The notes beneath the pieces were generated by a model. That model made no database searches and was not told the origin of the DNA. It saw only the letters and a program-made list of their open reading frames with translations. A DNA stretch of 64,000 bases from Corynebacterium glaucum (GTDB taxonomy: Bacteria; Actinomycetota; Actinomycetes; Mycobacteriales; Mycobacteriaceae). The stretch covers positions 558,001-622,000 of the forward strand of contig NZ_CP019688.1 in assembly GCF_002287505.1 (NCBI RefSeq). Reading direction: 5' to 3'. Below, piece by piece: positions 1 through 64,000 of the stretch (the stretch's first letter is position 1; each line of letters opens with the position of its first letter). The position numbers were made by a program, and so were the translations under genes.

Positions 1-196
1 CGCCACCCACGATTTCAACGATCCGGAGACCTCGAACCACCCGGTTCACCGCACAAAGCGCGTGGAAGAGCAGGCGGCGGCTGACCGGGCCGCGCGCCGC
101 TCGCACTTGCGCATCGTGCCAGACCCCGCTGACCCGTCTGCAACAAACGGCGCGTCTGCTTCGACCCGCCAGGATCCGGGGGGCCAGGCGGACTAA
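1..196 (+). CDS. DUF3499-like protein, C-terminal part (partial)
   Basis: The open frame enters from the left edge (first full codon at base 2) and ends at TAA 194-196, leaving 64 C-terminal residues. They are hydrophilic, with a basic stretch RAARRSHLRIV followed by a low-complexity tail rich in Ala, Pro, Ser and Gly. In corynebacteria the gene just upstream of manB normally encodes a small DUF3499 protein with this kind of basic tail, so the identification rests mainly on position. The diagnostic N-terminal domain lies outside the window and no function is known. Confidence 0.55.
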   Translation, partial: ATHDFNDPETSNHPVHRTKRVEEQAAADRAARRSHLRIVPDPADPSATNGASASTRQDPGGQAD

Positions 197-199
197 GCT
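194..199 (+). promoter_or_regulatory. -10 box of manB (leaderless start predicted)
   Basis: TAAGCT lies 7 nt before the manB ATG at 207, and there is no Shine-Dalgarno sequence. The box overlaps the stop codon of the preceding gene. This spacing places the transcription start on or next to the ATG. Confidence 0.5.
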
Positions 200-206
200 A
201 TCCCGC

Positions 207-1568
207 ATGTCTGTTTACAGCGAAGGCACTCTGAACAAGGTCATCAAGGCCTATGACATCCGCGGCGTGGTCGGTGAAACTATCGACGAGGCGTTCGTCC
301 GCGACGCCGGCGCCGCGTTCGCCCACATCCTGCGCGAGGAAGGCGAGCGCCGCATCGCGGTGGGCTACGACATGCGTCCGTCCTCGCCCGCACTTGCGGC
401 GGCGTTCGCTGAGGGTGCCACCGCCCAGGGACTCGACGTCATCGATCTCGGGCTGACTTCCACCGACGAGCTGTACTTCGCCGCCGGCACGCTGAACTGC
501 GCCGGTGCCATGTTCACCGCGTCGCACAACCCGGCTCAGTACAACGGCATCAAACTCTGCCGCGCCGGCGCAACCCCGGTCTCCACTGACACCGGGCTCG
601 CACGCATGAAGCAGTTGCTTATCGACGGCATCCCGGCTTACGAGGGCGGTCAAGGGGGCGTCGATAGGCAAGATCTGCTTCCTGACTACGCAAAGTTCTT
701 GCGAGACCTGGTCCCTGTGAGCCGACCGTTGACGATTGCTGTGGATGCGGCGAACGGCATGGCGGGGCTGACGGTGCCGGCGGTGCTGGGCGACATGGAT
801 GTGCGCGGGTTGTATTTTGAGCTCGATGGCACGTTCCCGAACCACGAAGCGAACCCGCTGGACCCGAAGAACCTGGTTGATCTGCAGCGTTTCACGGTGG
901 AGCAGGGGGCGGACATCGGCCTGGCGTTCGACGGAGACGCGGACCGCTGCTTTGTGGTGGATGAGAAAGGCAACCCGGTCTCGCCGAGCGCGATCACGGC
1001 GCTGATTGCTACGCGCACGCTGGAGCAGCACCCGGGCGCGACCATCATTCACAACCTGATTACCTCGCACGCGGTGCCGGAGATCGTGACCGAGCTTGGT
1101 GGCACTCCGGTGCGCACTCGCGTCGGCCACTCCTACATCAAGGCCGAGATGGCGCAGCGCCAGGCGCTGTTCGGCGGCGAGCACTCGGCGCACTACTACT
1201 TCGCGGAGTTCTTCAACGCGGATTCCGGGTTGGTGGCGGCGCTGCACGTGCTCGCGGCGCTGGCGGAACAGGATCAACCGCTGAGCGAGCTGATGGCGGA
1301 GTTTGACCGCTACGAGGCTTCCGGCGAGATCAACTCCGAGGTGGCCGACCAGGACGCGGCGACCCAGCGTGTGCTTGACGCGTTCGCGGATCGCACTGCC
1401 GAGATTGACCGGCTCGATGGCGTGACCGTGCAGCTTGCGGATACCCCTGCGTGGTTCAACGTGCGCGCCTCCAACACCGAGCCGCTGCTGCGTCTGAACG
1501 TGGAGGCGTCGACCCGCGAGGAGGTCGACGCGCTGGTGGCCGAGATTCTGGAGCACATCCGCGCGTAA
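207..1568 (+). CDS. manB: phosphomannomutase / phosphoglucomutase
   Basis: A 453-residue member of the alpha-D-phosphohexomutase family that interconverts mannose-6-phosphate and mannose-1-phosphate in the cytoplasm, feeding GDP-mannose for lipoglycans and mannosylated glycoproteins. All four signature loops are visible: the phosphoserine loop TASHNP with Ser106, the Mg2+ loop DGDADR at 242-247, the sugar-binding GGEHS at 323-327 and the phosphate-binding RASNTEP at 420-426. Length is normal for the family. It lies 10 nt upstream of the SIS-fold gene and close to manA, the usual corynebacterial mannose-metabolism cluster. Dual activity on glucose phosphates is common in the family and cannot be excluded. 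Confidence 0.93.
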   Translation: MSVYSEGTLNKVIKAYDIRGVVGETIDEAFVRDAGAAFAHILREEGERRIAVGYDMRPSSPALAAAFAEGATAQGLDVIDLGLTSTDELYFAAGTLNCAGAMFTASHNPAQYNGIKLCRAGATPVSTDTGLARMKQLLIDGIPAYEGGQGGVDRQDLLPDYAKFLRDLVPVSRPLTIAVDAANGMAGLTVPAVLGDMDVRGLYFELDGTFPNHEANPLDPKNLVDLQRFTVEQGADIGLAFDGDADRCFVVDEKGNPVSPSAITALIATRTLEQHPGATIIHNLITSHAVPEIVTELGGTPVRTRVGHSYIKAEMAQRQALFGGEHSAHYYFAEFFNADSGLVAALHVLAALAEQDQPLSELMAEFDRYEASGEINSEVADQDAATQRVLDAFADRTAEIDRLDGVTVQLADTPAWFNVRASNTEPLLRLNVEASTREEVDALVAEILEHIRA

Positions 1569-1571
1569 GCT
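1566..1571 (+). promoter_or_regulatory. -10 box of the SIS-fold gene (leaderless start predicted)
   Basis: TAAGCT, starting in the manB stop codon, is followed by 7 nt and then the ATG at 1579, with no Shine-Dalgarno sequence. The arrangement is the same as in front of manB. Confidence 0.45.
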
Positions 1572-1578
1572 CGCCGCC

Positions 1579-2592
1579 ATGGACTATTACGAGGGCGCCC
1601 AGCACTATGACCGTGAGACGGTGCGCTTTTTCGATGTCGCTCACGAGGGCGCGCAACTGCGCGCTGTGTCGGGATCGCTCGACGCGCTCACGCGACTGCG
1701 TGGCATGAACCCGCGGTCCGTTGTTGTGGTGGGGACGGATCAGATTGCGTTGGCCGCCGCGCGTGCGATGGTCGAGCTGCGCACTCCAGTGCCGCTGCCG
1801 GTAGTGGTTACCGACACGCTGCCGAGCTACGTCGGGGCGCTCGATGTGGTGGTCATGGTCGGTGATGCGGCCGCGCGCGAGCAAGATCTCAAAGGGTTGC
1901 TCTCCGCAGCCAGCCGCGGGTGCGAAACAATCCTCGCTGGTCCCGGCAGGGGGCCATTGCTTGACGACGCCCCGCCGCAGACCACCATCATCCCAGCCCT
2001 TCCCACGGCCGCGGGTGCTTCCCCGGCGCGCACCATGGGCGTGGTTGGGGCCGTCCTGGACGCGCTGACGGGTGATGTCGAGGAGATCACGCAGGCCCTC
2101 GAGGTGGTCGCCGATGAGGTGGATCGCGAACTTGAGTCGCTCTCGCCGGAGCGCGACGAGACCATGAATCCGGCACGTCAGCTGCGCGCGTTCGCGGCGG
2201 ATTCGCGGGTGCTGCACACAGGGACGAGTCGCTGCGGCGCGACCATTGCTGCGCTGATCGCGGATCTGTGGTCCGCCCGCGGCATCCCGTCAGGCTTCGT
2301 CCACGCCGAGGAACTGCCGTTGGCCACCGAGTTTTCCCGCCCTGCCGGCGGGGTGGGCGCCAACGACATCTTTCACGACCCGTTCATTGATGGGCCGTTG
2401 GAGCTGGTACCGTTAAAGACCATTCTGTGGGCACAGCAGGCACAGCCCGACAGTGCTGCTGCGGGCGAGTCTGCCGTGCCCAATTTGCGTGTCGAAGCAG
2501 TTGAGGCCGTAGGTCTTGGCGACACGGCGCAAGCCCTCCGCCTTATCACCCGCGCCTACGCCGCGACTGCGCTCGACGATCCGACTGCGTGA
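1579..2592 (+). CDS. SIS-fold protein between manB and manA (TobH / phosphosugar isomerase-like)
   Basis: A 337-residue protein sitting between phosphomannomutase and mannose-6-phosphate isomerase, the position taken in actinobacteria by the TobH-like/SIS-domain family (Rv3258c-type). Hydrophobic strands such as SVVVVGTDQIALAAARAM suggest a sugar-isomerase (SIS) fold. The C-terminal part carries DIFHDPFID, which resembles the tail of bifunctional phosphoglucose/phosphomannose isomerases. I see no clear catalytic set, so activity is unknown. Context argues for a role in hexose-phosphate handling. It ends 53 nt before manA. Confidence 0.7.
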   Translation: MDYYEGAQHYDRETVRFFDVAHEGAQLRAVSGSLDALTRLRGMNPRSVVVVGTDQIALAAARAMVELRTPVPLPVVVTDTLPSYVGALDVVVMVGDAAAREQDLKGLLSAASRGCETILAGPGRGPLLDDAPPQTTIIPALPTAAGASPARTMGVVGAVLDALTGDVEEITQALEVVADEVDRELESLSPERDETMNPARQLRAFAADSRVLHTGTSRCGATIAALIADLWSARGIPSGFVHAEELPLATEFSRPAGGVGANDIFHDPFIDGPLELVPLKTILWAQQAQPDSAAAGESAVPNLRVEAVEAVGLGDTAQALRLITRAYAATALDDPTA

Positions 2593-2645
2593 GTTGCTGC
2601 TCGCAGGAGGAGTCAAAGAGAGCCAGAGATAGAAGGAGATGTCGG

Positions 2646-3824
2646 ATGCAGCTGCTCGAGGGGACACTTCGAACCTACCCCTGGGGTTCGCGCACCCTAC
2701 TCGCAGAGCTCCGCGGCCTTCCCGCGCCGAGCCCGACACCGGAGGCTGAACTGTGGTTCGGTGCCCACCCGGCTGCGCCGTCGATGCTCGGCGGGCACCC
2801 GCTAGACGACATCATTGCCGCCGACCCCGAAGCTGCACTCGGCGCGCGAGTGGCGGGGGAGTACGGCAACCAGCTGCCGTTCCTGGTCAAGCTCCTCGCA
2901 GCTGGCGAGCCGCTCTCCATCCAGGCGCACCCGTCGCGTGAACAGGCGCAGGAGGGATTCTCCCGCGAGAACTCGCAAAATATCGCCCTCGACGATTCAC
3001 GCCGCAACTACAAGGACCCGAACCACAAGCCGGAGCTAATTGTCGCTCTCACGCCGTTCCGGGCGCTCGCCGGATTCCGCCCCACGGAGCGCACCCAGCA
3101 ATTGTTTGCCACACTCGGCGGGTTGGATCGCTACAGCTCCATGCTTGTCACAGACCGCCCCGAGGAGGGCCTGCGGGCAGTGTTCACCACGCTCATTTCA
3201 CTCCCCACAACGTTGCGCATGAGCGTGCTTAACGACGTCAAGGCTGGCGCGGAGACCACCACCAACTCGGGGGCTGAACCGTGGATCGTCGATGTTGCGC
3301 AAACCTTCCTGCAGCTGACCGACCGTTACCCGGGCGACGTTGGCGCACTTGCTGCACTGATGCTAAACCTGGTCACGCTCGAACCGGGCGAGGCGCTCTA
3401 CCTGGACGCGGGGCAGCCGCATGCCTACCTGTCCGGGCTTGGCGTCGAAGTGATGGCGAACTCAGACAACGTGCTGCGCGGCGGGCTGACTTCGAAGCAC
3501 GTCGATGTCCCCGAGCTTGCGCGAGTGCTCAATTTCGCAGCACTCGAGCGCCCGCACGCCAAGTCGACGAAAAATGGTGGGGCGGAGCATTTTGAGCTCC
3601 CAATTGAGGACTTTCGCGTCAGCCGCCACACCTTAGCCAACGGCGACACTTTGCAGGTTGACACGGACGGCCCCGCAATCGTGCTGTGCACCGCTGGACG
3701 AGCGGCGATCGGCGACTTGGAACTCCAACCAGCGCAGGCCGCGTGGATCCCCGCCGCCGAACCATCGGTAGCGTTCACTTCCACCGGCGATACGCCCGCT
3801 GAGCTGTTTTTGGTCAGCGCCTAG
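2646..3824 (+). CDS. manA: mannose-6-phosphate isomerase, class I
   Basis: A 392-residue zinc-dependent type I phosphomannose isomerase converting fructose-6-phosphate and mannose-6-phosphate. The N-terminus LLEGTLRTYPWGSRTLL, the zinc-site region SIQAHPSREQAQEGF, the conserved NYKDPNHKPELIVAL and the later LDAGQPHAYLSG are family hallmarks. I chose the ATG at 2646 because AAGGAG at 2633-2638 precedes it at good spacing. An in-frame ATG at 2589 would add 19 uncharacteristic residues and overlap the previous gene. It ends convergently with a 4-nt overlap into the next minus-strand gene. Confidence 0.92.
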   Translation: MQLLEGTLRTYPWGSRTLLAELRGLPAPSPTPEAELWFGAHPAAPSMLGGHPLDDIIAADPEAALGARVAGEYGNQLPFLVKLLAAGEPLSIQAHPSREQAQEGFSRENSQNIALDDSRRNYKDPNHKPELIVALTPFRALAGFRPTERTQQLFATLGGLDRYSSMLVTDRPEEGLRAVFTTLISLPTTLRMSVLNDVKAGAETTTNSGAEPWIVDVAQTFLQLTDRYPGDVGALAALMLNLVTLEPGEALYLDAGQPHAYLSGLGVEVMANSDNVLRGGLTSKHVDVPELARVLNFAALERPHAKSTKNGGAEHFELPIEDFRVSRHTLANGDTLQVDTDGPAIVLCTAGRAAIGDLELQPAQAAWIPAAEPSVAFTSTGDTPAELFLVSA

Positions 3825-4735
3825 GACGCTTCTGCCGGCGCGGTCTCACCTTGCGGCGCGGGTGCCGATTCCAGCTGTGCGGTCTCCGCAACGGATGGTG
3901 TGACGGTCGGCGCCACCGACGGCGTCATGGTCGGTGCCACCGATGGCACCATCGGTGCCGGAGTCGCTGACTCACGGCTGGTGTCGGATGATGCTGGCGC
4001 GCGTCCTTCGTTCGTTACCTGCTCACTGCCCGCGTTTGTGCGCATTTCGTCGTGGGCCTCGGAGTCAGGGCGGGGGTGCTCAACCTGCTCTTGTGGTGGA
4101 GCTGGGTCCGGCGTGGTTGCCGGGCCCGGTTCGGCCGGTGCGCTTGTCTGCACACCGTCCGCAGGAGTGCTCGGCGGGGTGGTGACCCCATTCGTGTCAG
4201 GCGTCTGTGCAGTTGCAGTTGCAGTTGCTGGTCCAGGTGCTGGTTCGGTCGCGTCGCCTCCGCTCGCGGTTGGCGGAACCACATTCGTCGGGCGGTAGAT
4301 GGCGGTCGGCGCAGTAGACCTCGGCGCGGAAGTCACCGCAAGCGGCGGCGCGTACGGGTCCGACTCCATTCGGTAGTTCGGGTTGGGGCGGCCTGGCGCG
4401 TTGTTGAGAAGCGCCTCTCCTTCGATGCCGTAGACCCCGGAGGTCGGTGGGAGCCCGGAGTCGGCGAGCGTCTGCGATGTCAACGCGAGGGTCGAATGAC
4501 CGGCTCCAGAACGTGACGCCGAGTTCGCGGATTCGCTACCTTCTGTGTCGCTTGCTGCGCTGCTGCGGGAGGACTTGGGAGAAGTGGTCTGTTCCACGGT
4601 CGCAGTGTCTGCTGCGTAGCCGGCGGTACTGGTTCGTCCAGGGGTCGACGCGCCCCACACGGCGAAACCCACAATCACTGCGATGGCAAGGCCGATCGCC
4701 ATGAACGCGCCAACTCCGCGGCGGCTACCGTTCAT
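3821..4735 (-). CDS. membrane-anchored low-complexity extracytoplasmic protein
   Basis: A 304-residue protein of unknown function. One hydrophobic segment at about residues 11-28 (FMAIGLAIAVIVGFAVWG) acts as signal anchor or uncleaved signal. The rest is low-complexity Thr/Pro/Ala/Ser sequence typical of an extended wall-spanning region. Near the C-terminus there are near-repeats of the form PSVAPTxTPSVA. A strong AAAGGAGG precedes the ATG. It is transcribed away from the DUF4259 gene and converges on manA. Low complexity prevents assignment to a family. Confidence 0.65.
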   Translation of the reverse strand: MNGSRRGVGAFMAIGLAIAVIVGFAVWGASTPGRTSTAGYAADTATVEQTTSPKSSRSSAASDTEGSESANSASRSGAGHSTLALTSQTLADSGLPPTSGVYGIEGEALLNNAPGRPNPNYRMESDPYAPPLAVTSAPRSTAPTAIYRPTNVVPPTASGGDATEPAPGPATATATAQTPDTNGVTTPPSTPADGVQTSAPAEPGPATTPDPAPPQEQVEHPRPDSEAHDEMRTNAGSEQVTNEGRAPASSDTSRESATPAPMVPSVAPTMTPSVAPTVTPSVAETAQLESAPAPQGETAPAEAS

Positions 4736-4838
4736 GGTGAGACCTCCTTTGTGCTAATTGCTCAGACCCCGTTCAGTTACGAAATGATAACGGGCTGCGC
4801 GTCAAGTCGAAAGTGTGCTCACCCTACCGCGCGCTATA

Positions 4839-4854
4839 TGTGACTGTAATCACG
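4839..4854. promoter_or_regulatory. candidate GlxR (CRP-family) binding site
   Basis: TGTGACTGTAATCACG matches the GlxR half-sites TGTGA-N6-TCACA at nine of ten positions. It lies in the 260-bp divergent intergenic region between the low-complexity protein (start 4735) and the DUF4259 gene (start 4996). GlxR is the global cAMP-responsive CRP homologue of corynebacteria. Confidence 0.5.
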
Positions 4855-4995
4855 TTTTTGGAGTCCCGAAATCGGGGGAAACCCTAGCGGGACAAGCGTT
4901 CGCTGGCGTATATAGGGCTAGAGCGTGTGACCTACTTCTACCGCCGTTCGCGCGTTCCGCAGCGGCACCGCCCGTACGCATCGAAAGGACGACAC

Positions 4996-5367
4996 ATGAG
5001 CACGTGGGACCAAGAGATCTTTTCCGCCGAAGCGAACGCCGACTTTTTGGATGAGTTGGCGCAGCTTGAGCCTGAGGAGATTCTTGAGGCCGTCAGTGAT
5101 GCTGTACTCCTCGCTGCCGGCGGGAACTCAGCGAGCGAGGAAGAGATCCTCAACGGTCAGGCCGCGGCCACCATCGCCGCAATCTGGGCGGGCGCGCCGT
5201 TCTCCGCGGGAGAAATCGCCGAGTCTTACCCGTTCATCCGCTCAAACCCGGGCGAAGTCAGCGAGCAACTCAACGAATCCGCGGTAACGGTGCTGGAAAA
5301 GGTGAGTGCAGATGCCGATGCCGATTCGGATACCGACATCGACCAATTCATCGAAGCTCTGTCCTAG
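4996..5367 (+). CDS. DUF4259-family protein
   Basis: A small acidic 123-residue cytoplasmic protein. The opening [21 protein letters not shown] followed by an acidic helix and an alanine-rich region ([11 protein letters not shown]) is the DUF4259 pattern. The function of the family is unknown. The start at 4996 is chosen for GAAAGGA just upstream; an upstream extension to 4927 would add basic residues unlike the family. The C-terminus carries an Asp/Ala run ([13 protein letters not shown]). It lies 148 nt before sahH, likely a separate unit. Confidence 0.75.
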
Positions 5368-5515
5368 GTTCTCTGTCTTTAGAGCAGCTGCAGGGGTCTG
5401 CCAGCGGCGCGCACCGGCGCGATGGGGACGCAGTTCGCGCAGCTACAGGCACGGCTACAGTAGGTGCAGCAAACAGACCGAAAAATATCGAATCCTTGTC
5501 AAGGAGAGCACCTCT

Positions 5516-6970
5516 ATGGCTGACGCGGCCAACCCCACCGTGGGCGACTACAAGATCGCCGACATCAACCTCTACGAGTCCGGACGCAAGCAGATCGAGC
5601 TCGCTGAATACGAGATGCCGGGCTTGATGGCGCTGCGCGAAGAGTACTTCGACGAGCAGCCGCTGGCGGGGGCGCGTATCGCCGGCTCGATCCACATGAC
5701 CACCCAAACCGCGGTGTTGATTGAAACCCTCACCGCGCTTGGGGCCGAGGTGCGCTGGGCTTCGTGCAACATCTTTTCGACGGAGGATCCCGCGGCGGCT
5801 GCGGTGGTCGTCGGCAAGCATGGGAGCCCTGAGAACCCCGAGGGTGTGCCTGTGTTTGCCTGGAAAGGTGAGACCCTCGACGAGTATTGGTGGTGCTTGC
5901 GGCAGGTCTTCGACTGGGGCGATCAGTACCCGAACATGATTCTTGACGACGGCGGCGACGCGACCATGGCCGTGATCAAGGGCACCGAGTTCGAATCGGC
6001 CGGAGCCGTGCCGCAGCCGCAGGAGGGCGACTCGGACGAGCAGATCGCGTTCTTCAACATGCTGCGCGAGGTCCTTGAGGAAGATCGCACCCGCTGGACC
6101 CGCACCGCTGAAGAAGTCAAGGGTGTCACCGAGGAGACGACCACTGGCGTGCACCGCCTGTACCACTTTGCCAAGGAAGGCGTTCTGCCGTTTCCGGCGA
6201 TAAACGTGAACGACGCGGTGACCAAGTCGAAGTTCGACAACCGCTACGGCACTCGCCACAGCGTCATTGACGGCATTAACCGCGCCACCGACGTGCTCAT
6301 CGGCGGCAAAAAGGCCTTGGTCTGCGGCTACGGCGACGTGGGTAAAGGTGTTGCAGAAGCGCTGAACGGCCAGGGCGCGATCGTGAGCGTCACGGAGGTC
6401 GACCCGATCAACGCATTGCAGGCGCTCATGGACGGCTACGCGGTCACCACTGTGGAGGACGCGATCGGTGACGCAGACATCGTCATCACCGCGACCGGCA
6501 ACCTGGGCATCATCACGTTCGATCACATGCTGCAGATGAAGGATCACGCGATCCTGGGCAATATCGGCCACTTCGACAACGAGATCGACATGCACTCGTT
6601 GATCCACCGCGACGATGTCACCCGCACGAATATCAAGCCGCAGGTGGATCTGTTCGACCTGCCGAGCGGCAACGCGATCATCGTGCTCTCCGAGGGGCGC
6701 CTGCTTAACTTGGGTAATGCGACCGGCCACCCGTCGTTTGTCATGTCCAACTCTTTTGCCGACCAGACGATCGCGCAGATCGAGCTGTTCACCAACGCCG
6801 ACCACTACGACAACGAGGTGTACCGCCTGCCGAAGATTCTCGACGAGAAGGTCGCCCGCATCCACGTCGAGGCCCTCGGCGGCACGCTCACCGAGCTGAC
6901 CAAGGAGCAGGCGGAGTACATCGGGGTCGACGTCGCAGGCCCGTTCAAGCCGGAGCACTACCGGTACTAA
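5516..6970 (+). CDS. sahH: adenosylhomocysteinase (S-adenosyl-L-homocysteine hydrolase)
   Basis: A 484-residue NAD+-dependent enzyme that reversibly splits S-adenosylhomocysteine into adenosine and homocysteine, the recycling step of the activated-methyl cycle. The motif [16 protein letters not shown], the NAD-binding GYGDVGKG at residues 271-278 and the late [10 protein letters not shown] are diagnostic, as is the C-terminal KPEHYRY. The ATG at 5516 follows AAGGAGAG at suitable distance; the longer in-frame extension to 5306 lies in the previous gene. The stop codon overlaps the start of tmk (TAATG), so the two genes are coupled. Confidence 0.96.
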
Positions 6971-7575
6971 TGATCATCGCAATCGAGGGTATCGATGGCG
7001 CCGGCAAGCGCACGCTTGTCGACGGGCTCTTGGAACCGTTGCAGGCCACCTCGCTGGCGTTTCCCCGCTACGACGAATCGGCAGCCGCGCAGTTGGCCCA
7101 GGCGGCGCTGCACGGCGAGATGGGGGATATGACCGATTCGGCCCACGCGATGGCCGTGGTGTTCGCGCTGGATCGCCACGGCGCGCTGCCGGTATTGGAG
7201 CGTTACGCCGGCAACCCCGATGAGACGATCATATTGGACCGCTACTGCGCCTCGAACGCCGCTTACACCTGGGCACGCACCGGGGACGCAGCTGCGGCTG
7301 ATTGGGTCGCGGAGCTGGAATTTAACCGCCTCGGCCTGCCGAAGCCGGATCTTCAGGTGCTGGTCGCCACGACCCCGGAGGTTGCCGGCGAGCGCGCTGC
7401 GAAGCGCGAGGCGGATGACGCGCAGCGCACCCGCGACCGCTACGAGCGTGACCGCGCCCTCCAGGAGGCGACGTTTGCGGCTTACGCGGCGCTTGCGCAC
7501 GGGAGCTGGGCGAGTCCGTGGGTGAGCACCACTGATTCGGCGGTTATTATAAAGGCAGTACACGCACTGCGATAA
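6970..7575 (+). CDS. tmk: thymidylate kinase (dTMP kinase)
   Basis: A 201-residue P-loop kinase that phosphorylates dTMP to dTDP for DNA synthesis. It begins IIAIEGIDGAGKRTLVDGL; the Arg after the P-loop Lys is the known actinobacterial variant. DRYCASNAAY supplies the dTMP-site DRY motif and RTRDRYERD the LID region. It overlaps the sahH stop codon by one base, and mtrA follows 9 nt later, giving the conserved sahH-tmk-mtrA-mtrB-lpqB operon. Confidence 0.92.
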   Translation: MIIAIEGIDGAGKRTLVDGLLEPLQATSLAFPRYDESAAAQLAQAALHGEMGDMTDSAHAMAVVFALDRHGALPVLERYAGNPDETIILDRYCASNAAYTWARTGDAAAADWVAELEFNRLGLPKPDLQVLVATTPEVAGERAAKREADDAQRTRDRYERDRALQEATFAAYAALAHGSWASPWVSTTDSAVIIKAVHALR

Positions 7576-7584
7576 GGAGCCGAC

Positions 7585-8286
7585 ATGATGCCGAAGATCC
7601 TGGTTGTCGACGACGACCCCGCCATCAACGAGATGCTGACCATCGTGTTGGAAGCGGAAGGGTTTGAAACGGAGTCGGTGACCGACGGTGCCGCTGCGGT
7701 TCCTGCGTTTCGCAAGTACGAGCCCGACCTGATCCTGCTTGACCTCATGCTGCCGGGTATGAACGGTGTGGATATTTGCCGCGAGATCCGCAGGGAATCC
7801 GCGGTGCCGATCGTGATGCTCACCGCGAAGACCGACACGGTTGACGTGGTGCTTGGCCTTGAGTCGGGCGCGGATGACTACATCACCAAGCCGTTCAAGC
7901 CCAAGGAGCTGGTGGCGCGCATCCGCGCGCGCCTGCGCCGCTCGGATGAGGAACCCGCGGAGGTGCTGCACATCGGCGACCTCACCGTCGATGTGCCGCA
8001 ACACATGGTGACCCGCAGCGGCGCCGAGATCAGCCTCACCCCGCTCGAGTTCGACCTGTTGCTGGAGATGGCGCGTCGCCCGAATCAGGTGCACACTCGC
8101 GAAGAGCTGTTGGAGAACGTCTGGGGGTACCGCAACGCCTCAGACACCCGCCTTGTGAACGTGCATGTGCAGCGCCTGCGTTCCAAGATCGAGCACGACC
8201 CGGAGAACCCGGAAATCATCCTGACGGTGCGTGGCGTCGGTTACAAGACTGGCAAGCCGACGAGCACCGGCCAGGCGGGGGTGTAG
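7585..8286 (+). CDS. mtrA: two-component response regulator MtrA
   Basis: A 233-residue OmpR/PhoB-type regulator. The receiver domain carries the acidic pocket DDD at 9-11 and the phosphoacceptor Asp53 (LLDLMLPG). The winged-helix effector domain ends with LVNVHVQRLRSKIE and a GVGYKTG wing. MtrA controls cell-wall hydrolase and osmoprotection genes in corynebacteria and coordinates replication with division in mycobacteria. Two ATGs are adjacent (7585 and 7588). AAGGAG at 7574-7579 is spaced better for the second, so the protein may be one residue shorter. Confidence 0.95.
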   Translation: MMPKILVVDDDPAINEMLTIVLEAEGFETESVTDGAAAVPAFRKYEPDLILLDLMLPGMNGVDICREIRRESAVPIVMLTAKTDTVDVVLGLESGADDYITKPFKPKELVARIRARLRRSDEEPAEVLHIGDLTVDVPQHMVTRSGAEISLTPLEFDLLLEMARRPNQVHTREELLENVWGYRNASDTRLVNVHVQRLRSKIEHDPENPEIILTVRGVGYKTGKPTSTGQAGV

Positions 8287-8355
8287 ATCCTGGCATCGAA
8301 CCGGATCAGACGCGCTGGGGAGCGCGTCGCAGATGCTTGGCGCACCTCGCTGCAG

Positions 8356-9963
8356 GTGCGATTCGTGGGCACAGTGCTGTTGGTGTCCGCGGTGGTCATG
8401 TCCGTGCTTGGCTTCACTTTGGCCACGGTGGTCACGCAGCGCATCGCGCAGGCGAAGATCGATGCGGCGAGTGTGGAAATCGACCGGGCGCGCGTGGTCG
8501 TCGAGGAGCAAATCGACACCTCCGCCTCCACTTCCTCGTTGCAAGCACGGCTCAACTCGGCCCGGGCGAGTTTGACTCAGCGCACCCAGCAAGGTTCGGA
8601 CGTGGCCAACGTCTATGAGCCGGTGCTGCTTGTGGAAAGCACCCACGGCACGGTGACCTCGTCGCCGGAGTCCTACCGGGTGCCGGAGCGGCTCGTCGAG
8701 TTCGTCTCGCAGGGCTACGTCGCCTACCAGTTCGCGGTGGTCGAGCGACCGGACGGCAGTCCGTATAACGCGCTGATCATCGGTACACCGACGGACTCCG
8801 ACGTGCCGAACCTGCAGCTTTACCTGGTCACCAACATGGATAACGAAGCTTCCACGCTCGCGCTCATGCGCGGTTTGCTCGCCTCGGCCGCCCTCATTGT
8901 GATCGTGCTGTTGGTGGGCATCGCCTGGCTCGCCTCGCAACAAATCGTCGCCCCGGTTCGTTCCGCCTCGCGTACGGCGGAGCGCTTCGCCTCGGGGCAT
9001 CTGCGCGAGCGCATGCCGGTGGAGGGCGAAGATGAGATGGCGGTGCTCGCCCTGAGCTTCAACAACATGGCGGAGCAGCTCTCGCGCCAGATCAACCAGC
9101 TCGAGGAGTACGGCGACCTGCAACGCCAATTCACCTCGGACGTCTCGCACGAACTGCGCACCCCGCTGACCACGGTGCGGATGGCGGCCGACATGATCGC
9201 GTCCGACCAGGAATCGCTCGAGCCTACGCAACGCCGCGCCTCCGAGTTGATGATCCGTGAGCTGGACCGCTTCGAGGCGCTCCTGACCGACCTGCTCGAA
9301 ATCTCCCGCCACGACGCGGGTGTGGCGGATCTGGCCAGCACCATCATGGACGTGCGCACCCCGATCAACTCGGCGTGGGCACAGACTCGTTTGCTTGCCG
9401 ACGAGCTGAATGTGCCCGTCGAGTTCGGCATCCCCGACCACGAGGTGAAGATCGAAGGCGATCCACGCCGCATCGAGCGGATCGTGCGCAACCTCATCGC
9501 CAACGCCATCGACCACTCGGAAGGCAACCCTGTCCACGTGGATCTGTTCGAGAACGACGAGGCAGTCGCCGTTACTGTCACGGATTGCGGCGTGGGCCTG
9601 AAACCCGGCCAGGAGGAGCTGGTGTTCAACCGGTTCTGGCGAGCGGACAAGTCGCGTAAGCGCCACTCCGGCGGCACGGGCTTGGGCCTCGCCATCGCTC
9701 GCGAGGATGCGCAGCTTCACCGCGGCACTCTCGACGCCGCGGGTGTCGCCGGCGAGGGTTCGCAGTTCCGCCTCGTGCTGCCGCGCGACCCGGAGGCCGG
9801 TTTCGTCCACGCGCCGGTCGAGCTGCGGGCACCAGGCGAGTCGAACGCGGTCGTTGAAGCGCGCGCGGCAGTCGAAGGCGCGGATGACGCGGCGGCGGGC
9901 GTGGACTGCGGAGACCAAGAGTGCGTCGATAAGCAACCTGCTCCGGAGGTGCGCGATGCGTAA
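8356..9963 (+). CDS. mtrB: sensor histidine kinase MtrB
   Basis: Membrane sensor kinase partner of MtrA. Two transmembrane helices flank an extracytoplasmic domain (roughly 8356-8450 and 8865-8930). A HAMP linker follows, then HisKA with FTSDVSHELRTPL (phosphoacceptor His at 9148-9150), then HATPase_c with N, G1 and G2 boxes (NLIANAIDHSE, DCGVGL, GGTGLGLAI). The GTG at 8356 is the first canonical start after the mtrA stop. However, the frame stays open back to 8287, and the residues WRTSLQ just upstream resemble the usual MtrB N-terminus. The true start may therefore be a rare codon (CTG 8290 or ATC 8287) preceded by a G-rich stretch. It overlaps lpqB by 8 nt. Confidence 0.9.
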   Translation: MRFVGTVLLVSAVVMSVLGFTLATVVTQRIAQAKIDAASVEIDRARVVVEEQIDTSASTSSLQARLNSARASLTQRTQQGSDVANVYEPVLLVESTHGTVTSSPESYRVPERLVEFVSQGYVAYQFAVVERPDGSPYNALIIGTPTDSDVPNLQLYLVTNMDNEASTLALMRGLLASAALIVIVLLVGIAWLASQQIVAPVRSASRTAERFASGHLRERMPVEGEDEMAVLALSFNNMAEQLSRQINQLEEYGDLQRQFTSDVSHELRTPLTTVRMAADMIASDQESLEPTQRRASELMIRELDRFEALLTDLLEISRHDAGVADLASTIMDVRTPINSAWAQTRLLADELNVPVEFGIPDHEVKIEGDPRRIERIVRNLIANAIDHSEGNPVHVDLFENDEAVAVTVTDCGVGLKPGQEELVFNRFWRADKSRKRHSGGTGLGLAIAREDAQLHRGTLDAAGVAGEGSQFRLVLPRDPEAGFVHAPVELRAPGESNAVVEARAAVEGADDAAAGVDCGDQECVDKQPAPEVRDA

Positions 9964-11665
9964 GACTGCAATCCTCCCTGCACTTGGGCTTGTGGGGGCA
10001 CTGACAGCGGGGTGCGCGACGCTGCCGTCGAACTCTGACCCGCACGTGCTGCGGCCGTTCAACTCGGAGGTCACTGCCGCCCCCGTTATCACGCCGGAGG
10101 CGGGGCGCGAGCCGGACCTGCTGCTGCGCGACTTCTTCTCCGCGTCGGCGATCCCGTCTTCGGACTACGAGGCCGCGCGCGCGTTCCTCACCCCGCAGGC
10201 CTCGGACGCGTGGGACGCGCAGGAGGAGACGATCATCGTGGACCGGTTGGGCGTGACCACGCTGCCGGGCGGGCAGGCCAACCGCACGTATTTCAACGTG
10301 CACGGCAACGTCGTGGGCATCCTCGGCCAGGGCGGCTCGTACCGCCCGGAACGCGGCTCATACGAGGCGACGATTGAGATGGAGCTGGTCGCAGGGGAGT
10401 GGCGTATTGCGTCGCTGCCTGCGGGCGTGGTGCTTGAGCGCACGGAGCTGCGCAATCAGTACATCCCGTTCAATTTGTACTTTTTCGACGGGCAGGGCCA
10501 GGAGCTGGTCACGGACCGCCGTTGGTTGTTCTCGCGGCGCGAAACGTTGCCGAGTGCGCTCATCTCGCTGATCATGGAGGGCCCGTCGCAGCGCCTCCAG
10601 CCCGCCGTCGCCAGCATCTTGCCCGCCGGCGCGTCGTACACCGGCTTCGAGGACGGCGCGTACACGTTCTCGGGCTTCGGTGGGGTGAGCGAGCAGGACC
10701 GCACGCGCTTCGCCGCGCAGATCGTCTGGACGCTCGCCTCGGCCGGCATCTCCGGGCCGTTCACGCTTGAAGCGGACGGCGCGCCCCTACTCACCGACAC
10801 CCCGAAGCTCACCACCGACGATTTCGGCGAGCTCAGCCCACTTGTGCAGACCGCAGGCGAATCCACCCTTTACGCACTCAGCGATGGGAGCATTTCGCTT
10901 ATCGACGGCGGGTCACTGACGCCTTTGGACAACGAACTGGGCAAGGAACAAAACGTCATTACCGCGGACATCACCGCCTCCGGGCGCTGGGCCGCGGTCA
11001 CGGATGCAGGCGGCGGCGGAGGAGGGGCTTCGTTGCGCGCCGGGGCGTTCGGCGAGGAGTCGCGCGAACTGGTCACCGCGGATACTTTCACCCGCCCGTC
11101 CTTCGAGTCGAAGGCGGCCGCGGTGTGGACCGTTGCCGACGGCACACGCATCCTGCGCTCCGTCCAGTCCGCGGCCACCGGGGACGTGAACACCGAAGAG
11201 ATTGTCGCGGAGTTGCCGGAGGGCGTGAGCGGCAACATCTCGGTGTTGCGGCTGTCGCGTTCGGGTGCGCGGGTGGTCATGGTCATCGACGGCCACCTCT
11301 ACACCGGCATCGTAGAGCGCCGCGCGCCGGGCGAGCGCGCGATTGTCAACGTGGTCGAGTACGCAGCGGAGCTCGGCGGACAAGTGGTCTCCGCCGACTG
11401 GCAGCCGGACGGCTCGCTGATCGTGGGCACGTCGGTATCCGTATCCCCGGTGCTGCGCGTCGAACAGGACGGCTCGTCTGCCACCGCATTGTCCGTGGGC
11501 AATATCTCCGCGCCGGTGGTGGCGGTCGCCGCCTCGCCGAACATGCTTTATGTCACCGACGCCAACGCGGTGCTGCAGCTGCCCAACACCGGCGCGGACA
11601 ACCCGCTATGGCGCGAGGTGCCGGGCCTGCAGGGGGAGCGGGCCCTGCCGATTGTGGCTCGCTAG
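9956..11665 (+). CDS. lpqB: lipoprotein LpqB
   Basis: A 569-residue lipoprotein with a signal peptide ending in the lipobox LTAGC (lipidated Cys20). The middle region corresponds to a GerMN-type domain (LISLIMEGPSQRLQPAV) and the C-terminal half to a beta-propeller. LpqB interacts with the MtrB extracytoplasmic domain and modulates MtrA signalling in mycobacteria; position directly after mtrB supports the same job here. GGAGG at 9945-9949 precedes the ATG. An internal glycine run lies near residues 350-355. The stop codon overlaps the GTG of the next gene. Confidence 0.9.
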   Translation: MRKTAILPALGLVGALTAGCATLPSNSDPHVLRPFNSEVTAAPVITPEAGREPDLLLRDFFSASAIPSSDYEAARAFLTPQASDAWDAQEETIIVDRLGVTTLPGGQANRTYFNVHGNVVGILGQGGSYRPERGSYEATIEMELVAGEWRIASLPAGVVLERTELRNQYIPFNLYFFDGQGQELVTDRRWLFSRRETLPSALISLIMEGPSQRLQPAVASILPAGASYTGFEDGAYTFSGFGGVSEQDRTRFAAQIVWTLASAGISGPFTLEADGAPLLTDTPKLTTDDFGELSPLVQTAGESTLYALSDGSISLIDGGSLTPLDNELGKEQNVITADITASGRWAAVTDAGGGGGGASLRAGAFGEESRELVTADTFTRPSFESKAAAVWTVADGTRILRSVQSAATGDVNTEEIVAELPEGVSGNISVLRLSRSGARVVMVIDGHLYTGIVERRAPGERAIVNVVEYAAELGGQVVSADWQPDGSLIVGTSVSVSPVLRVEQDGSSATALSVGNISAPVVAVAASPNMLYVTDANAVLQLPNTGADNPLWREVPGLQGERALPIVAR

Positions 11666-12279
11666 TGGCAGGCCTGGGGGAGCTCATCCTGCCTCGCCGT
11701 TGCGCGGGGTGCGGGTTGGCGGGGCATGTGCTTTGCGACGCCTGCCGCACCCGCCTTGCCACGCCCCCGCGGCGCGTCTTTCCGCCGACCCCGCCGCACG
11801 CGCCGGTCTTCGCGTTGGGCCCGTACGCCGATGCGCATCGCTCGGTGGTGTTGGCGATGAAGGAGCACAACAACCGCATCGTGCGCCGCCACGTGGGTGC
11901 AGTCTTGGCAGCCGCATTGGAGTATTTGGAAGTGCGCGGCGAGATCCCGCACGGGGCGGTGCTGGTGCCGGCGCCGACGCGGCCGTCGTCGGCACGCGCT
12001 CGCGGGGGTGATCCGGTGGCGGCGGTGTGCCGCGCGTCCGGCAGGGCAGTGGTGGAGGTGCTCGAGCTGTCGGAGCGCGCCGCCGACCAGGCGGATTTGG
12101 ATGCCGCCGCGCGCCGGGCGAACCTTGCTGGGGCAGTGCGCATCTCCGGTGTGCCGGCCAAGCAATGCATCGTCATCGACGACGTGGTGACGACTGGGGC
12201 GACGTTGACCGCAAGCGTCGAAATGCTGCTTGCTCACGGCGCCGATGTGGCTGCCTGCGTGGCAATTTGCGAAGCCTGA
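11665..12279 (+). CDS. ComF-family phosphoribosyltransferase
   Basis: A 204-residue ComF-like protein. The N-terminal CAGC and CDAC pairs form the zinc-ribbon. The C-terminal type I phosphoribosyltransferase fold has the PRPP-binding loop CIVIDDVVTTGATLT. ComF is needed for DNA uptake in naturally competent bacteria, but homologues are widespread in species without known competence, so function here is unproven. The GTG start overlaps the lpqB stop (TAGTG), placing it as last gene of the mtrAB-lpqB operon. Confidence 0.85.
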   Translation: MAGLGELILPRRCAGCGLAGHVLCDACRTRLATPPRRVFPPTPPHAPVFALGPYADAHRSVVLAMKEHNNRIVRRHVGAVLAAALEYLEVRGEIPHGAVLVPAPTRPSSARARGGDPVAAVCRASGRAVVEVLELSERAADQADLDAAARRANLAGAVRISGVPAKQCIVIDDVVTTGATLTASVEMLLAHGADVAACVAICEA

Positions 12280-12373
12280 TTTGCAAAAGCTGAATCAATC
12301 TATCGTCTGAATGGTTATTACCAGTTGTATACTCGGAAGTGACCCCGTTCCTACTATCTCTAGGAGGAAGCAG

Positions 12374-13189
12374 ATGACATCTGCAGAGCACGATCAGGCC
12401 ATCAACCAGGGCATTGACCAGGGCATTGGCCAGGGCATTGGCCAGGGTTTTGACCAGGGTTTTGAAACCGGTTCCGAGCAAGCTGAGGGGTTGAGCCCCT
12501 CCGCGCACGTGACCATCACCGGCCGCAACGTCGAAGTGCCGGAGCACTTCCAGGAACGTGTGAACACCAAGCTGGCGAAGATCGAGAAGCTTGATCCTTC
12601 GCTGACCTCCTTCCATGTTGAGCTGAAGCACGAGCCCAACCCGCGTCGTGAAGCGCAGGCGCAGCGTATTCAGATCACCGCAACCGGCAAAGGTCATCTC
12701 GCCCGGGCGGAAGCGAAGGAAGACAGCTTCTACGCCGCGCTGGAATCCGCGATTGGCAAACTGGAGCGTTCCCTGCGCAAGGTGAAGGTGCGCCGTGAGA
12801 TCTCCCGCTCTGGCCACCGCGCCCCGAAGTCGGCCGGTGTCATGGCGGCAGAGCTTGCCAACCAGGCTGCGGAGGCCCGCGCCGAGGAGCCGGGCAAGTA
12901 CGACGTCGACCCCTACGCCGATCAGTTTGCTGACCTCGAGCCGGGTCAGATCGTCCGCCGGAAGCTGCACCCGAACAACCCGATAAGCGTCGACGACGCT
13001 TTGAGCGAGATGGAGCTGGTAGGCCACGACTTCTACCTCTTCATCGATGAGGAAACACAGCGACCGAGCGTGGTGTACCGCCGCCACGCCTTCGACTACG
13101 GGCTGATCGCGCTCGCGCCGGAGACCGAGATCTCTGCGGCTGCCGGGGACCAGGCCATGAACCCGGCGTCTGCTGACGTGAAGGCGTAA
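12374..13189 (+). CDS. hpf: long-form ribosome hibernation promoting factor
   Basis: A 271-residue long HPF/RaiA-family protein. The N-terminal S30AE domain (HVTITGRNVEVPEHFQERV onwards, about residues 46-140) binds the 30S decoding region. The C-terminal domain (IVRRKLHPNNPISVDDAL through YRRHAFDYGLIAL) mediates 70S dimerisation. AGGAGG at 12362-12367 fixes the ATG at 12374. Unusually, residues 11-30 are five tetrapeptide repeats (NQGI, DQGI, GQGI, GQGF, DQGF) ahead of the ribosome-binding domain. A strong terminator follows. Confidence 0.92.
   Translation: MTSAEHDQAINQGIDQGIGQGIGQGFDQGFETGSEQAEGLSPSAHVTITGRNVEVPEHFQERVNTKLAKIEKLDPSLTSFHVELKHEPNPRREAQAQRIQITATGKGHLARAEAKEDSFYAALESAIGKLERSLRKVKVRREISRSGHRAPKSAGVMAAELANQAAEARAEEPGKYDVDPYADQFADLEPGQIVRRKLHPNNPISVDDALSEMELVGHDFYLFIDEETQRPSVVYRRHAFDYGLIALAPETEISAAAGDQAMNPASADVKA
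12404..12463 (+). repeat. 5 x 12-bp tandem repeat within hpf
   Basis: Five units of the form RRCCAGGGYWTT in perfect 12-bp register, each encoding (N/D/G)-Q-G-(I/F). The units change only in whole codons, as expected from recent slippage. Copy number could vary between strains. Confidence 0.85.
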
Positions 13190-13210
13190 GTACGGCGTAA
13201 GCACGAAGCC

Positions 13211-13220
13211 GTCGATAAGC
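13211..13220 (-). repeat. intergenic copy of the dispersed 10-mer GCTTATCGAC
   Basis: The only one of 13 exact copies in the window that lies between genes, 21 nt after the hpf stop and directly before its terminator. On the minus strand it reads TTGCTTATCGACGGC, a full match to the extended consensus. Confidence 0.7.
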
Positions 13221-13225
13221 AACGA

Positions 13226-13268
13226 GCCCCCGCACCCCTGGAAACCGACTAGGGTGCGGGCGCTTTTG
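13226..13268 (+). terminator. rho-independent terminator after hpf
   Basis: CCCGCACCC (13229-13237) pairs perfectly with GGGTGCGGG (13252-13260), a 9-bp stem with a 14-nt loop, followed by a short T run (CGCTTTTGCT). Confidence 0.8.
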
Positions 13269-13320
13269 CTCCCCAGCAAGTTCTCAGCTGCCCAGCTCGG
13301 AGTTCAAAACTTCGTGTGGG

Positions 13321-13326
13321 TACAAT
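13321..13326 (+). promoter_or_regulatory. -10 box of secA
   Basis: TACAAT preceded by TGTGGG lies 43 bp before the secA start and after the hpf terminator, so secA probably has its own promoter with a short leader. Confidence 0.45.
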
Positions 13327-13368
13327 AGCGCGTTGACGCTTCCTCGACCTTAAAGGATTTATACAACC

Positions 13369-15902
<2,534 letters not shown>

Positions 15903-15906
<4 letters not shown>

Positions 15907-16283
15907 AGCACCTTGAACGAGGTGAGACGGCCGTCTTCAATGCGGGCCGCCCACCCGTAGCGCTTGCCCGACACCGCCACGGTGCCGAACCATTCGCCGC
16001 CTTCCCGCACGTGGCAGGACAAAAGTTGCACCTTGCCGCGTTCGGGGGTGGTGCGTCGTCGCGCCCGGATGTGGTTGCGCACGCCCATCGCGAACAGGGC
16101 GTGGGTGAGCGATTCGGGGCTGCGGTTGCCAAACGCCGCTTCAAGGGCGTCGCGCACCAGCGGCGAGACCGGTTTCTGGGGCATTGCGCGTATCGACGGC
16201 ATGTGGTCGGCGCCTGGCCGTTTCGGTCGAGGCACCACGACCTTGATGTACTGGTGGCCGGGGGCGTAGTAGTACTGCGACAT
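15903..16283 (-). CDS. Rv3235-like small protein (DUF6459 type)
   Basis: A 126-residue basic protein resembling the Rv3235/DUF6459 family encoded next to secA in corynebacteria and mycobacteria. Features are a Pro-rich basic N-terminus ([10 protein letters not shown]), a helix [17 protein letters not shown] and a C-terminal sheet-like region ending [17 protein letters not shown]. Function unknown; no membrane segment. Its stop overlaps the secA stop. The 218-bp region upstream is shared with the divergent HAD-like gene. Confidence 0.65.
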
Positions 16284-16501
16284 GGTGGGTACCTCAGGGG
16301 GACAAAATGGCTTGGTGCAGAACGGCTGACGGACAGTCCCAGCAGCGAGCGCGGGGCAAACGCGCGTGGTGCTGAATACGGTGGCGGCAGGTAGTATTGT
16401 GCTCGCTCGCGCAGCGCGGCCGCTAGGTTGCGCGCGCTCATTTGAATGCGCACGCGGAAGGGAACCGCGTTGGTGGACTACAGCGAAAGGCGATACGTCG
16501 A

Positions 16502-16915
16502 ATGCAAGGATTGCTCATCGATTACGCAGGCGTTCTGGATCTTGACCCGGAGGATCAGCCCCGCTGGCAGGCGCTGATTGCGGCGGTGAAGGAAAAGGGT
16601 ATCTCCACCGGCATCCTCTCCAACGAAGAAGCGGACACCGAAACCGCCGATGCGATCCGTGAGTGGGAGTTCCGCGGCGACATTGACGCCGTTGTCCTCT
16701 CCGGCGAGGTTGGGGCAGAGAAGCCCGAGCGCACCGCGTTTCAGGCGGCGTGTGACGCGATCGATGTGGACCTGCCGGAGTGCGTGATGATCGACGACGA
16801 CATCATGAATGTCCGCGCAGCCGTGGAATACGGCATGATCGGCATCCTCCACACGGCGTTCGAGCGCACCGCGGTGGAAATCCAGTCACTGTTCGGCATC
16901 GAGGGCGAGTTCTAG
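16502..16915 (+). CDS. HAD-like hydrolase family protein
   Basis: A compact 137-residue HAD-fold protein. Motif I is LLIDYAGVLD: the nucleophile Asp7 is present, but the usual second Asp of DxD is Ala. Motif II is ILSNE, motif III has EKPER, and motif IV is MIDDDIMNV. The DxA variant makes classical phosphatase activity doubtful. I chose ATG 16502 because GAAAGG precedes it and the motif sits at the normal distance from the N-terminus. The stop overlaps the GTG of the next gene. Confidence 0.75.
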   Translation: MQGLLIDYAGVLDLDPEDQPRWQALIAAVKEKGISTGILSNEEADTETADAIREWEFRGDIDAVVLSGEVGAEKPERTAFQAACDAIDVDLPECVMIDDDIMNVRAAVEYGMIGILHTAFERTAVEIQSLFGIEGEF

Positions 16916-17409
16916 TGCGCGTGTACCTCCCCGCGACGTTCGGGATGCTCGAATCTCTCGACGCCGACGGGCTGGTCCACGCCCGTAACGGCTGGGGGTT
17001 CGCGGCAACACCCGAGCTGACCGAGTTCTACACCTCGGGCGACCAGGAAGAGATCGAGGCCATCGCTTTCGACGATGCCGCGCTCGCGTCCCTGCGTCTC
17101 CTCGCCATCGGGGACGAGGAGAAGTTCCCGCACCGCAGGGTCGTGATCTCTGTCGACACCGATGCCGAGCTCGCGCCCGACATGGGCGAGTCGGTGGTCA
17201 AGTTGTCGGGCCCAGTTGAGCTCAAGGATGTCGCGGCGATCCACGTTGATGTGAAGGAAGCGGAGGAAGCTACCGCACGAGCCATTGAGCTTGTCGACGC
17301 CGCCGATCTCGGCGACGAAGACGCCGAGTTGGCAGTCGGGGACGCCCAAGACAACTACATGGCGTTCTACGACCCTAGCGAGCTACCGTTCCTCGTCGAG
17401 CTGCTTTAG
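16915..17409 (+). CDS. DUF6912-family protein
   Basis: An acidic 164-residue protein translated from GTG 16915, which overlaps the HAD gene stop (TAGTG). RVYLPATFGMLESL at the N-terminus and the terminal YMAFYDPSELPFLVEL are characteristic of the small DUF6912 family found beside HAD-like genes in corynebacteria. No catalytic motif is evident. Its 3' end overlaps the convergent rsgA gene by 27 nt. Confidence 0.7.
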   Translation: MRVYLPATFGMLESLDADGLVHARNGWGFAATPELTEFYTSGDQEEIEAIAFDDAALASLRLLAIGDEEKFPHRRVVISVDTDAELAPDMGESVVKLSGPVELKDVAAIHVDVKEAEEATARAIELVDAADLGDEDAELAVGDAQDNYMAFYDPSELPFLVELL

Positions 17410-18417
17410 TTCCCACTCGTTGTTCGAGTGCAGCGCCTCGAGGAGGCGTCGCACGGCGGCAACCCGCCGACCAATGGGGGAGTCAAGGTCGAATTCGTCC
17501 CACGCGCACTCCGGATCCGCCGGCGGACCCAGGTGGTTGCAACCGCGGGAGCACTGTTCGGTCGCAACGGCGAGCTCGGGGAACACGTCGATGATGGTCT
17601 CGGGTGAAATGTGAGCGAGCCCGAAGGAGCGTATGCCGGGAGTGTCGATGACCCAGCCGCCGCCGTCGAGCGGCAGCGCGACCGACTGAGTCGAGGTGTG
17701 GCGCCCTTTGCCCACACCGGACACTTCGCCGGTTTCGCGGTCCGCCTCCGGCACGATGCGGTTGACCAGCGTCGATTTGCCCACTCCCGAGTGGCCGATC
17801 AAAGCGGAGACATGCCCGGTAATGCGCGCCACGAGTGCGTCGATCGGTTCTTCGATGCCCACCTCGTACACATCGACGTCGAGGTCTTCGATCTCGCGCT
17901 GGAACTCGGACGGGTCGGCGATGTCGGACTTGGTCATGCACACGATCGGGGTCACCCCGCCGTCGAAGGCGGCGACAAGCGCCCGCTCGACAAAACCGGT
18001 GCGCGGCGGCGGGTCGGCGGCGGCAACGACGATGAGCAGGAGCTCTGCATTTGCAACAATAATGCGCTCGTACGGGTCAGTGTCGTCGGCAGTGCGCCGC
18101 AGCACGGAGGTGCGGTCTTCGCGCTTCACGATGCGCGCCAAGGTGTCTTTCTCGCCAGAGGTGTCGCCGACAACACCGACACGGTCGCCCACTTCGATGG
18201 AGAGGCGTTTGAGTTCCCGGGCACGCATGCAGGTGACCAACGTGTCGTCGTCAAGCATGACGCCCCAACGCCCGCGATCCTTGGTCACCACCATGCCGTG
18301 CTTAGCGTCGTCGTGGCTAGGCCGGTCCTTTGAGCGCGGCCGGGAACCCTTGCCGGGGCGGATACGGACGTCGGACTCGTCATAGCGCGACAGGTCGCCG
18401 AAGCCTCGCCGTGCCAT
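17383..18417 (-). CDS. rsgA: ribosome small-subunit-dependent GTPase A
   Basis: A 344-residue circularly permuted GTPase that helps mature the 30S subunit. After an OB-fold come TKSD (G4), GHSGVGKST (G1) and DTPG (G3) in permuted order, then the zinc knuckle CSRGCNHLGPPADPEC. Actinobacterial proteins share the basic N-terminal extension seen here (RIRPGKGSRPRSKDRPSH). ATG 18417 overlaps the aroA stop by one base, so the genes are translationally coupled. Confidence 0.93.
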   Translation of the reverse strand: MARRGFGDLSRYDESDVRIRPGKGSRPRSKDRPSHDDAKHGMVVTKDRGRWGVMLDDDTLVTCMRARELKRLSIEVGDRVGVVGDTSGEKDTLARIVKREDRTSVLRRTADDTDPYERIIVANAELLLIVVAAADPPPRTGFVERALVAAFDGGVTPIVCMTKSDIADPSEFQREIEDLDVDVYEVGIEEPIDALVARITGHVSALIGHSGVGKSTLVNRIVPEADRETGEVSGVGKGRHTSTQSVALPLDGGGWVIDTPGIRSFGLAHISPETIIDVFPELAVATEQCSRGCNHLGPPADPECAWDEFDLDSPIGRRVAAVRRLLEALHSNNEWELKQLDEER

Positions 18418-19688
18418 TAACGGTGCACCATCGCAGTCCACATTTCGTCGAAGTCCGGCAATGTCTTCGCGGTGGTGCCGATGTTCTCCACCATCACGCC
18501 CTCGGTTGTAAGGCCGATGATCGCGCCGGCAGTGGCCATGCGGTGGTCGTCGTAGGTCGCCCACGTGCCGCCGTGCAGCTCGGCGGGGGTGATGCGCAGA
18601 CCGTCGGGGAGCTCTTCGCACGCACCGCCGAGGTTGTTGATCTCGCGGGTCAGCGCGGCTAGGCGATCCGTTTCGTGGCCGCGCAAGTGCGCAATGCCGG
18701 TGAGCTCGCTCGGGGTGGTCGCCTGCGTGGCGAGGGCGGCGACGGTGGGGGTGAGCTCGCCGATGTCGCTCATGTCGATGCGGAGCCCGCGCAGGCCGCC
18801 GCGCTGCGGCCCGCGCACCTCGAGCGTGTGGTGTTTGCCCTCGGCAATGAGGTCCACTTCGCAGCCCATGCGCTCCAAGATGAGACGGATGACATCGCCA
18901 GGTTGAGTGGTGTCCAGCGGCCAGTGCGGGATGCGCACCGCGCCACCGGTCACGGCCGCAGCGGCGAGGAAAGGGGTGGCGTTGGACAGGTCCGGCTCGA
19001 TGTCGAAGTGCGTCGCCTGGATAGTCTGCGGCTCCACCTGCCACGTCTGACCCTCGGCGCGCACACGCACGCCGGCGTCAGCGAGCATCTGAATCGTCAT
19101 CTCGATGTGGGGCATCGACGGCAGCATGCCGGCGGTGTTCTTCACAGTCACGCCGCGGTCGAACCGGGCGGCGGACAAGAGCAACCCGGAGACGAACTGC
19201 GAGGATCCGGAGGCGTCGATCTCCACCTCGCCGCCTTCCGCACTGCCGCGGCCGTGGACAGTGAAAGGCAAGGTATCGCCGGCGACAGCCACGCCGAGCT
19301 GGCGCAGCGCATCGAGGATGGTGGTCATGGGGCGGTTGCGTGCGTACTCGTCGCCGTCGAAAAGCACGGGCCCATGCGCGAACGCCGCAACCGGCGGCAG
19401 AAACCGCATGACCGTGCCGGCCAGCCCGCAGTCCACCTCGGCGGCGCGCAGTTCGCGCGGATTCACGCGAATCGTGCCGCCTTCGTGCGCAAACTCCACG
19501 CCCATTGACGCCAGCGCCGCTTCCATCAGATCGGTATCACGCGAGCGCAGCGCACCGGCAATGGTGGATTGCCCGTTCGCAAGCGCGGTGAGGATGTAGG
19601 CCCGGTTGGTCATCGATTTCGACCCCGGCACCTCAACTGTGTGGGTAATCGGGGTCGCGGAATGCGGGGCGGGCCAAAGATCTGTCAT
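18417..19688 (-). CDS. aroA: 3-phosphoshikimate 1-carboxyvinyltransferase (EPSP synthase)
   Basis: A 423-residue enzyme of the shikimate pathway condensing shikimate-3-phosphate with phosphoenolpyruvate. Visible hallmarks are [28 protein letters not shown] and the late [15 protein letters not shown]. The start at 19688 lies 7 nt after a TATGAT box on the minus strand and has no Shine-Dalgarno, which favours a leaderless start over the longer frame from 19736. It is separated from the divergent SRAP gene by only 22 nt. Confidence 0.95.
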
Positions 19689-19695
19689 GCGAACC

Positions 19696-19703
19696 ATCAT
19701 AAT
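19696..19703. promoter_or_regulatory. overlapping divergent -10 boxes of aroA and the SRAP gene
   Basis: The minus strand reads TATGAT (19701 to 19696), 7 nt before the aroA ATG. The plus strand reads CATAAT (19698-19703), 7 nt before the SRAP ATG. Both transcripts would be leaderless and the two polymerase sites share four base pairs. Confidence 0.5.
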
Positions 19704-19710
19704 GACAGGT

Positions 19711-20370
19711 ATGTGCGGACGCTTTGTGCTTTTCACCTCCGGTCAGGACCTGTTTGACCAGGTCGCCACACTCCCCGGCGTGCGCGAGGTGGTAGCGCCC
19801 GACGGCACCCCGCCGCCGCGCTACAACGTTTCCCCCACGCAGCAGGTACCGCTCATCAGGCTTGAGGGCGACACCGCGCAGATCGACGCCGCGCGCTGGG
19901 GCCTGCTGCCCACCTGGAAAAAGGACGACACGGGCGCGCCGCTGTTCAACGCCCGCGGGGAAACGGTTGCGGAGAAGTCTTCGTTCCGCTCCGCCTTCAA
20001 AGCCCGGCGCGGGCTCATGGTCCTCGACGGTTACTACGAGTGGAAAACAGACGGCACCGACAAGCAGCCGTATTACGTTCGCCCGGAATCAGGTTTGCTC
20101 TACGCTGCGGCATTGTGGGAAACAGGGCTTGATCGCTTATCGACGACCATGGTGACCACCGAGGCGACCGAGAACATGTCGTGGCTTCACCACCGCTTGC
20201 CCCTGTTTTTGGCTCCAGAGGAAATCCGCACCTGGGTCGAGGGGACGCCGGAGGAGGCGCTGGCGCTGGTGGCACCGTCGCGGGTGGCTGGCAGCTTTGT
20301 GTGGCAAGAGGCGGACAAAGCCGTGGGCAATGTGCGCAACGACTACGCGGAGCTGATGTCGGCGAAGTGA
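19711..20370 (+). CDS. SRAP (HMCES/YedK-type) abasic-site processing protein
   Basis: A 219-residue SOS-response-associated peptidase family protein, which in other organisms forms a covalent crosslink with abasic sites in single-stranded DNA. Met removal would expose Cys2 (MCGRFVLF), the catalytic residue. The Asn of [15 protein letters not shown], the Glu of LDGYYEWK and the His of [12 protein letters not shown] complete the active site. The ATG at 19711 is required to place Cys at position 2, which confirms the start. It overlaps the convergent ybaK gene by 28 nt. Confidence 0.9.
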
Positions 20371-20816
20371 CCGCCGCCGAGGCGTGCGAGGTCATCCGGG
20401 GCGATCGCGATCGAAAGGCCGCGTTGGCCGGCGGAGACGGTGATTTGGGGGAGGGCGTTGACCGAGGCGTCGATAAGCAATGGGAGCCTGGTGAGCGTGC
20501 CCAGCGGTGAGATGCCGCCGACGATGTAGCCGGTGGTGCGCTGTGCTTTGGCTGGATCTGCGAGGGCGGCGTGCTTCCAGCCGAGCGCTTTCGCTGCCGC
20601 CTTGAGCGAGAGATGGCCAGCGACGGGCACGCAGCACAGCGCCATTTCGCGCTCGTTCGCGGAGTTGGCGATGACGAGCGTTTTCAGCGTCGCGTGCGGG
20701 TCAGTGCCGAGTTCCTGTGCCGCGTGTTCTCCGAAGTGGTCTTGGGCAGAGGTGTACTCGAGCACCTCGTGAGGTGTGTCCTTTACCGCCTCGAGAGCGC
20801 GGGTGCGTGCAGCCAT
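20343..20816 (-). CDS. ybaK: Cys-tRNA(Pro)/Cys-tRNA(Cys) deacylase YbaK
   Basis: A 157-residue YbaK/EbsC editing protein that hydrolyses mischarged Cys-tRNA(Pro). The fold is recognisable in [33 protein letters not shown] and the substrate-pocket loop [21 protein letters not shown] lies 7 nt before ATG 20816, deciding the start against a longer frame. The gene diverges from sigH with only 28 nt between the start codons. Confidence 0.88.
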
Positions 20817-20831
20817 GATGAATCCTTTCCC

Positions 20832-20837
20832 TACAAT
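20832..20837 (+). promoter_or_regulatory. -10 box of sigH (leaderless start predicted)
   Basis: TACAAT is followed by 7 nt and the ATG at 20845. An ATG at 20836 lies inside the box, so it could not be the start of a transcript from this promoter. Confidence 0.5.
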
Positions 20838-20844
20838 GGCCACT

Positions 20845-21486
20845 ATGCCCGAAACCGACACCGACGCCGTCAACGAGTCCGTCAACGAGGCCGTCGACGA
20901 GGTTGCGCTCAGCGAGCGCAAGGCGCGCTTCACCGAGGAAGCGATGCCGTTGCTCGACCAGCTCTACGGCGGTGCGCTGCGCATGACGCGCAACCCGCAG
21001 GACGCCGAGGACCTCGTGCAAGAGACGTACCTGAAGGCCTACAACGCGTTCGATTCCTTCAAACCGGGCACCAATTTGAAGGCGTGGTTGTACCGGATTA
21101 TGACCAACACCTACATCAACTCCTACCGCAAGAAGCAGCGCCGGCCGCTGGTGACATCGGCAGAAGACGTAACAGACTCCCAGCTCTACACTTCCAGCTC
21201 GCACGATTCGACGGGATTGGAATCTGCTGAGGTGGAGGCGCTGAAGCTGATGCCGAATTCTCGGATCTCCGAGGCGCTGAACGCGTTGAATGAGGACTAC
21301 CGCATGGTCGTTTACTACGCGGATGTGGAGGGTTTGGCGTACAAGGAAATCGCCGAAGTGATGGACATCCCGCTGGGAACCGTGATGAGTCGGCTGCACC
21401 GGGGAAGAAAACAGCTCCGCGAGATGTTGAAAGACGTAGCTAACGAACAAGGCATTGGACTCGACCGCGAACCGGAGGAGAAATAG
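20845..21486 (+). CDS. sigH: ECF RNA polymerase sigma factor SigH
   Basis: A 213-residue ECF sigma factor of the SigR/SigH group, controlling the disulphide- and heat-stress response. Region 2 shows [22 protein letters not shown] with [15 protein letters not shown]. Region 4 shows [23 protein letters not shown] and [19 protein letters not shown]. It is followed immediately by its anti-sigma gene. Start chosen from the -10 box spacing; ATG 20836 would add three residues. Divergent from ybaK. Confidence 0.93.
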
Positions 21487-21780
21487 ATGGCTAGCGGAAA
21501 CTGCACGTGCACGCAGGGGAGTGGCCACGACACGCAGCTGCTCCTGTGCGAGATGTTCGACCCGGAAACCACGCAGAGGCGCGCCGAGGAGATTCGCCGC
21601 GAGATCGCGAACTGTCCTGAATGCCTGCGGCGCCTTGAATCAGAGCAGACAGTGCGCGGGTTGGTGCGTGACTGCTGCGGGCAGGCGAATGCGCCGGAGC
21701 CGCTGCGCCAGCGCATTATCGCCTCGATTACGACGGTGACCTACACCGAGACGTATACCGAGGTGCGCCGCCCTCGGTAA
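21487..21780 (+). CDS. rshA: anti-sigma factor RshA (ZAS family, altered zinc motif)
   Basis: A 97-residue redox-sensitive anti-sigma factor expected to sequester SigH and release it on disulphide stress. The start codon abuts the sigH stop and GGAGGAG precedes it. The ZAS motif normally reads HxxxCxxC; here it reads EIANCPEC, with Glu39 in place of His, before Cys43 and Cys46. Cys21 fits the upstream ligand, and Cys6, Cys8, His14 and a late RDCCGQ offer other thiols. The missing His raises the question of how zinc is held. Confidence 0.88.
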   Translation: MASGNCTCTQGSGHDTQLLLCEMFDPETTQRRAEEIRREIANCPECLRRLESEQTVRGLVRDCCGQANAPEPLRQRIIASITTVTYTETYTEVRRPR

Positions 21781-21810
21781 GTTGGCTCCGGTGAGTTGGC
21801 TCCGGTAGAG

Positions 21811-21864
21811 AAAACGCCACCTTCCGATCTGGCGTGAGTGCCAGGGTGGAAGGCGGCGTTTTTG
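21811..21864. terminator. bidirectional terminator between rshA and bL37
   Basis: AAAACGCCACCTTCC (21811-21825) pairs with GGAAGGCGGCGTTTTT (21848-21863) with one mismatch. The flanking A and T runs allow termination in both directions, fitting the convergent gene pair. Just before it, AGTTGGCTCCGGTG is duplicated in tandem (21780-21807). Confidence 0.8.
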
Positions 21865-21896
21865 TGTGCCCGCATTCTGGTTGCGGGCACCGCTGC

Positions 21897-21971
21897 TTAA
21901 GAGTTAGGACGCTTACCGCGGTTAGCGCTCTTCTTGCGGCGGTCCTTGCGCTTACGACCACGTTTGCTCAT
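21897..21971 (-). CDS. ribosomal protein bL37 (AURKAIP1/COX24-domain peptide)
   Basis: A 24-residue extremely basic peptide beginning MSKRGRKRKDRRKKSANRG. This is the actinobacterial bL37/COX24-domain peptide found in mycobacterial ribosome structures. A perfect AAGGAGG lies just before the ATG at 21971, and the gene sits in its usual place near sigH-rshA and whiB1. It is short enough to be missed by standard gene callers. Confidence 0.88.
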   Translation of the reverse strand: MSKRGRKRKDRRKKSANRGKRPNS

Positions 21972-22062
21972 AGTGGGCCTCCTTGATGGGCTGGAAATGA
22001 AAGCTTGTCGGCTTTCAACTGTATCGCCCGCAGATGTCGGCGGAGAAATCAGTACCGCGGGC

Positions 22063-22326
22063 TTAGACGGTCAGGCGGGCGCGGTTGCGGGCGCGTGCCT
22101 TGTTGCGGCGCTTGAGCGCGCGGCGCTCCTCCTCGGACATACCGCCCCACACGCCAGCATCCTGGCCGGTCTCAAGCGCCCACTTCAGGCATTGGGAGGT
22201 GACGGGGCAGCGGTTGCAAACAAGCTTGGCCTGGGCGATCTGGGACAGTGCCGGGCCCGAGTTGCCGACTGGGAAGAACAGTTCCGGGTCCTCGTCGCGA
22301 CAGATTGCTTCGTGGCGCCAATCCAT
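22063..22326 (-). CDS. whiB1: WhiB-family iron-sulphur regulator WhiB1
   Basis: An 87-residue WhiB protein with four cluster ligands, Cys9, Cys37, Cys40 and Cys46 (CNRCPVTSQC), the GVWGG turn and a basic AT-hook-like tail (RRALKRRNKARARNRAR). WhiB1 is the essential, nitric-oxide-sensitive [4Fe-4S] partner of the main sigma factor in mycobacteria. AAGGAG precedes the ATG. The long upstream region carries a GlxR-like site and inverted repeats. Confidence 0.93.
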   Translation of the reverse strand: MDWRHEAICRDEDPELFFPVGNSGPALSQIAQAKLVCNRCPVTSQCLKWALETGQDAGVWGGMSEEERRALKRRNKARARNRARLTV

Positions 22327-22490
22327 GGTGATACTCCTTGTGAAAATCGTGTTTTCGGTTTGTCAATCAGATGGGTGCGCACCACTCCATCGCCGATTGC
22401 TCGGAGACGTTGCAAAGAAAAGTTTGATTCCAGGACCCCAGGCGGTGATCCCCAAATTGCTTTGAGGCCCGTCTTCCGGTTTCCCTGGCG

Positions 22491-22534
22491 TTAACCCTGT
22501 GGTGGCCTAGGGTTAAGGGCTGTTTAACCAGCCC
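22491..22534. repeat. nested inverted repeats in the whiB1 upstream region
   Basis: TTAACCCT (22491-22498) and AGGGTTAA (22509-22516) form a perfect 8-bp inverted repeat with a 10-nt spacer. It is followed directly by GGGCTG-TTTAAC-CAGCCC (22517-22534), a perfect 6-bp hairpin. It could be an operator or an RNA hairpin. Confidence 0.55.
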
Positions 22535-22599
22535 GTTGCTTTTGCTACCCGAGAATAATTGCATGGTTTCTTGAAGCTCGCTAGGGGTTGGCCGTGAAT

Positions 22600-22615
22600 T
22601 GTGACCTAACTCATA
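22600..22615. promoter_or_regulatory. candidate GlxR (CRP-family) binding site upstream of whiB1
   Basis: TGTGACCTAACTCATA matches TGTGANNTANNTCACA with one mismatch. In M. tuberculosis the CRP homologue controls whiB1, so a GlxR site here fits. Confidence 0.6.
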
Positions 22616-22785
22616 AATGCTGAGCTACATCTAGACGCCTTAAGGTTCTAGCGACGGGGCGGGTTGAGCCGGTGCGGTGCGCTGACCTGCGAAAATCTAG
22701 TGAGCGAGAACTGCACAGAAGGTATGCGACGGTCAAATCACCAAACTGAGGTTCCTGAGTGCGCCAACCAGGGAAACCAGCCGGA

Positions 22786-22791
22786 TACACT
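22786..22791 (+). promoter_or_regulatory. -10 box of the four-helix membrane protein gene
   Basis: TACACT lies 8 nt before the GTG at 22800, and no Shine-Dalgarno is present. Confidence 0.4.
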
Positions 22792-22799
22792 TACCGGTT

Positions 22800-23282
22800 G
22801 TGAGTGCGAACCATGACATTGAATCCCTCCAGCGCGAGGAATCCCTCGAGCGCGATGCGGCCGTTATGCCCCCGCTGATGCGCTTCGGTGCCGTCGTCGT
22901 GCTGCTGCAATGCGCCGCCATTTTCGTCTACATCGGCACGCTGATCGTGGCCCAGTTCGAAGGTGGCGACACGGTCATCGAATCGCAGTCCGCCGCCGCA
23001 AACTATGTCAACCTCGGCACAGCCATCTTCCTTGGAGTGATCTTCGGATTCATCACATGGGTATCGGTGGAGACGCTGCGCGGACGGCCGCGCGGACAGG
23101 GGGCCATCATGCTGATCGAGGCCATCCTGTTTGGCGTAGCCATTTACATGTTCCGGGGCGGCGCGCCCTGGCTTGGCGCTGCGACGATGCTCACGTCGGT
23201 CCTTGTGTTAATCACGATTTTGCACCCGGATACCCGCCGATTTGCGGAGGCGAGGTATGCGGTGGCAAGGGGCCGTCGATAA
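22800..23282 (+). CDS. small integral membrane protein, unknown function
   Basis: A 160-residue protein with a charged cytoplasmic N-terminus (about 22 residues) and four predicted transmembrane helices: MRFGAVVVLLQCAAIFVYIG, YVNLGTAIFLGVIFGFITWV, GAIMLIEAILFGVAIYMF and WLGAATMLTSVLVLITIL. A short basic tail follows. The same location in C. glutamicum encodes a conserved membrane protein near whiB1. The GTG start agrees with the -10 box 8 nt upstream. It converges on the next gene with 11 nt between stops. Confidence 0.7.
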   Translation: MSANHDIESLQREESLERDAAVMPPLMRFGAVVVLLQCAAIFVYIGTLIVAQFEGGDTVIESQSAAANYVNLGTAIFLGVIFGFITWVSVETLRGRPRGQGAIMLIEAILFGVAIYMFRGGAPWLGAATMLTSVLVLITILHPDTRRFAEARYAVARGRR

Positions 23283-23293
23283 GCGAAAAGCCC

Positions 23294-24499
23294 CTACTTT
23301 GCCGTGAGCACGACGATCTCGTTGCCCCGCTTTTCGACGACGGTAGCGCCGGCGGAATCAATGTGGACTGGGCCTGAATACTCGCCGCGGTCCACCGGGA
23401 TGATTGATTCAACATTGTTCTCGTCCCAGTTGACAACCGCGACGCCTTCATCGGAGGCGTAAAGCAGCCGATCGCCAGCGGCGAAACCTGTGCCGAGCGC
23501 GCCTTGGAATACACCGGTTGCCTGGAGGTTGCCTGGCTCCAAAAGCACCAGTGAATCGCCCTCGTGATACGTCATGTGATGCGGCAGATCGGCGACGGGA
23601 AGCGCGCGGAGGTTCCCCTCGAGCGTGAGAGGGTCACCCAGATTGGTCACCGAAGACGAGGCGGTGGAGTTGCCGTCCTTGTCGTAGGCGCGAATCTCAT
23701 TCGTATCCGGATCGTAGATCGCCGCGCCCTCTTGCGAGATGGCTACCAGGTAGGCGTCGGCAGAGATCTCGACGCTGCCGTACATCTCTGGCTTGCGGGA
23801 ATCCTCCGGTGTGGTGTCCTGGAAACGCAGGTACGTGCCGTCCTCGCAGGTCTCGGTGACAGCCAACAACTCGGTGCGGGTCAGCGCCGAGGAAATGTCG
23901 CACACGTGGGGCTGCATGTTCGGTTCCTGCGGTGCCTCGACGAACCCGTACTCCACGGTGCGCACCATGTCAGAGCGCCAAAGTTCGGCGCGGGTCGTAC
24001 CAACGTAGCCGACTCGGTCATTCGAGCTGATCGCGGTGACCTCATCTGGCGCGATCGCCGAACGAGTACGCGAGTACTGGCCGGTCAGCGCCTCAAGCGC
24101 GACGACATCGCCGCAGCCTGCATTACTGCGGTACACCGCGACGACCTTGCCCCAGGCGCTGTCCAGCGCACAGAGGTCCGTATCCCGTTTATACGTCCAC
24201 GCAGTTTCTCCCTCTACTGTCGTGGCCGTGACGGTGCCGTCGTTATAAGTGATGATGAGACCGTTCACCACGACGGGCTGGACACCTGGAGCAGTGTCAG
24301 GGAGGCGAAAGCTCTCCGAGAGCGATTCCGGCACCACCGCAAGGCGCCCGGCATTGTCCAATTCCTCCGCAGCTGGGTTCAGCTGTGAGGCGCGGATCGG
24401 CGCGGTGAAGTACGCGATCATCAACAGCAGTACCGCCACGGCTGCAATGACAGCGGTGGCGATCACGTCGCCCCGGGTGCGGCGCAATGGGCGAGTCAC
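23294..24499 (-). CDS. membrane-anchored beta-propeller-like protein (Rv3212-like)
   Basis: A 401-residue protein with a basic N-terminus, a single transmembrane anchor (VIATAVIAAVAVLLLMIAYF) and a large extracytoplasmic part whose repeating strands (VNGLIITYNDGTVTATTVEG and similar) suggest a PQQ-like propeller. Paired Cys residues occur in the domain. It resembles the Rv3212-type proteins encoded downstream of the rhlE-type helicase in mycobacteria. Its GTG overlaps the helicase stop by 4 nt, so the two are cotranscribed. Function unknown. Confidence 0.72.
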   Translation of the reverse strand: MTRPLRRTRGDVIATAVIAAVAVLLLMIAYFTAPIRASQLNPAAEELDNAGRLAVVPESLSESFRLPDTAPGVQPVVVNGLIITYNDGTVTATTVEGETAWTYKRDTDLCALDSAWGKVVAVYRSNAGCGDVVALEALTGQYSRTRSAIAPDEVTAISSNDRVGYVGTTRAELWRSDMVRTVEYGFVEAPQEPNMQPHVCDISSALTRTELLAVTETCEDGTYLRFQDTTPEDSRKPEMYGSVEISADAYLVAISQEGAAIYDPDTNEIRAYDKDGNSTASSSVTNLGDPLTLEGNLRALPVADLPHHMTYHEGDSLVLLEPGNLQATGVFQGALGTGFAAGDRLLYASDEGVAVVNWDENNVESIIPVDRGEYSGPVHIDSAGATVVEKRGNEIVVLTAK

Positions 24500-25875
24500 C
24501 GGTGTGTGCCTCCTTGATCGGCTCTTTGGTTCGGGCGCCGGCCACCGTGGGAGCGGCCGTTTCGCCCTCCCTTCGAGCGCGGTGGGCGTGCCCCGAGCAC
24601 TTTACGCGCCGGACCCACAGTCGCAGACGCGGAGTCCGGAATGTCGAGTGCTTCCGCGAACTCAGGTGAGGTGGAGAACCATTCCGGCGGCTCAGGTTGT
24701 TCGAGGCCGAGCTCCTGGTTGATCAGATCCCACTTGTGCACTTCGTCGTAACCGACAAGCGTGATCGCGGTGCCGCTATGTCCCGCGCGTCCTGTGCGGC
24801 CGATGCGGTGCACATACGTCATCGGGTCGTCCGGCGTTTGGTAGTTGATCACGTGGGTGACATCTTCGACGTCAATGCCGCGAGCTGCGACGTCGGTGGC
24901 AACGAGGATGTCTACCTCGGCGTTGCGGAACGCTTCAAGCGCCTGCTCGCGGGCGTTCTGCCCCAGGTCGCCGTGGACGGCACCGACGGCGAACCCGCGC
25001 TTGGCAAGATCTTCTGCTACCTCGGCCGCGGTGCGTTTGGTGCGCGAGAAGATGATGGTGCGGCCACGTTCGGGCGCCTGCAGGATGCGTGCCACCACTT
25101 CCGGTTTATCCATCCGGTGGGATTTAAACACCACTTGCCGGGTGGTGACGTGCGTGGTCGGTGCATCAGCCGCCTCAGCGCGAATGTGCACCGGAGTATG
25201 CATCTTCGAACGGGCGAGCGTGAGAATCGGACCAGGCATTGTCGCCGAAAACAACATGGTCTGCAGCGAAGCCGGCAACGCTCCCCAAATCTTTTCAATG
25301 TCCGGCAAGAAACCCATGTCCAGCATCTCGTCCGCCTCATCCAGGACGAGGATGGCCGCGCCAGACAACTTGAGCTCCCCGCGCTCGTACAGATCAATGA
25401 GGCGCCCCGGGGTTCCGACGACGACATCCACACCGTCTTGCAACGCCGCGATCTGTTCTTCGTACGGGCGCCCGCCGTAGATGGTCGAGACACGCACCGG
25501 CGTGTACTTTGCCGCTCGTTCCAGATCGTCCCCGACCTGTACTGCAAGTTCACGGGTGGGGACTATGACGAGCGCGCGCGGGGTGCCGTCAAGCTCTGCA
25601 ATATCTGCGTCATCAAACACCCGATCCAGCAGAGGGACACCGAACGCGTATGTTTTTCCCATGCCGGTTCTGGCTTGCCCAATCAAGTCGCGCCCATTTA
25701 GCGCGAGAGGGATCGCGAGTTCCTGGATAGAAAACGACGTGGTGATTCCCAGGTCTGCAAGCCCGGCGATCAATTCGGCGGCAACGCCGAGGTCCGCAAA
25801 GGTCGGGGACTGCTGCCCTGCGGTGCGGGAGCGGCCACCTGTTGCAAACTTCGGCAGGTTCTTTGGCACACGCAT
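24496..25875 (-). CDS. DEAD-box ATP-dependent RNA helicase (RhlE type)
   Basis: A 459-residue helicase with a complete motif set: Q motif FSIQELAIPLAL, motif I ARTGMGKT, Ia PTRELA, DEAD within VLDEADEMLDMG, SAT within LFSATMP, motif V ATDVAARGID and motif VI HRIGRTGRAG. A basic Gly/Arg-rich tail (SKGGRNGRSHGGRR) is typical of RNA-binding extensions. Likely roles are RNA remodelling, ribosome assembly or mRNA decay; substrate cannot be told from sequence. First gene of a two-gene operon. Confidence 0.92.
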   Translation of the reverse strand: MRVPKNLPKFATGGRSRTAGQQSPTFADLGVAAELIAGLADLGITTSFSIQELAIPLALNGRDLIGQARTGMGKTYAFGVPLLDRVFDDADIAELDGTPRALVIVPTRELAVQVGDDLERAAKYTPVRVSTIYGGRPYEEQIAALQDGVDVVVGTPGRLIDLYERGELKLSGAAILVLDEADEMLDMGFLPDIEKIWGALPASLQTMLFSATMPGPILTLARSKMHTPVHIRAEAADAPTTHVTTRQVVFKSHRMDKPEVVARILQAPERGRTIIFSRTKRTAAEVAEDLAKRGFAVGAVHGDLGQNAREQALEAFRNAEVDILVATDVAARGIDVEDVTHVINYQTPDDPMTYVHRIGRTGRAGHSGTAITLVGYDEVHKWDLINQELGLEQPEPPEWFSTSPEFAEALDIPDSASATVGPARKVLGARPPRSKGGRNGRSHGGRRPNQRADQGGTHR

Positions 25876-26003
25876 ATCTTAGCCTCCGGCTGCGGGGCCA
25901 GCTGCAGGTGCTGAGCGTGGGTGGCCGGTAGTTAGAATGGGTCGCGGTGCCTGGGATTGCAGGCATGCCCAAGACAGAACCGAAGGATAGTGATTTCACA
26001 ACC

Positions 26004-26228
26004 ATGGATATCAAGATTGGTCTTGCAGACATTCCCCGCGAGCTTGTCGTCCGTCTTCCCGAAGGGCAAGAGGGCGTGATCGGGGTCGTGCAGCAGGCGA
26101 TCGACGCTTCCTCCCCGACGTTCAAGCTCGAAGATGACAAGGGGCGCCAGTACCTGATCCGCACTGACCGCGTGGTTTATGTCGAGCAGGGCTCTGTGGC
26201 AGCGCATTCCGTGGGATTCATGCGTTAA
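26004..26228 (+). CDS. DUF3107-family protein
   Basis: A 74-residue protein beginning MDIKIGLADIPRELVVRLPE, the standard start of the DUF3107 family, which is restricted to Actinobacteria. The rest (LEDDKGRQYLIRTDRVVYVEQG) suggests a small beta-rich nucleotide- or RNA-binding fold, but function is unknown. An upstream in-frame extension to 25947 exists but is not family-like. The stop codon forms part of the predicted -10 box of the next gene. Confidence 0.85.
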   Translation: MDIKIGLADIPRELVVRLPEGQEGVIGVVQQAIDASSPTFKLEDDKGRQYLIRTDRVVYVEQGSVAAHSVGFMR

Positions 26229-26231
26229 ATT
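26226..26231 (+). promoter_or_regulatory. -10 box of the DUF3152 gene
   Basis: TAAATT, beginning with the stop codon of DUF3107, lies 6 nt before ATG 26238, and there is no Shine-Dalgarno. Confidence 0.35.
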
Positions 26232-26237
26232 ACTGCT

Positions 26238-27293
26238 ATGACCACCAGGCACTACCCCGATAGAGACGACCGGGCCGATTACGGCGGTCACGCTCCGCGA
26301 GACCTCGGCGACGGCCGGGACGTGGTCGACGGGTGGAGCACTCAACCCCAGCGGGGTCCCGAACCATCTGCCTCTCACAGGGGAAGCGACGGAGATGGAC
26401 GCCTGGTGGTGTTTGCTCGCGAGTACGGTTGGCGGGCATACGCCATCCCCGTTTTGGCGGTGATAACCGTGTTCGTGGTGGTCAACATGTTCCAAAACCC
26501 GCAGGATCAGGTCGTGAGCGCTGCGTCAACTTCGACTGCGTCCTCCCAAGACCCGTTGGCCCAGCCAGGGGATCAAGCCGGTGACGAGGAGAAAGATCAG
26601 CCGCTCGAGCCAGCAGAGATGCCCGAGGGCGAGCAGGACATCAACGAGCTTCCCCCGGGCGGGGCGTACACCGAGTCCGGCGACGGCACCTTCTACGAGG
26701 TTGGCGCTTCGGGCGCACAGTCGGGTGACGGTGAAGAGATTGTGGTTCGCTACGTCGTCGAAATTGAAAACGGCGTCGACACCGCGCCTTACGGCGGCGA
26801 CGAGGCGTTCGCATCGATGGTGGATGCAACCCTGATGGATCCGCGCGGATGGACAAACGACCCACGCTTCCGCTTTGAGCACGTCTCCAGCAACGAGGAG
26901 CCCTCACTGCGAATTCGCCTCACCTCGGTTGCCACCACGCGCGAGCTCTGCGGCGGTGACTTAGGGCTGGAAACCAGCTGCCGCACGACGATTACCGGCG
27001 ATGACTCGGTGGTGATCAATGAGTCGCGTTGGGTTCGCGGTGCCGCGCCGTTTGACGGTGACCTGGGGCGCTACCGTCAATACGTGATTAATCACGAGGT
27101 CGGTCACGCCGTCGGGTTTGCAGAGCACGTCCCCTGCCCTTCTGAAGGGGACCTTGCGCCGATCATGATGCAGCAGACGCTGAGTTTGAATAACGCACAA
27201 TTGCGGGCGCTTAATCCCTCTGAAGTGTACCCCGAGAACTCTTATACTTGCCGCTCCAACCCATGGCCGTATCCGCGGCCGGCGGTGCTCTAG
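26238..27293 (+). CDS. DUF3152 membrane-anchored putative zinc metalloprotease
   Basis: A 351-residue protein with a hydrophilic N-terminus, one transmembrane helix (YAIPVLAVITVFVVVNMF, about residues 74-91), an acidic linker and an extracytoplasmic DUF3152 domain. The domain contains NHEVGHAVGFAEHVPC, a metzincin-like HExxH followed by a third His seven residues on, and several Cys likely in disulphides. Proteolytic activity is predicted only from the motif. It sits between DUF3107 and TIGR02569, the conserved actinobacterial order. Confidence 0.83.
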   Translation: MTTRHYPDRDDRADYGGHAPRDLGDGRDVVDGWSTQPQRGPEPSASHRGSDGDGRLVVFAREYGWRAYAIPVLAVITVFVVVNMFQNPQDQVVSAASTSTASSQDPLAQPGDQAGDEEKDQPLEPAEMPEGEQDINELPPGGAYTESGDGTFYEVGASGAQSGDGEEIVVRYVVEIENGVDTAPYGGDEAFASMVDATLMDPRGWTNDPRFRFEHVSSNEEPSLRIRLTSVATTRELCGGDLGLETSCRTTITGDDSVVINESRWVRGAAPFDGDLGRYRQYVINHEVGHAVGFAEHVPCPSEGDLAPIMMQQTLSLNNAQLRALNPSEVYPENSYTCRSNPWPYPRPAVL

Positions 27294-27296
27294 CCT
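27291..27296 (+). promoter_or_regulatory. -10 box of the TIGR02569 gene
   Basis: TAGCCT, starting with the DUF3152 stop codon, lies 6 nt before ATG 27303. This favours that ATG over the in-frame GTG at 27297. Confidence 0.35.
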
Positions 27297-27302
27297 GTGG
27301 GT

Positions 27303-28028
27303 ATGCATTCCAAGCGCCTGGAGATCCCGCAGCATGTGCTTGCGGCGTTCCAGCTTGAGGGCAAGGGGGTAGCGGTTGGAGCGCCGTGGGATTACGGGTT
27401 GCGGTTCCGGCGAGTGGTGGTGTCTCCGGCGGCGGAAACCGCCGCTTGGTCGGGCAAAGTTCGCGAGAGGATTGCGGGGCAGTCCGCCAGTCTCCGGGTT
27501 AGCCGACCCGTGCGGGCGACCGACGGCCGGCTGGTTGTGGGTGGGTTCGCAGCGAATGAGTTCGGCGAGGGAGCTCCCGCAGCGAGGATTGATGAAGCGA
27601 TTGCGGCGGCGCTCGTTTTCGATGAGCTTCTCGACGGCATCGAGGCGCCTTCTGCGCCGTCTCGCCCCAACCCTTGGGCGACGGCTGATCGCACGGTCTG
27701 GGCGGGGGAGCGGATTACCGGTGACCGGGTAGTTGCTCACCTCGATTTTCTCTCGTGCTGCTTGTTCGACGGGACTAACCCGCCAATGCTGAGCGCACTC
27801 GTTCCCTCGCTGGATTTGCGTCCGAAGGGCTTCACTGCCGCACTGGTCATTGTGGACGGGCTTCTTGCGGACGCCATCGACGCGAAGGTGCTGCAGCGTT
27901 GGGAATTGGTACCCAATCTGCGGGCATTGGCACGCAAAGCATTCGACTACCGAGAAGCCTCGCAGCTCCTAGATGATTCGAACGTGCGTTCCGATTTTGT
28001 CCGGGTTGCCCAACTCTTGTCGGACTGA
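27303..28028 (+). CDS. TIGR02569-family protein
   Basis: A 241-residue soluble protein of the actinobacterial TIGR02569 family. It opens with a helix (LEIPQHVLAAFQLEG) and has a kinase-like N-lobe feel in WDYGLRFRRVVVSP and the late segment VAHLDFLSCCLFDGTNPPML. It precedes adnA, as in mycobacteria. No catalytic motif can be assigned and the biological role is unknown. Confidence 0.78.
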   Translation: MHSKRLEIPQHVLAAFQLEGKGVAVGAPWDYGLRFRRVVVSPAAETAAWSGKVRERIAGQSASLRVSRPVRATDGRLVVGGFAANEFGEGAPAARIDEAIAAALVFDELLDGIEAPSAPSRPNPWATADRTVWAGERITGDRVVAHLDFLSCCLFDGTNPPMLSALVPSLDLRPKGFTAALVIVDGLLADAIDAKVLQRWELVPNLRALARKAFDYREASQLLDDSNVRSDFVRVAQLLSD

Positions 28029-28046
28029 CGTGCAACGATTACTCCC

Positions 28047-31000
28047 ATGAGTGCTCCCCACATTCCGGCGCTTCCGCCAGCGGTCACACCTCAGGCGTTT
28101 CTGGTCGCGCGCGAGCGCCAGCTCACTGATCGCCAGTGGTCGCACGACCTTCCAACCCAGGGACTGTGGAAGGTCACCGGAGAAGCAGGCGCAGGTGTGT
28201 CAAGCTTCCTCATCGACACCGCTGTCAATGCCATCACCGCTGACCCGCAGCGAGCGTCGCGCGAGGGAATTGTGTTGTTGACCTCTTCGAAGGAATCCGG
28301 TGCGCGTATGCGTTCAGAGCTGTCGGAGCGGCTCGCCGCCACCGGTTTCACCACACAAGAGCCGATTGTGCGCTCTGTGCACTCGCTAGCCTTTGCGCTT
28401 TTGCGCCAACGCACGGAGCGAGAAATCCGGCTGATCTCCGGAGCAGAGCAAGATGCGGTGATCCGTCAGCTCCTTCTCGGACACGCTGAAGACGGTGGCG
28501 GCACCTGGCCCGAGGAATTGCGCCCAGCACTGCCGCTCGTCGGGTTCGCCCGCCAGTTGCGCGATTTCCTCCTGCGCGCCATCGAGCGCGGTCTCGGCCC
28601 GAAAGATCTCAACCGGCTCGGCGAGGTGCACCAGCTTCCGATCTGGTCGGCGGCCGGCGACTTTTTGCGCGAGTACCAGCAGGTCATGGCGCTCACTGGG
28701 GCATTGCGCTTCTCGGCAGCAGAGCTCGTGACCAAGGTACTTGAAGAGGAGCTCATCCAATCATGGGGCATCGTGCTTGTCGACGACGCGCAAAGCCTCG
28801 CTCCTGCCTCTGCAGAACTCGTTTCGCGATTGCTGCAGCGCGCCTCACTTGGCGTGGTTGGCGGGGACCTAGACCAATCTATCTTCCGGTTTCGCGGGGC
28901 GTCTCCGAAGTTCTTCGCCGACCTCGGCGGTTTGCTGCACAACGTCCGGCATCTAGGCGCAAGCCGTCGCAACCCAACGCGCGTAGTTGCTGTGGCCCCA
29001 GATGAACAGACACACCACGCTGCGGTCGTCGATTCGCTGCGCCGAGCGCACTTCGAAAGCGGTGTTGATTACCGCGACATGGCGGTGGTCGTGCGTTCCA
29101 CGCCACTGATCGAGCCGCTGCGTCGCGCTTTGCTGCATGCGGGCGTTCCCGTTGCTTTGGACCCGACGGACGTTGTCTTGGCCGAACAACGTGTGGTCGT
29201 CGCCCTGCTCTTAGCCCTCAAGGCGCTCACCCAAGAGCTCACGGTCTCTGAGTGGCGCGAACTCCTCCTCGGGCCGGTGGGAGCTACAGATCCGGTGACG
29301 CTGCGTCGCTTGCTCCGCGGCTTACGCAGGTGGAAGCCCGAGTTGCGCGCAGAGGAAACACTGCACCAACTACTCACCTCAACTGCACCGTTGCCGGACT
29401 TTGACACGCTGCTGACCGAGCGCGAAATGCAGTTACTCACCCACGTGCGCGGGGTGCTTGACCAGGGGCGGCAAGCGCACGCTGCCGACGGCAGCGTGGA
29501 GGAGGTGCTGTGGGCGGTGTGGGCCGCGACCGGACTGTCTGATCGGCTGCTCGCCGCCGCGCTTCGCGGCGGCGCTACCGGCTCACAAGCAGACCGCGAT
29601 CTTGACGCAGCGATGGCGCTGTTCGATGCAGCTGGCGATTTCACTGAGCGGCGCCCCACGGCCAGCATCGAGTTGTTCTCGCAGTACATCACAGAGCAAG
29701 AGCTGCCAACCGGTGTACGCGACCGGCGTACCGCGACTCTGGATGCCGTCTCCCTCCTCACTGCGCACGGTGTGGCCGGGCGTGAATTCGAGCGCGTCGT
29801 CGTGGCTGGAGTACAGGAGCTTACCTGGCCGAGCCTCGGAGAAACCGGCACCATCTTCCGGCAAGAAGACCTCATCGATCTCATTGATTCGGACGTTGAT
29901 CCAGCAGTACCTGTGCCTCGCGTTGCGGAACGGCTCTTGGAAGAGCAGCGTCTTTTCCATGTCGCCACCACCCGCGCCACGGACCACCTGCTGGTCACAG
30001 CGGTAGATGATCCGTACAGCGAGGAAGTGGTTCAGCCTTCGCGCTTCATTGAAGCGTTCTGCGCCGAGCATGGGATCGAAGCCACACAGCTGCGTGCTGC
30101 CGGCACCGCGTCTGAGGAGATGAACGAAACTCCGGATGAGACACACAGCGCTGCATTAGTACGAGTGCTGGCCAGAGACGATGTGATTGCGGAGCTGCGT
30201 CGCGCAGCCGGCGACGCAGACACCAGTGAAGCCACGAGAACGCAGGCGGCCCGCCAACTTGCGCGTCTTGCCGAAGCTGGTGTGGCAGGGGCAGATCCCG
30301 ATTCGTGGTGGGGGTTGACGCAGGCGTCGACAAGCGAAAAACTCCCGCTGCGATCCTCCCTGTCACCTTCGCGCATCGAGTCCCTTCTGCAATGCCCGAT
30401 GCGGGCTGTGCTGGAGCGCATGGTCGATCTCGAGGAAACTATGGAGATGCTCTACGGGTCGATGGCGCACGCGTACTTCGAGGCGCTAGGGCGCGGAGTT
30501 GATCCAGAGGCGGCGAGCGCTGAGGTGATTCGTGCCAGACGGGAAGCGCATGACGGTCCGGAGTGGAAAAAGGATCGGGACGTGGCAGATTTTGAAGCGA
30601 TGCTGCGTCGCATTGACGGATGGCTACTGAAATCGCGCGCCGCCTACGAGCAAGTGGCGGTTGAGGCTGACGTGAACGTCGAGGTAGAACGCGGGTTGCG
30701 GATTTCCGGACGGGTGGACAGGCTCGAGCGTGCTTCCGACGGTGCGCTGCGCATTGTTGATCTCAAGACCTCCGCAAATCCCGTCGCGCATGCCGAGGCT
30801 GAGGAGAACGTGCAGCTTGCGGCGTATCAGCTCGCTATGAGCAGGGGAGAACTTGGCGGCGACGGGGTGCGGACTGCAAAGGATGCCGGGCTCACAGTAG
30901 GCAGCGCGGTGCTGGTGTACCCGAACGCGGAAAAGAAACGCCTGACCGAGCGGGGACAGGACGGGAAAACGTCTGAGGAACTTGCGGAATTTGTCGAAGA

Positions 31001-31130
31001 AATTCGCTCGCTGCCACAAGAGATGGTGGGTCCAGAACTCACCGCACGCACCGGAAAACACTGTGACTACTGCCGGGTGCGCAGCCTTTGCCCGGTACAA
31101 CCGGAGGGAGAGGTGATTCACCGTGGCTGA
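28047..31130 (+). CDS. adnA: AdnA subunit of the AdnAB helicase-nuclease (degenerate Walker A)
   Basis: A 1027-residue UvrD-like helicase fused to a C-terminal RecB-family nuclease, the AdnA partner of the actinobacterial double-strand-break resection machine. The nuclease motifs are GRVDRLE, VDLKT and QLAAYQ. LLQCPMRAV plus CDYCRVRSLC supply four Cys for an iron-sulphur cluster. The motor is odd: Walker A reads GEAGAGVSS (residues 45-53) with Val51 in place of the catalytic Lys, and Walker B reads VDDAQ. Motif III-like VVGGDLDQSIFRFRG is kept. The motor may not hydrolyse ATP. It overlaps adnB by 8 nt. Confidence 0.87.
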   Translation: MSAPHIPALPPAVTPQAFLVARERQLTDRQWSHDLPTQGLWKVTGEAGAGVSSFLIDTAVNAITADPQRASREGIVLLTSSKESGARMRSELSERLAATGFTTQEPIVRSVHSLAFALLRQRTEREIRLISGAEQDAVIRQLLLGHAEDGGGTWPEELRPALPLVGFARQLRDFLLRAIERGLGPKDLNRLGEVHQLPIWSAAGDFLREYQQVMALTGALRFSAAELVTKVLEEELIQSWGIVLVDDAQSLAPASAELVSRLLQRASLGVVGGDLDQSIFRFRGASPKFFADLGGLLHNVRHLGASRRNPTRVVAVAPDEQTHHAAVVDSLRRAHFESGVDYRDMAVVVRSTPLIEPLRRALLHAGVPVALDPTDVVLAEQRVVVALLLALKALTQELTVSEWRELLLGPVGATDPVTLRRLLRGLRRWKPELRAEETLHQLLTSTAPLPDFDTLLTEREMQLLTHVRGVLDQGRQAHAADGSVEEVLWAVWAATGLSDRLLAAALRGGATGSQADRDLDAAMALFDAAGDFTERRPTASIELFSQYITEQELPTGVRDRRTATLDAVSLLTAHGVAGREFERVVVAGVQELTWPSLGETGTIFRQEDLIDLIDSDVDPAVPVPRVAERLLEEQRLFHVATTRATDHLLVTAVDDPYSEEVVQPSRFIEAFCAEHGIEATQLRAAGTASEEMNETPDETHSAALVRVLARDDVIAELRRAAGDADTSEATRTQAARQLARLAEAGVAGADPDSWWGLTQASTSEKLPLRSSLSPSRIESLLQCPMRAVLERMVDLEETMEMLYGSMAHAYFEALGRGVDPEAASAEVIRARREAHDGPEWKKDRDVADFEAMLRRIDGWLLKSRAAYEQVAVEADVNVEVERGLRISGRVDRLERASDGALRIVDLKTSANPVAHAEAEENVQLAAYQLAMSRGELGGDGVRTAKDAGLTVGSAVLVYPNAEKKRLTERGQDGKTSEELAEFVEEIRSLPQEMVGPELTARTGKHCDYCRVRSLCPVQPEGEVIHRG

Positions 31131-34100
31131 CATGCAACATGGAATCGGGCCGGTAGCGCTGTCGCGGGCGCTCGGCCAGGCCCACCAACCGACCCCGCAA
31201 CAGGCAGACGTAATTGGTGCGCCGCCTGGCCCGCTGCTGGTTGTGGCGGGCGCCGGCGCGGGAAAAACCGAGACGATGGCGGCGCGTGTAGTTTGGCTCG
31301 TTGCCAACGGTTACGCCCGTCCAGATGAGATTCTCGGGCTGACGTTTACCCGCAAAGCAGCCCAGGAGCTGGGGAAGCGCATCAGAGACAGACTTGGGGT
31401 GCTGGCTAGCGACGAAGCGCTCGTGCGTCGACTGGATCCGTCAGGCGAGCTGACGAGCTCCCTCCGCGTGATCGCGCCGACTGTGTCAACCTACGACGCG
31501 TACGCCGGCGACCTGATCCGCGAATATGGATTGCTGGTGCCGGTTGAACCGGACGCGCGATTGATTACCGAGGCGGAGCTACACGCCATCGCCACCGAAG
31601 TAGTGTTGGACTACCGAGGTAGCCTTATCTCTGAAAACGGCACCAACCCAGCTGTGAACTCGGTCGTCGAGAACCTGCTGGGGCTTATTACGTCCATGGG
31701 CAACGAGCTCGCGTCTGCCGAGGATGTGATTGAGCGTGCGGAGATATTTCTCAAGGAAACGGAGTCCTTGGAACCGTCGAAGCGCACCGAGAGCGGCTAC
31801 TCGCAGACCATGCTGAAGTGGCGCAGTAGGCAGGAGGAGCGCACCGCATACCTGCCGTTGGCGGCGGCGCTCAATACGGAGCTGCGCCGCCGCGGTCTAG
31901 TGACCTTCAATGAGCAGATGTCAGTCGCAGCGAAGCTCGCCCGCGATCACGCATCGGTGGGGGAGCGTCAGCGTCAACGCTTCCGGGTGATCATGCTCGA
32001 CGAGTACCAAGACACCTCCCATGCACAGCGCGTGCTGCTGCGCAGCCTGTTCGGGGAAGGCACCGATCCAAAGCTGACGGTTACCGCCGTGGGCGATCCA
32101 ATGCAGGCGATCTACGGCTGGCGTGGTGCGACCGCGGCTAACCTCGCCGCTTTCGTCGAAGATTTTCCGGCTAGCGATGGTTCTCCCGCACCAAAAAAGC
32201 AGCTCACCACCTCATGGCGCAATCCTCCGGAAATCCTCGACCTGGCTAACTCGGTCTCCGACGCGATTTTGGGTACCGGCGCCGAGCGCGCGGTGGCCCA
32301 GCTTGAACCGCGCCCAGGAGCGGGAGCTGGGTCGGTGCATCTGGGGTTCTTCGAGCACGAGGACGACGAGGTCGCCTATGTTGCCGGCGAGCTGGAAACT
32401 CAGTTCACCCAGGCGAAGCAGGATGACGAACCGTTTACCGCCGCTGTGCTGGTGCGCAAAAACAAGCACAGCTCAGCAATCGCGGAAGCCCTTGAAGCGC
32501 GGGGTGTGCCGTACGAAATCGTAGGCGTCGCTGGCCTGCTCGACGTGCCGGAAGTTGCCGACACCGTCGCAATCGCGACCATGCTGGTCCGTCCGGGTGA
32601 TTCGGCTGCAGCGCTTCGCATCCTCGGCGGTCCTGCGGTGGGGCTCGGGTTGGCGGACCTGCAGGCGCTCGCCGTGCGGGCGACGAATTTGGCCGGGCGC
32701 GGCCAAGCCCGCAGCGCCGACGCGGAGCGCGGTGATTTCGACGAGGCTGCCCGGACTCCGGAGGCCCATCTCGAAGCGCAACTCGCCGAGCTCGTTCAAC
32801 GGGCGGAAGAAATCGTTGGAACTGGCGAGCGCGCTGCGGGGCTGGCGGATGCCGTGGCGGACCTCGGAGAACCCGAGCGGTACTCGGCGACCGGTCTCCA
32901 GCGTCTGCGTGAATTATCGGCGAAACTGCGCTGGCTGCGCACCAATAGCCTGGGTAAGCAGCTCACGGACGTCTTCGCAGACATCATCTCCGTCTTCGGT
33001 ATCCGCGCTGAGGTCCTATCACGCCCTACCGCGTCGCGTGCCGCGCACCTCGACCGCCTGCTGCACGAGGTGGCCCAGTATCCCGGAACGAGCTTGACCG
33101 GCCTGCTGGATTACTTCGAGCTTGCCCGCACCCATGAAGACGGCCTCGCTCCCGGAAACGTCACGGTGAAAGACGATCGGGTGCAGATCATGACCGCCCA
33201 CAAGGCGAAGGGCTTAGAGTGGGACACCGTTGCGGTGCTGCACGCGGACGACAGGACCTACAGCGACACCGCCGAGACATTCCTGGGCATTGTCAAGCGG
33301 CTGCAAGACGAATCTTTTGGAGACCCCGAGCTCACCCCGGAATTTGGGGAGGTAGAGACCCGCCCACAGTTTGAAAAAGCGGTCAAGGCCTGGTTGAAGA
33401 CGGTCCGCGGAGACTTCGCAGAGGAGACAGCGCGGCTGTTTTACGTCGCCATCACCCGCTCGGAGAGGAAACTCATAGTCACCGCGTCAAGCAACGCGGC
33501 GGGTTCGACGAAGCAGACGGGCCCGTATACACACTTTGAAAAGCTGGCATCGCTCGTTAGGCCTGCGGATATCGTCCAGTGGCACACCGATGGAGATGCC
33601 GAAGGCGATGACGAGGGTGGCAGCGCCGAACGCCCTGACGGCGAGCGCGAAGGCCGCTGGCCTAACCTGCACCAGCAACCCCACGACCAGCGCGCGGCTC
33701 AGACTGTCACTGCAGCACGCGCATCCCTCCCCCCGCTGGTAGAAGGAGAGCTTTACGGATTATGGGAACGCGACGCGACAGCGCTGATTGAGGAGCATGC
33801 AGCGTCTCTGTCGCCTGAGGTAGCGGTGGTAGTTCCAGGCGAACTCACTGCGTCTGACGTGGTGGCCATGCGGGCCGATCCTGCCCAATTCGCTCGCCGC
33901 GCCCGTCGCCCTGTGCCGTACAAACCGAACGCTTACGCCAAGCGTGGCACCGCGTTCCACCAGTGGTTGGAGGAGTTCTATGGCGCGCGCCCGCTTATCG
34001 ACGAAGACGAACTTCCGGGCAACGATGAAGCCGAGGTGGACCGCGCCACCCTCGAACAGCTCAAGCGATCGTTCGAAGCGAGCCACTGGGCATCGCGCAC

Positions 34101-34431
34101 ACCAGCGTTCGTTGAGCACCCGTTTGAGCTGGCAATGGGCAACGCGATGGTGCGCGGTCGCATCGACGCCGTGTTCGAGGACGAAACCGGGTGGATAGTC
34201 GTGGACTGGAAAACCGGCCAAAAACCAGGCACAGCGGAGATGGAATCGGCGAAGCTGCAGCTCGCCGTCTACCGTGAAGCGTGGAGGCGCATTGCTGCCG
34301 ACGGACGCGATGTGCGCGCGGTGTTTTTCTACCTCCGCACCGGAGAAGACTACGCTCCTGATCAGCTACCGGCAGGTCAAGATCTTGCCGACATGCTTGC
34401 GCCACGCACGCAACAGGAAGGCAGGAAGTGA
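31123..34431 (+). CDS. adnB: AdnB subunit of the AdnAB helicase-nuclease
   Basis: An 1102-residue superfamily 1A helicase with C-terminal nuclease. The motor is intact: Walker A GAGAGKT at residues 43-49, LTFTRKAAQEL (Ia), LDEYQDTS (II), GDPMQAIYGWRGA (III) and TAHKAKGLEWDTV (V), with a later FYVAITRSER (VI). The nuclease carries GRIDAVF, VVDWKTG and QLAVYREAW. In mycobacteria AdnB is the leading motor of the heterodimer. GTG start at 31123 overlaps the adnA stop; the K+ channel gene overlaps its end by 4 nt. Confidence 0.92.
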   Translation: MADMQHGIGPVALSRALGQAHQPTPQQADVIGAPPGPLLVVAGAGAGKTETMAARVVWLVANGYARPDEILGLTFTRKAAQELGKRIRDRLGVLASDEALVRRLDPSGELTSSLRVIAPTVSTYDAYAGDLIREYGLLVPVEPDARLITEAELHAIATEVVLDYRGSLISENGTNPAVNSVVENLLGLITSMGNELASAEDVIERAEIFLKETESLEPSKRTESGYSQTMLKWRSRQEERTAYLPLAAALNTELRRRGLVTFNEQMSVAAKLARDHASVGERQRQRFRVIMLDEYQDTSHAQRVLLRSLFGEGTDPKLTVTAVGDPMQAIYGWRGATAANLAAFVEDFPASDGSPAPKKQLTTSWRNPPEILDLANSVSDAILGTGAERAVAQLEPRPGAGAGSVHLGFFEHEDDEVAYVAGELETQFTQAKQDDEPFTAAVLVRKNKHSSAIAEALEARGVPYEIVGVAGLLDVPEVADTVAIATMLVRPGDSAAALRILGGPAVGLGLADLQALAVRATNLAGRGQARSADAERGDFDEAARTPEAHLEAQLAELVQRAEEIVGTGERAAGLADAVADLGEPERYSATGLQRLRELSAKLRWLRTNSLGKQLTDVFADIISVFGIRAEVLSRPTASRAAHLDRLLHEVAQYPGTSLTGLLDYFELARTHEDGLAPGNVTVKDDRVQIMTAHKAKGLEWDTVAVLHADDRTYSDTAETFLGIVKRLQDESFGDPELTPEFGEVETRPQFEKAVKAWLKTVRGDFAEETARLFYVAITRSERKLIVTASSNAAGSTKQTGPYTHFEKLASLVRPADIVQWHTDGDAEGDDEGGSAERPDGEREGRWPNLHQQPHDQRAAQTVTAARASLPPLVEGELYGLWERDATALIEEHAASLSPEVAVVVPGELTASDVVAMRADPAQFARRARRPVPYKPNAYAKRGTAFHQWLEEFYGARPLIDEDELPGNDEAEVDRATLEQLKRSFEASHWASRTPAFVEHPFELAMGNAMVRGRIDAVFEDETGWIVVDWKTGQKPGTAEMESAKLQLAVYREAWRRIAADGRDVRAVFFYLRTGEDYAPDQLPAGQDLADMLAPRTQQEGRK

Positions 34432-35525
34432 AGCGGCCATTCAGATTCGCCAGCCAGCTCCGCGCAGACGCGGAACTTGGTGATGTGCCGGTGCACACGC
34501 TCACGGATGTCATCACCATCCCGCGTTCAGCCCATACCACCCCGTGGGTGTTGATGGCCAGGCGTTTCGGGTACGCGATTTTGCTCGTCATTGCCGTGGC
34601 AGGGCTGGTGTACTTCGATCGCGGCGCGTATTCGGAGCCGCTCACGTTCATCGACGCGCTGTACTACTCAGCGGTGTCGCTTTCCACGACCGGCTACGGT
34701 GATATCGTCCCGGTCACCCAGGGCGCACGGTTGATGAACATCTTCCTCATCACTCCCGCCCGCGTGGCGTTCCTGATGCTCCTCGTCGGTACTACGTTGT
34801 CGGTGCTCACCGAGGATTCCCGCAAAACGCTTGAGATTCAGCAGTGGAGGCAAACTGTGCGCGACCACACCATCGTCATCGGTTACGGCACTAAGGGTCG
34901 TTCAGCGACTGATGCGCTCCTTGCCGGCGGCGCTGCCCCGGGTTCTATCGTGGTGGTCGATGCGGACCCGGTGAATCTCGCCCAGGCGGAGAAGCGCGGC
35001 CTGGTGACCGTCCACGGTGACGGAACAAAGTCCGACATCCTGCGCATCGCCGGCGTGACCCGCGCGCGTTCCGTCGTGGTGGCGCCGTCGAGCGATGACA
35101 CGGCAGTGCTAGTCACCCTCTCTGTCCGCGAGATCGCGCCGAGCGCAATGATTGTCGCCAGCGTGCGCGAGAGCGAGAACCAGCACCTGCTCATGCAGTC
35201 TGGCGCTGATTCCGTTGTGGTCTCAGCCGAAACGACGGGTCGCCTGCTTGGCCTGGCCACGGTGACCCCGCCTGTGGTGGAGATGATGGAGGACCTGCTG
35301 AGCCCGGACGAGGGCTTTGCAGTTGCGGAACGGCCGATCGCAGACGACGAGGTGGGCGCCAACCCCCGCCATCTCGCTGACATCGTCCTGGGCGTGGTGC
35401 GTTCCGGTGAGCTTTATCGCATTGATTCACCAGAGGCGGAGACCGTCGAGCCGGGCGATCGCCTGCTCTATGTCCGCTTGACCAAACCCACCGATGCCCA
35501 CGATGCCTCCAAGCACGCGGAATAG
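34428..35525 (+). CDS. two-TM potassium channel with RCK/TrkA-N domain
   Basis: A 365-residue channel subunit. Two transmembrane helices (GYAILLVIAVAGLVYFD and FLITPARVAFLMLLVGTTL) enclose the pore loop SLSTTGYGDIVP with the K+ selectivity filter TTGYGD. The cytoplasmic part is an RCK domain with the Rossmann motif VIGYGTKGRSATDALLAGG, followed by a TrkA-C-like segment. It resembles CglK-type corynebacterial channels. Its 4-nt overlap with adnB gives the conserved adnAB-channel-nudC-uvrD2 order; any functional link to DNA repair is unknown. Confidence 0.88.
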   Translation: MKRPFRFASQLRADAELGDVPVHTLTDVITIPRSAHTTPWVLMARRFGYAILLVIAVAGLVYFDRGAYSEPLTFIDALYYSAVSLSTTGYGDIVPVTQGARLMNIFLITPARVAFLMLLVGTTLSVLTEDSRKTLEIQQWRQTVRDHTIVIGYGTKGRSATDALLAGGAAPGSIVVVDADPVNLAQAEKRGLVTVHGDGTKSDILRIAGVTRARSVVVAPSSDDTAVLVTLSVREIAPSAMIVASVRESENQHLLMQSGADSVVVSAETTGRLLGLATVTPPVVEMMEDLLSPDEGFAVAERPIADDEVGANPRHLADIVLGVVRSGELYRIDSPEAETVEPGDRLLYVRLTKPTDAHDASKHAE

Positions 35526-35526
35526 C

Positions 35527-36300
35527 ATGTTTTTACTCATCGATTCGCACAATTCTTTCCCACTCGGGCCCGATAAGGAGCCATTGCTTGTCGACGCCCC
35601 CTTGCACGCCATTTCCACCACCGCCGAGCTCCCGGGCGGCGTGACAGCAGCGCGGTTGACTGACGCGCTCGCCTCAGAGCTGAGTGCAGACGTGGGGGAT
35701 GCGCGTTCCCACGCCGACCATCCCCTCGTCGCCCATGCTGTCGCATTGCTGCGCGCCCAAGAGACGCTGCGCTTCGACCCCACGGACGGCTCTCCGCTGA
35801 CCTGGGATGTCTCAGGTGCTGTGGCCCGCAGCGAGGCGGGAGGGATGGTGTTCCCCCGGATCGACCCATGCGTTATCGGAGTGGTGCAAAACGCTGATGG
35901 CACCGAGATCCTGCTCGGTGAAAATGCCCGCCGTCCCGGCTACCACACCTGCATCGCTGGCTACGTCGAAGTCGGCGAAACCATCGAGCGTGCATTCGAG
36001 CGTGAGGTGTGGGAGGAAACCGGGCGCGCGATTTACGACGTCACGTATGTCGGGTCCCAGCCGTGGTCGCTCAGCAGCTCGCTCATGCTGGGGTTCAGTG
36101 CGCGAACCGACGATCGGGAGCCGCGTGGTGAGCTGGACGGTGAGCTCAGTTCCGTCATCTGGGCAAGCCGGGATGAGCTGCCACAAATCTCCTTGGCACC
36201 AAAGGGCAGCATTGCACGCAGCCTCATCGAACGGTGGGCGCGCGGTGAGTTCAGCGGTGAGTTCAGCGGTGAGTTCGAAGGTGGCAACTGTGGCCATTGA
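35527..36300 (+). CDS. nudC: NAD+ diphosphatase NudC (zinc ribbon lost)
   Basis: A 257-residue Nudix hydrolase of the NudC group, cleaving NAD(H) and, in other species, removing NAD caps from RNA. The Nudix box is GYVEVGETIERAF then EREVWEETG, and SQPWSLSSSLM matches the NudC-specific SQPWPFPxS signature. The zinc ribbon that normally precedes VFPRIDP lacks all four Cys here (region RFDPTDGSPLTWDVSGA). The C-terminus is a tandem GEFS repeat that overlaps the start of uvrD2. ATG 35527 lies shortly after the channel stop. Confidence 0.88.
   Translation: MFLLIDSHNSFPLGPDKEPLLVDAPLHAISTTAELPGGVTAARLTDALASELSADVGDARSHADHPLVAHAVALLRAQETLRFDPTDGSPLTWDVSGAVARSEAGGMVFPRIDPCVIGVVQNADGTEILLGENARRPGYHTCIAGYVEVGETIERAFEREVWEETGRAIYDVTYVGSQPWSLSSSLMLGFSARTDDREPRGELDGELSSVIWASRDELPQISLAPKGSIARSLIERWARGEFSGEFSGEFEGGNCGH
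36244..36279 (+). repeat. 3 x 12-bp tandem repeat at the nudC 3' end
   Basis: GGTGAGTTCAGC occurs twice exactly and a third time as GGTGAGTTCGAA, encoding GEFS-GEFS-GEFE. It ends 10 bp before the predicted GTG start of uvrD2. Confidence 0.8.
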
Positions 36301-38347
36301 TCTGAGCGTGCTCGACCAAGACCAGCTGGTTGCAGCGACCGCCCCCCGCGGACCGGTGTGCATTCTGGCGGGTGCGGGCACCGGTAAAACCAGGACGATC
36401 ACGTACCGCATCGCGAACCTGATCGACCAGGGCATGGTGGCGCCGAACAAAGTGCTCGCGGTGACGTTCACGCAGCGCGCGGCCGGCGAGATGCGTGACC
36501 GCTTGCGCGTCATGGGCATCGGCGGTGTGCAGGCGAGGACATTCCACGCGGCTGCGCGCCGCCAGCTGGCCTATTTCTGGCCGCAGATCGCAGGCGACTT
36601 GCCGTGGCGCATGCTGGACAACAAGTTTCCTCTAGTTGGCCGCGCTGCACGCGCCGCGGGAGTAGATTCCGGCAAGGACATGGTGCGCGACCTCCTCGGG
36701 GAAATCGAGTGGGCGAAGGCGAACGTGATCGGCCACGACGACTATGTCCAGCGTATTGCGGGTAGCGGGCATACGCCTCCCACCGACCCGTCGAAAGTCG
36801 CCCAGGTTTACCGGTTGTATGAAGAAGGCAAGCGCAGCCCCGAGGGCATGCTGCTCGACTTCGACGATCTGTTGCTCCATGTCGCCGCCGCGCTCGAGAA
36901 CGCGCCCGCAGTGGCGGAGGAGTTCCGCTCGCAGTACCAGTCGTTCGTGGTGGATGAGTACCAGGATGTCACTCCGTTGCAGCAGCGGGTCCTGGAAGGT
37001 TGGCTTGGGGACCGCGATGATCTGACTGTGGTCGGCGACGTGAACCAGACCATCTACTCGTTCACCGGGGCGACCCCGGAGTACCTGCTCAACTTCTCGC
37101 GCACCTACGCGCACGCCACGGTGGTGAAATTGCAGCGCGACTACCGTTCGACGCCGCAGGTCACTGAGCTTGCGAACACAGTGATTGGGAAGGCGCAGGG
37201 GAATACTGTCGGGCCGAAACTCGAGCTCATCGGTATGCGTGAGCCCGGCCCGCAGCCGACGTTTCATGCATACGATGACGAACCGACCGAGGCGCGCGAA
37301 GTTGCCACCGCAATTCGCAGATTGCTTGACGACGGCGTGCCGGCGCGGGAGATCGCCGTGCTGTATCGCATCAACGCCCAATCCGCGGCGTTCGAAGCTG
37401 CGCTCGCCGACGCGGGCATCTTGTACCAAGTCCGCGGTGGCGAGGGCTTCTTCCAGCGCGGGGAGATCAAAGAGGCGCTTCGCCAGCTGACTGCGGCAGC
37501 GAACCGCACCGACCTGCCTGACGATCCGGTAGCAGTCGCCCGGGCCGCTTTCGCCACGATCGGATTGACGCCCACGGAGCCGGAGGGTGCCCAGGCTCGT
37601 GAGCGGTGGCAAGCACTGCGTGCGCTCGTTGATCTCATCGAAGACATCGTGCAGTCGCAGGAGGCCGCGCATTTGCCGCAGGTACTGGTCTCGCTGCGGC
37701 AGCGTGCGGAGGCGAAGCAGCCTCCGGCAGTCGACGGGGTGACGCTGGCGAGCTTGCATGCAGCGAAAGGCCTCGAGTGGGACGCGGTGTTTCTTGTCGG
37801 GCTGGTGGAAAACACCCTGCCCATCTCGCACGCGATCAAAGCCGGCGAAGACCAGGTCGAAGAAGAGCGCCGCTTGTTCTACGTCGGCATCACTCGAGCC
37901 CGCACACATTTGCAACTGTCATGGTCGTTGGCGCGTCAAGAGGGCGGCCACAAGTCTCGCTCGCGTTCCCGGTTCCTCGATGGACTGGTCCCGGAACTCG
38001 AGGTGGAGAACACCCCGCAGCGCCTGAAGCGCAACCGGCGATGCCGAGTTTGCGGGAACCCGCTCGACACTCCGGCGGAGAAGACGCTGGGCCGCCATGC
38101 GGACTGCGAACCGGATTACGACGAAGCGGCGTTCGGGGCACTGAAGCGCTGGCGCCTCGAGGTTTCCCGCGCCGCAGGCCAGCCCGCGTATCTCGTGTTC
38201 TCGGATGCGACGCTGCTCGCCATCGCGGAGGCCATGCCCGCCGATGAGCCATCGCTTCTCGACGTTTCCGGCGTCGGTCCCGTCAAGGTGGAAAACTATG
38301 GGGCCGACGTGTTGCGGGTGCTCGACGACTACCGCGAAGACAACTAG
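36290..38347 (+). CDS. uvrD2: ATP-dependent DNA helicase UvrD2
   Basis: A 685-residue superfamily 1 helicase with the mycobacterial UvrD2 architecture. Walker A is GAGTGKT, motif II VVDEYQDVTP, motif III GDVNQTIYSFTGA and motif V SLHAAKGLEWDAV. After the motor comes the Cys motif CRVCGNPLDTPAEKTLGRHADC and then an HRDC domain (LKRWRLEVSRAAGQPAYLVF onwards). I chose GTG 36290 because GAAGG at 36277-36281 is 8 nt upstream; GTG 36281 is an alternative three codons earlier. It overlaps the nudC end and converges by 4 nt on the next gene. Confidence 0.92.
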   Translation: MAIDLSVLDQDQLVAATAPRGPVCILAGAGTGKTRTITYRIANLIDQGMVAPNKVLAVTFTQRAAGEMRDRLRVMGIGGVQARTFHAAARRQLAYFWPQIAGDLPWRMLDNKFPLVGRAARAAGVDSGKDMVRDLLGEIEWAKANVIGHDDYVQRIAGSGHTPPTDPSKVAQVYRLYEEGKRSPEGMLLDFDDLLLHVAAALENAPAVAEEFRSQYQSFVVDEYQDVTPLQQRVLEGWLGDRDDLTVVGDVNQTIYSFTGATPEYLLNFSRTYAHATVVKLQRDYRSTPQVTELANTVIGKAQGNTVGPKLELIGMREPGPQPTFHAYDDEPTEAREVATAIRRLLDDGVPAREIAVLYRINAQSAAFEAALADAGILYQVRGGEGFFQRGEIKEALRQLTAAANRTDLPDDPVAVARAAFATIGLTPTEPEGAQARERWQALRALVDLIEDIVQSQEAAHLPQVLVSLRQRAEAKQPPAVDGVTLASLHAAKGLEWDAVFLVGLVENTLPISHAIKAGEDQVEEERRLFYVGITRARTHLQLSWSLARQEGGHKSRSRSRFLDGLVPELEVENTPQRLKRNRRCRVCGNPLDTPAEKTLGRHADCEPDYDEAAFGALKRWRLEVSRAAGQPAYLVFSDATLLAIAEAMPADEPSLLDVSGVGPVKVENYGADVLRVLDDYREDN

Positions 38348-39222
38348 AAACACACTGGACAATCGGGGTGCCGTTGCAGTTGATGCACGGCCAGCGGTAC
38401 GGGTCCGAATGGGTCCGCGACATGGAACTCGCCGGGCACCGGGTGCGGCGCGGACACCCCCGGCGGGTCTGGCACACCGGCAACCCGGCGGATGAACACC
38501 GCCGCAGCAGCACCTCCAGCGCGCACCAACACCGGGTCGGGGGAGCGCGGTCCCTGCGGCACGTGCGTGGCCGCCGTGTCCCAGCCAGCGTCCTGGTCTC
38601 GCAGGTGCTGCTGCACGCACGCTTGGCACGGGTCGGTGGCGCTAGTTCGCAGCGGCCCGATGAGGACGCGCGAGTCGAAGAGTGACACCGCAACCGTGGG
38701 TCCGGTGCGGTATTTCACCAGTTGCGCAAACTGCGTGGCGTGCGGAAGCTGGTCGACCAATACTAATGGCGCGGACTGGTCCGAGGCGACAACAAAGTCG
38801 GGCTCAGTCTCGGGTGTCAAGGGCACGCGAACTTGGATGCCACTGGAAGCCAATTGGGACTTCAATTCTGCGGCCAGCGGCGACTTGCCAATCACCAAGA
38901 CCGGGAGATCGATCACCGGCACGAAAATTCGGTAGGAGAGTAGATCGGCGATGAGGCTTTCGGCCGTGCCCGAGGCGGCGCGGATGCGGCTTTGCAATGA
39001 CCTGGTCAGATGGTGAAGGGATATGGGCTCAAAGGTGCCGTCGATAAGCTGAGCAAGCTCCGTGGCGTAAGGGGTTTCGATGATGCCGGTGCGTGTCGCA
39101 TCCAGTCCGAACTGCAGCGTGTGCGGAGCTCGCACGAACACGCTCACTCCCGGCGCAAGGCGCACCGGTGTGGCGCTTTTGAAACTGCGCGCCAATGAGA
39201 CCACCCCCCGAAGTGTCTGCAT
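38344..39222 (-). CDS. E1/ThiF-like (cyclodehydratase-type) protein with zinc Cys pairs
   Basis: A 292-residue protein of uncertain function. The N-terminal half resembles a winged-helix, leader-binding-like region (PHTLQFGLDATRTGIIETP). The middle has a Rossmann-type segment (LPVLVIGKSPLAAELKSQL), and CxxC pairs occur at DPCQACVQ and at the very C-terminus, CPVC, as in E1-like/TOMM cyclodehydratase-related proteins. No ATP-adenylation motif is obvious. Actinobacteria carry such a solitary gene beside uvrD2, so it is probably not part of a peptide-modification cluster. It diverges from the metallopeptidase gene. Confidence 0.55.
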   Translation of the reverse strand: MQTLRGVVSLARSFKSATPVRLAPGVSVFVRAPHTLQFGLDATRTGIIETPYATELAQLIDGTFEPISLHHLTRSLQSRIRAASGTAESLIADLLSYRIFVPVIDLPVLVIGKSPLAAELKSQLASSGIQVRVPLTPETEPDFVVASDQSAPLVLVDQLPHATQFAQLVKYRTGPTVAVSLFDSRVLIGPLRTSATDPCQACVQQHLRDQDAGWDTAATHVPQGPRSPDPVLVRAGGAAAAVFIRRVAGVPDPPGVSAPHPVPGEFHVADPFGPVPLAVHQLQRHPDCPVCF

Positions 39223-39224
39223 TC

Positions 39225-39234
39225 AGCTTACAAT
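39225..39234. promoter_or_regulatory. divergent -10 region of the E1-like and metallopeptidase genes
   Basis: TACAAT (39229-39234, plus strand) lies 8 nt before ATG 39243. TAAGCT on the minus strand (39230 to 39225) abuts the ATG at 39222, so the minus-strand gene may really start further downstream. Confidence 0.4.
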
Positions 39235-39242
39235 CTTGGCCG

Positions 39243-39773
39243 ATGCCCGGCACCGAAATTCCCTACACCGTTATTCGCTCCGCGAGGCGCAAGCGCACCG
39301 TGCAGGCGCGGATAGTCAACGGGGTGGCGGAGATCCGTATTCCGGCGCGCATGACTAAGGCGCAGGAACGCACAGCCGTAGAAGAGATGCTGGCGAAGTT
39401 GGCGAAGAAATCCCCCACGCCTCGCACCGATGCAGATTTGCTTGCCCGCGCGGAGACGCTGAATGCGAATTTGCTGGATGGCAACGCGAAGTGGCGCTCG
39501 ATTCGTTGGGTGAGTAACCAAAACACCAGGTGGGGGTCCTGTACCACCGGCACCGGCGACATTCGCATCAGCGACCGGCTGGCGCAGGTGCCTGATTACG
39601 TCCTCGACGCGGTAATCGTGCACGAACTGGTGCACACGTTCATCCCGGGGCATAGCGGCGAATTCTGGCGGTGGGCGGACCGGGCTCCGCGAGCTGAACG
39701 GGCGAAGGGCTACCTTGAGGCGTATCAGCGCTTCGGTAGCGAGCAGACCAGCGGCCAGAGATTCAGCGGCTAA
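39243..39773 (+). CDS. YgjP/SprT-like (DUF45) metallopeptidase
   Basis: A 176-residue M48-like YgjP-family protein. The zinc-binding helix is VIVHELVHTFIPGHSGEFWR, with HExxH plus a third His. It is preceded by the family signature SNQNTRWGSC and IRISDRLAQVPDYVLDAV. The physiological substrate is unknown; relatives act on DNA-protein crosslinks or are uncharacterised. ATG 39243 agrees with a TACAAT box 8 nt upstream. Its 3' end overlaps the convergent next gene by 4 nt. Confidence 0.82.
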   Translation: MPGTEIPYTVIRSARRKRTVQARIVNGVAEIRIPARMTKAQERTAVEEMLAKLAKKSPTPRTDADLLARAETLNANLLDGNAKWRSIRWVSNQNTRWGSCTTGTGDIRISDRLAQVPDYVLDAVIVHELVHTFIPGHSGEFWRWADRAPRAERAKGYLEAYQRFGSEQTSGQRFSG

Positions 39774-41239
39774 AGTTCGGTGCCGTCGTCGCGCCCGTCG
39801 TCCTTGCCATCGCCGTTTTCACGCTTGACCTCGGGGTTGTTGCGAATTTCTTCTTCGAGCTTGGCAAACTCCGCGTCGAAATCGGTGTCCGGTGCGTCAT
39901 CGAGCAGGGTGTCAATGAACGCGGCAGGGTTGGCCAAGTGCTCAGCGGTAGGCAAGAAGTCGGGGTGATCCCACACCTGATCGCGGCGCTCAATGCCCAC
40001 GGCGTTCTCGGCGCGGCGCCATAGGTTCGCTGCTTCGCGCACGCGCGGTGCAGACAGCTCGATGCCCACCACGTTGGCAAACGCCTGCTCGGCGGAACCG
40101 CCGGTAGCGCGACGGCGCGCCCACGCCTCGGCGAGCTGGTCGGCGGACGGGATGCGTTCGTTGAGCGCATCGGCTACCACCACATCTACCCAGCCCTCCA
40201 CCAGCGCGAGGAGGGTTTCAAGCCGCTCCGTCGCGGTCGCGTTACGAGAACCCACACGTGGGGAGAGATCTTCACCCTGTAGTGACTGCAATGCTTCCTG
40301 GATCTGCTGCGGGTCCCCAGATTCAAGGTTGAGGTTGCGGGCGAGCTCCTCGATGTGGGAGGTATCAATCTGCAACCCGGCCGCATACTCCTCAACCGCC
40401 GCAACCAGCCGCTCGACCAGCCACGGCACGTGCTGGAACAGGCGCTGACGCGCCGCTTCGCGAGCTGCGATGTAGACAATGACTTCCTGGCCCGGCACCT
40501 CGAGACCGTTGGCGATCTCCGACACATTGCCCGGCAGGAGAGCGGTAACGCCGTGCGGCGCTACGGGCAGGCCGAAATCAGTGCCGGTCAGCGCCTGCTG
40601 GGCAAGATCGCCGAGCGCGTGGCCGAGCTTCATACCGAACTGCATCGAGTTCATCTGCCGCATCATCGATGCCATCGGCCCGAGCATCTCTCGTGCTTCC
40701 GCCGGCATCGTGTCCATCTGCGCGCGGTTCATCTGGTCAGCCACCGGATTCACCAACCGCTTCCACATGGGCATGGTCTGGGTGAGCCAATCGCTTGGGT
40801 TCCATGCCTGGGCGGTCGCGCCGGAGGCCGGCAGGCTGGTGGTCTCGTTGAGCCACAGATCTGCGAGCTTTACCGACTCCTCAACAGCTTTCGCGTCGCT
40901 GCTGGAGATTTCGCGCGGGTTGCCCACGCGCTGGCGCGCCACCCGCAGCGCCATGTCGAAGTTGACGGCATCCTCGCTGCCTTGAGAATTCATCGAAGAC
41001 CCGACACCGGAAAGCATTTGGCCGAACTGGTTCAATATGTCACCCAGGCCACCTTCTCCGGCTTCAAAGCGGAAGTTCTGCTGGCCGCCGAAACCGCCAA
41101 AGCCGAACGCGGCAAACGGGTTGTTGGAATCGCCGTGGTTGCCGCGTTCGTTGCCGTCGCCTCGGCCGTCATCGCCGCGACGATCGTCGTTGTCATCCCG
41201 GTCGTCGTTAGGGAAGGAGAATCCGAATCCGTTGCTCAT
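39770..41239 (-). CDS. Zincin_2 (DUF2342/TIGR03624) putative zinc-dependent metalloprotease
   Basis: A 489-residue member of the actinobacterial Rv3195 family. The first 50 residues are Asp/Arg/Gly/Asn low-complexity (DDRDDNDDRRGDDGRGDG), then a glycine/phenylalanine-rich stretch. The core includes the helix YIAAREAARQRLFQHVPWL, which in relatives carries a His in place of the second Arg as a zinc ligand. Its replacement may mean loss of activity. ATG 41239 lies 7 nt after a TAGTGT box. It is divergent from the YlbL-like protease gene, the same pairing as in mycobacteria. Confidence 0.78.
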   Translation of the reverse strand: MSNGFGFSFPNDDRDDNDDRRGDDGRGDGNERGNHGDSNNPFAAFGFGGFGGQQNFRFEAGEGGLGDILNQFGQMLSGVGSSMNSQGSEDAVNFDMALRVARQRVGNPREISSSDAKAVEESVKLADLWLNETTSLPASGATAQAWNPSDWLTQTMPMWKRLVNPVADQMNRAQMDTMPAEAREMLGPMASMMRQMNSMQFGMKLGHALGDLAQQALTGTDFGLPVAPHGVTALLPGNVSEIANGLEVPGQEVIVYIAAREAARQRLFQHVPWLVERLVAAVEEYAAGLQIDTSHIEELARNLNLESGDPQQIQEALQSLQGEDLSPRVGSRNATATERLETLLALVEGWVDVVVADALNERIPSADQLAEAWARRRATGGSAEQAFANVVGIELSAPRVREAANLWRRAENAVGIERRDQVWDHPDFLPTAEHLANPAAFIDTLLDDAPDTDFDAEFAKLEEEIRNNPEVKRENGDGKDDGRDDGTEL

Positions 41240-41246
41240 ACAGGCC

Positions 41247-41252
41247 ACACTA
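41247..41252 (-). promoter_or_regulatory. -10 box of the Zincin_2 gene
   Basis: The minus strand reads TAGTGT, 7 nt before ATG 41239, with no Shine-Dalgarno. This supports the shorter start over the in-frame extension to 41527. Confidence 0.45.
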
Positions 41253-41355
41253 CAGACGCTCAGGTGCGAAAAGCACCGTCTGCAAGGTGGCATTTCGCCG
41301 TGTTCGCTCTCGGCATTTGTAGCTCGGCTGTTCGGGGAGGGTGGGGTTGCTGGTC

Positions 41356-41361
41356 TAAGCT
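41356..41361 (+). promoter_or_regulatory. -10 box of the YlbL-like protease gene
   Basis: TAAGCT lies 8 nt before the GTG at 41370, without Shine-Dalgarno. Confidence 0.45.
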
Positions 41362-41369
41362 TGCTCAGC

Positions 41370-42485
41370 GTGAAAGCTGCTGGGCGTGAAATCGAGGACG
41401 ACATCGAGGACGGCAACGAGGAAGACCGGGTGCGTACAAAGCGCTGGTCCACTGTGGTCTGGGGTGCGATTCCGGTTGCGCTTTTGGCTGGCGTTCTCAC
41501 GTTCGACCACATCCCCGGCACCGACATTTCGTTGGCGGTGCCCTATGCTGCGCAGGGGCCTGGCCCTTTGTTTGACACGCTCAGCGAGGTCTCGGGCGAG
41601 CCGGTGGTGCGTATCGACGGCGCCGACCTCGACGCCACGTCCGGAGCACTGAACATGACCACGGTCTCGGTGCGTACCAACATGACCCTTCCGCAGGCGA
41701 TCGGCCGGTGGATTACCACGGATGACAGGTTCGTGCCGGTGGAGCAGATCATGCCTCGGGATATGAGCCGCGAGGAAGTCCAGGAGTTCAATCAGCAGGC
41801 GTTCGTCGCCTCGGAGGCGTCCGCAACCGTTGCCGCCATGCACTACCTCGGCCGCCCGACCAGGGTCGTGGTCCATGACGTCGTGGACGGTGCCGCAGCC
41901 TCGGGCCATCTCGAACCCGGCGATGCGCTAGTCGCGGTCGATGGCACCGAGATCACTAAGCCAAGTGACGTGCAGGACATCGTGCGGGCTAAACACCCAG
42001 GCGACGAGGTCGAGATCACCGCGCTGCGTGGGGGAGCGGAACGTCAAGAGCGGATTGCCCTAGGCAAAGATGAGCGGGATGAAAATGTGGCGTTGCTCGG
42101 AATCCTCATGTCCTCTGAGCCGGCCGACGGCGTCGATGTCACCTACAACTTGCAAGACGTGGGCGGCCCGAGTGCCGGCATGATTTTCGCACTCGCGGTG
42201 ATTGACAAACTTTCCCCGGGCGAGCTCACCGGCGGCAAAACCGTCGCGGGAACAGGCACCATCAACGAGGCTGGGGAAGTCGGCCCCATCGGCGGCATTT
42301 CCCACAAGATCACTGGCGCCCGTGATACCGGGATGGAGCTCTTCCTCGCGCCCGAGGGAAACTGTGCGGAAGCCGCTGGTGTCGAGACCGGGGACATGGT
42401 CGTCGCCGCTGTTGCCAACCTCGATGAAGCAGTCAAAGCGATGGATGATTACGCCGCCGGGCGCGAAGTCGCTACCTGCAAGTAG
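41370..42485 (+). CDS. YlbL-type PDZ/Lon-like membrane serine protease
   Basis: A 371-residue protein with one transmembrane helix near the N-terminus (WSTVVWGAIPVALLAGVLTF), an extracytoplasmic PDZ domain (HDVVDGAAASGHLEPGDALV) and a C-terminal Lon-type S16 protease domain. The catalytic dyad is Ser in VGGPSAGMIFAL and Lys in GISHKITGA. YlbL degrades the cell-division inhibitor YneA in Bacillus, so a role in envelope or division quality control is plausible. GTG 41370 fits the -10 spacing. The stop is 3 nt from the convergent lipoprotein gene. Confidence 0.88.
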   Translation: MKAAGREIEDDIEDGNEEDRVRTKRWSTVVWGAIPVALLAGVLTFDHIPGTDISLAVPYAAQGPGPLFDTLSEVSGEPVVRIDGADLDATSGALNMTTVSVRTNMTLPQAIGRWITTDDRFVPVEQIMPRDMSREEVQEFNQQAFVASEASATVAAMHYLGRPTRVVVHDVVDGAAASGHLEPGDALVAVDGTEITKPSDVQDIVRAKHPGDEVEITALRGGAERQERIALGKDERDENVALLGILMSSEPADGVDVTYNLQDVGGPSAGMIFALAVIDKLSPGELTGGKTVAGTGTINEAGEVGPIGGISHKITGARDTGMELFLAPEGNCAEAAGVETGDMVVAAVANLDEAVKAMDDYAAGREVATCK

Positions 42486-42488
42486 CGC

Positions 42489-43178
42489 CTACGGCGTCGC
42501 CGACAAGGTCTCAACCGCGCGCGGCGTCGCACCCGGGGTCTTCACCTCATTGACCTGATCGGCCAGGCCCAGCTCGTAAATGCGCTGGCGCGGATCGTCC
42601 TGGTCGGTTGAGATCAGCTGTTGCATGACCTGGCCCTTGGTGTTGTCGACCACGGTGATAATCGCAGAGGTGCCCAGCACTGACCACCCAACAACGCGGT
42701 CGCCCTTGTCCTCAACGATGCGCGAGGATCGCAGCTCCGTCAGCAGCTGGGTCGTTGACGCCGCCTTTGCTTCCGAGTCAAAGAACTGGAACTGCCCAAT
42801 CTCCGAACCGGAGCAGTCGAAAGACCCCGCCATCCCGGTAGCGCTGCAAGATTCAAACTGGCTGAACAGCGCCGCCGGGGCCAGCGTCGAGAAGCGCTCA
42901 GCAACCTCGGCCACAAGCTTGCGCTCCTCAGCCACAGTGGTCCGGGCAGCAGAAGAGCTTTTGCTTATCGACGGCTCGGACGACGCCTCCGACTCATCCG
43001 ACACTGTTTCGGTTGCTTCCGTCACCTCCGCCGACGAAGAATCAACTGACGTCGCTGTCGCCTCCGGCGTCGGAGTCGCGGTCTCGGTCTGCTCGGTCGC
43101 GTTGTCGCCACATGCAGTGAGGCTGGCTGCGAGCGCAATAGTTGCCGCAGCGGTAACGGCGCGGGAAATACGGGCCAC
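42489..43178 (-). CDS. lipoprotein, unknown function
   Basis: A 229-residue lipoprotein. The signal sequence (ISRAVTAAATIALAASLTAC) ends in a lipobox LTAC. A Thr/Ser/Glu-rich spacer of about 60 residues follows, then a globular domain with a Cys pair (ESCSATGMAGSFDCSGSE). AAGGAG 6 nt upstream decides for GTG 43178 over the frame opening at 43205. No family recognised. It sits between the convergent protease gene and a PPA1309-family gene on the same strand. Confidence 0.72.
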   Translation of the reverse strand: MARISRAVTAAATIALAASLTACGDNATEQTETATPTPEATATSVDSSSAEVTEATETVSDESEASSEPSISKSSSAARTTVAEERKLVAEVAERFSTLAPAALFSQFESCSATGMAGSFDCSGSEIGQFQFFDSEAKAASTTQLLTELRSSRIVEDKGDRVVGWSVLGTSAIITVVDNTKGQVMQQLISTDQDDPRQRIYELGLADQVNEVKTPGATPRAVETLSATP

Positions 43179-43217
43179 CGAGAGCTCCTTGGAATCGATT
43201 ACCAAACAGCCATTATT

Positions 43218-43754
43218 TTAAAGCAGTTCATCTGGGTCTTGGGCAAGACTATGGCGCAATGCCGCAATCACCACCGGCGCGACACCGGGCCCGCCCCGCA
43301 ATTCAATGTCGTCCTGGGCGAAGAGACCGCGCTCTTCAAGCTCGTCCTCGGTAGGGCGGATCTGCAGCAGCGTCTGCTCGATGTCGTCGTCGCGCAACAC
43401 GCCTGAGAAGAGCCGGGCTGGACGCGGGGAGGAGTCGACGTCTTCGGCAGTGTCGCGGAAGATAATCTCCTGCGCCAGAATTACGCCCTCTACCGTCTGC
43501 GGCCAGGCGACCCGCGCCACGTAGTCCGCTAGTTCATCCGACCCAGCATCGATGGATTCCGGCAAGTCTTGCACCACAAGCGTCAGGGGGCTGGAGGCGC
43601 CACCGTCGTCAAGCAAATCGAGCTCCCCCAACTGATCAACGAGGAGCTCTGTGGGGACGAGCCCGAACAATGTCGGAGGCTGGTCCCACCCCTCGGCATG
43701 GACGAACTCGACCGCCTCCATCATCGCCTTGTTCAATGCCTGTTGGTGCAGCAC
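43218..43754 (-). CDS. PPA1309-family protein
   Basis: A 178-residue acidic cytoplasmic protein of the actinobacterial PPA1309 family. FGLVPTELLVDQLGELDL near the N-terminus and the central VARVAWPQTVEGVILAQEI are characteristic. Function unknown. I chose GTG 43754 (preceded by AAGAAGGG at 5 nt); a TTG at 43787 would add 11 residues. It is divergent from the UPF0182 gene, as in related genomes. Confidence 0.75.
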   Translation of the reverse strand: MLHQQALNKAMMEAVEFVHAEGWDQPPTLFGLVPTELLVDQLGELDLLDDGGASSPLTLVVQDLPESIDAGSDELADYVARVAWPQTVEGVILAQEIIFRDTAEDVDSSPRPARLFSGVLRDDDIEQTLLQIRPTEDELEERGLFAQDDIELRGGPGVAPVVIAALRHSLAQDPDELL

Positions 43755-43835
43755 GGGAACCCTTCTTACGTCTGGGTCGTTGGACAATTTAAGCTAGAAG
43801 CCTAGTACGCGCTCGCACATATATAAGGAGAAGGA

Positions 43836-46800
43836 TTGGCTACCCGCGTGAATAAGCCAAGGCCAAACGCGAAGAAACCGAATGCTGGGTTGTGGGCAAC
43901 CATCGGCATCATCGCCGCGGTGTTGTTCCTACTGCCCCTGATTGTCGGTCTTTACACAGACTTCCTGTGGTTTGGCGAGCTCGACTACCGCGGAGTATTC
44001 AACACCGTCATCCTGAGCCGGGTGGTTCTGTTCGTGCTGTTCGCCGCAATCGGCGGGGCGATTGCGTACGTTGCGGCATGGTTGGCGTGGCGCGGACGGC
44101 CAAAGGTTGAGTCGATGGATCCGTTCTCGCCCGGCGCCCAGCACCGAGCAAGTGTGGAGCAGAGCATCCGTTCTCTGCTGGTCTGGGCACCTGTCGTCGT
44201 AGCCTTGTTCTCCGGTCTTGCGGGGCAGCGTAGTTGGCGCACGTTCCTCCTCTGGCTCAACGGCGGCGAGTTCGGCGTGACTGATCCGCAGTTCCACCGG
44301 GACCTTGGTTTCTTCGCTTTCACGCTGCCTGCGGTCTCGACGGTCGTGGATATGCTGTCTGTCCTGCTGGTTGCAGCATTCCTCATTGCGCTGTTCGGCC
44401 ACTACCTGCTTGGCGGCATTCGGGTGGGTAACAACGTCACCGGCGCACGCGGTCACATTTCGCAGTCTGCTCGTGTACAGCTTGCGGTCACCGCGGGGCT
44501 GTGGATGCTGGTCAAGGCGGCGAGCTACTGGATTGAGCGATACCACCTGCTTTACGCCCGCAACGATATCTTCACCGGTGCCTCCTACACCGGGATCAAT
44601 GCGATGCTGCCGGCGAAGATCATCCTGACCATCATTGCCGTGCTTGTGGCTGCCGCGTTCTTTGTGTCGGTGGTGTACAAGGATTTCCGGGTTCCGGTGC
44701 TCGCAACCGTGCTCATGCTGGTTTCTTCTCTGGTGGTGGGCAACGTGTGGCCCGCGCTGCTGGAGCAGTTCTCGGTGAAGCCGAACCGTCAGGCGAAGGA
44801 ATACGAGTACATCGGCCGCAATATCGAGGCCACCCGGTACGCCTACGGGCTTACGGATGCGACGGTGACATACGAGGACAACTGGGGCCAAGGCAATGTC
44901 TCCAACTCCACAGTGGCGGATGACGCGGCCACGATCTCGAATATTCGTCTGTTGGACCCCGATGTCATTTCGCCGACCTTCACCCAAAACCAGCAGCTGC
45001 GTAACTTCTACGGCTTCCCGAACACCCTGGCGATGGATCGCTACGAGGTTGATGGGGAGATGCGCGACTTCGTCGTCGCTGCCCGCGAGCTCAACCCGAA
45101 CTCCTTGAGCGAGAACCAGCGTGACTGGATCAACCGCCACACCGTGTACACGCACGGCAACGGTTTCATCGCGGCGCAAGCCAACACCGTCGACGAGGCA
45201 GCGCAGGACGCCGGATCTACCCGCGGTGGTCTACCGATCTTCACAGTTTCCGATCTGCAATCCAACGCCATTGCTCGCGAAAATGACCAAGCTGAAGAGC
45301 TGGGCATCCGCGTTGACGAGCCGCGGATCTACTACGGGCCGGTGATCGCCTCGGCGAGTGACGGACTTGATTACGCCATCGTTGGAGACAACGGCCAGGG
45401 GGCGGTCGAGTACGACACAGACACAAGCACGTACACCTACACGGGTCAGGGCGGCGTCAACATTGGCAACTGGGCGAACCGGTTGGCCTACGCGGTGAAG
45501 TACCAAGAGCTCAACCTCGTGCTCTCGGACCGGGTCGGCGGGGAATCGAAGATTCTCTACGACCGCGATCCGCGCGAGCGCGTGGAGCGGGTCGCGCCGT
45601 GGCTGACTACGGATTCCAAGACCTACCCGGCTGTGATCGATGGGCGGGTGAAATGGATCGTTGACGGCTACACCACGCTGTCGCGTCTGCCGTACTCGAC
45701 TCGTTCACGGTTGTCCGAAACCACCCAGGATGCCCTGAACCCTGACGGCACAACCCAGCGTCTGATTACCGACGACCTGGGCTACATCCGCAACTCGGTG
45801 AAGGCGACCGTCGATGCCTACGACGGCTCGGTGGAGCTTTACGCTTTTGATGAGTCGGACCCGGTTCTCAAGGCATGGATGGGCGTGTTCCCGGACACGG
45901 TGAAGCCGGGAAGCGACATTTCCGACCAGCTGCGAGACCACCTTCGTTATCCGGAGGACCTCTTCAAGGTGCAGCGCGAACTGCTTGCGCGCTACCACGT
46001 TGACGACCCCGGGGTGTTCTTCAACAACGATGCCTTCTGGTCCGTGCCAAATGACCCGACCGCGCCGGAGGACCGTAAACAGCTCTACCAGCCGCCGTAC
46101 TACGTGGTTGCCTCCGACCCCGAGACCGGGGACCCGAGCTTCCAGCTGATTACGCCGTTCCGCGGACTCAACCGCGAGTTCCTGTCAGCTCACATGTCTG
46201 TGTCTTCGGATCCCGAGAACTACGGCAAAATCCACGTACGTGTGCTTCCGACCAACACGCAAACCCAGGGTCCGAAGCAGGCACAGGATGCTTTGATGTC
46301 CTCTGATCAGGTTGCCCGTGACCGCACGCTGTGGGAGGGCACAAACGATCTACGAAACGGTAACTTGCTGACGCTGCCGGTTGGCGGCGGTGAGATCCTC
46401 TACGTCGAGCCGATTTACTCGCAGCGCAAGGGCCAGGAATCGGCGTTCCCGAAGCTGCTGCGCGTGCTCGTGTTCTACCGCGGTCAAGTTGGCTATGCGC
46501 CGACGATCTCCCAGGCGCTGAGCCAAGTGGGCATCAACCCTGCCGCAGCCCAGGACATTGAGGTGGTGGACGAGGATGCTCCGGATACCCGTACGGAGGC
46601 TGATATGGCATCTCCGACATCGCCGGAGCAAAACGAAGAGAGCGAGGAGGCGAGCGGCTCTGACGGCGCAACGACTGATGGCCAGTCGCCGATCGATGGG
46701 GCAGCGAACCGGGATGAGGCGCTGGAGAACATCAACACGGCGCTGCGGAACTTGGAGGACGCCCGCGACGGTTCCTTCGAGGAATACGGACGCGCCCTCG

Positions 46801-46847
46801 ACGCTCTCGACCGGGCTGTAGAAGACTACCAGCGACTTCAGGACTGA
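43836..46847 (+). CDS. UPF0182-family large integral membrane protein
   Basis: A 1003-residue UPF0182 (COG1615) protein, a conserved actinobacterial membrane protein of unknown function. The first third holds about seven transmembrane helices (for example LWATIGIIAAVLFLLPLIVG and ILTIIAVLVAAAFFVSVVY). A large extracytoplasmic domain follows, then an acidic tail (SPEQNEESEEASGSDGATTD) and a helix with predicted coiled character. TTG 43836 is supported by AAGGAGAAGG immediately before. A strong terminator follows. Confidence 0.9.
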   Translation: MATRVNKPRPNAKKPNAGLWATIGIIAAVLFLLPLIVGLYTDFLWFGELDYRGVFNTVILSRVVLFVLFAAIGGAIAYVAAWLAWRGRPKVESMDPFSPGAQHRASVEQSIRSLLVWAPVVVALFSGLAGQRSWRTFLLWLNGGEFGVTDPQFHRDLGFFAFTLPAVSTVVDMLSVLLVAAFLIALFGHYLLGGIRVGNNVTGARGHISQSARVQLAVTAGLWMLVKAASYWIERYHLLYARNDIFTGASYTGINAMLPAKIILTIIAVLVAAAFFVSVVYKDFRVPVLATVLMLVSSLVVGNVWPALLEQFSVKPNRQAKEYEYIGRNIEATRYAYGLTDATVTYEDNWGQGNVSNSTVADDAATISNIRLLDPDVISPTFTQNQQLRNFYGFPNTLAMDRYEVDGEMRDFVVAARELNPNSLSENQRDWINRHTVYTHGNGFIAAQANTVDEAAQDAGSTRGGLPIFTVSDLQSNAIARENDQAEELGIRVDEPRIYYGPVIASASDGLDYAIVGDNGQGAVEYDTDTSTYTYTGQGGVNIGNWANRLAYAVKYQELNLVLSDRVGGESKILYDRDPRERVERVAPWLTTDSKTYPAVIDGRVKWIVDGYTTLSRLPYSTRSRLSETTQDALNPDGTTQRLITDDLGYIRNSVKATVDAYDGSVELYAFDESDPVLKAWMGVFPDTVKPGSDISDQLRDHLRYPEDLFKVQRELLARYHVDDPGVFFNNDAFWSVPNDPTAPEDRKQLYQPPYYVVASDPETGDPSFQLITPFRGLNREFLSAHMSVSSDPENYGKIHVRVLPTNTQTQGPKQAQDALMSSDQVARDRTLWEGTNDLRNGNLLTLPVGGGEILYVEPIYSQRKGQESAFPKLLRVLVFYRGQVGYAPTISQALSQVGINPAAAQDIEVVDEDAPDTRTEADMASPTSPEQNEESEEASGSDGATTDGQSPIDGAANRDEALENINTALRNLEDARDGSFEEYGRALDALDRAVEDYQRLQD

Positions 46848-46877
46848 CTCCGCGCATAAACTCCCTGATGCGGCCGT

Positions 46878-46912
46878 AATCCCCTGGTGAGAGATCTGAT
46901 CACCAGGGGATT
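46878..46912 (+). terminator. terminator after the UPF0182 gene
   Basis: AATCCCCTGGTGA (46878-46890) pairs perfectly with TCACCAGGGGATT (46900-46912), a 13-bp stem with a 9-nt loop followed by a short T run. Confidence 0.75.
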
Positions 46913-46934
46913 TGGCGCCTGGGGGAGTCATCCG

Positions 46935-46940
46935 TATAGT
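46935..46940 (+). promoter_or_regulatory. -10 box of the initiator tRNA gene
   Basis: TATAGT lies 48 bp before the mature tRNA 5' end, between the preceding terminator and the tRNA. Confidence 0.5.
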
Positions 46941-46987
46941 GATGGTCGTTGCCAACAAGGCATCAGGTGAAAATAAAAGTCACCCGG

Positions 46988-47061
46988 CGCGGGGTGGAGC
47001 AGCTCGGTAGCTCGCTGGGCTCATAACCCAGAGGTCGCAGGTTCGAATCCTGTCCCCGCTA
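46988..47061 (+). tRNA. initiator tRNA-fMet (CAT anticodon)
   Basis: A 74-nt cloverleaf without encoded CCA. The acceptor stem CGCGGGG pairs with CCCCGCT except at position 1-72 (C opposite T), and the anticodon stem CTGGG/CCCAG contains the three consecutive G-C pairs. Both are initiator hallmarks. The anticodon CAT is at 47022-47024 and the T arm reads GGTTCGAATCC. The gene stands alone between two terminators. Confidence 0.95.
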
Positions 47062-47070
47062 CTACACTAG

Positions 47071-47103
47071 AGTGGCCCCTCTCTTCGGAGAGGGGCCACT
47101 CTT
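47071..47103 (+). terminator. terminator of the initiator tRNA gene
   Basis: AGTGGCCCCTCTC, a TTCG tetraloop and GAGAGGGGCCACT form a perfect 13-bp hairpin (47071-47100) followed by CTT. Confidence 0.9.
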
Positions 47104-47139
47104 GCGTACCTGAGAGTGCTCAAACCAGTGAACCGATAC

Positions 47140-47165
47140 GGGTTAAGTAGCAAAATGTGTGTCTG
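47140..47165 (+). repeat. left terminal inverted repeat of the insertion sequence
   Basis: Begins GGGTTAAGTAGCA and ends GTGTGTCTG; 24 of 26 positions match the complement of the right end. Confidence 0.85.
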
Positions 47166-47196
47166 GTCGGTGTGTCGTCGGCTGGGCACACTTTTG

Positions 47197-48411
47197 CTAC
47201 TTGAGGGGTCCTTTTCTGATTCCTATGTTGTGTTGGTATTCGGTTGGGATAGCGTTGTCATAGAAGGCTGGTCGGCCTGTATGTTGGTCGGCTTTGTTTC
47301 GGTCTTCAGGGACAAGATCGGGAACTTTGGCGAGTTGATCTTGCCCGAATGCGCACTGCCTGGCGATCTCTAACGGGTCGTCAGGCAGATGCGTTTTCGA
47401 GTGCAGATACCACTCGAGCATTCTGCGTTGGCGTTCTCCTGATCTGCCGCGGTGGGCGTCGGCGATGCGTTTGAGCTGCGCGTTGACCCCGCCTTCAAGA
47501 CTGTTGGTGGTCGAGGTCCACCGGTTGGGTTCGAGGGCGTTTGGCGGGGGCTGGAGGTAGGTAAACAGCCAGTTGTTGCGCGATAGGTGCAGCAGTGAGT
47601 TATAGGCCTTGCGCACTCGGATGTGGGTGTATTCCCACTGGTGGTTCACGGTGCGGCGTTCTTGGGGCACAGGTGTTTTCTCGTTCAGGAAGCCTTTGTA
47701 GACCACCCCGAAGTCATGCAGTCGCAGTGTCCATTCCCGGGCTTGGTCCAAGGTGGTGATCTTGGTCAGTTTCAACGCCAGTGCGTAGATGGCTTTTCCG
47801 GCATCAGTGCGGGGCCGGGAGGTGGTGTAGCGGCGGATGACACGTTGGGCGTGCACAAGACAGCGCTGGATGAGTGTGGTCGGCCAGCAGGCCTTGATCG
47901 CAGAGTAGGCTCCTTGCCCGCCATCGAGGACAACGCATAACGGTTCAGCGATACCGTGCAGGAGTTGTGTGTAGGCGTGGGTGGTTTCGCTTCTAGCCCA
48001 GTGCCATGCGATGACGTGGTCCCAGCTGGCTGCGACAAGCAGGCAGCCGGCGTCGGTGTGGGTGCCGTCGATGAAGATCTGGTCGTAGACCCGATCAGGG
48101 TCTGGGGTGTTGGGAATGTCGATAAGCCAGAAAGGTTCGAAGCGGCGGTTCAAAGTCCACCTGCTCACACCAGCCTGTCTGGCTACGTCACATAACGGTG
48201 CGGTACCGGTGGCGTAGGCGTGGAATGCGGTGAAGTCGCGGGCTTGGGTCAAATCGGTGCGGCGGCGTGTAAACGAGACTCCGCAGTCTTTGCACCGCCA
48301 CCGAGTGGAGCCTTTGGAGGTGGTGCCGTTTTTCTTCGTTTCCCCACTACATGAGGGGCATCGTGGTCTATTTGGTGTCACCGGGAAAGCACACCAACAC
48401 CCGGCTACCAC
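47197..48411 (-). CDS. IS1249-type (IS256 group) transposase
   Basis: A 404-residue DDE transposase. An N-terminal zinc-ribbon (CPSCSG and CKDCG) and helix-turn-helix (DVARQAGVSRWTLNRRF) precede the catalytic core. Acidic residues occur in QIFIDGTHTDAG, CVVLDGGQGAYSAIK and STTNSLEGGVNAQLKR, the latter being the Glu region of the IS256 family. The frame is unbroken, so the element may be active. A GTG about 10 codons downstream is an alternative start. One copy of the dispersed 10-mer lies inside at 48118-48127. Confidence 0.9.
   Translation of the reverse strand: MVAGCWCAFPVTPNRPRCPSCSGETKKNGTTSKGSTRWRCKDCGVSFTRRRTDLTQARDFTAFHAYATGTAPLCDVARQAGVSRWTLNRRFEPFWLIDIPNTPDPDRVYDQIFIDGTHTDAGCLLVAASWDHVIAWHWARSETTHAYTQLLHGIAEPLCVVLDGGQGAYSAIKACWPTTLIQRCLVHAQRVIRRYTTSRPRTDAGKAIYALALKLTKITTLDQAREWTLRLHDFGVVYKGFLNEKTPVPQERRTVNHQWEYTHIRVRKAYNSLLHLSRNNWLFTYLQPPPNALEPNRWTSTTNSLEGGVNAQLKRIADAHRGRSGERQRRMLEWYLHSKTHLPDDPLEIARQCAFGQDQLAKVPDLVPEDRNKADQHTGRPAFYDNAIPTEYQHNIGIRKGPLK
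48118..48127 (-). repeat. copy of the dispersed 10-mer GCTTATCGAC within the transposase gene
   Basis: Exact core, but the flank (GACATT instead of GACGGC) departs from the extended consensus seen in chromosomal genes, consistent with a chance or foreign copy. Confidence 0.5.
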
Positions 48412-48517
48412 ATGCAGGCGCCATTCCGATGGATTGAACGCGAATCGGGCTCGAATAAGGTACTGACCCTAATTCAAGCCCGATTCATCCAGCCTGATCA
48501 GCGGATACCCGCAAAAT

Positions 48518-48543
48518 CAGACACACTTTCTGCTACTTAACCC
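48518..48543 (-). repeat. right terminal inverted repeat of the insertion sequence
   Basis: Read on the minus strand it begins GGGTTAAGTAGCA and ends GTGTGTCTG, matching the left end with two mismatches. Confidence 0.85.
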
Positions 48544-48893
48544 ACCGATACCGCCAGCCCAAACCTTAGAAAATACTGAGATAGGCAGACGGCCCGGAGT
48601 AGTGATGTAGATCTCGATTCTCTATCTCTGGTGGTAGAGCGTCGTGAACACTTGGAAACGAGTCTGTAGTTCCCGAATAATGCATACCAAATCGCTTTGA
48701 AGCTAGACCAATCAATGATTTGTCCGTACACTGTGGTCGTCGCAGAAAAGCTGTACACATGCTTTTCGATCTTTTCGAGAAATTAGCTTTTCTAAGTGGC
48801 TAAAACTAGTCATTTAGAAGAGCAATCAATTAACTATCCTTTCCTAAATTCAAATTACAACCTTGCCAGTCTCTAAAAGGGGGAGACTCGGAG
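48544..48893. other. 350-bp AT-rich intergenic region before the exopolysaccharide operon
   Basis: No credible gene. The stretch is visibly richer in A and T than the rest of the window (for example AAGAGCAATCAATTAACTAT near 48820) and must contain the operon promoter. AAAGGGGGAG before 48894 is the ribosome binding site. Base composition suggests acquired DNA. The insertion sequence sits at its left border. Confidence 0.6.
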
Positions 48894-49229
48894 ATGACGA
48901 ATATTTTGGTGACCACCAGCCTGACGCTGGAACCGCTGCTGCAGCGCGCGATGCCTGACGTGTCGATGCGCACTTACGCGTCCATTGCGGAGGTTCCGAC
49001 TGAAGCGATTCAGAAGGCCAGTGCCATCGTCTTTGACGAGTCCACCGCCAACTTCATGGAACTCTTCGCGCACAAGGACATTGTTGATCCCTGTGGCAAA
49101 CTTGTGATTCTGACGGAGAAGCGTGCCGCAATGGTTCGCTGCTTCCCGCAGGCAACAGTGTTCTCTTACCCGATTGTTCCGGTCGATATTGCGACAGCGG
49201 TTCGCTACCTGGAGACGATCATTGCTTGA
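48894..49229 (+). CDS. small receiver-like protein opening the exopolysaccharide operon
   Basis: A 111-residue soluble protein of unknown function. Alternating strands and helices (MTNILVTTSLTLEPLLQRAM, KASAIVFDESTANFMELF, GKLVILTEKRAAMVRCF) suggest a receiver-like or other Rossmann-type fold, but no phosphoacceptor pocket is clear. It overlaps the next gene by 8 nt and starts the four-gene operon, so it may be a regulatory or scaffold subunit of the polysaccharide synthase. Confidence 0.55.
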   Translation: MTNILVTTSLTLEPLLQRAMPDVSMRTYASIAEVPTEAIQKASAIVFDESTANFMELFAHKDIVDPCGKLVILTEKRAAMVRCFPQATVFSYPIVPVDIATAVRYLETIIA

Positions 49230-49941
49230 GACCTCACACGTCTTATACGGAGCTACTGTTCTTCTCTTTCTGCTGTTTCTCCTCTGCATATACCTCGTGA
49301 TCAACAATGTGAGGATGCGTAAGAAGGCTAAGCGCAAGGCGGAGTTCCTGACGACGACTCGCGATACTTGGGTCAGCGCCATCCTCGACGGCGAAGAGAC
49401 CGACATCCGTTTGGCGAACACCGAGCAGTCGGAATGGACAACTGACATATTCCTGTCCTACGCAAACAATTACGACGATCCCAACATTCGCTCGAGGGTC
49501 AGTCAGCTTTCGGATGACGTGCTCGCACCCGAGCTTTCGACGAAACTGAATTCGCGCGGTGTTCCAATCCGTCAGTACGCGCTCTTGGTTATCAACCAGT
49601 TGGAGATGACTTCTCTACATAGCGAAGTGGCTGCCCTGCGCCCGCAAACGGATCTCGAGGCCGCTCTCACGTCGCTGATTCTCGAGGGGGAAACCTCGCT
49701 CGCCCCATTCAATTCGGCAGAATCAATGGACCCCACAGATGGTTCGAGTCAGTCGGACTCGATGGCTGAGCTTGCTGAGCTTGAACCAGCGAGGGAATCG
49801 GAACTCGAGCCATGGACCCAGGAAAAACCAACTAAAAACGTTGAGGAGCCGTCGGCGGATAGCAATGTGCTCAATCCCCGGGAACTAGGAACTGGATTTA
49901 CACATCGACCGGTCTGGAGGAGAGGAGAAATCCGTGGTTAA
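49222..49941 (+). CDS. membrane-anchored protein of the exopolysaccharide operon
   Basis: A 239-residue protein with one N-terminal transmembrane helix (ATVLLFLLFLLCIYLVINNV) and a basic stop-transfer (RMRKKAKRKAE). A cytoplasmic helical domain follows that looks HEAT-like (DPNIRSRVSQLSDDVL, IRQYALLVINQLEM), then a low-complexity acidic Glu/Ser/Pro tail. TTG 49222 is used because GGAG lies 8 nt upstream and it restores the membrane anchor. Overlaps both neighbours by 8 nt. Probably an accessory partner of the glycosyltransferase. Confidence 0.6.
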   Translation: MLETSHVLYGATVLLFLLFLLCIYLVINNVRMRKKAKRKAEFLTTTRDTWVSAILDGEETDIRLANTEQSEWTTDIFLSYANNYDDPNIRSRVSQLSDDVLAPELSTKLNSRGVPIRQYALLVINQLEMTSLHSEVAALRPQTDLEAALTSLILEGETSLAPFNSAESMDPTDGSSQSDSMAELAELEPARESELEPWTQEKPTKNVEEPSADSNVLNPRELGTGFTHRPVWRRGEIRG

Positions 49942-51364
49942 CATCAACGGGATTCTTGCCTGGATCGGGTACTTTCTCGCGGCGTACTTGTTGGTTGTGC
50001 TTCTGATCTACTTCGCGATGATGATCTTCGCGGTGTACAAGATCAATCGCAACCGTCGATACGAGCGAACGATGGACCTGTTGAGCAATACCGAGGCTTA
50101 CAACCTGGGAGTCTCAGTCTTGGTTCCGGCGTTCAATGAAGAGCAAGGCATTGTGCAAAACGTTTCGTCGTTGTTGAACCTCAACTACAAGCGCTTTGAA
50201 ATCATCGTGGTGAACGATGGTTCCACCGATGCCACCGCCGACTTGCTCATCAACCAGTTCTTGATGAAACCGGTCCAAAACGTCACGATTGAGCAAAAGT
50301 TGAAGACCGCTGAAGTTGAAAGCATGTATGTCTCCAACTTGTTCCCGAATTTGAAATTGGTGAACAAGCTCAACGGTGGCAAGGCTGACGCACTTAACTG
50401 TGGCATCAACGTCTCCACCATGGAGTACGTCTGCACGGTTGACGGTGATTCGGTCCTGGAGAAGGACTCGATGAAAAAGGTCATGCGACCGTTCGTGCTT
50501 GAGGGCGACCGCGTCGCGGCCGTCGGCGGCACCGTAGAGCTGATCAATGAGAACCGTGTGAACCACGGCGTGGCCGATAAGCAGATTGAATTCTCGCCGA
50601 ACCCTCTCGTTGCGATGCAGACAATCGAGTACTTCCGTTCGTTTTTGATCGGACGTGTTGCACTCAGTGAGCTGAACCTCATGCTCATCTGCTCAGGCGC
50701 GTTCTCCGTGTTCGACAAGGCCATGTTGATCGAGAACGGTGGCCTGGCGCGCAACGTGATCGGTGAAGACATGGAAATCGTCGTGCGTCTGCAGAAGAAC
50801 ATCACGAAGCACAGGCTTAACAAGCTCATCGTGCACGTGCCGGACGCCATCTGCTACACCGAGGCTCCCGAAACGCTGAAGGTGCTTCGCCGCCAACGCC
50901 GGCGGTGGCACCAGGGTCTCCTCGAGAGCTTGACCGCCCACATGGAGGTGTGGTTCAACCCTCGCTTCCGGGCCCTCGGTGTCATTGCCTTTCCGTACTT
51001 CATCATGGTCGAGGCGTTCATCCCGTTCGTGGAGGTGCTCGGCATCGCCTACCTAATCGCCGGTTTCTTCGTCGGGCAGGTGTTTGTCGAATTCTCCTTG
51101 TTCCTTCTAATGCTCTCGCTGATCTACGCCGGTCTAATGAACACCATCTCGGTGATGCTCCACTCCTGGCAGCAAGACAAGTACCCCGATGCTGCAGAGC
51201 TGGCTTATGTGCTCGGACTGTCATTCACCGAGGCATTCTGGTTCAAACCCCTCATGTTGTTCTGGCGTTTGGAAGGTTTCTACCGCTTCTTCACCAAGCG
51301 CAGCGACTGGGGTGTGATGGACCGTCGGGGTTTCAGCGAATCTAAGCCTGAGGTTGTTTCGTGA
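49934..51364 (+). CDS. processive family-2 glycosyltransferase (polysaccharide synthase)
   Basis: A 476-residue GT2 membrane enzyme of the PgaC/hyaluronan/cellulose synthase type. One N-terminal membrane helix is followed by the catalytic domain with VPAFNEEQ, VVNDGSTDAT, VDGDSVLEKD, IGEDMEIVVR and the processivity motif RRQRRRWHQG (QxxRW). Then come at least three C-terminal helices that would form the export channel. The product is probably a beta-linked homopolymer; sugar specificity cannot be read from sequence. GGAGGAGAGGAG precedes GTG 49934. The stop overlaps the next start by 4 nt. Confidence 0.88.
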   Translation: MVNINGILAWIGYFLAAYLLVVLLIYFAMMIFAVYKINRNRRYERTMDLLSNTEAYNLGVSVLVPAFNEEQGIVQNVSSLLNLNYKRFEIIVVNDGSTDATADLLINQFLMKPVQNVTIEQKLKTAEVESMYVSNLFPNLKLVNKLNGGKADALNCGINVSTMEYVCTVDGDSVLEKDSMKKVMRPFVLEGDRVAAVGGTVELINENRVNHGVADKQIEFSPNPLVAMQTIEYFRSFLIGRVALSELNLMLICSGAFSVFDKAMLIENGGLARNVIGEDMEIVVRLQKNITKHRLNKLIVHVPDAICYTEAPETLKVLRRQRRRWHQGLLESLTAHMEVWFNPRFRALGVIAFPYFIMVEAFIPFVEVLGIAYLIAGFFVGQVFVEFSLFLLMLSLIYAGLMNTISVMLHSWQQDKYPDAAELAYVLGLSFTEAFWFKPLMLFWRLEGFYRFFTKRSDWGVMDRRGFSESKPEVVS

Positions 51365-54300
51365 GGAAGCTGTTTTCCTTCATTGCTCTTATTGCCCTAA
51401 TTTTCTTCACCCCGGTGCTGATTTGGGGGGTGAAGAGTGCGCCGTACGATACGTCCCTCGTGTTGGAGAACCGTGTCGGTGAAACGCCGAAGCAGAGCGG
51501 TGCCGCATTCGCACTCGACTACATGAAGGCCAACTCCAAGGTTGCCTCGGTCCAGGACGTGGACTCCACAATGGATGAGCTCAAGGCTTACGACGCTATC
51601 TATGTCACCACCGAGGATGGATTCAGCACTTCGGTGGATCAGTGGAACACCGTGAAGGTCAATATTGACCAAAACTCCCCAACCATCCTGTTCGCGGAGT
51701 ACGGCGTTATCCAAAACACCGAGCCGGGCCCGGTCGCGGGCCAAATCGCCCAAGACCTTGGGGTCGAATCCAGCGGGTGGTCGGGCCTTTTCGTGGAAAA
51801 TCTAGAGAACTATGATTCCGCGATTCCGGATCGTGTGTACGACTACTTCGGCGACAATTGGACGTTCAGTGGACCAGGGCTCGTATTGAATAACGACGTC
51901 GAGAACGTGACTCACGTCGTTGAGATTGACACTGAGGACGATGACCTCGCGCTTGACCTCATCACGACCGATGCCGGGCGCGAGCAGGGTTTCAAGGAAG
52001 CACGCAAGCCTTACTCGGGTTGGTTCGACATCGTCACCCCTGCGGAAGGCACCGATGTGCTCTACACCTTCGACATCCCGCTCAGCGACGAAGTCAAAGA
52101 CAAGTTCGACGAGCTTGATATCCCGGAGACGATTCCCGCGGTGACAAAACACCGCAACGGAGCCTCGCACCGTTTCTACATGGCCGGCACTTTCAGCCAG
52201 TCCGAAGCGATTCCGCTGTTTTACCAGTTCCAGGGTCTGCCACGTCTCTACTCGGTGTTTGACCGCTTCAGCTCGAGCTCGTTCTATTGGAACTCCTACT
52301 TCCCGATCATCTCGCAGGCTATGAAGCTTCACGCTGACTTCAGTGAGGGGCTTGGAGCCGAGTTCGCTGCCGTCGCTAATGAAAATGACGACGACATCCG
52401 CTATCCGGCACGAATGAACTATGACCTCGACCGCATCGAGATCAATGTCGACGGCCAGTGGGAACCCACCCTGGTCAAGGGTGTCAACCTCGGTATGGCG
52501 AGCCCGGGACATTTTCCTGGCGAAGCGGGCATCACCGAAGACGAATACTACGAGTGGTTCAAGATGATCGCGGAGATGAACGCGAACACCATTCGTGTGT
52601 ATACGCTTCACCCGCCAGGCTTCTATCGCGCGCTAGCCAAGTACAACGCGGAGCATGAGAACAAGATTTACGTGTTCCACGGCGTTTGGATTAACGAGGA
52701 GTGGATCACTGGTGATGCCGACGCGTTCCACGAAGAGGCGGTTCAAGGGTTCCGTCAAGAGATTGAGCACGTGGTCGACGCGTTGCACGGCAATGTGATC
52801 GTGGACCACGTTCCGGGACACGCTTCCGGTGTTTACGCGACCGATGTCTCCGACTACGTCATCGGCTGGGTCATTGGTACCGAGTGGGACCCGTTCATGG
52901 TTCAGGGCACCAACCAGAAGCACCAGGACGTCGGGCAGTTCAGCGGCACCTATTACGAGACGAAGGATGCCAACCCGATGGAGTACTGGATCGCTTCGCA
53001 CATGGAGTACGTGACCGATTACGAGATCTCGAACTACAACGAGATCCGCCCGATGAGCTTTACCAACTGGGTGACCACAGACATCTTGCATCACCCCTCC
53101 GACGCCTCCAATAAAGAAGAAATCTCGGAGATCAACCCGAACCACATCTTCACCAAGGGGATCATGGACGAGGTCGGCCAGTTCGCCTCCTACCACGTGT
53201 ACCCGTACTACCCGGACTTCCTGTACCTGGATAAGAAATACCTCAACGCGGTTGATCAGCGTGGGGAGAAGAACACCTATTACGGGTACCTCGATGAGTT
53301 GCGTTCAGTCCACGAGATGCCGGTGCTGGTGGCCGAGTTCGGCGTGCCGGCATCGCGTGGGCGTACCCACACCGGCCCAATGGGCATGCACCAAGGTGGT
53401 GTGAGCGAGGAGGACCAGGGCAAGTACATCCAGCGCATGTTTGAGGACATGTTGGAGACCAATTACATGGGCGGCCTGATCTTCACGTGGCAGGATGAGT
53501 GGTTCAAGCGCACGTGGAACACCATGGATTATGACAACCCTGACCGCCGCCCATACTGGTCGAACCGTCAGACGAGTGAGCAGCAATTCGGCTTGCTCAG
53601 CTTTGATCCGGACAAGATCAAGGTAGACGGGGATGTCAACGAATGGCAGGGCGATCCGCTCTACGTTGGCGACAAGGGTGACCCTATCCAGGCGGCCTAC
53701 GTGGACCACGACGAGGCGTATTTGTACCTGCGCATGGACCTTGACGACGCAGCGTCGTCGACCGGGTACCCGGTGGCGTTGATCGACACCATCCAAGGTC
53801 AGGGCAACAACTACATCAATTCGCTCAATGCGACAAGTGACACCGCGGCTGACTTCCTCGTCTCGTTGGAAGATGACGAGTCCCGCGTGATGGTTGATGC
53901 CAACTACGAGATGCACTCGTACTACTACGGCTGGCTCTACGGCTACATGGACATCAACGATTACATGTTTGATCGCAACTCTGGAGTGTTTCTGCCGATT
54001 AAGTACGTGCTGAATGGACAGATGCGTAACGGTGAAACCGGTGAGATTTACCCGTTCGAAGACTATGAAACGGGTCTCCTCCAAGAGGGTAACGGTAACC
54101 CTGAGGCAAAGGACTTCAACTCCTTAACGGACTACTCGTGGTCCGCCGACCGCAAGCACGTGGAAGTTCGAATTCCGTGGTTGCTGTTGAGTTTCAAGGA
54201 CCCGAGCCGCAAGGAAATCGTCGGTGATTTCGTGACCAAGGAAGACATTCGTGTCAGTGACTTCCTCAAAGACATCGGCTTGAGCTTCATGTACGTCGAA

Positions 54301-54465
54301 TACGACACCCCGGTTCAGGCGCTTCCGACGTCGATCTCTGGCTCTACCGTCGGGTCGATGAAGCGCTACACCTGGGAGAACTGGGACATGGTTGAGGTGC
54401 CGTTCCCGTCGCGTCTAAAGCAGTCCTACTACCACGTGCAGGACTACTTCGCGACCCTGGACTAG
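51361..54465 (+). CDS. 1034-residue secreted glycosidase-like protein with CBM9-like domain
   Basis: A very large extracytoplasmic protein with an N-terminal signal/anchor (LFSFIALIALIFFTPVLIWG). The centre (about residues 380-720) looks like a clan GH-A TIM barrel: KGVNLGMASPGHFPGE, NANTIRVYTLHPPGFYRAL, a candidate acid/base Glu508 in IGTEWDPF, and a candidate nucleophile Glu659 in VLVAEFGVPASRGR. From about residue 755 a CBM9/DOMON-like domain follows (KIKVDGDVNEWQGDPLYV). It is translationally coupled to the synthase gene, so it probably trims, transfers or releases the nascent polysaccharide. Family assignment is by pattern only. Confidence 0.65.
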   Translation: MRKLFSFIALIALIFFTPVLIWGVKSAPYDTSLVLENRVGETPKQSGAAFALDYMKANSKVASVQDVDSTMDELKAYDAIYVTTEDGFSTSVDQWNTVKVNIDQNSPTILFAEYGVIQNTEPGPVAGQIAQDLGVESSGWSGLFVENLENYDSAIPDRVYDYFGDNWTFSGPGLVLNNDVENVTHVVEIDTEDDDLALDLITTDAGREQGFKEARKPYSGWFDIVTPAEGTDVLYTFDIPLSDEVKDKFDELDIPETIPAVTKHRNGASHRFYMAGTFSQSEAIPLFYQFQGLPRLYSVFDRFSSSSFYWNSYFPIISQAMKLHADFSEGLGAEFAAVANENDDDIRYPARMNYDLDRIEINVDGQWEPTLVKGVNLGMASPGHFPGEAGITEDEYYEWFKMIAEMNANTIRVYTLHPPGFYRALAKYNAEHENKIYVFHGVWINEEWITGDADAFHEEAVQGFRQEIEHVVDALHGNVIVDHVPGHASGVYATDVSDYVIGWVIGTEWDPFMVQGTNQKHQDVGQFSGTYYETKDANPMEYWIASHMEYVTDYEISNYNEIRPMSFTNWVTTDILHHPSDASNKEEISEINPNHIFTKGIMDEVGQFASYHVYPYYPDFLYLDKKYLNAVDQRGEKNTYYGYLDELRSVHEMPVLVAEFGVPASRGRTHTGPMGMHQGGVSEEDQGKYIQRMFEDMLETNYMGGLIFTWQDEWFKRTWNTMDYDNPDRRPYWSNRQTSEQQFGLLSFDPDKIKVDGDVNEWQGDPLYVGDKGDPIQAAYVDHDEAYLYLRMDLDDAASSTGYPVALIDTIQGQGNNYINSLNATSDTAADFLVSLEDDESRVMVDANYEMHSYYYGWLYGYMDINDYMFDRNSGVFLPIKYVLNGQMRNGETGEIYPFEDYETGLLQEGNGNPEAKDFNSLTDYSWSADRKHVEVRIPWLLLSFKDPSRKEIVGDFVTKEDIRVSDFLKDIGLSFMYVEYDTPVQALPTSISGSTVGSMKRYTWENWDMVEVPFPSRLKQSYYHVQDYFATLD

Positions 54466-55565
54466 GCCCAGCGGTTGGTTCCGCCCGGCAGAGAATGCAG
54501 CGTGATACCCAGCTGGGCGGCGAGCTCCGCGAACTCTTCAACGAAGCGGTCCGAGCGCGCCCCTGCGGCGCAGTAGACCACCACGTCCCCCTGCGGAAGC
54601 GCAGCAATGGTTTCCCTGGCTTGGTCGAGCTGACTCATGGGCAAATGTGCTCCGGGGTAGGGGAGGTCTGAGAGCAGCTTCTCATGGGGTTCGCGCACAT
54701 CAAGCAGGTACGCCTCGCCTCGCTCAAGGGCATCGATGAGGTCGCGCCCGCGATCAGAGGCATCAGGGACCGCGCATGCACCGGAGTAGGAGCCGAGTTC
54801 TGCCACCAGCGCGCGCCCAGGATCTTTGCGAACGGAGAACTGTTGGATGGACGACGTGAGAGCGTCGTACATGTACAGCTTGCCCACCGTCGACTCACCG
54901 ATGCCGGCAAGAAACTTCACCGCCTCGGTGGACATTAGCCCGCCAACCACGCTGGTGGTCACGCCAAGCACACCGGCGGTGGCGCAGTCCGGCACTGAAT
55001 CTGGGTCAGGTTGGGAGGGGTAGAGGTCCCGCATGCCGACACCGTCCTCGGGTGCGCCTGGCCCGGACCACCACAGTGCGACATCTCCCCGATAGCGCAA
55101 GACCGAACCCCACACAAGGGGAGTGCCGGAAATTTCTGCGGCGTCGGCGGCGAGGAATTTGGTCGCGAAGGTATCCGAGCCGTCGATAAGCAAATCGATG
55201 CCCTCGAGATGTGTGAGGAAATTGCCTTCGTGGAGCCGATCATCGACTGCATGCACCGTGAGTCCTGGCTGGAGTTCGCGCAGCCGCTCCGCCGCAACCT
55301 CGACCTTCTTCCGGCCGACGTCGGCAGCGCTGAAGAGGATCTGGCGGTGAATGTTGGAAAGGGACACCACATCGTCGTCCACGACCGTAATTTCACCCAC
55401 GCCGGTCGCCGCGAGAGTCTGCATGACGGGGCACCCAAGTCCGCCGGCGCCGATCACGAGTACGTGCGCGTTGTGTAGGAGGGTCTGCTGCTCGAGACCG
55501 AAACCCGGCAAGTTCATCTGCCTGGCGGTGCGTGCAAGTTCGTCGTGGGGGAGGGGTGCGACCAT
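54462..55565 (-). CDS. thiF: ThiF/MoeB-type adenylyltransferase with rhodanese domain
   Basis: A 367-residue E1-like enzyme. The ATP-binding VLVIGAGGLGCPVMQTL and DDDVVSLSNIHRQILF define the adenylation domain, PDCATAGVLG holds the conserved Cys, and the C-terminal rhodanese has the active Cys in VVYCAAGARSDRF. It adenylates and sulphurates the ThiS C-terminus for thiazole synthesis. The usual zinc CxxC pairs are not evident. In relatives it follows thiG directly; here it is about 4.7 kb away, isolated between two accessory clusters. ATG 55565 is supported by a TACGTT box 7 nt upstream. Confidence 0.85.
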   Translation of the reverse strand: MVAPLPHDELARTARQMNLPGFGLEQQTLLHNAHVLVIGAGGLGCPVMQTLAATGVGEITVVDDDVVSLSNIHRQILFSAADVGRKKVEVAAERLRELQPGLTVHAVDDRLHEGNFLTHLEGIDLLIDGSDTFATKFLAADAAEISGTPLVWGSVLRYRGDVALWWSGPGAPEDGVGMRDLYPSQPDPDSVPDCATAGVLGVTTSVVGGLMSTEAVKFLAGIGESTVGKLYMYDALTSSIQQFSVRKDPGRALVAELGSYSGACAVPDASDRGRDLIDALERGEAYLLDVREPHEKLLSDLPYPGAHLPMSQLDQARETIAALPQGDVVVYCAAGARSDRFVEEFAELAAQLGITLHSLPGGTNRWA

Positions 55566-55572
55566 ACCCGCC

Positions 55573-55578
55573 AACGTA
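55573..55578 (-). promoter_or_regulatory. -10 box of the isolated thiF gene
   Basis: The minus strand reads TACGTT, 7 nt before ATG 55565. This would let thiF be expressed on its own after separation from the other thi genes. Confidence 0.45.
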
Positions 55579-55635
55579 CTCCAACCCGCTAAGGTGGTTT
55601 ACCGATTCTTTCAAGCCACAGAAATGGACTTCGTT

Positions 55636-55905
55636 ATGGCGTGACAACGCCAACTGCAGTCAGATCCCCTGATCTTTTGGTCGGCGCTGGGCTTCATCAT
55701 CGCCTTCGTCACCGCGACTCTTGCCTTCGGCGACAGGGCCCGGAAAGCCTACTCAGAGATCTCCGGCTGGTTGATGGAGAACCTGACCTGGATGTACATC
55801 GGCGGCATCTCGGCAGTGTTCATTTTTCTCATCGTCGTGTTCGTGTCTCGTTACGGCAACCTGCGCTTGGGTGATGACGACGACGAACCCGACGTACGCT
55901 GCTGA
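55636..55905 (+). pseudogene. N-terminal fragment of a BCCT-family transporter
   Basis: From about 55657 one frame reads SDPLIFWSALGFIIAFVTAT, later ENLTWMYIGGISAVFIFLIV and SRYGNLRLGDDDDEP. This matches the first two helices and the following acidic loop of betaine/carnitine/choline (BCCT) carriers. The ATG at 55636 is followed in frame by GCG TGA, and after about 80 residues the frame ends at TGA 55903-55905. The remaining ten helices are absent, so this is a relic truncated by recombination with the adjacent ATP-grasp sequence. Confidence 0.75.
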
Positions 55906-56350
55906 CCAGCGACCGCATCTACCGGTTGTCGTGAAGCCGCGCGTGAGCCGCGGTGGCCGCGGTGTGGAGGTGGTGGAAACCCAGGATCGCTTCACAGAGA
56001 TCACCGATCCCGGGTTGATCGTGCAAGAGTTCGCCCCTGGCGAGGAGTTCTGCCCCCAGTTGTTCATCAGTCCCACCACCGGTGAGACCGAAGTCGTCGT
56101 GCTCCACAAAACTGCGATGAAGGAAGGCCGGGTTGGCAACGCGGCCGCGGTGGAGCGAGCTACGGACCAAGCTGTCGCTGACCTCGCTCGCGAAACCGCC
56201 AGCGCTATCGGCTTGACCGGTCCGCTGGATATGGATATCCGCTACACGGAAGCCGGTAGGCCAGTACTGCTGGAGGTCAACGCGCGATTTGGAGCCAATT
56301 CGGAGCACGCCCCGGAGATCCTCGCTGCGTTCCTTGAGGAGGTAGCGTGA
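55871..56350 (+). pseudogene. truncated ATP-grasp protein (C-terminal half)
   Basis: A 159-residue frame in which only the second half of an ATP-grasp domain is recognisable: LPVVVKPRVSRGGRGVEVVE, LIVQEFAPGEEFC, and the metal-binding MDIRYTEAGRPVLLEVNARFG. Intact ATP-grasp ligases are about 300 residues. The pre-ATP-grasp domain is missing, and the start codon is supplied out of frame by the BCCT fragment. It may still be translated because it is coupled to the next gene (stop 56350, GTG 56352), but ligase activity is unlikely. Confidence 0.7.
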
Positions 56351-56351
56351 C

Positions 56352-57662
56352 GTGGCGTTTCTAGTGTTCACCATGGCGCTGCTGGTCATGCGTGTTCTGT
56401 TCGTCCCGCTTGCGCTCATCTTCGAATACCGCGCCGCGCGGCGGCGCGCCGCTGGCACGCCCACTGCGCTCGACCGGCAGCCGCTGGTGTCCGTGGTGGT
56501 ACCCGCGTACAACGAAGAGACTGTCCTGAAGTCATGCGTGACCTCAATCGTTGGTTCCGGTTACCCGAACCTCGAAGTCATCGTCGTCGACGACGGTTCC
56601 TCCGATGACACGCGGCGCATCGCTCAGGAACTAGAGTCTCGCCACCCGCAGATGCGCTACATCTACCAAGAAAACGCTGGCAAAGGCGCGGCGCTGAACC
56701 ACGGCTACCGCGAGTCCAGGGGCGAATTTCTCCTCTTCATTGACGCAGACTCCGTATTCACGCCTGACACGGTTCCTGCCATGCTGCGCGCGTTCTATGT
56801 AGATGACATCGGTGCTGTGTGTGGAGACGACCGTCCCGTGAACTTGAACCGGGTGCTCACGCGGTTCCTCGCACTGATCACCCACGTCGGTACAGGTCTT
56901 GTACGGCGCGCCTTCGACCTGCTTGGAGTTGTGCCGGTCGTTTCTGGCAACTCGGGTGCATTCCGCCGCGCTTGCCTGGATGATGTCGCCCGCGCGACCC
57001 CTGGGCGGCCGTTGCGAGAAGACACGGTCGGTGAGGACTTAGAGCTCACGTGGCACATCCACACCACCCCGTGGAGAGTTGTGTTCGCGCCGGAGGCCCT
57101 TGTCTATGCGGAATCCCCTTCGTCCCTCAAGGCGCTATATAAGCAGCGCACCCGCTGGGCCCGTGGGCTGCTGCAAAGCCTGCAGATCTACTGGCCGTTG
57201 ATGTTCAGACCCTCCAACCCTGCGTTTACCGGCCTGTTGTGGTTCACCGTGATCACCATGGTGTTCTTCCCGGTGCTGCAGATTGGTCTGTTCATCGCAA
57301 TGCTTGTAAGCCTGCCCAACGCCAACTTCACTGCGTGGGGCCTCTTGCTCGGTTCCGGGCTGCTGTTGTCAACCGTGCTGCTCATCATCACCATGGTGAT
57401 CGCCAACGCGCTGGGCGACCTTCGCCATATCTGGGCGCTGCCACTGTGGCCAATTTACTCCCTGGCCATGTCGTTCACCATGCTCAACGCGATGTGGCAG
57501 GAGCTGACCCGATCCGAGTTGAAGTGGAACAAACCAGAACGAACAGGAGTGATCTCCTTTGAGGAGCAACTTGGATTGGAAGCTGGCGCTGATAGCAGCG
57601 GCCGTTCCGCTGATCGCATTTCTGCTGATCAATTTGATGCAGCAGCCCAGCCGCGGGGTTAA
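56352..57662 (+). CDS. family-2 glycosyltransferase, second polysaccharide locus
   Basis: A 436-residue membrane GT2 with VSVVVPAYNEETVL, VVDDGSSDDTRR, LFIDADSVFTPD, GEDLELTWHI and the processivity motif KQRTRWARGLLQ. One hydrophobic segment precedes the catalytic domain, and two or three helices follow (LLWFTVITMVFFPVLQIGLF, LLLGSGLLLSTVLLIITMV). It differs from the GT2 at 49934 and belongs to a separate unit. GAGGAGG precedes GTG 56352. Its last 104 nt overlap the next gene, an unusually long overlap. Confidence 0.85.
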   Translation: MAFLVFTMALLVMRVLFVPLALIFEYRAARRRAAGTPTALDRQPLVSVVVPAYNEETVLKSCVTSIVGSGYPNLEVIVVDDGSSDDTRRIAQELESRHPQMRYIYQENAGKGAALNHGYRESRGEFLLFIDADSVFTPDTVPAMLRAFYVDDIGAVCGDDRPVNLNRVLTRFLALITHVGTGLVRRAFDLLGVVPVVSGNSGAFRRACLDDVARATPGRPLREDTVGEDLELTWHIHTTPWRVVFAPEALVYAESPSSLKALYKQRTRWARGLLQSLQIYWPLMFRPSNPAFTGLLWFTVITMVFFPVLQIGLFIAMLVSLPNANFTAWGLLLGSGLLLSTVLLIITMVIANALGDLRHIWALPLWPIYSLAMSFTMLNAMWQELTRSELKWNKPERTGVISFEEQLGLEAGADSSGRSADRISADQFDAAAQPRG

Positions 57663-58641
57663 ACCCGCGTCCCTTACGGTGGGCATCGGCTACGAGTCAG
57701 TCAGTTCCGACGAGGTTGATTGGCCAGAAATCCGTGAGCGCCTCGATCGGGCCGGTGTCGACGCCGTGAACGTCTCAGTCGGCCGCGCCGACTTCATCGG
57801 CTTCCCAGCCGAAGGTGAACAGGAGTACTGGGCCTCAGGGGTAGAGCAGGGCCAAGACCGTGTGGGGGAGATCCTACGCACGTTGCAGGAATCCAGCGAT
57901 CGGCGCGTTGGACTCACCGTCGATGTGCTTGCGCCCCGTATCGTTGAGCAAGACGATGACTATAAGGCAGTCTTTGCCGACGGGAAGCCCGCCGAGGATT
58001 TTCCGTCCGCGGTTGCGCTGCACCGCGGCGAAGTTGGCAACCGGGTCGTGGAAATGTGCGGCGCGGCAGCCACCAGATATTCACCCGACTACATCGTACT
58101 CACGGAACTGATCGGAGATGCGTTCTTCTCCGAAGCAGATGAGCAGCTGTACCGAGACATGACCGGTCGGGACGGCTTTCCGCGCGACGCGGAGGGAAAC
58201 ATCCAGATCGCTGACGGCACGCTCAACGACTGGCAATCCGACATCATCGTCGGGGTCATTGAGCGTTGCCGCGACGCAGCGGACCTCCAAGTCGAGATGG
58301 ACGCGCGCGTGAACTTCGACGAGCCAGGTTCGAACCGTTTTGAATCGGGCCACCGCTACGAAGACATCCTCGCGACCGGCGCAGACCTTTCGCTGTGGGC
58401 GTACACCGCCTTGGCAGACCAGTCCCCGGATGCGATCAGAGACGTCGCCAAGGGACTCAACGAGCGATTCAGCCCCGAGGAGCTTCAGCGCATCACCATT
58501 GCTGTGGGGCTGTGGGGCGACCTCTCCAACCGTGAGGTCGAGACGTCGCTGCGATCAGGGGAGGGGCTATCGATGGCGCTGACGCCACTGTCGAAGATGA
58601 GCAAGCGCCACTGGGAGATCCTCGAAGAGCTCAACCAGTAG
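57559..58641 (+). CDS. membrane-anchored glycosidase-like protein, unknown family
   Basis: A 360-residue protein with an N-terminal anchor (LALIAAAVPLIAFLLINLM). An extracytoplasmic domain follows whose segments VDAVNVSVGRADFIGFPA, GLTVDVLAPRIVEQ and YIVLTELIGDAFFSEADEQL suggest a TIM-barrel hydrolase such as the C-terminal part of PgaB. This is inference from pattern only. TTG 57559 is chosen because AGGAG lies 9 nt upstream and the membrane helix needs it. With the preceding GT2 it makes a synthase/hydrolase pair like the larger operon on the other side of thiF. Confidence 0.5.
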   Translation: MRSNLDWKLALIAAAVPLIAFLLINLMQQPSRGVKPASLTVGIGYESVSSDEVDWPEIRERLDRAGVDAVNVSVGRADFIGFPAEGEQEYWASGVEQGQDRVGEILRTLQESSDRRVGLTVDVLAPRIVEQDDDYKAVFADGKPAEDFPSAVALHRGEVGNRVVEMCGAAATRYSPDYIVLTELIGDAFFSEADEQLYRDMTGRDGFPRDAEGNIQIADGTLNDWQSDIIVGVIERCRDAADLQVEMDARVNFDEPGSNRFESGHRYEDILATGADLSLWAYTALADQSPDAIRDVAKGLNERFSPEELQRITIAVGLWGDLSNREVETSLRSGEGLSMALTPLSKMSKRHWEILEELNQ

Positions 58642-58663
58642 CGTCGACTAAGCGCCAACCGGA

Positions 58664-58734
58664 CTAGGGCACCCGGTCAGCCGAGCCCGCCTGCGCGCGT
58701 GGGCCGGCCCGCTCCCACGGTCAGTTTCATCCTG
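58664..58734 (-). pseudogene. relic of the thiG 3' end
   Basis: Read on the minus strand this 71-bp stretch starts ATG AAA CTG ACC GTG and ends with GGTGCCCTAG. It aligns with the end of thiG ([15 protein letters not shown], then the terminal codons to the stop). The last 28 bp are about 85% identical to the thiG terminus, and a block of roughly 50 bp is missing between the two matching parts. It is a decayed second copy of the thiG 3' end, far too short and frameshifted to be functional. Confidence 0.7.
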
Positions 58735-58783
58735 AAAACCCCGCGAAGTAACCCGCACTGTCTCGCCGGCTGTGCATCCGGCG

Positions 58784-58789
58784 TACAGT
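58784..58789 (+). promoter_or_regulatory. -10 box of the NCS1 transporter gene
   Basis: TACAGT lies 6 nt before ATG 58796, with no Shine-Dalgarno, predicting a leaderless transcript. It also excludes a 5'-UTR riboswitch for this promoter. Confidence 0.45.
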
Positions 58790-58795
58790 TTGCTC

Positions 58796-61250
<2,455 letters not shown>

Positions 61251-61265
61251 CGGTCTCATCTCCTT

Positions 61266-62357
61266 CTAGCTGTCGCGGCGGTGCCGCCACGGGTCGCATG
61301 CTTCCAACGATATCGATGGTGCGATCTGTTCCACCAGCTCCGCCCCGCAACGCGCTGCCATGCCAGCGAGCAGGATGCCGTGGCGGAAGTAACCGGTGGA
61401 CACGGTCACCCGGTCGCTGACCCGGCCGAGGTACGGCAAGTCGTCCGGCGAACCGGGGCGGGCGCCTGCGTCCGCTTCGAGGAAGTCGCACTCCTCGATT
61501 GCCGGGCAGATCTCGATCGCGTCGCGCAGGAGCTGGTAAATGCCCTGCACTTGCGGATTTTCGCGCCCATCCTCGCGCGTGGTCGCGCCGATGGTCAGCG
61601 TCCGGTCCTCGCGAGGGATGAGGTAGATCGGGCGGTCTTCGACGAATCCGCGCACTACACGTGTGAGCAGGGGGTACTGGTGCTCCGGCACGCTGACGTG
61701 GATGATGTCGCCGTATACCGGGCGCAGATCGAGCGGGTTTTTGCCCTCGTACCAGCCGGTGATGTCCGCGGCGCCGAGCCCGGCCGAGATGAGCACCTGG
61801 TCGGCATCGACCTCGCTGACGTCCGTGATTTCCGCGGCGCGGAATTCAACTGAGGCGTTGGCGCAAGCATCAATAAGCGATTGGGTGAACAACCTGGGCT
61901 GGAGCTGGTGATCGCCGTCGATTCCCACCGCTCCCGCGAGGCTTGGGGCGAGGGCGGGCTCGAGCGAGCGGGCCTGCCGGGTGGTCAGTCGCTCCACCTC
62001 CATGCCGTGCAGCGACTGGTACTCGCGCAGCTCCTCCAAGTGGGTGTTATCGGCGCGATCGCGGGCGACCACCAGCGTGCCGTCGGTGCGGTAGCCGGTC
62101 GGTTTTGTGCTGGACTTTTCCGTCAGCGCGACGAGCTCGGGGTACCACTGCGCCGCGGCCTGCATGAGCGGAAACAGCGGTTCTTGCTTGTACACCACCT
62201 CGGCGGTGGGGGCGAGCATGCCGCCCGCGTGCCGGGTGGCGCCGGAGGCGGGATCCGGGTCGTAGACCGTGACTGCGTGGCCCCGGTCAGCCAGTGTCAG
62301 GGCCGTTGCAAGGCCGATGATGCCGCCGCCGATGACTGCCACGCTCAATTTACTCAC
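61266..62357 (-). CDS. thiO: glycine oxidase ThiO
   Basis: A 363-residue FAD-dependent D-amino-acid-oxidase-family enzyme that oxidises glycine to the dehydroglycine needed by ThiG. The FAD-binding VIGGGIIGLATALTLADRGH and GATRHAGGMLAPTAE are at the N-terminus, and GYFRHGILLAGMAARCGAEL at the C-terminus. GTG 62357 is supported by a TACGCT box 7 nt upstream. First gene of the thiO-thiS-thiG operon. A TPP riboswitch is not visible in the 40 nt before it. Confidence 0.92.
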   Translation of the reverse strand: MSKLSVAVIGGGIIGLATALTLADRGHAVTVYDPDPASGATRHAGGMLAPTAEVVYKQEPLFPLMQAAAQWYPELVALTEKSSTKPTGYRTDGTLVVARDRADNTHLEELREYQSLHGMEVERLTTRQARSLEPALAPSLAGAVGIDGDHQLQPRLFTQSLIDACANASVEFRAAEITDVSEVDADQVLISAGLGAADITGWYEGKNPLDLRPVYGDIIHVSVPEHQYPLLTRVVRGFVEDRPIYLIPREDRTLTIGATTREDGRENPQVQGIYQLLRDAIEICPAIEECDFLEADAGARPGSPDDLPYLGRVSDRVTVSTGYFRHGILLAGMAARCGAELVEQIAPSISLEACDPWRHRRDS

Positions 62358-62364
62358 GTCCACC

Positions 62365-62370
62365 AGCGTA
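62365..62370 (-). promoter_or_regulatory. -10 box of the thiO-thiS-thiG operon
   Basis: The minus strand reads TACGCT, 7 nt before GTG 62357, predicting a leaderless transcript. Confidence 0.45.
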
Positions 62371-62397
62371 CGCCTCAAGCTGGTCGGACCGAGGCGG

Positions 62398-62997
62398 CTA
62401 CAGCCAGCCCTTTTCTTCAGCGAGGCGGGCGGCGGCGTAACGGTTCGTGGTGTTCGTCTTCGCCATTATCGACGATAGGTGGTTGCGCACCGTGCCGGGG
62501 GAGAGGTGGAGGATGCTGGCGATTTCCTTGATTTCCGCGCCGCTGAGCGCTTCGCGCGCGACCTCGACTTCGCGTGAGGTCAGCGGCGACGGTGGGGTGA
62601 ACAGCGACTCCTCGGCGACCGTCGGATCCACAACGCGAAGTCCGGCGTGGGCCTTGCGCACTGCGTCGGCAAGTTGCTCCGGGGGAGCGTCTTTGACCAT
62701 GAACCCGGACGCGCCCGCCTCAAGCGCAGTGCGCAAGTACCCGGGGCGGCCGAACGTGGTCACGATGACTACTTTGCACGGTGAATCTGCGAGGTCGCCG
62801 GCGAGCTGGAGGCCGGTGCGCCCGGGCATTTCGATGTCCAACAGCGCCACGTCTACGTCGTGTAAGCGCACCGCGTCTGCGACGTCATCGCCGCGATCGC
62901 AGGTGGCTACAACCGTGATGTCGTCTTCGAGTTCCAACAGCGCCGACAACGCTCCGACGAGCAGCGCCTGGTCGTCGGCGATGAGCACACGGATCAT
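62398..62997 (-). CDS. LuxR/NarL-family two-component response regulator
   Basis: A 199-residue regulator. The receiver has the acidic pair Asp8-Asp9 and phosphoacceptor Asp54 (VALLDIEMPGRTG). The C-terminal LuxR helix-turn-helix reads LTSREVEVAREALSGAEIKEI and SPGTVRNHLSSIMAKT. It resembles the DesR/LiaR type that responds to membrane or envelope stress. Its ATG overlaps the kinase stop by 4 nt, identifying the pair. Target genes are not in view. Confidence 0.92.
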   Translation of the reverse strand: MIRVLIADDQALLVGALSALLELEDDITVVATCDRGDDVADAVRLHDVDVALLDIEMPGRTGLQLAGDLADSPCKVVIVTTFGRPGYLRTALEAGASGFMVKDAPPEQLADAVRKAHAGLRVVDPTVAEESLFTPPSPLTSREVEVAREALSGAEIKEIASILHLSPGTVRNHLSSIMAKTNTTNRYAAARLAEEKGWL

Positions 62998-64000
62998 ACG
63001 GTCACCTCGACAACTGTGCCGGTCGATGCAACCGGTGAACTGACCCGCAAGCGTGCTCCAGCTGCGTCGATGTGCGACGACAAACTCGACAACGCAGTGC
63101 CTTCCTGAATGCCCACGCCGTTATCCGCCACCATGAGGCGCTGTGGCGTGACCGTGATGCGGCATGCGTCGGCTCTTGAATGGCGAATGACGTTGGTGAC
63201 AGCCTCGCGAAGCGCCCAAGCGAACAGGGGCGACTCCACATCCGGGTCGGCATCTACCTGCGGAGTAATACCTGCCGCCTGCAATGACGATGTCGCAGAG
63301 CTGAGTTCACGCGCCAGGGTGGGGGTGTGAGAACCATAGACGGCAGCGCGAACGTCATCAAGCGCGGCGCGCGAGAGCTCCACCAACTCTTCCACCTCTT
63401 GCCGAGCGCGCTGCGGATCGCGGTCGAGCAGCTTGAGTGCGAGCGACGACTTGACGTTGATGGCGGTCAATGAGTGACCGAGCAGGTCGTGAATGTCGCG
63501 GGAGATGGATTCACGCTGGTGCGCCAGCCGCAGTTCCGTGCTCAGCTGGGCGCGTTCCTCGTTGATGCGCAAACTGGCCACCTGGGCGCCCACGATTGCG
63601 GCGATCGTCGCCATGAATCCGAAGAACAACAATGCATTCGGCCCGCCGGCGAATGCCACGTACACCCCGTAAGCGACGATGACCGCCAGGTTGACCCAGG
63701 CGCTGTAGCGAAACCGGGCCACCGAGCTGGCCACCGATGTGACAAACGGCAGCATGGTCGCAGTCCACGGCCCGATGAACCAACTCAGCGCGGCAGTGAG
63801 CAGGAGCAGCGGTGTCAGCCATAGCGCAAGGTTTGCCCACTCCCTTTCGTACAACGGGCCGCGGTAGCTGTGCCCGGCCACGAACACAGGGCCCGTGAGG
63901 CCGACCAGGATAAGGCTCATCGCGCGCTGCCACGGTGAAATATCTGCAACCGCGACGATCAGCGCTGGGCTGAGCAGGAAGAACAGCCATACGGCAGCGG
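62994..64000 (-). CDS. HisKA_3-type sensor histidine kinase (partial at window edge)
   Basis: The frame runs off the right edge: codons upstream of the ATG at 63920 continue with a hydrophobic helix (AAVWLFFLLSPALIVAVADI), so that ATG is internal. At least 335 residues are present. Several transmembrane helices are followed by the dimerisation/phosphoacceptor motif ESISRDIHDLLGHSLTAI and a HATPase with VADNGVGIQEG. DesK/LiaS-type organisation with the downstream regulator. Signal unknown. Confidence 0.9.
   Translation of the reverse strand, partial: AAVWLFFLLSPALIVAVADISPWQRAMSLILVGLTGPVFVAGHSYRGPLYEREWANLALWLTPLLLLTAALSWFIGPWTATMLPFVTSVASSVARFRYSAWVNLAVIVAYGVYVAFAGGPNALLFFGFMATIAAIVGAQVASLRINEERAQLSTELRLAHQRESISRDIHDLLGHSLTAINVKSSLALKLLDRDPQRARQEVEELVELSRAALDDVRAAVYGSHTPTLARELSSATSSLQAAGITPQVDADPDVESPLFAWALREAVTNVIRHSRADACRITVTPQRLMVADNGVGIQEGTALSSLSSHIDAAGARLRVSSPVASTGTVVEVTV

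Follow-up and report, generated by a model that had tools for sequence, protein, structure and literature searches.

A probable synthase-dependent exopolysaccharide operon of Bacillota type, with a decayed control module, in Corynebacterium glaucum and a few other Corynebacterium species

In the 64,000-nucleotide stretch of the Corynebacterium glaucum genome analysed here (the window; contig NZ_CP019688.1, positions 558,001 to 622,000), four plus-strand open reading frames occupy positions 48894-54465 with successive overlaps of 8, 8 and 4 nt, the same frames and overlaps as in the initial annotation. They encode a stand-alone receiver-fold protein of 111 aa, probably a pseudo-receiver (gene 1, 48894-49229, ATG start), a reduced HEAT-family membrane protein (gene 2, 49222-49941, for which the TTG at 49222 was adopted as start, the longest listed ORF beginning at 49123), a processive family-2 glycosyltransferase or synthase of 476 aa (gene 3, 49934-51364, GTG start), and a predicted extracytoplasmic clan GH-A-like glycosidase of 1034 aa (gene 4, 51361-54465, GTG start). 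On the same strand an AT-rich leader (48544-48893), a possible promoter region, precedes the operon and is common to a genome of the same species without the adjacent insertion sequence (IS) copy, with 97% identity over 48544-49000 to the locus in that genome (L098). The AT-rich DNA described earlier 5' of the operon was recovered, with 39% GC over 48697-48893, and promoter-like or terminator-like sites are not more frequent in the region than in shuffled sequence.

Gene 3 matches the Pfam GT2 family (3.9e-22), and its best NCBIfam model is PgaC_IcaA (TIGR03937; 9.1e-39, 133.6 bits, cut-off 422.3). The motifs D95, D170xD172, E278-D279 and Q321xxR324-W325 are invariant in 73 of 73 aligned GT2s (the set longer than 400 aa and adjoining a HEAT gene, to which the window's own belongs). 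The protein has a single hydrophobic segment near its N-terminus and several towards its C-terminus, and the earlier description as a processive GT2 with a QxxRW motif (321-325) and C-terminal helices holds. The GT2 profile matches the solved chondroitin, cellulose and hyaluronan synthases moderately (32-68 bits), and hence the polymer cannot be named.

In clan GH-A, the acid/base glutamate follows strand 4 of the barrel and the nucleophile glutamate lies at strand 7. The AlphaFold2 (AF2) model of gene 4 (pLDDT 86.8, pTM 0.88) predicts an N-terminal anchor (hydrophobic segment at 4-22), an α/β domain (∼30-340), a barrel (∼350-720) and a strand-rich C-terminal region (∼776-1003). In the predicted barrel E508 follows strand 500-506 and E659 lies within strand 655-660, and these residues are present in 83 and 84 of 85 homologues, respectively. 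The model thus combines the barrel and the two placed glutamates of the clan, which bears out the proposal of a GH-A-like protein with catalytic Glu508 and Glu659. The nearest fold is GH157 (Z 28.7 over 305 residues, rmsd 2.7, 14% identity); GH2 folds also match, and GH5 folds (clan GH-A) appear further down the Foldseek ranking. The family profile has no match to PDB sequences at E 0.1. A weak Pfam GH113 match (PF22612; 20.2 bits, gathering cut-off 27) covers 643-715 and includes E659, with comparable scores in relatives (16.8 bits in L021, 20.2 bits in L037) and matches at E up to 0.01 in 7 of 42 family members; the structure alignment took in 42 of the 81 hydrolase sequences available from the window and the 80 kept loci. 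The annotated CBM9-like domain found no Pfam CBM9 match in 42 family members at E 0.01, the C-terminal region being strand-rich in the model. The hydrolase of Deinococcus radiophilus bears TPRs.

Gene 2 belongs to the HEAT family by iterated profile search (E 6.7e-23), aligning to profile positions 8-148 of 349. The HEAT profile A8, made from 22 of 69 eligible sequences and the window, includes the window's own sequence, and the gene 2 match then extends to 273 of 348. The protein consists of one N-terminal transmembrane segment (hydrophobic residues 9-27) and the N-terminal helical part of the family, followed by a polar C-terminal tail that replaces the HEAT repeats; in a Bacillota protein (L060), Pfam HEAT_2 is found at 239-311. 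Its earlier description as a membrane-anchored HEAT-like protein therefore stands as to homology with HEAT-repeat proteins, but the repeat-bearing region is missing and gene 2 has no Pfam HEAT match.

The AF2 model of gene 1, built from 2 sequences (pLDDT 78.8, pTM 0.76), has the alternating β/α fold of receivers and matches receiver domains with Z up to 12.3 (VIA-align), in agreement with its annotation as receiver-like. Receiver or response-regulator entries make up 49 of the best 50 VIA-align rows, the exception being USP11 at rank 27. The top Foldseek row is CENP-M. The acid pair and the conserved lysine are absent, while D48-E49 is kept in 5 of 5 gene 1 sequences, D48 lying near the position of the phospho-acceptor aspartate; gene 1 is probably a pseudo-receiver. 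Profile comparison with Bacillota receivers (hhalign) gave E 0.05-0.45, not significant even with a fifth sequence added. Gene 1 is tied to these receivers by place and fold only, and the profiles make no connection.

The place in question is that of the response-regulator gene preceding the HEAT gene in Bacillota, where the product of the first gene is a signalling protein that has a receiver and GGDEF domains, the latter either intact or degenerate. The upstream genes form a series of motif-bearing GGDEF, degenerate GGDEF, receiver alone and pseudo-receiver. To pick the upstream gene, same-strand ORFs between -150 and +200 nt of the HEAT match were considered and the longest chosen, a rule by which single cases may be misassigned; four loci (L007, L008, L009 and L037), where the hydrolase itself occupies that position, were left out of the classes. 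GGDEF (PF00990) and PilZ (PF07238) gave 0 matches in the C. glaucum genome, so that neither protein type that would mark a c-di-GMP-controlled synthase was found there, the positive controls being matched in 8 of 14 cases for PF00990 and 5 of 14 for PF07238. Since the GGDEF control search matches Corynebacterium glutamicum, GGDEF proteins are not absent from the genus at large.

A scan of public genomes with the gene 4 protein found relatives in at least 567 stretches. The best 80 of these, a sample biased to close relatives, were kept as loci (78 Bacillota, 2 Corynebacterium). In 70 of the 80 a tandem of HEAT-family gene and GT2 gene lies in the same locus as the hydrolase, with 46 collinear with it as in the window. 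The hydrolase is on the opposite strand in 16 of 80 loci and elsewhere in 9, and thus hydrolase and GT2 are not always on one transcript; where the hydrolase stands alone (nine loci), the genome always has a HEAT-family gene at another site. Within Corynebacterium, the hydrolase and the HEAT-family gene are confined to the same 6 of 242 genomes, with which a separate co-occurrence search agrees. Gene 1 is present in five of these six carriers; in the other (G400) genes 2-4 are kept and no gene 1 was seen. Linkage in other genomes, whose absence the initial annotation had named as refuting, is thus confirmed by both the 80-locus survey and the co-occurrence within Corynebacterium. The four genes represent, in reduced form, an operon that occurs in many Bacillota. 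In Planococcus maritimus the module stands after VTC, DUF4956 and CotH genes; CotH, polyphosphate-polymerase and DUF4956 genes are reported as an accessory set beside Gram-positive pel clusters (PMC7112168).

In the hydrolase tree (87 rows, quick method with SH-aLRT support only, the window's species entered once), the Corynebacterium hydrolases nest within Bacillota beside Jeotgalibaca caeni (SH-aLRT 97), and because of this nesting the operon was likely acquired from Bacillus-like bacteria by horizontal transfer. Of the case made earlier for horizontal acquisition, the conclusion finds support in the tree and in the patchy distribution, but the composition argument is weak. As annotated, the operon is less GC-rich than its surroundings (0.54-0.56 vs a weighted mean of 0.638 for the window's other 47 long ORFs), but the deficit sits at the first two codon positions and spares the third in genes 3 and 4 (third-position GC 0.77 and 0.76, against a weighted mean of 0.742 in the other genes). 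Since third-position GC is ordinary, the transfer would be old, and a recent acquisition was rejected; the lower values of genes 1 (0.69) and 2 (0.62) fit less well with that rejection. The adjacent IS1249-type element was also rejected as a vehicle, because a genome of the same species (G349, locus L098) has the operon in that position but no such element. Three plasmid records carry distant relatives, all below 80% query coverage, and the plasmid rows of the tree have very long branches. PHROGs gave no match for genes 2 and 4.

We favour, with fair confidence, a synthase-dependent exopolysaccharide operon of Bacillota type that is found in a few Corynebacterium species and whose control module has decayed. 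The four gene products probably make and trim a surface sugar polymer. Gene 3 would polymerise a sugar nucleotide at the cytoplasmic side, with the chain leaving through its own membrane helices, as suggested by its conserved motifs and its relation to processive GT2 enzymes. From its anchored position outside the membrane, gene 4 would bind the emerging polymer and cut or trim it, presumably by the retaining GH-A mechanism with E508 as acid/base and E659 as nucleophile, given the predicted fold and the conservation of both residues. Genes 1 and 2 would be the remains of a control module, in which the HEAT protein is a likely adaptor from signal to synthase, because the usual order in Bacillota is a REC or REC/GGDEF regulator directly before the membrane HEAT protein and then the synthase. 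In Corynebacterium, where the receiver lacks the residues of normal phosphorylation (acid pair and lysine) and the adaptor its HEAT repeats, the synthase is probably constitutive, transcription-controlled, or bound by a pseudo-receiver that serves as a structural subunit. Among the top-ranked entries of searches in the open-access literature we found no description of such an operon, and for none of its members data on sugars, phenotype or enzyme activity.

Other explanations were weighed against this one. Some retaining GH-A enzymes are transglycosylases, and the GT2 might make a wall-attached or lipid-linked glycan that the anchored GH-A protein moves to the wall; the N-terminal hydrophobic segment of gene 4 may serve as the anchor, and the transglycosylase Gel4 (8pe1) is at rank 40 of its Foldseek rows. 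We consider this unlikely, since the processive QxxRW motif is present in 73 of 73 synthases and the Planococcus neighbourhood has accessory genes in common with pel loci (PMC7112168), though gene 4 may still have transglycosylase activity. The operon could also be a decaying relic in Corynebacterium, its control genes eroded and its catalytic genes being lost, and the missing receiver residues and HEAT repeats, the genome in which gene 1 was not seen, and the presence of the hydrolase in just 6 of 242 genomes agree with this. This appears improbable in view of hydrolases without internal stops in 6 of 6 genomes, a full-length GT2 in the five genomes where no contig end splits it, catalytic residues that are retained in hydrolase and GT2 alike for the window and L012 and in the hydrolase for L011, and 99% identity between two hydrolases of the same species. 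The chance that the operon is a divergent poly-N-acetylglucosamine (PNAG; pga/ica) system seems slighter still: PgaC_IcaA is the best NCBIfam model of gene 3, but the match reaches a third of the score required, and the other three proteins have no Pfam or NCBIfam match to pga/ica.

The favoured exopolysaccharide operon would extend the Gram-positive list of synthase-dependent polymers, and its glycosidase family, which is outside Pfam, is a possible matrix-cutting tool. The graded series of regulators allows testing of how signalling couples to the synthase. Known modes of synthase control include the PilZ, PelD and IcaD types. We raise tentatively, as a minority view, that the receiver is a physical synthase subunit, in which REC or REC-GGDEF docks on the HEAT protein that gates the GT2, the pseudo-receiver being kept for structure where phosphorylation and c-di-GMP input were lost; such control would differ from all three types, with the stages of its decay persisting in living species.

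As first annotated, the gene set is unlike pga/ica and cellulose systems, gene 3 scoring far below the PgaC/IcaA and cellulose synthase cut-offs and having its own conserved partners, and our best reading is that the polysaccharide system lies outside the named families tested (pga/ica, cellulose). For alginate, which was also set apart at that stage, no Alg8/Alg44-type name occurs among the 25 of 27 NCBIfam matches of gene 3 listed. With PNAG systems (pgaABCD, icaADBC) the operon has in common a distantly related synthase and an extracytoplasmic protein possibly acting on the polymer, but the score of gene 3 stays below TIGR03937 and a GH-A-like protein is present instead of the deacetylase partner (PgaB/IcaB), which neither Pfam nor NCBIfam detected among the four proteins. 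In cellulose systems (bcs, clostridial ccs) a processive GT2 synthase and a glycosidase likewise share one operon, whereas gene 3 reaches 43.8 bits against the CelA model TIGR03030 (cut-off 699.1) and the Pfam search of gene 4 yields sub-threshold GH113 only. The operon differs from Pel in having QxxRW GT2, HEAT-family and GH-A-like proteins in place of the Pel proteins. With Gram-positive Pel clusters (pelDEADAFG) as reported in PMC7112168, it is alike in a control part with a degenerate GGDEF domain in some lineages that is lost in others, and in the CotH, polyphosphate-polymerase and DUF4956 set adjoining the Planococcus maritimus module. Among glycosidases, gene 4 shares the barrel fold of GH157 and a weak sequence match with GH113 (both clan GH-A), but is distinguished by its extra N- and C-terminal domains, its low identity to GH157 and its linkage to a synthase.

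The window spans bases 558001-622000 of one 2.52-Mb contig, and its four-gene operon (48894-54465, + strand), encoding a receiver-like protein, a HEAT-family protein, a GT2 synthase and a hydrolase-like protein, is a reduced member of a system that is common in Bacillota and of which no description was found at the top of the literature listings searched. The initial annotation was right overall in its main points on the operon, and reading of the ORFs confirmed the overlaps of 8, 8 and 4 nt.

Few genomes of the family (2 of 301) or of the genus (6 of 242) encode the 1034-aa gene 4 product, while a scan of named genomes yielded at least 567 related stretches, from which 80 loci (78 Bacillota and 2 Corynebacterium) were kept for gene-order analysis. 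HEAT gene, GT2 gene and hydrolase gene are collinear in 46/80 loci; in 24/80 the HEAT-GT2 tandem shares the locus with a hydrolase in another order or orientation (16 on the opposite strand, 8 on the same strand). Nine loci carry the hydrolase without the tandem, each from a genome with a HEAT-family gene elsewhere, and the remaining one (L011) lies at a contig edge. A separate HEAT-profile search of the 242 genus genomes retrieved the same six as the hydrolase search. This co-occurrence, together with the linkage at the loci, is strong evidence that the HEAT-family protein, the GT2 and the hydrolase form one functional unit, and upholds the linkage in other genomes on which the original proposal depended. 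Gene 1 is present in five of the six genomes: the window's own, G349 of the same species (locus L098), Corynebacterium sp. 122RC1 (G268, locus L012), G329 (L095) and G363 (L114), the last with an operon spanning two contigs (genes 1, 2 and the GT2 start on one, the remainder on the other). It was looked for in G400 and none was seen.

Gene 1 occupies the place of the gene that precedes the HEAT gene in Bacillota. In 67 cases, the window among them, the gene directly ahead of HEAT was classed by length and motif. It encodes at least 500 aa in 23 of these; a GG[DE][ED]F motif occurs in 19 of the 23, and the C-terminal receiver retains its acceptor Asp in every one. Shorter forms without the motif measure 400-499 aa (3/67) or 200-399 aa (34/67), and seven, including those of the window and L012, fall below 200 aa. 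At locus L081 the long protein has the architecture REC-GGDEF-REC and begins with a stretch resembling Hpt (22.5 bits, cut-off 24.6), and the hydrolase gene there is followed by genes for a CheY-like receiver and a hybrid histidine kinase; an ORF pair of the same sizes and similarity cluster occurs at 20/80 loci, the domain scan covering the L081 pair alone. In the middle-length class, the N-terminal part is recognisable as a degenerate GGDEF (one hhalign comparison, 33 vs 23 sequences, E 1e-14), and the receiver shares homology with that of the long class (E 1e-41). Among 42 aligned shorter forms, 27 have Asn and 12 have Asp at the acceptor position. The window's own genome gives no GGDEF or PilZ match, and a control search for GGDEF finds one in C. 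glutamicum.

The expected small receiver-like protein is borne out by the predicted fold of gene 1 (pLDDT 78.8, model from two sequences; receiver matches with Z up to 12.3). Its place and fold suggest descent from the Bacillota receivers, to which profile comparison gives no significant sequence link (hhalign E 0.05-0.45). The acid pair and the conserved Lys are absent, and some acceptor function could persist because D48-E49 is kept in all five gene 1 sequences. Gene 2, annotated as HEAT-like, is indeed homologous to that family (E 6.7e-23), but the match is confined to positions 8-148 of the 349-position profile, and four other corynebacterial copies match likewise. When profile A8 (22 sequences plus the window protein itself) is used, the match extends to position 273 for the two same-species copies and to 138-147 for the remaining four. 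The repeat region that names the family is therefore missing or unrecognisable.

For gene 4, the sole Pfam result is GH113, under threshold, which matches 7 of 42 members at E 0.01. The predicted structure (pLDDT 86.8, pTM 0.88, 42 sequences) matches clan GH-A barrels, best GH157 (Z 28.7 over 305 residues, rmsd 2.7) and then GH2 enzymes (Z near 25). E508 lies just after strand 500-506 and E659 within strand 655-660, positions which we take to be the clan GH-A acid/base and nucleophile sites; they are retained in 83/85 and 84/85 homologues, so that fold and conservation both support the proposed GH-A-like protein with this catalytic pair. One exception is the second of two tandem hydrolase copies ahead of HEAT and GT2 in Paenibacillus cellulosilyticus (L007 7803-13116), which has Asp for E508 and may be non-catalytic. 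The other is the Planococcus maritimus copy, with Thr and Ser for E508 and E659, possibly a non-hydrolytic version. Foldseek matches include 2gk3 and 3soz, both small and cytoplasmic, which we suspect correspond to the N-terminal domain of the model, the output giving no range. Loci L036 and L084 carry a ~280-aa ORF between the GT2 and a shorter hydrolase, perhaps this domain encoded separately, or the result of a frameshift. The CBM9-like domain of the initial annotation stays a candidate: 42 members gave no Pfam CBM9 match at E 0.01, and the model has a C-terminal region rich in strands. The Deinococcus radiophilus hydrolase has an N-terminal TPR region.

Horizontal acquisition had been proposed from the low GC of the operon and the AT-rich DNA ahead of it. 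The five corynebacterial hydrolases form one clade (SH-aLRT 100, stem 0.68) within Bacillota, next to Jeotgalibaca caeni (SH-aLRT 97), in a quick tree without bootstrap. The low GC lies mainly at codon positions 1 and 2; at position 3, genes 1 and 2 are somewhat low and genes 3 and 4 have ordinary values. Because of this nesting and the ordinary position-3 values, transfer from outside is likely, but not a recent one. The window's species and G400 (L097) share a moeZ-like gene near the operon, and the G329 operon sits elsewhere. An IS1249-type element (47140-48543; transposase 47197-48411, minus strand, NCBIfam 505.7 bits; 26-nt terminal inverted repeats) lies ~350 nt upstream and may affect operon expression. 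It is a separate, later insertion, since G349 has the same site without it, where one 8-nt stretch, the apparent target duplication, matches both element borders.

Downstream lies a second GT2 unit (55871-58641), comprising an ATP-grasp part (159 aa, Pfam 1.6e-12), a PgaC-like GT2 (56352-57662; 183.9 bits, under cut-off) and an anchored 360-aa protein found in 16/242 genus genomes, which gives no convincing family match and recalls a GH153/PgaB-type barrel as a candidate. At about 55645-55905, by eye, the remnant of a membrane-protein gene N-terminus, presumably BCCT-transporter-like, runs into the ATP-grasp fragment. A similar gene looks intact next to the moeZ-like gene of G400 (L097 15881-17656, by eye), so the unit may have inserted into or beside the membrane-protein gene.

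The gene 3 product was described as a GT2 with a QxxRW motif, and all 73 of 73 aligned members share the D, DxD, ED and QxxRW residues. It is distant kin of PgaC/IcaA and XrtG-associated enzymes and scores far under the curated cut-offs shown, in keeping with the reported lack of fit to pga/ica. By profile, its solved relatives score only 31-68 bits and comprise the synthases of chondroitin, cellulose, heparosan and hyaluronan as well as other GT2 enzymes, so the sugar of the polymer cannot be named from these matches. A divergent copy of the module in Planococcus maritimus (plasmid locus L009, 3030-11384) encodes, in order, a TIM-barrel-like protein, VTC, DUF4956, CotH, the hydrolase relative, HEAT and GT2, and was the only locus among those examined for it in which the VTC, DUF4956 and CotH set was seen. 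PMC7112168 describes the same set in streptococci, clostridia and bifidobacteria, where it accompanies pel clusters.
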